Below, one piece after another: positions 1 through 32,195 of a stretch of DNA of 32,195 nt. Source of the DNA: Selenomonadaceae bacterium. GTDB lineage: Bacteria > Bacillota > Negativicutes > Selenomonadales > Selenomonadaceae. How positions within the stretch are numbered: the first letter of the stretch is position 1; every line of letters starts with the position of its first letter. The notes beneath the pieces are model-generated. The model was not told where the DNA came from. It searched no databases and saw only the letters and a list, made by a program, of their open reading frames with translations. The position numbers and the translations under genes were made by a program. The stretch covers positions 1 through 32,195 of the forward strand of contig JAEEGN010000108.1 of assembly GCA_016280345.1 (NCBI GenBank). Direction: 5' to 3'.

Positions 1-145
1 GAGAAAAGGATAACTGTTCAAAACAGTTCAGCAAATCCCCCCATTCCTCAGGACAGGCATGGGCGAGAATTTCCAGAGCGTGACCGAAATTATGGAATTC
101 GAATTTCGTTTGAAGTTCCTTAGAGACATACGTATTTAAGTTCAT
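1..145 (-). CDS. Partial CDS (N-terminus only), possibly BglII-like type II restriction endonuclease
   Basis: Minus-strand ORF from ATG at 145 runs off the edge: MNLNTYVSKELQTKFEFHNFGHALEILAHACPEEWGDLLNCFEQLSFS; SD AAGGGAGA upstream. FEFHN.GHALEIL..P.EW resembles N-termini of BglII-like endonucleases from memory. Confidence 0.4.
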   Translation of the reverse strand, partial: MNLNTYVSKELQTKFEFHNFGHALEILAHACPEEWGDLLNCFEQLSFS

Positions 146-181
146 TGTCGCATCTCCCTTGAAGAACGACAGAAAATGGGA

Positions 182-2716
<2,535 letters not shown>

Positions 2717-3361
2717 ACTGAACCCACTCCTTATGCGCAATGCTTCAATCTAACAATCTATTCTATCAAACCGGGCGCCATAAGTCAAAGAAAAAGCGCG
2801 GCGGGCAGGGCGGTTCATAAAAAAAGGGCGAACTGCCGGGGCAATTCGCCCTGTGTCTGATTGGCGGCGAAGACGACGCCGCGGAGCGAAGGCGGTTTCG
2901 CTTGCGTGCATGGGCAAGTCTCAAACGCGAATACCTCCGCTTCCCCGCAACAGGGGCACGGATGCCGTACAATCGTTGCGCTCCCTCCTTGCTTCGATGG
3001 AACTTCTTTTTCGCTTCCCTGGCAAGGGATATGTCCGGTAAATCAGTTTTATGGCCTGATTTCGGCAAAACCAAGAACGCATGGATTGTATGGCTTTCCG
3101 TCCCAATGACAATACGGCTCGCTTTTGCATGGAACCGATCAAACCGGCGGTCGTCCGGATGATACCCCTCCCGATACGCTTCACCGGCATCGGCATTCAG
3201 CAAATCTGCCGGGTATCTGTCAAACCGGACGCTAAAGTCAAGGGAAAAGTGAGGCGGGTTAAAGGTCCATGAAAACGGGGGAGAACTTCGGGAGCGGTTT
3301 TCCTCGTTTCCGGGCGGCGGGCGTGGTATAATGTCAGAAACACGGAAAGGAGTGGGGCGGT

Positions 3362-4090
3362 GTGGCGGAGATGGCCGTTCTTTTTCTCAGCGGCTCCGGG
3401 CCGCGGAGCCCGGAGCCTTATCTTCCCTTCGCGTCGGCGGAGCGTCAGGCTGTCGTCCGGCGGCTGAAGGCCCCGGCGGACCGGAGCCGTTCCCTTTGGG
3501 CGGAGCTCTTTGCCCGGTGGCGGCTGGCGGAACTGGCGGGGGTCCGCCCCGGGGACGTCGCGCTGGCGCACGACGGGAAAGGCGCGCCCGTCTGCCGGGG
3601 CGCGGATTTCGCCCTGAGTCTTTCCCACAGCGGTCCGTATATCGCGGTGGCCGTCGGGCGGCAGGCGGCAGGCGTTGACGTGGAGCGGCGGCGCAAAGCC
3701 TCCGACGCCGTGGCGCAGCGCTGGTTCCGCCCGGAGGAAGCGGCGCTCCTGCGGGCGCTGCCGGAGGACGCGCGGGCGCGGGCCTTTTTCCGGCTCTGGA
3801 CGATCAAGGAGGCGGCGCTGAAATACTCGCGGGAAGGGCTGTCCGGCGGCCTGGAAACCGTGGACTGCCTGGCGCTCTGCGAGGCGGCGCGGGACGGCGC
3901 GGCGGACGCGCTGGCGGCCACGAGCTTCGCCCTGCCCGAGGGGGCCGTCGCCAGCGTCGTGGCGGAGCGGCGGGCGCTGCCGGAAAAGGCACGCTTCTTC
4001 ACGCTGCGAACCGGCGAAGGCGGTATCTACGGCGACGCCGGCTTCATCGAGGGAACGCCGCTCCCGCCGCTGACGGAGGACCTTCGCTGA
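3362..4090 (+). CDS. 4'-phosphopantetheinyl transferase (Sfp-type)
   Basis: LSLSHSGPYIAVAVG...GVDVERRR...FFRLWTIKEAALKYSREGL motifs; GTG start after AAAGGAG; TATAAT about 30 bp upstream. Confidence 0.85.
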   Translation: MAEMAVLFLSGSGPRSPEPYLPFASAERQAVVRRLKAPADRSRSLWAELFARWRLAELAGVRPGDVALAHDGKGAPVCRGADFALSLSHSGPYIAVAVGRQAAGVDVERRRKASDAVAQRWFRPEEAALLRALPEDARARAFFRLWTIKEAALKYSREGLSGGLETVDCLALCEAARDGAADALAATSFALPEGAVASVVAERRALPEKARFFTLRTGEGGIYGDAGFIEGTPLPPLTEDLR

Positions 4091-4128
4091 ACCCGTCCCC
4101 CCGGCAAGCGCGCAATCCGGCAAAAATA

Positions 4129-4161
4129 ATCCCCCGCGCGGGAAGGCCCGGCGGGGGATTC
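4129..4161. terminator. Hairpin between convergent PPTase and folB genes
   Basis: AATCCCCCGC...GCGGGGGATT inverted repeat. Confidence 0.6.
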
Positions 4162-4275
4162 GTAAAGGTGAATGAAAAACCGTTGCGGCGAGCGAAACGG
4201 CCCGGCGGACGGCTCCGCCTGACGCCGCGATCCGACTGCCCGACGCGGCAACCGATTGTCCGTCGGCGGAAGCGG

Positions 4276-4635
4276 TCAGCCCTTGGTCGTGACCTCCACC
4301 TCGACGCAATCGATGGCGCCCTGTACCGGCACCGAGGGCTTGCGGATGGTGGTCGTCACCTCGCCCACGTGGGGGAACACCTGCAGCAACTTCTCGTTGA
4401 CGCGCGTCGCCACCGTCTGCAGCAGCATGAAGCGCGTATTCTCCACGACGTCGCGGACCGCGCCATAGACCACCGCGCCGTCGACGCCGTCGTCGGGATT
4501 GTCGGTCTCCGCCGCCTTGTTGTCGCGGGTCACGCACTCGACGTCGACGAAAAACTTCTGGCCCTGCTCCCGCTCATATTCGTAAATCCCATGAAAGCCA
4601 TAGAACAACATATTGAGGATGCGGATTTTTGCCAT
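4276..4635 (-). CDS. folB: Dihydroneopterin aldolase
   Basis: MAKIRILNMLFYGFHGIYEYEREQGQKFFVDVE... typical FolB length and motifs. Confidence 0.85.
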   Translation of the reverse strand: MAKIRILNMLFYGFHGIYEYEREQGQKFFVDVECVTRDNKAAETDNPDDGVDGAVVYGAVRDVVENTRFMLLQTVATRVNEKLLQVFPHVGEVTTTIRKPSVPVQGAIDCVEVEVTTKG

Positions 4636-4678
4636 GTCCAGAACTCCTTCCTTTCGGTAAACGATTTGATTATGGTAT

Positions 4679-5083
4679 TTATTCGCTGTCTTTTGCCAAA
4701 ATCCTGCCGTCGGGTTCATTTTCCCACAAAAATTTCTCCAGCGCCGCCGCGATGACGGGGAGGCCGAAAGGCTGCCGCTTCATCGTGCCGATGGCCCGGC
4801 GGTAAACGGCCAGCGTCGCCATCAGGAGCACGTCCGTCCGCTCCGCCGAAAACGCGGCCGCCGCCCGCGAAACGGCCGCTTCGCCGCCCTTGGCGAGGAA
4901 CGTCTGCTTCATGAGATTCGCCGCCCGCAGCGGCACGTCCCGGACCTCCACCACGCGGAACACCGCCTTCTCCCGCATGATCGCCACGCCCCGGGGGTCC
5001 GTCCCGATGGCGCGCATCGCCGCCTCCGCCGCCGCCGTATCCTCGACGGCCAGGCGGCGCAGCCGCACGTCCTTTTCCTCCAT
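4679..5083 (-). CDS. Stand-alone domain resembling the N-terminal extension of clostridial dihydropteroate synthase (FolP)
   Basis: IGTDPRGVAIMREKAVFRVVEVRDVPLRAANLMKQTFLAKGGEAAVSRAAAAFSAERTDVLLMATLAVYRRAIGTMKRQPFGL; sits directly upstream of folB in the same orientation. Confidence 0.6.
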   Translation of the reverse strand: MEEKDVRLRRLAVEDTAAAEAAMRAIGTDPRGVAIMREKAVFRVVEVRDVPLRAANLMKQTFLAKGGEAAVSRAAAAFSAERTDVLLMATLAVYRRAIGTMKRQPFGLPVIAAALEKFLWENEPDGRILAKDSE

Positions 5084-5168
5084 CTTCTCCCGCCTCCTCT
5101 TGATTCCGGCTCCGGTTCGTTGTATCATATAGGGAATCCAGCCCACCAGCATCCCGGGAGGTATTGCC

Positions 5169-5246
5169 ATGGCCGACGTCTTCCTCATCATCCTGATCGC
5201 CCTGATGGTCGTTTACGCCTACTGGGACGAACTCTTCACCGAATAA
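5169..5246 (+). CDS. Predicted 25-aa single-TM microprotein
   Basis: MADVFLIILIALMVVYAYWDELFTE; SD GGGAGG, promoter TTGATT-17-TATCAT upstream, terminator hairpin downstream. Confidence 0.5.
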   Translation: MADVFLIILIALMVVYAYWDELFTE

Positions 5247-5287
5247 CCCGCCGATTGCGCGGCGCGACGCCCTGACACCAAAAAAAG

Positions 5288-5311
5288 AAGAGGCCGCAAG
5301 GCCTCTTTTTT
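5288..5311. terminator. Intrinsic (bidirectional) terminator
   Basis: AAGAGGCCgcaaGGCCTCTTTTTT. Confidence 0.75.
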
Positions 5312-5314
5312 CAT

Positions 5315-5977
5315 TCACATGATCCGGCGGGCGCCGATATAGCAGCTCCCCCAATACTCGCTGTCCAGGGAGTCGATGGCGACGCCACGGCTGGTCGAAG
5401 CGTTGATGAAATGCCCGTCGCTCAGGTAAATGCCGACGTGGGACGCGCCGTAATCGTAGGTCGAGAAAAAGACCAGATCGCCCGTCCGCAGGCTGTCCTC
5501 CGAAACCGGACGCCCCAGCTCGTACTGCTCGTCCGCCATCCGCGGCAGCGAAATGCCGGCGTGGGCGAACACGTAACGGACGTAGCCCGAGCAGTCAAAA
5601 CCGCCCGGCGAGGTGCCCCCGAACACGTAGGGCGTCCCCAGATACTCCATCGCCGTCTGTACGATACGGCGGGCATAGTAATTCGAGCCCCGGCTGACCT
5701 CCGGCATATCCTTCCCCAACAGGGCGGTGTACGTCGCCGGCCCTACCGAGCCGTCCGCCTCCATGCCGCGTGCCGTCTGGAAATCCTGAACCGCCGCCAC
5801 CGTGCCCGGCCCGAAGTCGCCATCCGCGACAACGTCGTAACCCAGCCCGGCCAGCGCCGCCTGGACCTCCGCCACCTCATTCCCCTGATCCCCGATGCCC
5901 AGCGACGAAGCGCTCGCCGTCGAGAACCAGCAGGCCGAAATCATGGACGCCAAAAAAACACGAAACCCTTTACGCAA
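5315..5977 (-). CDS. Secreted peptidoglycan-binding NlpC/P60 cell-wall hydrolase
   Basis: Signal-like N-terminus, PG_binding_1 repeat (DGDFGPGTVAAVQDFQ), NlpC/P60 catalytic region (GTPYVFGGTSPGGFDCSGYVRYVFAHAGISLPR...SHVGIYLSDGHFINA). Probable TTG start after AGAGGAG. Confidence 0.9.
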   Translation of the reverse strand: MRKGFRVFLASMISACWFSTASASSLGIGDQGNEVAEVQAALAGLGYDVVADGDFGPGTVAAVQDFQTARGMEADGSVGPATYTALLGKDMPEVSRGSNYYARRIVQTAMEYLGTPYVFGGTSPGGFDCSGYVRYVFAHAGISLPRMADEQYELGRPVSEDSLRTGDLVFFSTYDYGASHVGIYLSDGHFINASTSRGVAIDSLDSEYWGSCYIGARRIM

Positions 5978-5998
5978 AAAGCCACTCCTCTCTTTATT

Positions 5999-6185
5999 CG
6001 CCTGCGAGGTTAGCTGTCGGGTTGGGATAAGAGACACCCCTGCTCCGCCAAGGAAATCCCAGGCGGAATCATTCACCCCATGCGGTCCGCGGACCGCGCC
6101 CCGGGGAAACCGTCGCGCCGCTTCCGAAGCGACCGGGCCTCCGCCGGGGAATTGGTTCCCCCGTTCCTGAGCTGGATTCGGCTTT
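5999..6185 (-). ncRNA. ydaO/yuaA (c-di-AMP) riboswitch
   Basis: Minus-strand 5' UTR of the NlpC gene contains CAGGAACGGGGGAACCAATTCCC, GGGGTGAAT and the hallmark 3' end CCCAACCCGACAGCTAACCTCGCAGGC; TATAAT box just upstream. Confidence 0.85.
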
Positions 6186-6401
6186 CTATTTCCGGCATGG
6201 CAAACCGCCACGTCCAAACTCGAGCCCTATTATACCACAAGATCCAGGAAAAGAAAAAGAAACGATTGATTATGGAAAGATAGGAAGAAGAAAATTAATA
6301 GGAAAATTTTGAAACCGCGAAGGACGGGGGAAAGGAAGCAGACGATGAATTTTTACGCGGCGTTTTTTTCCGATTCCCGCGATGACGAAAAACCGAAAAA
6401 A

Positions 6402-6417
6402 TGTTTCACGTGAAACA
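6402..6417. promoter_or_regulatory. parS centromere-like site 1
   Basis: Perfect TGTTTCACGTGAAACA palindrome. Confidence 0.9.
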
Positions 6418-6442
6418 TTTCGCGCGCCCGAAATCGGAAAAA

Positions 6443-6458
6443 TGTTTCACGTGAAACA
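6443..6458. promoter_or_regulatory. parS centromere-like site 2
   Basis: Second perfect TGTTTCACGTGAAACA, 41 bp from the first. Confidence 0.9.
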
Positions 6459-6802
6459 TTTTTAGTCCGCGGTTTTCTGAAGCGAACCGTTTTCCGCGGC
6501 GGCGTTTTTTTGCGGAGACGGCGGCTGGCAATCGCTGCGAGGCGGCGGAACGGGAAATATATATAAGTAAAATAGAATAAAATTATCCAAAAATCTCGAC
6601 ATAGCGGCCTTTTCCTTTCGGCGCCGCGACGGAGCGAAAGGGGTTGAAAACAGGGCGCGCAAGAGCGGGAAAGCCGCTGCGGACAGGACGTCGGCGGCAA
6701 ACCGATCGCGGTGTGTTCCCACCCGGCGACAGAGGAAACATTCGCTTATGGCGGCCGTTTTGCGATAGACGGCAAATTTTAATGGTTTTTTTTCTTCCCA
6801 AA

Positions 6803-6840
6803 CACCTTTTTTTCTCTCCAAATCGTATGATAATATAGAA
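6803..6840 (+). promoter_or_regulatory. Conserved promoter-like element, copy A
   Basis: CACCTTTTTTTCTCTCCAAATCGTATGATAATATAGAA. Confidence 0.6.
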
Positions 6841-6890
6841 GCGATATAAGCAAGGAGGATTTCATCGTGCCGGTATTTTTTCCCCGGACC

Positions 6891-6928
6891 GTTGTTTTTT
6901 TCATTCCTGAATCGTATTACAGAGTAGA
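6891..6928 (+). promoter_or_regulatory. Conserved promoter-like element, copy B
   Basis: GTTGTTTTTTTCATTCCTGAATCGTATTACAGAGTAGA, upstream of the first GG-leader gene. Confidence 0.6.
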
Positions 6929-6956
6929 ACCGCAAATCACAAGGGGAGGATTTACC

Positions 6957-7346
6957 ATGACGATGTCAAAGACCGAAAAGATGCGGAAACTGTTCGCGGA
7001 GAAGCAGCTCGACACGGAGCAGATGGACGGCGTCGCCGGCGGGTCAGCGGATGAAAAGGCCGACGACTTCCGCTTTCTGAACGTGCTGCTGCGGGGGCAC
7101 CCCTGCCAGCCGGAGCGGTACGGTGAAACCAGAGTCGGAGGATATGAATCTTCGTCGATTACCGATGAGCTCGTTCGTGCCTGGGGTTCTGTCGGGATCG
7201 AGGCCAAGATATTTACCATAAGCAGTAACATGTACGTCGATAACGCGACGGGAAAAGAGATAACACGGAACGAAGTCTTTGCCCTCGCCCAGCAGCGCGT
7301 GGGCAAGCAGCTCCAGCATTCGGACTGGTACTGGCCGGATGATTGA
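6957..7346 (+). CDS. GG-leader precursor protein with long conserved cargo domain (P1)
   Basis: MTMSKTEKMRKLFAEKQLDTEQMDGVAGG|SADEKADDFRFLNVLL...AWGSVGIEAK...MYVDNATGKEITRNEVFALAQ...SDWYWPDD; SD GGGGAGGA. In-frame GTG at 6867 also has an SD. Confidence 0.75.
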   Translation: MTMSKTEKMRKLFAEKQLDTEQMDGVAGGSADEKADDFRFLNVLLRGHPCQPERYGETRVGGYESSSITDELVRAWGSVGIEAKIFTISSNMYVDNATGKEITRNEVFALAQQRVGKQLQHSDWYWPDD

Positions 7347-7765
7347 GACGTACCCTCCCCCCTGCGGGGCGTGACATGCCGGTGGCAGGAGAAAGGAAGA
7401 CCATTCGAAAGGACAGCATTCATCAGGGCCGAATCGAAGACCGGAAAAATGAGGAACCCCCTCCCTTCCCCGAAGGGGCGGAGGCTCGGCCGGGCAAAAG
7501 CGGACGGTTCACAATCCACCGTTACCCAAAGGGCAGACGACGTTCCCGGCAGTTCGCGGGCAGTTTGCCCGGCACAGGCGGGAAGACAACGCTTCCGGTC
7601 TTTTGCAGGATTATCCGGAGATGTGTCGAATTTTATCAGATATACGGAATCAGGCGGTGTTTCCTATCGGGTGATGAAGGGGAGTTCGTATGAACCGGTC
7701 CGCATGCGCGCCGGAAAATATCCATCGCCGCAAAGAAAAACGCCGACGTCTTTGAAGTCGGTGAA

Positions 7766-7879
7766 ATGAACCGGGAGAGCGAGTCATGCAAAATGATCAT
7801 GAAAGAGAAGGTTTTTGGGCGACATGAAATATTCGCTTTCGCAGCGCATCACAAACGGAGGTTTTTGGCCGGGGAATAA
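7766..7879 (+). pseudogene. Possible remnant of the cargo-domain C-terminus
   Basis: MNRESCKMIMKEKVFGRHEIFAFAAHHKRRFLAGE* resembles P1 KEITRNEVFALAQQRVGKQL. Confidence 0.35.
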
Positions 7880-7933
7880 ACGCAACTATATTCTGCGGCT
7901 TTTTGTTTTGAAGAAAACGGAGGATGTGACGGG

Positions 7934-9127
7934 ATGAAACGATATTTCATGGCCGGGCTGGCCATCGTGCTGGCGCTTTCGTTGGGCGCGATCCTCTATG
8001 GGGCGTGGCTCAACGAGCGGGGAGAATACCAGATCACGCGGCGCATGGAGGAGCGGCGTCTGACGCTGCACGGGGCGAAGGCTGCCAGGCGCCGGCTCAG
8101 CCCTCGAATCTCGGTGAACGCGATCAACCTCTTTTCCAACGACATGGCGGACGCCGTGGCGCTGGTGGACGGGCGGATCGTGGAGTGCCTGGCGCCGAAG
8201 GGCAGCTTCGTGCGCCGCGGCGACACCATTTTCGTCCTCGAGAACGAAGACATTCCGCTCCAGATGCAGGAAGCGGCGTCGAATATCCTGCGGGCCCAGG
8301 CGGAACTGAAGCGGGCGGAGAACAATTACACCCGTTATCAGATATTGAAGGCCCATGACGCAGCCTCTTCCCAGCAGTTCGACGAAGCGGAGGCCGCGTA
8401 TCTCTCGGCGCAGTCGGCGCTGGGGGTGGCCGAGGCGAAGTCGGCCCAGCTTGGCGTGCAGGAATCGCGCCAGCAGGTCATCGCGCCCCTCGACGGCAAA
8501 GTACTGGTGCTTTACCGCCAGCAGGGCGCCTACGTACAGGCCGGCACGTCCCTGGCCCTCGTCGGTGATTTCCGCTTCCTTTACTTCACCAGTCCCCTCG
8601 AAGACGAAGACGCCCGCCATCTGACGGTGGGCCAGGAAGCGGAGCTGGTCTTCCAGAGCGGCGACTTCAAGAAAGTCTACGGCACCGATTACGCCGCGGG
8701 CAATCTCGGCAACCGCCAGACGTTCACCGCCACCATCGCGCAGATCACGCCGCCGCTTTCCGAGCCGGCCGCCATGCGCAACGTGCTCTGGCAGGTGGAC
8801 AACCGCTCCGGCCTCCTGGAGCCGCAGACATACGGCGGCGTCACCTTCCAGTCGAAGGGGGGCCACGACGCTCTCGTCGTGCCGCTGGCCGCGATGGCCG
8901 ACAGCACGAACACGGAAGTCTTCGTCGCCAAAGACGACGGCACCATCGAGCGGCGTGCCGTGCGGACGGGAGCGAACGACGGCGCCTATATCGAAATCCT
9001 GTCCGGCCTTACCGCCGATGAGATCGTCGTGACCAGCGGCGTAGAGGGCCTGACGGACGGCGCCCAGGCCGAAATCATCCTGGACGATACGGATGCGGGC
9101 AAAGCGGAAGGAGGCGCGGCGAAGTGA
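7934..9127 (+). CDS. Periplasmic adaptor / membrane-fusion protein (cassette 1)
   Basis: N-terminal TM, biotinyl-lipoyl and coiled-coil layout (APLDGKVLVLYRQQGAYVQAGTSLALVGD; IEILSGLTADEIVVTSGVEGLTDGAQ). Confidence 0.85.
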   Translation: MKRYFMAGLAIVLALSLGAILYGAWLNERGEYQITRRMEERRLTLHGAKAARRRLSPRISVNAINLFSNDMADAVALVDGRIVECLAPKGSFVRRGDTIFVLENEDIPLQMQEAASNILRAQAELKRAENNYTRYQILKAHDAASSQQFDEAEAAYLSAQSALGVAEAKSAQLGVQESRQQVIAPLDGKVLVLYRQQGAYVQAGTSLALVGDFRFLYFTSPLEDEDARHLTVGQEAELVFQSGDFKKVYGTDYAAGNLGNRQTFTATIAQITPPLSEPAAMRNVLWQVDNRSGLLEPQTYGGVTFQSKGGHDALVVPLAAMADSTNTEVFVAKDDGTIERRAVRTGANDGAYIEILSGLTADEIVVTSGVEGLTDGAQAEIILDDTDAGKAEGGAAK

Positions 9128-10080
9128 ACAACGAGCAGATTTTCAATCGCGCCGCCCTCGACAAACTGCGTTCGCCGGAGAAACTCGACACCCTGATCCG
9201 CATCACCGGCCCGGTGGGCTGGATGGGGCTGGTCTCCATCGCCGTCCTCTGCTTCGCCATCGTGCTCTGGTCCATTTACGGCTCTTTCACGGAAAAAGCC
9301 GACGGGAAAGGGCTGATCCTCGATTCGGCGGGCGTCGTGAACATCACCCATACGGCGGGCGGGAAAATCACCAAACTGTACGTCCAGACCGGCGAACATA
9401 TCCACAAGGGGCAGCTCGTCGCCCGCATGGAGCAGCCGGAGCAGTCGGCGGACACCCGCATGGCGCAGTACGGCGCGGAGCTGGCCACCAACGACCGGGA
9501 CGTGCAGGGGCGCGTCTATCAGTACGACGCCAAGCGCCATCAGCAGGCGGCCCGGGAGGATATCTACTCCGACTATGACGGCGTCGTGGACGAGGTCATG
9601 GCGATGGAGGGCGAACTTTTGCAACCCGGCAGCCCTGTCTGTTCCGTGCGCCTCACGCAGAACCGGGACGAGCTGACCGGCGTATTCTACATTCCGGTCG
9701 ATAAAGGCAAGCGCGTCGAGCCGGGCATGACGATCCAGCTGGCGCCGAACGGCGTGGACGTCACCCAGACGGGCAGCCTGATCGGCGTGGTGAAAAGCGT
9801 TTCCCAGTACCCGATTTCCGCTGAGGGCGTGAAGAAAGGTCTCGGCAACGCGCAGCTCGCCCAGTACGTCCTTACCCAGGGCGGCGGGGCGGCGGTGGAA
9901 GTGAAGTTCGAGTTGGTGAAGGACGAAAGCTCCGAATCGGGCTACCTCTGGACCTCCGTGGTCGGACGTCACAAGCCCATCACCGCGGGCAGTTTCTGCA
10001 CCGGCTCCATCGTCATTGAGCGGGAGCCGCCGATCGAGAAGGTTTTCTACAAGATCAGCCAGTGGCTCCGGAGTCGGTAA
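9124..10080 (+). CDS. NHLM-type bacteriocin system secretion protein (HlyD-like, cassette 1)
   Basis: ALDKLRSPEKLDTLIRITGPVGWMGL...VLWSIYGSFTEKADGKG...VFYIPVDKGKRVEPGMTIQLAP...; GTG start overlapping the upstream stop. Confidence 0.85.
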   Translation: MNNEQIFNRAALDKLRSPEKLDTLIRITGPVGWMGLVSIAVLCFAIVLWSIYGSFTEKADGKGLILDSAGVVNITHTAGGKITKLYVQTGEHIHKGQLVARMEQPEQSADTRMAQYGAELATNDRDVQGRVYQYDAKRHQQAAREDIYSDYDGVVDEVMAMEGELLQPGSPVCSVRLTQNRDELTGVFYIPVDKGKRVEPGMTIQLAPNGVDVTQTGSLIGVVKSVSQYPISAEGVKKGLGNAQLAQYVLTQGGGAAVEVKFELVKDESSESGYLWTSVVGRHKPITAGSFCTGSIVIEREPPIEKVFYKISQWLRSR

Positions 10081-10153
10081 ATAATTCTGCGATAAGAAAA
10101 AATGAGTTTCTTACTTCAAAAAAAGTCAGGAAATTTTTGGAGCAGATGGATTT

Positions 10154-12388
10154 ATGGATATGAAAGAAAGGCTCCGGCAGTTCATCTTCGGGACGAAGCG
10201 CGTCAAAGTCCCCACCGTCCTCCAGATGGAGGCGGTGGAGTGCGGCGCGGCGGCTCTGGCGATGGTGCTTGCCTACTATGGCAAGTGGATTCCGCTGGAA
10301 CGGCTGCGGCAGGAGTGCGGCGTCACCCGCGACGGCAGCAACGCCGACAACCTCGTGCGCGCCGCGATGCGTATGGGCTGCCGGGCAGAAGGCCGCGCCG
10401 GTCATCCGCTGGGATTGAAGAAAAAAGAATATCCGCTGATTCTGTTTTGGGAGTTCAACCATTTCGTCGTGCTGGAGGGCATCGAAAACGACGTCGTGTA
10501 CCTGAACGACCCCGCCATGGGGCGGCGACAGCTTCCGTGGAAGGAGTTCCGCACCTCTTACACCGGCGTATATATCGAGGTTCGTCCGGACAAGGAGCGA
10601 TTTGCGCCGGAGGGACACCCGTACAGCATCGTCAAGGCGATGGCGGAAAAGCTCGCGGAGGACAAGTGGGCGGTCCTGTTCGTGGTCGTCCTCGGGCTCT
10701 GCATGATCCTTCCCGGCATTGCCGTGCCGGTGATGAACCAGATTTTCATCGACGACGTCTTTTCCATGAAGCATCCCGAATGGACGCAGAAGCTCTTTGC
10801 GGCCATGCTGGGCGCTATGGTGCTTTCCGGAACCATGACCGCCATGCGTTCGGCGGTGCTCAATTTCTGGCGCAGGAAACTGACGCTTTCGGATTCCTCC
10901 AGCTTCTTCTGGCACGTCCTGCAGTTGCCGGTGGCTTTCTTCCAGCAGCGGTACGCGGCGGACGTGGCCTCCCGCATTCAGTTCAACGAGGCCAACGCCC
11001 AGGTGCTCACGGAGCAAGCGGCGACCTCCCTGCTGGATCTCTTCGTGGCCCTTTTCTATCTGGGGCTGCTGTTCCAGTACAGCGTGCCGCTGACCATTGT
11101 CGGCGTTTCCGTCAGCGCTCTGGATATCTTCATGCTGCTCTATATGCGGCGCAACATGACCGACCTGACCATGCGGATCCAGCAGGAGCGGAGCAAGGAA
11201 TACGGCGCCCTGATGGCGGGCGTCATGATGATCGAGAGCATCAAGGCCAACGGCAGTGAAGGCGACCTGTTCACGAAATGGTCGGGCTACGGCACGAAGG
11301 CCACCGATGCCATACAGGACATGCAGGTCTGGTCGATGAAGCTGAAGCTGATTCCGTCGCTGCTGGCAGGCCTGAACAGCGCCCTGATTATGACGGTGGG
11401 TGGCTTCTCCATCATGGAGGGCGTGATGACCGCCGGTATTTATACCGCGTTCAACAGCCTGATTGCCCAGTTCCAGCAACCGGTGGAAAAATTGAAGATG
11501 TTCGGAAACACGTTGCAGATGACCGAGATGCAGATGCAGCGTCTCGACGACGTGAGACGGTACAAGATCGACAGTTTGAATTACCCCAGCGAAGCGGAAG
11601 AAGAAGCGAAGCAGAAGACCTTCCCCGGCGACCGCCTTTCCGGCGAACTGGTCCTCAGGGACGTGAGCTTCGGCTACAGCCCACTGAACCCGCCGTTGAT
11701 CGAGCATTTCGATCTGGCGCTGGAGCCAGGCGAGTGGGCCGCCGTGGTAGGCGCCTCGGGCAGCGGCAAATCGACGCTGGCCAAGATCGTATCCGGCCTT
11801 TACGAGGAATGGTCGGGTGACGTGCTTTTCGACGGCGTCAAGCGGCGAGACATTCCGCGGGCTGTCATCGTCAATTCTCTGTCCACAGTGGATCAGGACG
11901 TGTTCCAGCTTTCGGGGACGGTACGCGAAAACATTTCCCTTTTCGACAAGTCCGTACCGAAGGAAGACATCATCCAGGCGGCGCAGGATGCCTGCATCCA
12001 TGAGGACATCCTGAAGCTGAACGGCTCTTACGAAGCGTCGGTCTCCGAAGGCGGAATGAACTTCTCGGGCGGTCAGCGGCAGCGGATGGAGATCGCCCGG
12101 GCTTTGGCCTCGAACCCGTCGCTTTTGATCCTTGACGAGGCCACCAGCGCCATCGACCCGATGACGGAGCAGAAAGTATTGGAAAATATCCGCCGGCGGG
12201 GCTGCACCTGCCTGATCGTCGCCCATCGCCTTTCGACGATCCGGGACGCGGACGAGATCATCATGCTGGAAGGCGGCAAGGTGGCGGAGCGGGGCACGCA
12301 CCGGGATCTCATACAGCACGACGGCCCTTACCGCAGGCTTATTGAGGAACGGGAGCAGGAGGAAAACGGCGAGGAAACGCTTGACTAG
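10154..12388 (+). CDS. NHLM-type C39-peptidase-containing ABC exporter (cassette 1)
   Basis: C39 domain QMEAVECGAAALAMVLAYYG...WEFNHFVVLEGI...YLNDPAMGRR; Walker A GASGSGKST, signature FSGGQRQR, Walker B LLILDEATSAID. Confidence 0.93.
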   Translation: MDMKERLRQFIFGTKRVKVPTVLQMEAVECGAAALAMVLAYYGKWIPLERLRQECGVTRDGSNADNLVRAAMRMGCRAEGRAGHPLGLKKKEYPLILFWEFNHFVVLEGIENDVVYLNDPAMGRRQLPWKEFRTSYTGVYIEVRPDKERFAPEGHPYSIVKAMAEKLAEDKWAVLFVVVLGLCMILPGIAVPVMNQIFIDDVFSMKHPEWTQKLFAAMLGAMVLSGTMTAMRSAVLNFWRRKLTLSDSSSFFWHVLQLPVAFFQQRYAADVASRIQFNEANAQVLTEQAATSLLDLFVALFYLGLLFQYSVPLTIVGVSVSALDIFMLLYMRRNMTDLTMRIQQERSKEYGALMAGVMMIESIKANGSEGDLFTKWSGYGTKATDAIQDMQVWSMKLKLIPSLLAGLNSALIMTVGGFSIMEGVMTAGIYTAFNSLIAQFQQPVEKLKMFGNTLQMTEMQMQRLDDVRRYKIDSLNYPSEAEEEAKQKTFPGDRLSGELVLRDVSFGYSPLNPPLIEHFDLALEPGEWAAVVGASGSGKSTLAKIVSGLYEEWSGDVLFDGVKRRDIPRAVIVNSLSTVDQDVFQLSGTVRENISLFDKSVPKEDIIQAAQDACIHEDILKLNGSYEASVSEGGMNFSGGQRQRMEIARALASNPSLLILDEATSAIDPMTEQKVLENIRRRGCTCLIVAHRLSTIRDADEIIMLEGGKVAERGTHRDLIQHDGPYRRLIEEREQEENGEETLD

Positions 12389-12403
12389 AATGAGGGAAAC
12401 GAT

Positions 12404-15130
12404 ATGAAGCTCGAGGCAGGGAAACGGTTCCGGATACCGGACGACAATACCTATATCGAAGTGATTTCCGGCAAGGCGGAGGTCTATGCCGTTACGCGCA
12501 AGAAGATTTCTTTCCGCCGGATTTTTCTGATGGAGCTGGAGCCGGGCGGGACGGCCTTCCCACCGATGGACGAGTTTGAGTTGATCGACATCCTGATTTA
12601 CGCGGTGGAGGACGTCGATCTGGAGACACATTCCCTGGCCGAGGCCGATGTCGTCACGCTGCGCGAGCAGATGAAGCAATGGTTCGCCTCCCTGCTGGAG
12701 CTTCCCTGGCTTCGCCTGATGGCCGACCGGGGCGATGATGTGCTGAAGCATTGGGAGAACGGCAACCTGCCTCTGGGGCAGGGCGACGACCGGGACACGC
12801 TGCTGGAGCGGTTCGGTGACAACGAGGGCATCTTCGCCATGTTGCTGGGCGTCCGCTTCGGCGCCCAGGACGAGAAGCTGTCCATGCGCATGGCGAGCCG
12901 CGCCAAACAGAAGCGGCGCATCGTCGAGCAGTCCATTGCCCAGATGCTGGGAGAGGAAACGGTCCCGGAGGACGGCGAGAGCCAGGGCAACGCGAAGCTG
13001 GAGGACACGGTCTTCCTCGTGCGCTGCGCGGCCCAGGCCCTGGACATGAGGAGCCGGGACGTGCACCTTGCCCCGGAGATGGCGAAAAAGCTCGACCAGC
13101 TTGGATTGATTCGTCGTCTCGTGCAAAAGGGCGGCATGCAGATGCGTTTCGTCACGCTGCCCGAGGACTGGCATACCGGCGACAGCGGTGTCCTCCTCGG
13201 CTATTACGGGGAAAAGAAGCAACTGGCCGTCTTCCTGCCGGTGACGCCGGAATCCTATCGCATGGTGACGCGGGACCACCCCGAGGGCATTCCCGTGACG
13301 GACGAGGTGGCCAAGGCCATCGACCGCGACGCCTTCATCCTCTACGCCGGCATTTCCGGGCAGAAGCTCACCGGGCGCGACTTCCTGCGGTTCTTCTTCC
13401 GCCAGTGCTGGAAAACCGACTGGAAGACCGTCGTCGCCGTCAGCGTCGCCATGGGCCTGATCCCTCTGATTACGCCGGTCATCACGGAAACCATCTTCAA
13501 GGACATCATCCCGATCCTCGACCGGAAAGGGCTGGCCACCGTCACGCAGGTGGCCATGGTTTCGGGCTTCACTATGGCGGCGTTGGGCCTGGTGCGCTCC
13601 ATCGCCTTCCTGCGCGTGAATTCCCGGGGCGGCTTTGCGGCAAAGGCCGCCATGGTCGGGCGGATGCTGTCGCTGCCCACGAGATTTTTCCGCGAGTACC
13701 AGTCCGGCGACATCGCCAACCGTATGATGGGACTGGAGCAGATCACGCAGCTTCTCTCCGGGGAACTGGTGGGGACGCTTTTCAGCTTCGTCTTCTCCTT
13801 CTGGAGCCTCGCCCTGATGTTCTATTACAGCGTGAAGCTCACGGCGGTCGCCATCGTCATCTGGTTGGTGTACGTTGCCATCGGCGGGTTCCTGCTGCGC
13901 CGCCTGGTGGACTACCAGCGGAAGATGACCATGGCGAAGAACAAGACCTCCGGCATCTTGCAGCAGATCTTCACCGGGCTGGTGAAGTTCCGGGTGAAGG
14001 GCGCGGAGGAATACGCCTACCACCTCTGGAGCGAACGGTTTGCCGAGGAATGGAAATGGAACTACGAGGCCGGCTGGCTTCGGGCATATAACGACGTCAT
14101 CGCCGTCATCCAGCCGATCCTGCTTTCCCTCGCCCTCTACTACTTCGGAATCAAGGAACTGGCCGAAGCGGCGGCTGCGGGCGGGACCGCGGCCAGCGCC
14201 GCCCAGGAAGCCCTGGGCGCGCCGGAGCCGCTGACGGTGGCGACCTTCATTGCGTTCCAGGCGGCCTATACCGGCTTCAATGCCTCCGTTAACGCCGTCA
14301 TGCAGACGATGGAGCATTTCTCCGTCATCCAGCCGCTGCTGGAAAACATCCGGCCCATCCTGGAGGCGGAGCCGGAAAGTGCCGAAGACAAGCTGGAGGC
14401 CGACGTGCTCTCCGGGGCCTTCGAGGTCAGGAATCTGACGTTCTCCTACGGCGATGGCCTGCCCGACGTCCTGAAGGACGTGAGTTTCCGCGTGGCAGCA
14501 GGAGAGCACGTGGCCATCGTCGGCAAGTCCGGTTGCGGCAAATCCACGCTGATCCGCCTTCTCTTGGGCTTCGAGCAGCCGAAGAGCGGCGCCGTCTATT
14601 ACGACGGGCAGGACCTCTCCGAGCTGTCGCTGCCCTCAGTGCGTTCCCAGATGGGCGTGGTACTGCAGAATGGGCAGCTCATGACCGGCGACATCTACCG
14701 GAACATCATCGGCGTCAATGACTTGACCCTCGAAGACGCCTGGGCGGCGGCGGAGGCGGCGGGCGTCGCCGACGACATTCGCGAGATGCCGATGCAGATG
14801 CAGACCATGGTTTCCGAGGGCAGCACCAACATCTCCGGCGGCCAGCGCCAGCGTATCCTGATCGCCAAGGCGTTGGCCATGAAGCCTTCCATTATCGTCT
14901 GTGACGAAGCGACCAGCGCCCTTGACAACCACACCCAGGCCATCGTGACCCGAAGCCTGGACAAGCTCAAGGCGACGCGCATCGTCGTGGCGCACCGTCT
15001 TTCCACCATCCGCCATGCCGACCGCATTATCGTCCTTGATCAGGGGCGGATTGCCGAGAGCGGCACCTTCAACGAGCTGGTGGACAAGGGCGGGCTCTTC
15101 GCCTCTTTCGTCAAGCGTCAGGTGGCATGA
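12404..15130 (+). CDS. NHLM-type bacteriocin system ABC transporter, ATP-binding protein (cassette 1)
   Basis: Cyclic-nucleotide-binding-like N-terminus, TM region, Walker A GKSGCGKST, signature ISGGQRQR, Walker B IIVCDEATSALD. Confidence 0.9.
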   Translation: MKLEAGKRFRIPDDNTYIEVISGKAEVYAVTRKKISFRRIFLMELEPGGTAFPPMDEFELIDILIYAVEDVDLETHSLAEADVVTLREQMKQWFASLLELPWLRLMADRGDDVLKHWENGNLPLGQGDDRDTLLERFGDNEGIFAMLLGVRFGAQDEKLSMRMASRAKQKRRIVEQSIAQMLGEETVPEDGESQGNAKLEDTVFLVRCAAQALDMRSRDVHLAPEMAKKLDQLGLIRRLVQKGGMQMRFVTLPEDWHTGDSGVLLGYYGEKKQLAVFLPVTPESYRMVTRDHPEGIPVTDEVAKAIDRDAFILYAGISGQKLTGRDFLRFFFRQCWKTDWKTVVAVSVAMGLIPLITPVITETIFKDIIPILDRKGLATVTQVAMVSGFTMAALGLVRSIAFLRVNSRGGFAAKAAMVGRMLSLPTRFFREYQSGDIANRMMGLEQITQLLSGELVGTLFSFVFSFWSLALMFYYSVKLTAVAIVIWLVYVAIGGFLLRRLVDYQRKMTMAKNKTSGILQQIFTGLVKFRVKGAEEYAYHLWSERFAEEWKWNYEAGWLRAYNDVIAVIQPILLSLALYYFGIKELAEAAAAGGTAASAAQEALGAPEPLTVATFIAFQAAYTGFNASVNAVMQTMEHFSVIQPLLENIRPILEAEPESAEDKLEADVLSGAFEVRNLTFSYGDGLPDVLKDVSFRVAAGEHVAIVGKSGCGKSTLIRLLLGFEQPKSGAVYYDGQDLSELSLPSVRSQMGVVLQNGQLMTGDIYRNIIGVNDLTLEDAWAAAEAAGVADDIREMPMQMQTMVSEGSTNISGGQRQRILIAKALAMKPSIIVCDEATSALDNHTQAIVTRSLDKLKATRIVVAHRLSTIRHADRIIVLDQGRIAESGTFNELVDKGGLFASFVKRQVA

Positions 15131-15171
15131 AACGGTACGGCAAGTCATTCCTCCCGAAATGAGATGAGACA

Positions 15172-15765
15172 ATGGCCGAAACGCAGTCAATGAATGCCGG
15201 CGAACCGCAGGCGGGCGTTGTTCCCATGCGGTTCGAGGACATCTATCTCGCCTACTACAAGCGCGTCTATAACTTCATTTACAGCCGTCTTCTGCATCGG
15301 GAAAACGCCGAGGACGTGACGGCGGACGTCTTCGTCTCCGTCCACCGCAACCTTTCACGGCTGGATTTGAGCCGGGGCACCTTCAATACCTGGATCTTTT
15401 CCATCGCGCGGAACGCTGTGCGGGATTTCAAGAAGCGCGCTGCCTTCCGTTGCGAGGTTCTGGGTAGCGTGCCGGAGACGTTCGCCCCGGAAGAGTCTTT
15501 TCCGGAGAACGGCGGGCGGGACAATACCCTGAAGAACCCGGACAACATTTGGCTGCAGCAGTTGCTCCAGCAACTTACGGAGGAGGAGGGAGATCTTCTG
15601 ATGTACCGGTACCAGATGAGCCTTTCCAACGCGGAAGTCGGGGAAATACTGGATATCAGCGTGGAGGCGGTCAGCGCGAGATACCAGCGATTGCTGAAGA
15701 AGTGCCGGCAGATGAGCCGGCAGATGGAACAAGCTTCCGGCCGTCTCTGGCAGGGGGACTCGTAA
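15172..15765 (+). CDS. Sigma-70 family RNA polymerase sigma factor (ECF-like)
   Basis: Region 2 FEDIYLAYYKRVYNFIYSRLLHRENAEDVTADVFVSVHRNL...FNTWIFSIARNAVRDFKKR; region 4 YRYQMSLSNAEVGEILDISVEAVSARYQRLLKK. Confidence 0.9.
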   Translation: MAETQSMNAGEPQAGVVPMRFEDIYLAYYKRVYNFIYSRLLHRENAEDVTADVFVSVHRNLSRLDLSRGTFNTWIFSIARNAVRDFKKRAAFRCEVLGSVPETFAPEESFPENGGRDNTLKNPDNIWLQQLLQQLTEEEGDLLMYRYQMSLSNAEVGEILDISVEAVSARYQRLLKKCRQMSRQMEQASGRLWQGDS

Positions 15766-15841
15766 TACCGCGCCTGGAGCAGACCCACGACGCGATTTCA
15801 ATAATAGAGAAAAAATCATTCAGAAAGGATAGGTTGCGAGA

Positions 15842-17014
15842 ATGAAAAGGTATTATTTCATCGGGATCGTGGTCATCCTCGCGCTGGCCTTGGGGTTGGT
15901 AGGGTATGGCGCTTGGCTGAACTACAGCGACGAGAACCAGATTGCCCGCCGTATGGAGGAACGTGCGCTTCAGCTCACGGGGGCGAAAGCGCGCAAACGG
16001 GAGCTTCGCCCGGCGATGACTCTGGACACGGTGCGTCTTTACAGTGAAAAGATGACGGACGCGGTGGCGCTGACGGACGGCCGCATAACACGCTGGGCCG
16101 TGGGGAAGAACACGCCCGTCCGTGCAGGCGACCTGCTGCTGACCATGAGCAACGAGCAGATCCCCGCCCGGATCCAGCAGGCGGCCAGCGGCGTGCGCCG
16201 CGCCGAGGCGGTCCTTGCCCAGGCGGTGAACTCCTTCCATCGGCAGGAACGGCTGCTGGCCCGCCTCGCCACCTCGCAGGAAAAATACGAAGAAGCGGAA
16301 GCGCAGTACCTGGCTGCCTCGGAGGCGCTGGCCGAGGCCCAGGCGCAGTATGAACAATACCTGATCCAGCAGCAGTGGCTGAACGTCTATTCTCCGGTGG
16401 ACGGCGACGTGCTGATTGTTTACCAGCACGAAGGCGCTTATGTGCAGGCAGGTATGCCCGTGGCGCTGGTGGGTGATTTCTCGCGGCTGCAGTTCAATTC
16501 GACGCTGAACGACGCGGATACCCGGTATCTTTCCGTGGGCACGAAGGCGGTGCTCCGGTTCCAGGACGCGACAACACTGGAAAAAGCCTACGGCACAGGA
16601 TATGCGGCGGGCAACCACGGCGCGAACCCACAGGTGCGGGCGACGCTGGTGAGCATTCAGCCGCCTCCCCACGAACCGGCGGACATCCGGCGGGCCGTCT
16701 GGGAGATTGACAACCGCTCTCGGATTTTTGAGCCGATGACCTATACAAGTGTGACCCTCGAAACCGAGACGCCCCATACGTGCCTGACAGTGCCCCGGCT
16801 GGCGCTGCTCGATTCCAAGATGGATACGGTGTTCGTTGTGGACGCCGAAGGCATCGTGCATCGCCGCACCGTAACGGCAGGCGTCAGCGACGGACAGGGC
16901 GTGGAGATCGTCTCCGGGCTCTCCGAGGGTGAAGTGGTCGCCGTAGGGCGGCTGGACGGACTGGCGGATGGCCAGCGGGTGGACATCGTGATGCAGAAAG
17001 GGGAAGAAGGATGA
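15842..17014 (+). CDS. Periplasmic adaptor / membrane-fusion protein (cassette 2)
   Basis: Paralog of 7934-9127 (MKRYYFIGIVVILALALGLVGYGAWLN...QIARRMEERALQLTGAKA). Confidence 0.85.
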   Translation: MKRYYFIGIVVILALALGLVGYGAWLNYSDENQIARRMEERALQLTGAKARKRELRPAMTLDTVRLYSEKMTDAVALTDGRITRWAVGKNTPVRAGDLLLTMSNEQIPARIQQAASGVRRAEAVLAQAVNSFHRQERLLARLATSQEKYEEAEAQYLAASEALAEAQAQYEQYLIQQQWLNVYSPVDGDVLIVYQHEGAYVQAGMPVALVGDFSRLQFNSTLNDADTRYLSVGTKAVLRFQDATTLEKAYGTGYAAGNHGANPQVRATLVSIQPPPHEPADIRRAVWEIDNRSRIFEPMTYTSVTLETETPHTCLTVPRLALLDSKMDTVFVVDAEGIVHRRTVTAGVSDGQGVEIVSGLSEGEVVAVGRLDGLADGQRVDIVMQKGEEG

Positions 17015-18015
17015 CGGCACAGGAAAGCGCAGGCGAGAGCGCCCGGGAAGTCCGGGAGCGAAAGCGGCATGAGATTTTCAGCCAGGAAGCGCTGGACAAG
17101 ATGCGCTCCCCGGAAAAACTTGACACGATGATCCTGATCACAACCCCCATAACGTGGATGGGCTTGATCGCGGTGGCGGTAATGGTCCTCGCCGTGCTCA
17201 TCTGGTCGATATTCGGCTCCTTCACGGTGAAGGCCGACGGCATGGGCATGATCATGGATCCCAGCGGCGTCGCAACGGTGGCGTCCCTTTCCTCGGGAAC
17301 GGTGGACGAACTCTACGTCCATCCAGGCGAGCGGGTAACGCAGGGGGCGCGTATTGCCCATATCACCCAGGCGCAGCAGGAAGCCAGCACGCGCATGGCG
17401 CAGTACGCGCCGGAGCTCGCCACCAGCGCTCGTGAGGCAGCGGCCCGCGTGCATGAGTTTGACTCCTATCGTTACCAGCAGGACGTGACCGAATACATCC
17501 GCGCCACCCATGACGGCATTGTGGACGAGATATTCATCAACAAGGGCAGCATCGTGGGCAGCGGCATGACCGTCTGCACCCTTCGGATCATGGACGGGCG
17601 CAGCGAACTGCAGGGCGTCCTGTATATTCCGGTGGAAAAGGGCAAGCGCGTGGAGCCGGGCATGACGATTCAGCTTGCGCCCAACGGTGTGGACGTTTCC
17701 CAGTCGGGAAGCTTGATCGGCACGGTTCGCTCGGTGTCCCAGTACCCGGTTTCGCTGCAGGCGATCCAGAAGAGCCTGGCCAACGATCATCTGGCCCAAT
17801 GGATCGTTCAGGCGCAACAGAGCGCTGTGATGGAGATCAACTTCGACCTGGTGCGGGACGACTCCAACCCCTCCGGTTTTCTCTGGACTTCCAGCGTGGG
17901 CGAGCACAAGCCTGTCACGGCGGGTAGCTTCTGCACCGGGTCCATCATCATCGAACGCCAACCCCCAATCCAGAAAGTCTTCTATAAGTTGAGCCAGTGG
18001 CTGAGGAGCAGGTGA
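17011..18015 (+). CDS. NHLM-type bacteriocin system secretion protein (cassette 2)
   Basis: Paralog of 9124-10080 (ALDKMRSPEKLDTMILITTPITWMGL...VLYIPVEKGKRVEPGMTIQLAPNGVDVSQSGS). Confidence 0.85.
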   Translation: MTAQESAGESAREVRERKRHEIFSQEALDKMRSPEKLDTMILITTPITWMGLIAVAVMVLAVLIWSIFGSFTVKADGMGMIMDPSGVATVASLSSGTVDELYVHPGERVTQGARIAHITQAQQEASTRMAQYAPELATSAREAAARVHEFDSYRYQQDVTEYIRATHDGIVDEIFINKGSIVGSGMTVCTLRIMDGRSELQGVLYIPVEKGKRVEPGMTIQLAPNGVDVSQSGSLIGTVRSVSQYPVSLQAIQKSLANDHLAQWIVQAQQSAVMEINFDLVRDDSNPSGFLWTSSVGEHKPVTAGSFCTGSIIIERQPPIQKVFYKLSQWLRSR

Positions 18016-18019
18016 GCGC

Positions 18020-20239
18020 ATGTCTTTATGGGATAAAATTGAGGGCATGTTCACCAGGGACGTCACGCGTGTCAAAGTGCCGACGATACTCCAGATGGAA
18101 GCGACGGAGTGCGGCGCCGCGTCCCTTGCGATGGTGCTTGCCCATTTCGGTATGTGGGTGCCCCTCGAAAAACTCCGGGCGGAGTGCGGCGTTAACCGCG
18201 ACGGCTCCAAGGCGAGCAACATCGTCCGGTGCGCCTCGTCCCGTCATTGTGACGCCCAGGGCTTCCAGCTCGGCATCGACGAGCTGCTGGACGCGGTGGG
18301 CGAAGGGCTGTTCCCACTGATCATCCATTGGGAATTCAATCATTTCGTGGTATTGGAAGGCATTGTCGACGATACGGCCTATCTGAACGACCCTGCCATG
18401 GGCCGCCGTACCGTGCCGGTGAAAGAGCTTCGCACCTCCTATACGGGCGTCGCGGTCTCTGTCTCGCCCGGCGAAGGCTTCCAGAAGGAAGGCGAGCGTT
18501 ACAACGTCTTTAAGGACATCATGTCCAAGCTAATGGAAGACAAATGGGTCGCGCTTTACATCCTGATCCTGGAATTTTGCGCCATCATCCCCGGTCTTGC
18601 CTCGCCGGTCATGAGCCAGATATTCATGGACGAGATTCTGACGGGTAAGCATCGGGAATGGATGTTCAACTTCTGTATCGCCATGGTGGCCTCCTTCCTG
18701 CTGTCCGGCCTCATGGGCTGGCTGCGGGCCGTGGTGCTGACCCGTTGGCAGACGAAGCTGACGCTGGCCGATTCGTCGAGCTATTTCTGGCACCTTCTGC
18801 GGCTGCCAATGCAGTTCTTCCATCAGCGGTTCGCGGCGGAAGTCGCGGGCCGCGTCGGATTCAACGCCGACATCGCCGGCGTCTTGTCCGGACCAGCGGC
18901 CACGGCCGTGCTGGACCTCCTGGTGGCTATCTTCTACCTGTTGCTACTGTTGCAGTATAACGTGACGCTGACGTTGATCGGCGTGGCCTTCTGCTCGGTG
19001 GAGATTATCATGTTCTTCGCCATGCGACGGAAGCTGACCGACCTCAATATGCGTATCCAGCAGGACTCGGGCAAAGCCTACGGCGTTTCCATGAACGGCC
19101 TTCGCATGATTGAGACCATCAAGGCGAACGGTGACGAAGCCGATTTCTTCACGAAATGGGCGGGCTACCAGACGCGGGTGCTCTCCGCTTCGCAGGAAAC
19201 GACCCTCTGGTCCATGTCCGTGAACCTCCTGCCGACACTTCTTTCCGGCGTCAACAGCGCCCTGATCATGACTATCGGCGGCTTCTCCATCATGGACGGC
19301 ACGCTGACCGCCGGTATGTTCACGGCGTTCCAGCAGCTCATGGGTAGCTTCCAGGCGCCGGTGAACGCGCTGGTGGGCCTCGGCTCGACGCTGCAGACCA
19401 CCGAGATGCAGATGCAGCGACTGAACGACGTGCGCCGCTATGAGATGGACAGCCTGAACTTCCCCTCGGAAGAGGAAGAAGCGAAGAAATCTTTCCCGCG
19501 CAGCCGCCTGTCCGGCGACGTGACGCTGACGGACGTTTCCTTCGGCTACAGCCCGCTGGAAGCGCCGCTCCTTTCCGGTTTCAACCTGCACGCGGCGCCT
19601 GGTGACTGGATCGCCGTCGTCGGTGCCTCCGGCAGCGGCAAATCCACGCTGGCGAAGATTGTCACGGGGCTCTACGAGGAGTGGAACGGTACCGTGGCCT
19701 TTGACGGCGTGCCGCGGCGCGAGCTGCCGCGCACCGTTGTCATTAATTCTTTGGCGGCGGTGGATCAGGACATCACCATGATTTCGGGAACCGTGGCGGA
19801 AAATATCGCCCTGTTCGACAGCTCCGTGCGCCGTCAGGACATTCAGCAGGCGGCCATGGACGCCTGCATTCACGACGACATCATGCTGCTTCCCGGCGGC
19901 TACGATGCGCAGGTCGCCGAGGGCGGCATGAACTTCTCCGGCGGCCAGCGGCAACGCCTGGAAATTGCCCGCGCCCTGGCGACGAACCCGGCGATCCTCG
20001 TCCTCGACGAGGCTACCAGTGCGCTCGATCCGCTGACCGAGAAAACCGTCCTCGACAATATCCGCCACCGCGGCTGTACCTGCCTGATCGTGGCCCATCG
20101 CCTCTCCACCATCCGTGACTGCGACGAGATCATCATGCTCGACCACGGGCATATCGTGGAGCGTGGCACCCATGTGGACATGATGGCCCATGACGGTCCG
20201 TACAAGATGCTCATTGAGGAACAGGAGGCCATGCGATGA
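18020..20239 (+). CDS. NHLM-type C39-peptidase-containing ABC exporter (cassette 2)
   Basis: QMEATECGAASLAMVLAHFG...WEFNHFVVLEGI...YLNDPAMGRR; intact Walker A/B and ABC signature. Confidence 0.93.
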   Translation: MSLWDKIEGMFTRDVTRVKVPTILQMEATECGAASLAMVLAHFGMWVPLEKLRAECGVNRDGSKASNIVRCASSRHCDAQGFQLGIDELLDAVGEGLFPLIIHWEFNHFVVLEGIVDDTAYLNDPAMGRRTVPVKELRTSYTGVAVSVSPGEGFQKEGERYNVFKDIMSKLMEDKWVALYILILEFCAIIPGLASPVMSQIFMDEILTGKHREWMFNFCIAMVASFLLSGLMGWLRAVVLTRWQTKLTLADSSSYFWHLLRLPMQFFHQRFAAEVAGRVGFNADIAGVLSGPAATAVLDLLVAIFYLLLLLQYNVTLTLIGVAFCSVEIIMFFAMRRKLTDLNMRIQQDSGKAYGVSMNGLRMIETIKANGDEADFFTKWAGYQTRVLSASQETTLWSMSVNLLPTLLSGVNSALIMTIGGFSIMDGTLTAGMFTAFQQLMGSFQAPVNALVGLGSTLQTTEMQMQRLNDVRRYEMDSLNFPSEEEEAKKSFPRSRLSGDVTLTDVSFGYSPLEAPLLSGFNLHAAPGDWIAVVGASGSGKSTLAKIVTGLYEEWNGTVAFDGVPRRELPRTVVINSLAAVDQDITMISGTVAENIALFDSSVRRQDIQQAAMDACIHDDIMLLPGGYDAQVAEGGMNFSGGQRQRLEIARALATNPAILVLDEATSALDPLTEKTVLDNIRHRGCTCLIVAHRLSTIRDCDEIIMLDHGHIVERGTHVDMMAHDGPYKMLIEEQEAMR

Positions 20240-22974
20240 ACGAGGAAATGACCATGAACAGCGCCGAAGATGTGCAGCTTCGTGCCGGCAAGCGTTTCCT
20301 CCTGGAGAGCGAGGACGCCTACGTCGAAATCGTGTCCGGCGTCGTGGAGGCTTACGCCGTCACCAAGGGCGACGTGTCCTTTCGACGGACGTTCCTGGCG
20401 GGCTTTGAGGCGGGAGATGCCGTTTTCCCCGCCATGGACGAATTCGAGCAGATCGACGTGCAGATCTACGTCATTGAGGACGCCGTCCTGCGCGTAGTGC
20501 CTTTCAGTAAGAAAACGGCGGAGGAACTGCAGCCGCTGATGAAAGCCTGGCTCTCCCGGCTGGTGGAACTTCCCTGGATGCGCATCATCGCCGACCAGGG
20601 CGATGACATCCTGCAGAAATGGCGGCAGGGCACGGCGCTCAAAGAGGGCTCCAAAGATGAACTTCTCGAATCCTTCCGGGACAACGAGGGCATTTTCGCC
20701 ATGCTCCTGGGCGTGCATTTCGGCGCCGAGGACGGGCGCCTTTCCCAGCGGCTCGAAGTCCTCAAAAAGAGCAAGAAGATGTTGTTGGAAAACGGCGTCC
20801 GCAGCCTCCTGGGCGAAGAGCCTCTGTACGGGAACGCCGGCACCGTCATCAAGAAAGCGGCGGAGGACGCCACCTTCGTCGTGCAGCACGTGGCGAAAGC
20901 CCTGTCCATGCCCACCGACATCATCCATCTCTCGGCGGAGACCGCTTCCCATCTGGACGCCCCCACGATCCTGCGGCGCCTCGTCCAGAAGGGCAATATG
21001 CAGATGCGTGTCGTCAAGCTGCCTGAGGATTGGTACAAGAACGACGGTGGCGTGATGATCGCCCATTGGACGCCCCAGGGCTCGAAAGACAAGATCCTCA
21101 TGGCGCTGGTGCCGGAAAGCCCGGAAAAATACCGCGCCTATACGCCGAATCGCGCCGAGGGCTTCGAGGTTACCGAGGCCGTAGCGAAGGAAATCGATCC
21201 GGAAGCGTTTCTTTGCTATGCCGGATTCCCCGCCCGGGCGCTCAAGATGTGGGACCTCGTGAAGTTCATGTTCTTCCAGTGCTGGAAGGCCGACTATCGC
21301 ACGATCCTGCTCTGCAGCGTCTTCGCGGGCATGATCCCGCTGGCGACGCCGATCATCACCGAGACGATATTCCAGGACATCATCCCGATCCTCGACCGTC
21401 AGGGACTGGCCACCGTCACGCAGGCGCTGATGGTCACCAGCTTCACCACGGCGGCCCTTTCCATCGTGCGCTCCATCGCCGTCATGCGCATTTCGACCCA
21501 TATCGAGATCGCCGCCGAGGCGGCCATGTGGGGACGGCTGCTCACGATGCCGACGAAATTCTTCCGGAAGTTCACCACCGGTGAGCTGGCCAGCCGCATG
21601 GCGGGCATTGGCATAGCGAAAAGCCTTGCCTCCGGCGGATTCGTCGACTCGGTGTTCAGCTTCTTCTTCTCCTTCTGGAGCATCTTCCTGATGTGCTATT
21701 ACAGCTTCAAGCTGACCGCCGCCGCCATCGCCGTCTGGATCGTGTACTCCGCTTTCCAGGCCGCGGTCCTCAAGCGGACCCTTGACTTCCAGCGGAAGAT
21801 CATCGAATCCAGCAACAAGACGGCGGGCGTCATCCAGCAGATTTTCGCGGGTCTGGCGAAGTTCCGCGTGCAGGGCGCCGAAGAACAGGCCTACAGCCTT
21901 TGGACCAGAAACTTCGGCCGGAGCTGGAACCTGGGCCTGCAGCTCCGCTGGCAGCAGAACTACGTCGGCCTGATCTCCAGCCTCCAGCCCTTCGTGCTGA
22001 CGTTGATCCTCTACTGGATCGCCATCTACGGCATGGGCGAGGAAGGCAAGGGCGGCGGCATCACCTACGCCCAGTTCCTGGCCTTCAACTCCGCCTATTC
22101 GAGCTTCAACGGCGTCATGGGCGGCTTCCTTGGCTTCATCAGCCAGTACTTCGCCCTCCAGCCCCAGATCGAGAATCTCCGTCCCCTTCTGGAGGAGACG
22201 CCGGAGTCCAGCGGCGACCGGCAGGACGCCGGCAAACTCACCGGACAGCTGGCGGTTAACCATCTCTCCTTCGCCTATCCCGACCCGCAGACCGGCGAGC
22301 CGGGGCCGGAAGTCCTGCACGACGTCAGCTTCTCCGTCATGGCGGGCGAGAACGTCGCCATCGTCGGGCGCTCCGGCTGCGGCAAGAGCACTCTCGTGCG
22401 GCTGCTCCTGGGCTTCGAGGACCCGAAGGCCGGCTCCGTCACCTTTGACGGGCAGGACCTCGCCGACCTCTCCCTGCCCTCCGTGCGCTCCCAGATGGGC
22501 GTGGTGCTGCAGAACGGCCAGCTCATGACCGGGGACATCTACTCCAACATCATCGGCACCCGTCTCCTGTCCCAGGAAGACGCCTGGGAGGCGGCGGAGG
22601 CGGCGGGCATCGCCGACGACATCGCCATGATGCCGATGGGCATGCAGACCGTCATCAGCGAAGGCAGCTCCAACATCTCCGGCGGCCAGCGGCAGCGGCT
22701 CCTGATTGCCCGCGCCCTGGTGGCCAAGCCGGCCATCCTGATCTTCGACGAGGCCACCAGCGCCCTCGACAACCGTTCCCAGGCCATCGTCACCAAGAGC
22801 CTGGACGCGCTGAAGGCTACCCGCATCATCGTCGCCCACCGTCTTTCCACCATCCGGGGCTGCGACCGCATCATCGTTATGGATGCCGGTCGCGTCGCCG
22901 AGATGGGCAGCTTCGACGAGCTGATGGAAAAGGACGGCCTTTTCGCCAGCCTGGTGCGGCGGCAGGTCGCGTAA
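20236..22974 (+). CDS. NHLM-type bacteriocin system ABC transporter, ATP-binding protein (cassette 2)
   Basis: Paralog of 12404-15130; GRSGCGKST, NISGGQRQR, ILIFDEATSALD. Confidence 0.9.
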   Translation: MNEEMTMNSAEDVQLRAGKRFLLESEDAYVEIVSGVVEAYAVTKGDVSFRRTFLAGFEAGDAVFPAMDEFEQIDVQIYVIEDAVLRVVPFSKKTAEELQPLMKAWLSRLVELPWMRIIADQGDDILQKWRQGTALKEGSKDELLESFRDNEGIFAMLLGVHFGAEDGRLSQRLEVLKKSKKMLLENGVRSLLGEEPLYGNAGTVIKKAAEDATFVVQHVAKALSMPTDIIHLSAETASHLDAPTILRRLVQKGNMQMRVVKLPEDWYKNDGGVMIAHWTPQGSKDKILMALVPESPEKYRAYTPNRAEGFEVTEAVAKEIDPEAFLCYAGFPARALKMWDLVKFMFFQCWKADYRTILLCSVFAGMIPLATPIITETIFQDIIPILDRQGLATVTQALMVTSFTTAALSIVRSIAVMRISTHIEIAAEAAMWGRLLTMPTKFFRKFTTGELASRMAGIGIAKSLASGGFVDSVFSFFFSFWSIFLMCYYSFKLTAAAIAVWIVYSAFQAAVLKRTLDFQRKIIESSNKTAGVIQQIFAGLAKFRVQGAEEQAYSLWTRNFGRSWNLGLQLRWQQNYVGLISSLQPFVLTLILYWIAIYGMGEEGKGGGITYAQFLAFNSAYSSFNGVMGGFLGFISQYFALQPQIENLRPLLEETPESSGDRQDAGKLTGQLAVNHLSFAYPDPQTGEPGPEVLHDVSFSVMAGENVAIVGRSGCGKSTLVRLLLGFEDPKAGSVTFDGQDLADLSLPSVRSQMGVVLQNGQLMTGDIYSNIIGTRLLSQEDAWEAAEAAGIADDIAMMPMGMQTVISEGSSNISGGQRQRLLIARALVAKPAILIFDEATSALDNRSQAIVTKSLDALKATRIIVAHRLSTIRGCDRIIVMDAGRVAEMGSFDELMEKDGLFASLVRRQVA

Positions 22975-22996
22975 CGAATTCGAGGTGTATATTCCT

Positions 22997-24343
22997 ATGA
23001 AAAAGGAGCTTCTTCTGGCCGCGGCGCTTCTCGCTCTCTCCTGCGGGCAGGGCGACGCGGCCGTCCGGCTCTCCCTCGCCGAGAGCGTGGATATGGCGCT
23101 GGCCACCCACGAGAATATCGAGATGGCACAGGCGGCCCGCGACGCGGCGAAGTGGAACCTTTCCGCCGCGCGCCGCGCCACCGGCTTCAATCTCGGCTGG
23201 CAGTCCACCGCCAACCGCATCGGCGGCCGGTCCTACAAGAGTTATCGCCGTTCGTATGACGAGCAGGGCGGCGACCCTTACAACTACACGTTCAGCAACA
23301 GCTTCTCTCTGTCGCTGCCCCTCTATACCGGCGGGCGCCTTGAGAACAACATCGCCGCCAGCCGGCACGGCCTCTCCGCCGCCGACCTTACACTGGAAAG
23401 CACGCGGCAGAACGTGCGCTTCCAGGCGCTCCAGGCGTACTATGACCTCCTGCAGCAGCAGAACCTACGGAACGTCTCCCAGTCCGCCGTGAACATGGGG
23501 GTCGAGCAGCGCAACCTGATCCAGGTCCAGTTCGAGGAAGGCGCGGTGGCCTATGCTGACGTGCTGCAGATGGAAGTCCAGCTCGCCGATTACCGGCAGG
23601 GCCTCGTCAGCGCCGAGGGCAGCCTCGACGCGGCGCGGTACACCCTGGCCCGCGTTGTCGGCTTACCGAAGGAAACCGCCATCGAGCCCACCGACACCTT
23701 CACCTACGTACCCTTTCCCCATACCCTGCCCGAGTGCGAGGAATATGCCCTGACGCACCGGCCCGACGGCGCCGCCGCCGAGTGCCGCGTCAAACAGTAC
23801 GAGGCGGGCAAGAACGCCCAGAAAGCCGGCTGGCGGCCCTCCCTGCAGGGCGTCGCCAACAAGAACATCAGCGCCAACGACCCCTTCAAGAAAGAACGCA
23901 GCGACTCCTGGGACGCCGGCGTGGCCCTCTCCTGGACCCTCTATGACAACTTCGTGACCTCGGCCAACGTCAACGCCGCCAAAGCGCAGGAGATGCAGGC
24001 CCAGGCCCAGGCCGACGGCCTCTGGAATGACATTCGCCTCGAAACGAGGACGGCCTACGCCCAGATGAAAGCGGCGGAGGAAAACATCCGCTCCACCGAG
24101 CTTGCTGTCAGGCAGGCGGAGGAAAGCTACAAGATCGCCCAGATCCGTTACGAGGAAGGCGTGGACATCTTGCTGAGCGTCACCAACGCCCAGGAAAAGC
24201 TCACCCAGGCGCGCTCGAACTACTACAGCGCCCTCTACCAGTACAACCTCTACAAAGCGGCGCTGGAAAAGGCCATGGGCCTGCCTGTCGGCCTTGACGT
24301 GCCGGATTACATGATGAAAGTGGAAGGCGGCAGCAAGCGATGA
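22997..24343 (+). CDS. TolC-family outer-membrane efflux protein 1
   Basis: Signal peptide; LSLAESVDMALATHENIEMAQAARDAAKWNL, RFQALQAYYDLLQQQNLRN, SYKIAQIRYEEGVDILLSVTNAQEKLTQARSNYYSALYQYN. Confidence 0.9.
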   Translation: MKKELLLAAALLALSCGQGDAAVRLSLAESVDMALATHENIEMAQAARDAAKWNLSAARRATGFNLGWQSTANRIGGRSYKSYRRSYDEQGGDPYNYTFSNSFSLSLPLYTGGRLENNIAASRHGLSAADLTLESTRQNVRFQALQAYYDLLQQQNLRNVSQSAVNMGVEQRNLIQVQFEEGAVAYADVLQMEVQLADYRQGLVSAEGSLDAARYTLARVVGLPKETAIEPTDTFTYVPFPHTLPECEEYALTHRPDGAAAECRVKQYEAGKNAQKAGWRPSLQGVANKNISANDPFKKERSDSWDAGVALSWTLYDNFVTSANVNAAKAQEMQAQAQADGLWNDIRLETRTAYAQMKAAEENIRSTELAVRQAEESYKIAQIRYEEGVDILLSVTNAQEKLTQARSNYYSALYQYNLYKAALEKAMGLPVGLDVPDYMMKVEGGSKR

Positions 24344-25824
24344 AAGCTACGATGAAAAAACCGTTGCTTGTCGCGGCGGCGTTCCTCGTCCTCGGCTTCG
24401 GCCGCGGCGCTGGGGCCACCCCGCTCTCCGTGGATGAGAGCGTTCGCATGGCCCTGGCCACCCATGAGGACATCCAGGCGGCCGAGGCGGCCAGAGACGC
24501 TGCTCGCTGGGACCTCTCATCCACCCGCCGCGCCACCGGCTTCAACTTCGCCTGGCGCTCCGAAGCGACGCACATCGGAGGCTCCGACTACGGATACTAC
24601 CAGAGCCGCTATCGGCACCGGGACGCCACCCCCGAAGACGACTACTGGAACTGGCTGATAAACATGTTTTACGGGCGTCAGAATGACCCCTATCAGTCCG
24701 CTTACACCAACTCCCTTTCGCTGCGTTTCCCCGTCTATACCGGCGGGCGTCAGGAAAACTCCATCGAGGCCGACCGCCAGGCGCTGAACGCCGCCGATCT
24801 CGCATTGGAAAACGCCCGGCAGGAAGTGCGCTTCCGGGCCCTCCAGGCGTACTATGACCTCCTGCAGCGGATAAACCTTCGGAACATATCGAAATCCGCT
24901 GTAGGCATGGCCGGATCGCAGTGCGCCCTGATCCGCGTCCACTTCCAGGAGGGCGCCGTGGCCTACGCCGACTTGCTGCAGATGGAAGTCCAGCTTGCCG
25001 ACTACCGGCAGAGCCTCATCAGCGCCGAGGGGCGGCTGGAAGCCGCGCGCTACACCCTGGCCCGCGTCGTCGGCCTGCAGCAGGACACGCCCATCGAGCC
25101 CACGGACGACCTCACCTACGTCCCCTTCCCGAAAACCCTGCCCGAATGTGAGGAATACGCCCTGACGCACCGGCCTGACGGTGCCGCCGCCGAGTGCCGC
25201 GTCCGGCAGTACGAAGCCAACAAGAACGCCCAGAAAGCCGACTGGCAGCCGACGATTCAGGCCATCGCCAACAAGAACGTCGTCTCCAACCAGCCCTTCG
25301 CCAAAGACCGGACCGAGACATGGGGCGTGGGACTCCAGCTTTCGTGGAGCGTATTCGACAACGGCGTCACCGCGGCCAAAGTCCACGCCGCCAAAGAGCA
25401 GGAGCTCGAGGCCCGGGCCGAAGCCGACAACCTGCGCAGCAACATCCTGCTGGAAACGCGCAACGCCTATGCCGAAATGAAAGCGGCCGAGAAGAACATC
25501 CGCGACACCCGGCGCGCCGTCCGACAGGCCGAAGAAAGCCTGAAGATCGCCCAGACCCGCTACGACGAAGGCGTGGACATCCTGCTGAGCGTCACCAAGG
25601 CCCAGGAGAAACTGAACACGGCGCGGTCAAACTACTACACCGCCTTGTATCGGTACAACCTCAACCGGGTGACATTGGAAAAAGCCATCGGCGTCCCCGT
25701 GGCCATTGACGTGCCGCTTTACATGGCTGCCGTCGAACAGGGGAAAAGCGCCAACGAAGCCATGAAAGAAGCGGCCCTCTCCCCGGCCGCCGGCGTAACG
25801 CCGGTAAGGGAAACGCGGGGGTAA
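24340..25824 (+). CDS. TolC-family outer-membrane efflux protein 2
   Basis: Tandem paralog of the preceding gene, with overlapping start (ATGA). Confidence 0.9.
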   Translation: MKATMKKPLLVAAAFLVLGFGRGAGATPLSVDESVRMALATHEDIQAAEAARDAARWDLSSTRRATGFNFAWRSEATHIGGSDYGYYQSRYRHRDATPEDDYWNWLINMFYGRQNDPYQSAYTNSLSLRFPVYTGGRQENSIEADRQALNAADLALENARQEVRFRALQAYYDLLQRINLRNISKSAVGMAGSQCALIRVHFQEGAVAYADLLQMEVQLADYRQSLISAEGRLEAARYTLARVVGLQQDTPIEPTDDLTYVPFPKTLPECEEYALTHRPDGAAAECRVRQYEANKNAQKADWQPTIQAIANKNVVSNQPFAKDRTETWGVGLQLSWSVFDNGVTAAKVHAAKEQELEARAEADNLRSNILLETRNAYAEMKAAEKNIRDTRRAVRQAEESLKIAQTRYDEGVDILLSVTKAQEKLNTARSNYYTALYRYNLNRVTLEKAIGVPVAIDVPLYMAAVEQGKSANEAMKEAALSPAAGVTPVRETRG

Positions 25825-25875
25825 CGTGGCAGCGGATAACCGGGCAGAGACAGAAATGTAAGGAGGTTTTTCATC

Positions 25876-25983
25876 ATGGACAGCAAGGAGCCGAGCGGTA
25901 CGAAGAAGATGAAAGAGAAGTTTGATGACCGGAAGATGACGGCGGACCAGCTCGAAGACGTCGCGGGCGGCACCAAGTGGTAG
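25876..25983 (+). CDS. Leader half of split GG-leader precursor (P2 leader)
   Basis: AGGAGG SD then MDSKEPSGTKKMKEKFDDRKMTADQLEDVAGGTKW*; same leader pattern as P1/P3. Confidence 0.6.
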   Translation: MDSKEPSGTKKMKEKFDDRKMTADQLEDVAGGTKW

Positions 25984-26253
25984 ATGATGATGGATAGCAA
26001 ATTCCTGAACTACATGCTGGGCGATAAAGTGTGCAGGCGCTGGAACGGAGAAGAAGTAGACTGGGAGGACAACTATCCCTACGTGTACATTCGGGACGCC
26101 TGGGAGAAAGTCGGCGTCAAGGCCAGTATGAGCGATCATATGGATGTACCTAACACTTACAGCATCGACGGTCGTCAGGTCACCCGGAGAGAAGCCTTCT
26201 TGCACGCGCAGAAGGTTCTGAACAAATTCGTGACGGACAGCGACTGGATGTAG
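25984..26253 (+). CDS. Cargo half of split GG-leader precursor (P2 cargo)
   Basis: Same frame as the upstream leader, directly after TAG: MMMDSKFLNYMLGDKVCRRWNGEE...AWEKVGVKAS...TYSIDGRQVTRREAFLHAQKVLNKFVTDSDWM; aligns with P1 including FLN and terminal SDW. Confidence 0.55.
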   Translation: MMMDSKFLNYMLGDKVCRRWNGEEVDWEDNYPYVYIRDAWEKVGVKASMSDHMDVPNTYSIDGRQVTRREAFLHAQKVLNKFVTDSDWM

Positions 26254-26340
26254 CGGGAGAGGATTCCTTCCGGCGCGTCTCGCCATTCGATACGCCACCG
26301 GCATTTCTCAGTTGGTCGCCGACTGACAGGGAAATGATTG

Positions 26341-26445
26341 AAGAAGGCGGTTTTTGTAGACGGCAAGAAGGTCACCCGGAACAGAGTCATGGAGTACACG
26401 CAGTTTAACATGGGCAAGTTCTTGGAGGTCAAGGAGCGGAAGTAA
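26341..26445 (+). pseudogene. Remnant of cargo-domain C-terminus
   Basis: KKAVFVDGKKVTRNRVMEYTQFNMGKFLEVKERK* aligns with P2 TYSIDGRQVTRREAFLHAQKVLNKFV; in-frame TGA just upstream, no start. Confidence 0.5.
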
Positions 26446-26598
26446 CAGGGAAGCCGGATTCCCAAATACAAGGGAGGTTTTCCTCATGACAGGCAAGCCC
26501 GATTTTGTAGTGCGCTTCTCTGCAATAATCGTTTTCCGTTTGCGGCAGAGCGTTGCAGCGAACGGGTAAGAACGGAGAGATACAAGGAAGGAAAAACC

Positions 26599-26853
26599 GT
26601 GAAAATCAACGGCAACAATATCTCCAAGGAAGTGCTGACGAAAGCCATGGCCTGCGATACGCCCAAGGAACTGGTGAAGCTGGCGAAGGAAAACGGCGTC
26701 GATTTGACGGAGAAGGAAGCAGAGGCGTACCTCTCCGAGATGGAGGACATCGACCTCGACCACGCGCAGATGAAGAGCGTGGCTGGTGGCGGTGACGTCT
26801 GCTGGGATAGATGCGGCGGCCATGATGATTGTCCAACGCCAGGAGGCACATGA
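26599..26853 (+). CDS. Nif11-like leader RiPP precursor with Cys-containing core
   Basis: GTG start; MKINGNNISKEVLTKAMACDTPKELVKLAKENGVDLTEKEAEAYLSEMEDIDLDHAQMKSVAGG|GDVCWDRCGGHDDCPTPGGT. Confidence 0.75.
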   Translation: MKINGNNISKEVLTKAMACDTPKELVKLAKENGVDLTEKEAEAYLSEMEDIDLDHAQMKSVAGGGDVCWDRCGGHDDCPTPGGT

Positions 26854-26882
26854 GCTTTGGTAAAGAAATTTCGCCATGGGAA

Positions 26883-26906
26883 AAAGCCCCGGTGCTCCGG
26901 GGCTTT
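26883..26906 (+). terminator. Intrinsic terminator after Nif11-like precursor
   Basis: AAAGCCCCGGtgctCCGGGGCTTT followed by ACTTTTT. Confidence 0.75.
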
Positions 26907-27193
26907 ACTTTTTGGTGCGCCCTTCATTGGGTGCGGACGATGGTACGGTATGGCTTCGCTGCCATCGTCGGAGGAGCCATGAGAATTTCAATGTCAATAG
27001 ATTTGATTCCGATATTTTGCCGGGCGTTTCTTCGATGGCCGCCAGAGCGCGAAAAACGCGGAGAGAAGCGAGGCCTCTCTCCGCGTGGACAAACCAGGGC
27101 CGCGTCTTTTTCGCCGCCCTGAACGTGAGAAGGGGAGAGGAGGAACGCGCGGGAACGCGATTCCTTCTCTCCCCGTTTCATTGTCGTATCTTT

Positions 27194-27352
27194 TTACTTG
27201 ATTTCGTCTTTGATTTTAAGGAATTCCTCGGCGTCCGCCCGGTCGAGATCGATGCCGCTCTCCTTCGCCTTCTCGATCAGCTCGTCGGCCGTCTTGCAGG
27301 ACTTGGCCAGCGCGATCTGTTCCGGGGTAAGTTCCTTGCCTTTGTACATCAT
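27194..27352 (-). CDS. Coreless Nif11-leader-like small protein 1 (52 aa)
   Basis: Below the ORF-track cutoff: MMYKGKELTPEQIALAKSCKTADELIEKAKESGIDLDRADAEEFLKIKDEIK; SD GGAGGA; TTGCCT-17-TAAAAT promoter upstream. Confidence 0.7.
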   Translation of the reverse strand: MMYKGKELTPEQIALAKSCKTADELIEKAKESGIDLDRADAEEFLKIKDEIK

Positions 27353-27568
27353 GGTTGTCATTCCTCCTCGAATAGAAAATGAAATCAGACATCTTCATTT
27401 TACATCAAAAACGGTCGACAGGCAATCCGGAGAAATGGATTCACTGTTTTTCCCGGCAAAGGCGCGGGCGTCGCCGCAGTCTGAAGCGGGCTCCTCCCGC
27501 CCGGCGCCATCCTTTTCCGAATTCCATGCAGGAATTGCGGAACCGACAGCGAATCATTACAGGAGGGG

Positions 27569-29623
27569 ATGATGCGTCCGGATAGAATTTCTGATCGGTT
27601 GTTGCGCAGGATTGAAAGGAAGTTTTTGCAGGTGAATCAGACCGACTACAAGCAGAAATGCAGTTTGGGAATGTTTCTGGTTGCCCTCGGTATCGTTTAC
27701 GGGGATATCGGCACGTCCCCGATGTACGTCATGAAGTCGATCATCGAAGGGAACGGCGGAATCGCTTTCGTGGATGAGGCGTTCATCGTCGGTTCACTGT
27801 CGCTGGTCATTTGGACGATTACGCTGCTGACGACGGTGAAGCACGTGATGATCGCGCTGCGCGCGGATAATCACGGGGAAGGCGGGATATTCGCGCTTTA
27901 CAGCCTGGTCCGCCATTGCGGGAAATGGCTGATTGTTCCCACGATGATCGGCGGTTGTACCATGTTGGCCGATGGCGTCCTGACTCCGGCGGTGACCGTC
28001 ACAACCGCCGTGGAAGGCTTGCGCAGCATCGACGCCGTGCACGCTTTCCTCGGCAGCGGGCAGGTCGTCGTCGTCCTGATCACGTTGGCGATCATCAGCC
28101 TCCTGTTCATGATCCAAAGCAGCGGGACCGGTTCGATTGGCAGGCTGTTCGGGCCGGTCATGGTGGCGTGGTTCCTGTTCCTGGGCGTTACGGGATTATG
28201 GTTGACGCTGGAAGACCTCTCGATCCTGCGGGCCTTGAATCCGGTATATGCCCTGCACATCCTGTTCAGCCCCGACAACCGGGAGGGGTTGATGATCCTG
28301 GGCAGCGTTTTCCTGTGCACCACCGGCGCGGAAGCCCTTTACACGGATATGGGGCACGTCGGCCGGGCCAACATCTTCGTCAGTTGGCCTTTCGTCAAAG
28401 TCTGCCTGATTCTGAATTATATGGGGCAAAGCGTCTGGATCATTCACCATCAGAGCGACCCTGTCATACAGGTTATTTCGGGTGTCAATCCCTTTTATAT
28501 GATGCTCCCGGCGTCGTTGCGGCCGGCGGCGATCCTGCTGAGCGCGCTGGCGGCGATCATCGCCAGCCAGGCCTTGATCAGCGGAAGCTATACCCTGGTG
28601 CATGAGGCTGCCAGTCTCGATCTCATGCCGCATCTGAACGTGCGGTATCCTTCCGACACGAAAGGGCAGATCTATATTCCCCTGGTGAACCATCTCCTGT
28701 GGTTCTTCTGTGTGGTCGTGATCCTTTACTTCCGCAGCGGGTCCCGGATGGAGAACGCCTACGGTCTGGCTATCACAATCAGCATGCTGATGATGACGAT
28801 TCTGTTCTGCGTGTATATCGGAGTGCTTCACAGGCACCGGCTGGCGGCGGCGCTGTTCGCGGCGGTTTTCTTCGCGATTGAAGGCGTATTCTTCGTCTCG
28901 AGCCTCGGGAAATTCGTGGTCGGCGGCTATGTGGCGATCATCATTTCCCTGGCGATCCTCTTTGTCATGATTGCCTGGTATCGCGGAACACAGATCGAGC
29001 AGGTGCAGAAAATCTCCCTGAAGATGCGGGATCATCTGGCGGACATCAAAAACCTGATGAACGACGATGCGATTCCTCTTTGCAGCAATAATATGGTGTA
29101 TCTGGTGAAAGGAGAGGAGTCGGAAAAAATCGACCGGGACATCCTGTATTCGATCCTGGACAAGGATCCGAAGCGGGCCGATGCCTATTGGTTCATCAGC
29201 GTCAACGTGACTGACGACCCGAATCAAAAGCAGTACAGAGTGGAAACATTCGGAACGGATTACATTTTCCGCGTGCATCTGTATCTCGGTTACAAGGTGA
29301 AACCCAGCGTCAATATCTATCTCCGACAGGTCGTGCACGATCTGCTGGCCACGGGTGAATTGCCGAAGCAGAACCGGCGGCACTCGATCTATGGGCCTTC
29401 GGAGGTGGGGTCCTTCAAATTCTGCATGATCCGGAAGATGATGCCCCAGGAAGGCGAGATCCATCTGGCGGATAACCTGCTGATCCATGCGAAGTACTTC
29501 ATCCGCCGCATCGGCGGCAGTCCGATTCAGTGGCTGGGCCTGGAAACTTCCAACGTGATCGTCGAATACGTGCCTTTGTTCCTGCCGCGGAGTCAGAAGG
29601 AGGACCATCTGGAACGGATCTGA
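27569..29623 (+). CDS. kup: KUP-family potassium uptake protein
   Basis: ALGIVYGDIGTSPMYVMKSI, multiple TM helices, RADNHGEGGIFALYSL, expected length. Confidence 0.93.
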   Translation: MMRPDRISDRLLRRIERKFLQVNQTDYKQKCSLGMFLVALGIVYGDIGTSPMYVMKSIIEGNGGIAFVDEAFIVGSLSLVIWTITLLTTVKHVMIALRADNHGEGGIFALYSLVRHCGKWLIVPTMIGGCTMLADGVLTPAVTVTTAVEGLRSIDAVHAFLGSGQVVVVLITLAIISLLFMIQSSGTGSIGRLFGPVMVAWFLFLGVTGLWLTLEDLSILRALNPVYALHILFSPDNREGLMILGSVFLCTTGAEALYTDMGHVGRANIFVSWPFVKVCLILNYMGQSVWIIHHQSDPVIQVISGVNPFYMMLPASLRPAAILLSALAAIIASQALISGSYTLVHEAASLDLMPHLNVRYPSDTKGQIYIPLVNHLLWFFCVVVILYFRSGSRMENAYGLAITISMLMMTILFCVYIGVLHRHRLAAALFAAVFFAIEGVFFVSSLGKFVVGGYVAIIISLAILFVMIAWYRGTQIEQVQKISLKMRDHLADIKNLMNDDAIPLCSNNMVYLVKGEESEKIDRDILYSILDKDPKRADAYWFISVNVTDDPNQKQYRVETFGTDYIFRVHLYLGYKVKPSVNIYLRQVVHDLLATGELPKQNRRHSIYGPSEVGSFKFCMIRKMMPQEGEIHLADNLLIHAKYFIRRIGGSPIQWLGLETSNVIVEYVPLFLPRSQKEDHLERI

Positions 29624-29685
29624 CCCCGGCCGCTCGTAAGAGCGCAAAGAAACGCCGGCCAGGATGCCGATGTTTAAGGGAACGT

Positions 29686-29712
29686 CATATTCTATAATAA
29701 ATAAAGAATATG
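29686..29712. repeat. Inverted repeat (possible operator)
   Basis: CATATTCT-N11-AGAATATG, flanked by two copies of TGTTTAAGG. Confidence 0.4.
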
Positions 29713-29750
29713 TTTAAGGCAAAAATGAAATAAAAAAATTTGCCAACACC

Positions 29751-29787
29751 GTCCTTTTTTTCGTTTCTGAATCGTATAATAAAATAG
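29751..29787 (+). promoter_or_regulatory. Conserved promoter-like element, copy C
   Basis: GTCCTTTTTTTCGTTTCTGAATCGTATAATAAAATAG upstream of P3. Confidence 0.65.
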
Positions 29788-29913
29788 AGGGGGAAAAATG
29801 GCATAGGGGGCGACCATCACAGCAAAAAAAAGAGGCGTTGAGCCCGGGCAGGGGCAAAACGTGAAGACAGGACCAGCGTATCAGGTATCAAGATCGGAAA
29901 GGAGAAGAGAGTC

Positions 29914-30258
29914 ATGACAATTTCGAATACGGAGAGAATGAAGAAGAAGTTTGCGGGCAAAATGCTCGCGGTGGAAGAGATGGAAGAGATCGTCGGAGGG
30001 GCGATGTCGGGCATGAACCAGGACGCGGCGCTCTTCAAGCAGATGGGATACGACAATATCCCCGTCATCGGCGGTACGGAACAATGGAAAAAGGTTTGGG
30101 CTTCCTTCGGCGTCGATGCGGCAAAGACGCAGGACGGAGGGAGTGCCTATTCCGTCAACGGCAAGCCCATCACCCAGGGAGAGGCTTGGAAGATGGTGAA
30201 AGAGGCGAAATCCGGTATGAATATCCAGGGATTCACTATCCCCGTCGGCAGGCGGTGA
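29914..30258 (+). CDS. GG-leader precursor protein with cargo domain (P3)
   Basis: MTISNTERMKKKFAGKMLAVEEMEEIVGG|AMSGMNQDAALF...VWASFGVDAAK...AYSVNGKPITQGEAWKMVKEAKSGMNIQGFTIPVGRR; SD AAAGGAGA. Confidence 0.75.
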   Translation: MTISNTERMKKKFAGKMLAVEEMEEIVGGAMSGMNQDAALFKQMGYDNIPVIGGTEQWKKVWASFGVDAAKTQDGGSAYSVNGKPITQGEAWKMVKEAKSGMNIQGFTIPVGRR

Positions 30259-30355
30259 GGCTGGCGGCGGGCGCCGCTCTCGGAACGGACGGCTCGGCGG
30301 CAAGATGGCCGTCGGGAATTGGCTGCGAAAGAGCGCCGAAGGATTCCGAACAGAA

Positions 30356-30382
30356 AAAGCGCCCGCGATTTGCGGGCGCTTT
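30356..30382. terminator. Bidirectional terminator between convergent genes
   Basis: AAAGCGCCCGCgatttGCGGGCGCTTT. Confidence 0.75.
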
Positions 30383-30409
30383 CCTGGGTGGTGCATGCTT
30401 CTAGTTGAT

Positions 30410-30865
30410 TCATCTCTTGGCGAATACGGATTCTTTGGCCACGTCGTCCGCGTCGTTGGACCACGTCAGGCGACCTCCGTTCAGAAAGAACGTGCCGGAG
30501 CCGTTCTCGTAAAGAATTTCTTCCGTATAGTTGCCGTCGCGGTCGTACTGCCGCTCGGTGCAGACGCAATCCTCGTAGGCGAAGGCATCGGAACCGGCCG
30601 GTTCCGCCGTCATCCGCCAGTATGTCTTCCTGGCGGCGCCGTTGGGCCAGGTCACGGTGACCTCATAGGCTCCGTCGCGCGGAACGACCGTGATGATGGC
30701 GCGCTTCGCGACCGTCTCACTCCAGCGTCCGGCGAAGGCGTCCTCTTCCACCGTGTCCGGGGAAGCGGCCGCATATGCCGGTATGGCGTCCGGCGCAGCG
30801 GCGGTTCCTAACAAAAGGAGGAAAGAGGAAAAAAGCGCGGCGGCGGCAATTTTTCCATAGTTCAT
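30410..30865 (-). CDS. Small secreted protein of unknown function (GxW/beta-rich)
   Basis: Signal peptide MNYGKIAAAALFSSFLLLLGTAAAPDAIPAYA; mature FAGRWSETVAKRAIITVVPRDGAYEVTVTWPNG... Confidence 0.65.
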   Translation of the reverse strand: MNYGKIAAAALFSSFLLLLGTAAAPDAIPAYAAASPDTVEEDAFAGRWSETVAKRAIITVVPRDGAYEVTVTWPNGAARKTYWRMTAEPAGSDAFAYEDCVCTERQYDRDGNYTEEILYENGSGTFFLNGGRLTWSNDADDVAKESVFAKR

Positions 30866-30938
30866 ATCCGTTTCCTTCCAAATATGCATTCATCCGGCAT
30901 TCCGCAAACGTCGCGGCATCGTTCCGTCCTGGTCCGTT

Positions 30939-31097
30939 TTACTTGATTTCGTCTTTGATCTTGAGGAACTCCTCGGCGTCTTCCTTGGAGAGATCGAAGC
31001 CGCCCTCCTTCGCCTTCGCGATCAGCTCTTCCGCCGTCGTGCAGGATTTTGCCAGCGCCAGCTGCTCCGGGGTGAGTTCCTTGCCTTTGTACATCAT
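30939..31097 (-). CDS. Coreless Nif11-leader-like small protein 2 (52 aa)
   Basis: MMYKGKELTPEQLALAKSCTTAEELIAKAKEGGFDLSKEDAEEFLKIKDEIK; SD AAGGAGG; TTGTCA-17-TAAAAT promoter further upstream (about 31360-31390). Confidence 0.7.
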   Translation of the reverse strand: MMYKGKELTPEQLALAKSCTTAEELIAKAKEGGFDLSKEDAEEFLKIKDEIK

Positions 31098-31575
31098 GGT
31101 GAAAAACCTCCTTAAAAAAATAGATAGAAAATGTGCTGCCCTGCCCTCCCCGAGGGGAGGACAGGATGTGCAGGACAACTTTCCTGTCCCCTGGTTCCTG
31201 TACGGGACCGTCTGAAAACCGTCGAATTTTCAGAGATTCCCAAAAACGCAATTCCTTCCGGGATGGGCGCGCGGAAAGCGCGGGCACGGAAGCGCCCGGC
31301 GCCGGATGTCATCAGGCGGATTGCCTTCCCTGCTTTCAAGGTTTCATCCTTTCTTTTTCATTTTACTACGCTTGCCGTCCGTTGACAAGGGGAGGATTTC
31401 AAGGAACACGTATTTCTTCTCCGAACCCTGTGCCCCGGCGGCGTCTGTCGGTGGAAACGAAGGAAAGACAAGCGATAGGGGGATTATCGTGAATACGCGT
31501 CCGGTTTAATGATGAAAATACATGTTCGGTTTAATAAAATTCTTTTTTCGTTTTTCCATTTTTTTTCCGCAGAGC

Positions 31576-31612
31576 GTCCATTTTTGATCTCGTGAATCGT
31601 ATAATATAATAA
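31576..31612 (+). promoter_or_regulatory. Conserved promoter-like element, copy D
   Basis: GTCCATTTTTGATCTCGTGAATCGTATAATATAATAA. Confidence 0.65.
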
Positions 31613-31646
31613 AAGCAAAAATATGAAGCTTGAAGGGGGTGGAGCT

Positions 31647-31931
31647 GTGGATCCAGAAGTGAAGAAAGACGCAGAGGCGATGGACAGGGAACTGGAAGCG
31701 CGCATTCATCGCGCTGACTTCTCCGGCGAAAATGGCGGCCTGTTGGAGCGCCTGTGGGCCAAGATCCAATCGCGAATCTACACCGAGAACAGCTCGGAAG
31801 AAATACTCGAGGATATCGATCTTTCCGCGGAAGAACTGTCCATGCTTTCGGCGGCGAAAGGCAATCCCTTCGCGGGGTTCGCCGCTTTCCCGAAGGACGG
31901 GAAGAAACCGGGGGGAAACGGAGGGACATGA
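31647..31931 (+). CDS. Small protein of unknown function, possible atypical precursor
   Basis: Likely GTG start after GGGGTGGAG (ORF track start 31623): VDPEVKKDAEAMDRELEARIHRADFSGENGGLLERLWAKIQSRIYTENSSEEILEDIDLSAEELSMLSAAKGNPFAGFAAFPKDGKKPGGNGGT. Confidence 0.5.
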   Translation: MDPEVKKDAEAMDRELEARIHRADFSGENGGLLERLWAKIQSRIYTENSSEEILEDIDLSAEELSMLSAAKGNPFAGFAAFPKDGKKPGGNGGT

Positions 31932-31934
31932 ATC

Positions 31935-32195
31935 ATGAAGAACAAAGAAGAAGACAGGACGACGACGGAGGTCGCCAAAAAGCCGGGACGGGGCCATTTC
32001 CTCTGTGAGAAGGCGCCGTGGCTGGTCCTGACGGTCGGCACCTTTTTGCTCTCGGTTATTTTCCCGCTGGTCGGGATTCTGTCGGCGGCGGCCTTGCGGA
32101 ATGTCCTGCCTTTTGACAAGGATACCGGGGAAGCGCTGCTCTGCATGGCTTCGAGCTTCCTGCTGCTTTGGATGATCAAGCGGTGGTTTTCTCCC
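31935..32195 (+). CDS. Membrane protein, N-terminal part (cut by window edge)
   Basis: MKNKEEDRTTTEVAKKPGRGHFLCEKAPWLVLTVGTFLLSVIFPLVGILSAAALRNVLPFDKDTGEALLCMASSFLLLWMIKRWFSP..., two hydrophobic segments, no stop before the edge. Possibly CPBP-like, not demonstrable here. Confidence 0.5.
   Translation, partial: MKNKEEDRTTTEVAKKPGRGHFLCEKAPWLVLTVGTFLLSVIFPLVGILSAAALRNVLPFDKDTGEALLCMASSFLLLWMIKRWFSP

Follow-up and report, generated by a model that had tools for sequence, protein, structure and literature searches.

An in-frame TAG behind the Gly-Gly leader of a Selenomonadaceae precursor gene is very probably a young nonsense mutation

Introduction

In a 32,195-nucleotide stretch of DNA from a Selenomonadaceae bacterium (the whole of which we call the window), a reading frame that opens with ATG at position 25876 is interrupted by an in-frame TAG at 25981-25983, directly followed by an ATG at 25984. 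The frame encodes a Gly-Gly leader and a cargo, and the interruption lies close to the border between them. Is this a gene broken by mutation, a leader and a cargo made as separate polypeptides, or a stop codon that ribosomes read through? The initial annotation of the locus had left these three readings side by side. Here, we weigh them, together with a possible assembly artefact, against the relatives of the gene and its genomic setting.

Results

Position of the stop and its genomic setting

Translation of 25876-26253 gave MDSKEPSGTKKMKEKFDDRKMTADQLEDVAGGTKW, one internal stop (TAG) and then MMMDSKFLNYMLGD...SDWM before the terminal stop. This bears out the original observation that TAG and the next ATG share one frame. 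The stop had also been placed exactly at the leader/cargo junction, which the translation corrects: T-K-W stands between Gly-Gly and TAG, so that the stop is cargo codon 4, three codons past the junction. Against a profile built from 87 other leaders, the leader reached 34.6 bits. As first reported, the cargo aligns with that of the paralog P1 (window 7065-7328), with 35% identity over residues 4-88. Coordinates are collected in table 1.

Table 1. Features of the locus, its exporter genes and paralogs, and pyrrolysine genes of two other genomes. Positions refer to the window unless a contig or locus is named.
Feature	Position	Strand	Evidence or remark
P1, intact one-piece paralog	6957..7346	+	
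NHLM ABC1 exporter subunit: C39 peptidase, permease, ATPase	10154..12388	+	TIGR03796, 941 bits (cut-off 853)
NHLM ABC2 exporter subunit without peptidase	12404..15130	+	TIGR03797, 739 bits (cut-off 709)
Second NHLM ABC1 exporter subunit	18020..20239	+	TIGR03796, 959 bits
Shine-Dalgarno AAGGAGG of the precursor gene	25860..25866	+	anti-SD duplex energy -13.3 kcal/mol
Present leader ORF: Gly-Gly leader of 32 residues and T-K-W, then TAG	25876..25983	+	
Gly-Gly codons, predicted C39 peptidase cleavage site	25966..25971	+	98-100% conservation of the GG columns among family members
Premature TAG at an E/Q cargo column, fourth codon after GG	25981..25983	+	family alignment
Cargo frame, 89 codons, intact but for the upstream TAG	25984..26253	+	without its own ribosome-binding site
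C-terminal remnant of another precursor copy (LKKAVFVDGKKVTRNRVMEYTQFNMGKFLEVKERK, then stop)	26338..26445	+	lacks leader and N-terminal part
P3, intact divergent one-piece paralog	29914..30258	+	
PylS of G004	C44:110-823		
PylS of G010	C9:178509-179228		tRNA-Pyl(CUA) in the same region (L060 2326-2395)

The window matches all three NHLM models (TIGR03794, TIGR03796 and TIGR03797) above their curated NCBIfam cut-offs, with two ABC1 subunits, one ABC2 subunit and an HlyD protein. Peptidase_C39 (PF03412) was found in the first ABC1 subunit at 8e-32. Between the two exporter cassettes lies a gene for an ECF-type sigma factor (15172-15765). The genome as a whole has ten NHLM ABC1-like matches, with copies on contigs C166, C270, C297, C99, C267, C9, C29, C287 and C38, an unusual expansion for one draft genome. 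A supposed in-frame TAG in the ABC1 gene on C287 turned out to be the terminal stop of that gene.

The stop replaces a sense codon of the family

To see what the TAG stands for, we aligned 108 family members, the window copy included, with a hidden Markov model. The TAG column holds E in 51 rows, Q in 33, D in 11, N in 4, A in 3, S in 2, and G and V in 1 each, with one gap. Leaving out the window copy, E or Q is thus found in 84 of the 106 homologs that bear a residue here, and the window row alone carries a stop. In the sister gene on contig C231 the matching codon is GAA (Glu). The number of residues from GG to the conserved Asp equals that of the family. The change is therefore free of insertions and deletions, and the same spacing rules out that the ATG repeat slipped. 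The TAGATG neighbourhood is ordinary for this family, since 14 of 107 homologs have Met directly after this column.

No stop at the same place was seen in the other precursors that were read residue by residue, from this genome and from the loci of relatives. Homologous loci that keep the split, which the initial annotation had proposed to look for, were not found among them, and the other internal stops sit elsewhere. The Kup flank of the window locus was sought in G001, G003, G019 and G085 and not found there.

Intact, damaged and truncated copies

The nearest paralog (C231:3786-4145, minus strand) is one uninterrupted ORF, containing VAGGLENETMLDCNFLNYMLGDKVCRRW, with 56% identity to the window cargo. 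A full-length profile gave 18 matches in the genome, and about ten of its paralogs are intact and fused, among them those on C231, C75, C103, C189 and C289 as well as P1. Across the taxonomic family, 74 of 189 genomes had matches, and almost none of these matches contained an internal stop. Against the named-genome collection, a tighter precursor alignment returned 14 Selenomonadales loci, and a scan with the cargo alone returned nothing. Among named relatives, the precursor family was found in metagenome-assembled genomes of Selenomonadaceae and other Selenomonadales, of which several derive from ruminants, including a goat-rumen Schwartzia sp.

Other members of the family are damaged. A second paralog in this genome has an early TAG in its leader (C231, locus L017, 3511-3513, minus strand), reading MTMR, stop, TEKTRQLFANKALNAEQLENVAGG, and its cargo is partly missing. 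In a precursor on C103, a TAG (KKSDW, stop, W) trims the last residues only, and a precursor leader of the related genome L099 contains a TAA. C231 also carries C-terminal precursor scraps and a truncated leader. In the window, the scrap at 26338-26445 directly follows the interrupted precursor and looks like the C-terminal part that the family conserves. Stops, scraps and truncated copies together give the picture of a birth-and-death gene family.

Further downstream in the window, at 26470-26500, lies a sequence (aagggaggttttcctcATGacaggcaag) that echoes how a precursor gene begins, with a ribosome-binding site and a start, but no leader comes after it.

State of the frame downstream of the stop

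Against family profiles built without either sequence, the window cargo scored 74.1 bits and the intact C231 sister 75.8 bits. The window copy keeps 21 of 31 family-conserved downstream columns and the sister 18 of 31. Nei-Gojobori dN/dS between the two copies was 0.44 in the leader and reached 0.88 in the cargo, where it is based on only about 17 synonymous differences. By part, and with small counts, the cargo gave 0.28 in the N-terminal, 1.8 in the middle and 0.59 in the C-terminal part; the overall value is driven by the variable middle. We read the undecayed frame as pointing to a recent lesion, a state that a selected cargo product would also predict. For a simple pseudogene, the initial annotation had expected intact fused relatives together with dN/dS near 1 downstream of the stop. 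Intact fused relatives exist. On the second part, cargo dN/dS is 0.88, but by profile score and conserved columns the downstream frame is no more decayed than that of the intact sister.

The cargo middle (precursor residues of about 58-92) is far more diverged from C231 than the cargo ends, which may hint at diversifying selection or exchange between copies.

A young nonsense mutation as the favoured explanation

Taken together, 25876-26253 is very probably a precursor gene of a birth-and-death family that a nonsense mutation has hit recently, and not a designed split. Of the three readings first offered, the recent nonsense mutation is the one that the results back: the stop falls on an E/Q column reachable by a one-base substitution, the sister is intact, no relative shows the split and the family bears other lesions. 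The locus would belong to a Selenomonadaceae family, present in multiple copies, of putatively exported small proteins, in which a Gly-Gly leader of about 30 residues is fused to a cargo of about 90 residues predicted to fold, encoded among NHLM-type peptidase-containing ABC exporters. A Glu or Gln sense codon at the fourth cargo position would have become TAG by a single accessible substitution. Translation would still start behind the strong ribosome-binding site before 25876 and would end after 35 residues, in which case no cargo should be exported from this copy. What then reaches the C39 peptidase of the exporter would be a leader that carries just three cargo residues. From the sequence, we infer a loss of function of recent origin and a leader that the local exporter could still cleave. 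The genome should be able to afford the loss of one copy, since it carries about ten paralogs that are intact and ten ABC1 exporter matches.

The case resembles nonsense-mutated members of other bacterial multigene families: it has a lone stop where a sense codon is conserved, paralogs that are intact, and adjacent truncated copies and scraps. Compared with birth-and-death pseudogenes nothing essential differs, and the lesion here looks young. The tempting reading as a split leader and cargo would thereby give way to one broken copy in a large, fast-turnover family of exported proteins.

Reinitiation, assembly error and readthrough

Alternatively, the split could be functional, with terminating ribosomes reinitiating at the ATG behind the TAG and producing leader and cargo as separate polypeptides. 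The distance from stop to start is 0 nt, and in E. coli termination-reinitiation works over very short distances: at a spacing of +2 nt, the loss in three gene pairs was 5, 20 and 70% (PMC10666635). The undecayed cargo frame would also fit. The Shine-Dalgarno energy of the leader ATG (-13.3 kcal/mol) lies past the 1% tail (-11.4) of random window 17-mers, and that of P1 is -11.5, whereas the three ATGs after the TAG reach only -5.8, -4.7 and -5.7, within the random range (median -3.6, 5% tail -9.3). Against a split, the run of ATGs lacks a Shine-Dalgarno sequence, fused relatives often have Met at the same positions, and the split is absent from every relative examined. Moreover, the product of reinitiation would be a leaderless cargo, which a C39 peptidase exporter is not expected to process; to our knowledge, cargo without a Gly-Gly leader is not a recognised substrate of this transporter class. 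We therefore regard the deliberately split pair of the initial annotation as improbable. Leaky reinitiation that gives a dead-end product, unlike a designed pair, is possible.

If the assembly consensus were wrong, or if the metagenome bin had picked up the allele of a minority strain, the gene would be intact in the population. The genome is a draft of 318 contigs (96.1% complete, 4.5% contamination), and the collections searched yielded no second genome of the species, which leaves room for such an artefact; the only genome of the same genus that was found is G001. Short-read assemblies, however, seldom contain consensus errors of a single substitution. The stop site is no homopolymer and the length is preserved, and the other lesions in the precursor family indicate that real nonsense alleles occur. 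We give this explanation little probability.

Readthrough or recoding of the amber codon, by pyrrolysine or a suppressor tRNA, would restore a full-length precursor, and we consider it very unlikely. PylS scored above cut-off in two other Selenomonadaceae genomes, G004 and G010 (table 1), and the in-frame stops of precursors in the present genome (the window, the C231 leader and the penultimate codon on C103) are TAG in three of three cases. TAG, however, is the commonest one-step nonsense outcome in five intact precursors of this genome, at 53%, so that three TAGs would arise by chance in about 15% of cases (0.53 cubed). In the genome itself, a family search with positive controls found no PylS above cut-off, only low class-II synthetase scores, and the pylT of G010 had no match. 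No CUA anticodon was present among 38 tRNA hits (ARAGORN), save for one unread 57-base partial hit at a contig end; the draft state of the genome leaves a small gap in this search for amber-decoding tRNAs and synthetases. TAG terminates 25 of 157 ORFs of at least 250 aa and 53 of 301 ORFs of at least 200 aa, and the median extension past the stop is 27 codons for TAG and 26 each for TAA and TGA. These counts agree with the initial statement that TAG serves as a normal stop elsewhere and that genome-wide recoding is unlikely. Local RNA at the stop site folds no better than shuffled sequence (z 1.23). With no amber-decoding gene found, no local structure and normal termination at TAG, stop readthrough finds no backing here.

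It is also highly unlikely that the stop is a tolerated switch, in which reinitiation at TAGATG yields a low level of leaderless cargo that is kept in the cell under selection, apart from the leader fragment; such a retained cargo could then serve, for example, as self-immunity or as a regulator, and selection for it would account for the lack of decay behind the stop.

The cargo family and related systems

The cargo family is more interesting than the stop, with a predicted fold without a match and many copies per genome. The domain of about 90 residues is common to many Selenomonadaceae. AlphaFold2 modelled the cargo with a mean pLDDT of 86 and a pTM of 0.78. The family had no match in Pfam, NCBIfam or the PDB, and the best hit of a fold search of the PDB had an E-value of 2.1; in NCBIfam, P1, P3 and the window cargo were all without a match. 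Searches of the literature found no description of this precursor family. It appears undescribed in the libraries searched and merits a description of its own.

The genomic setting recalls the double-glycine precursors exported by NHLM systems (NHLP and Nif11; Haft et al. 2010, PMC2887384), as exporter genes above the NHLM cut-offs lie nearby and leaders in this family end in a conserved V-A-G-G motif. Unlike in those precursors, the leader is short and fits neither the NHLP nor the Nif11 model, and a conserved domain of about 90 residues predicted to fold takes the place of a short hypervariable core. None of nine family members matched the leader models for NHLP (TIGR03793) or Nif11 (TIGR03798). 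Unmodified class II Gly-Gly bacteriocins with PCAT exporters share the short acidic GG leader, the C39 peptidase exporter and the presence of several precursor copies. The cargo here is much longer than theirs, without a match in Pfam, NCBIfam or the PDB, and we know of no antibacterial activity of the family.

Precursors of another kind also occur in the window. At 26599-26853, a Nif11-like precursor with a GTG start has a Cys/Gly-rich core after GG (GGGDVCWDRCGGHDDCPTPGGT) and scores just below the cut-off of the family model. Short Nif11-leader-like proteins are encoded on the minus strand at 27194-27361 and 31019-31178, and a similar gene lies on C231. These proteins, of the form MYKGKELTPEQ.ALAKSC.TA.EL..KAKE.G.DL...DAEEFLKIKDEIK, end before any Gly-Gly or core.
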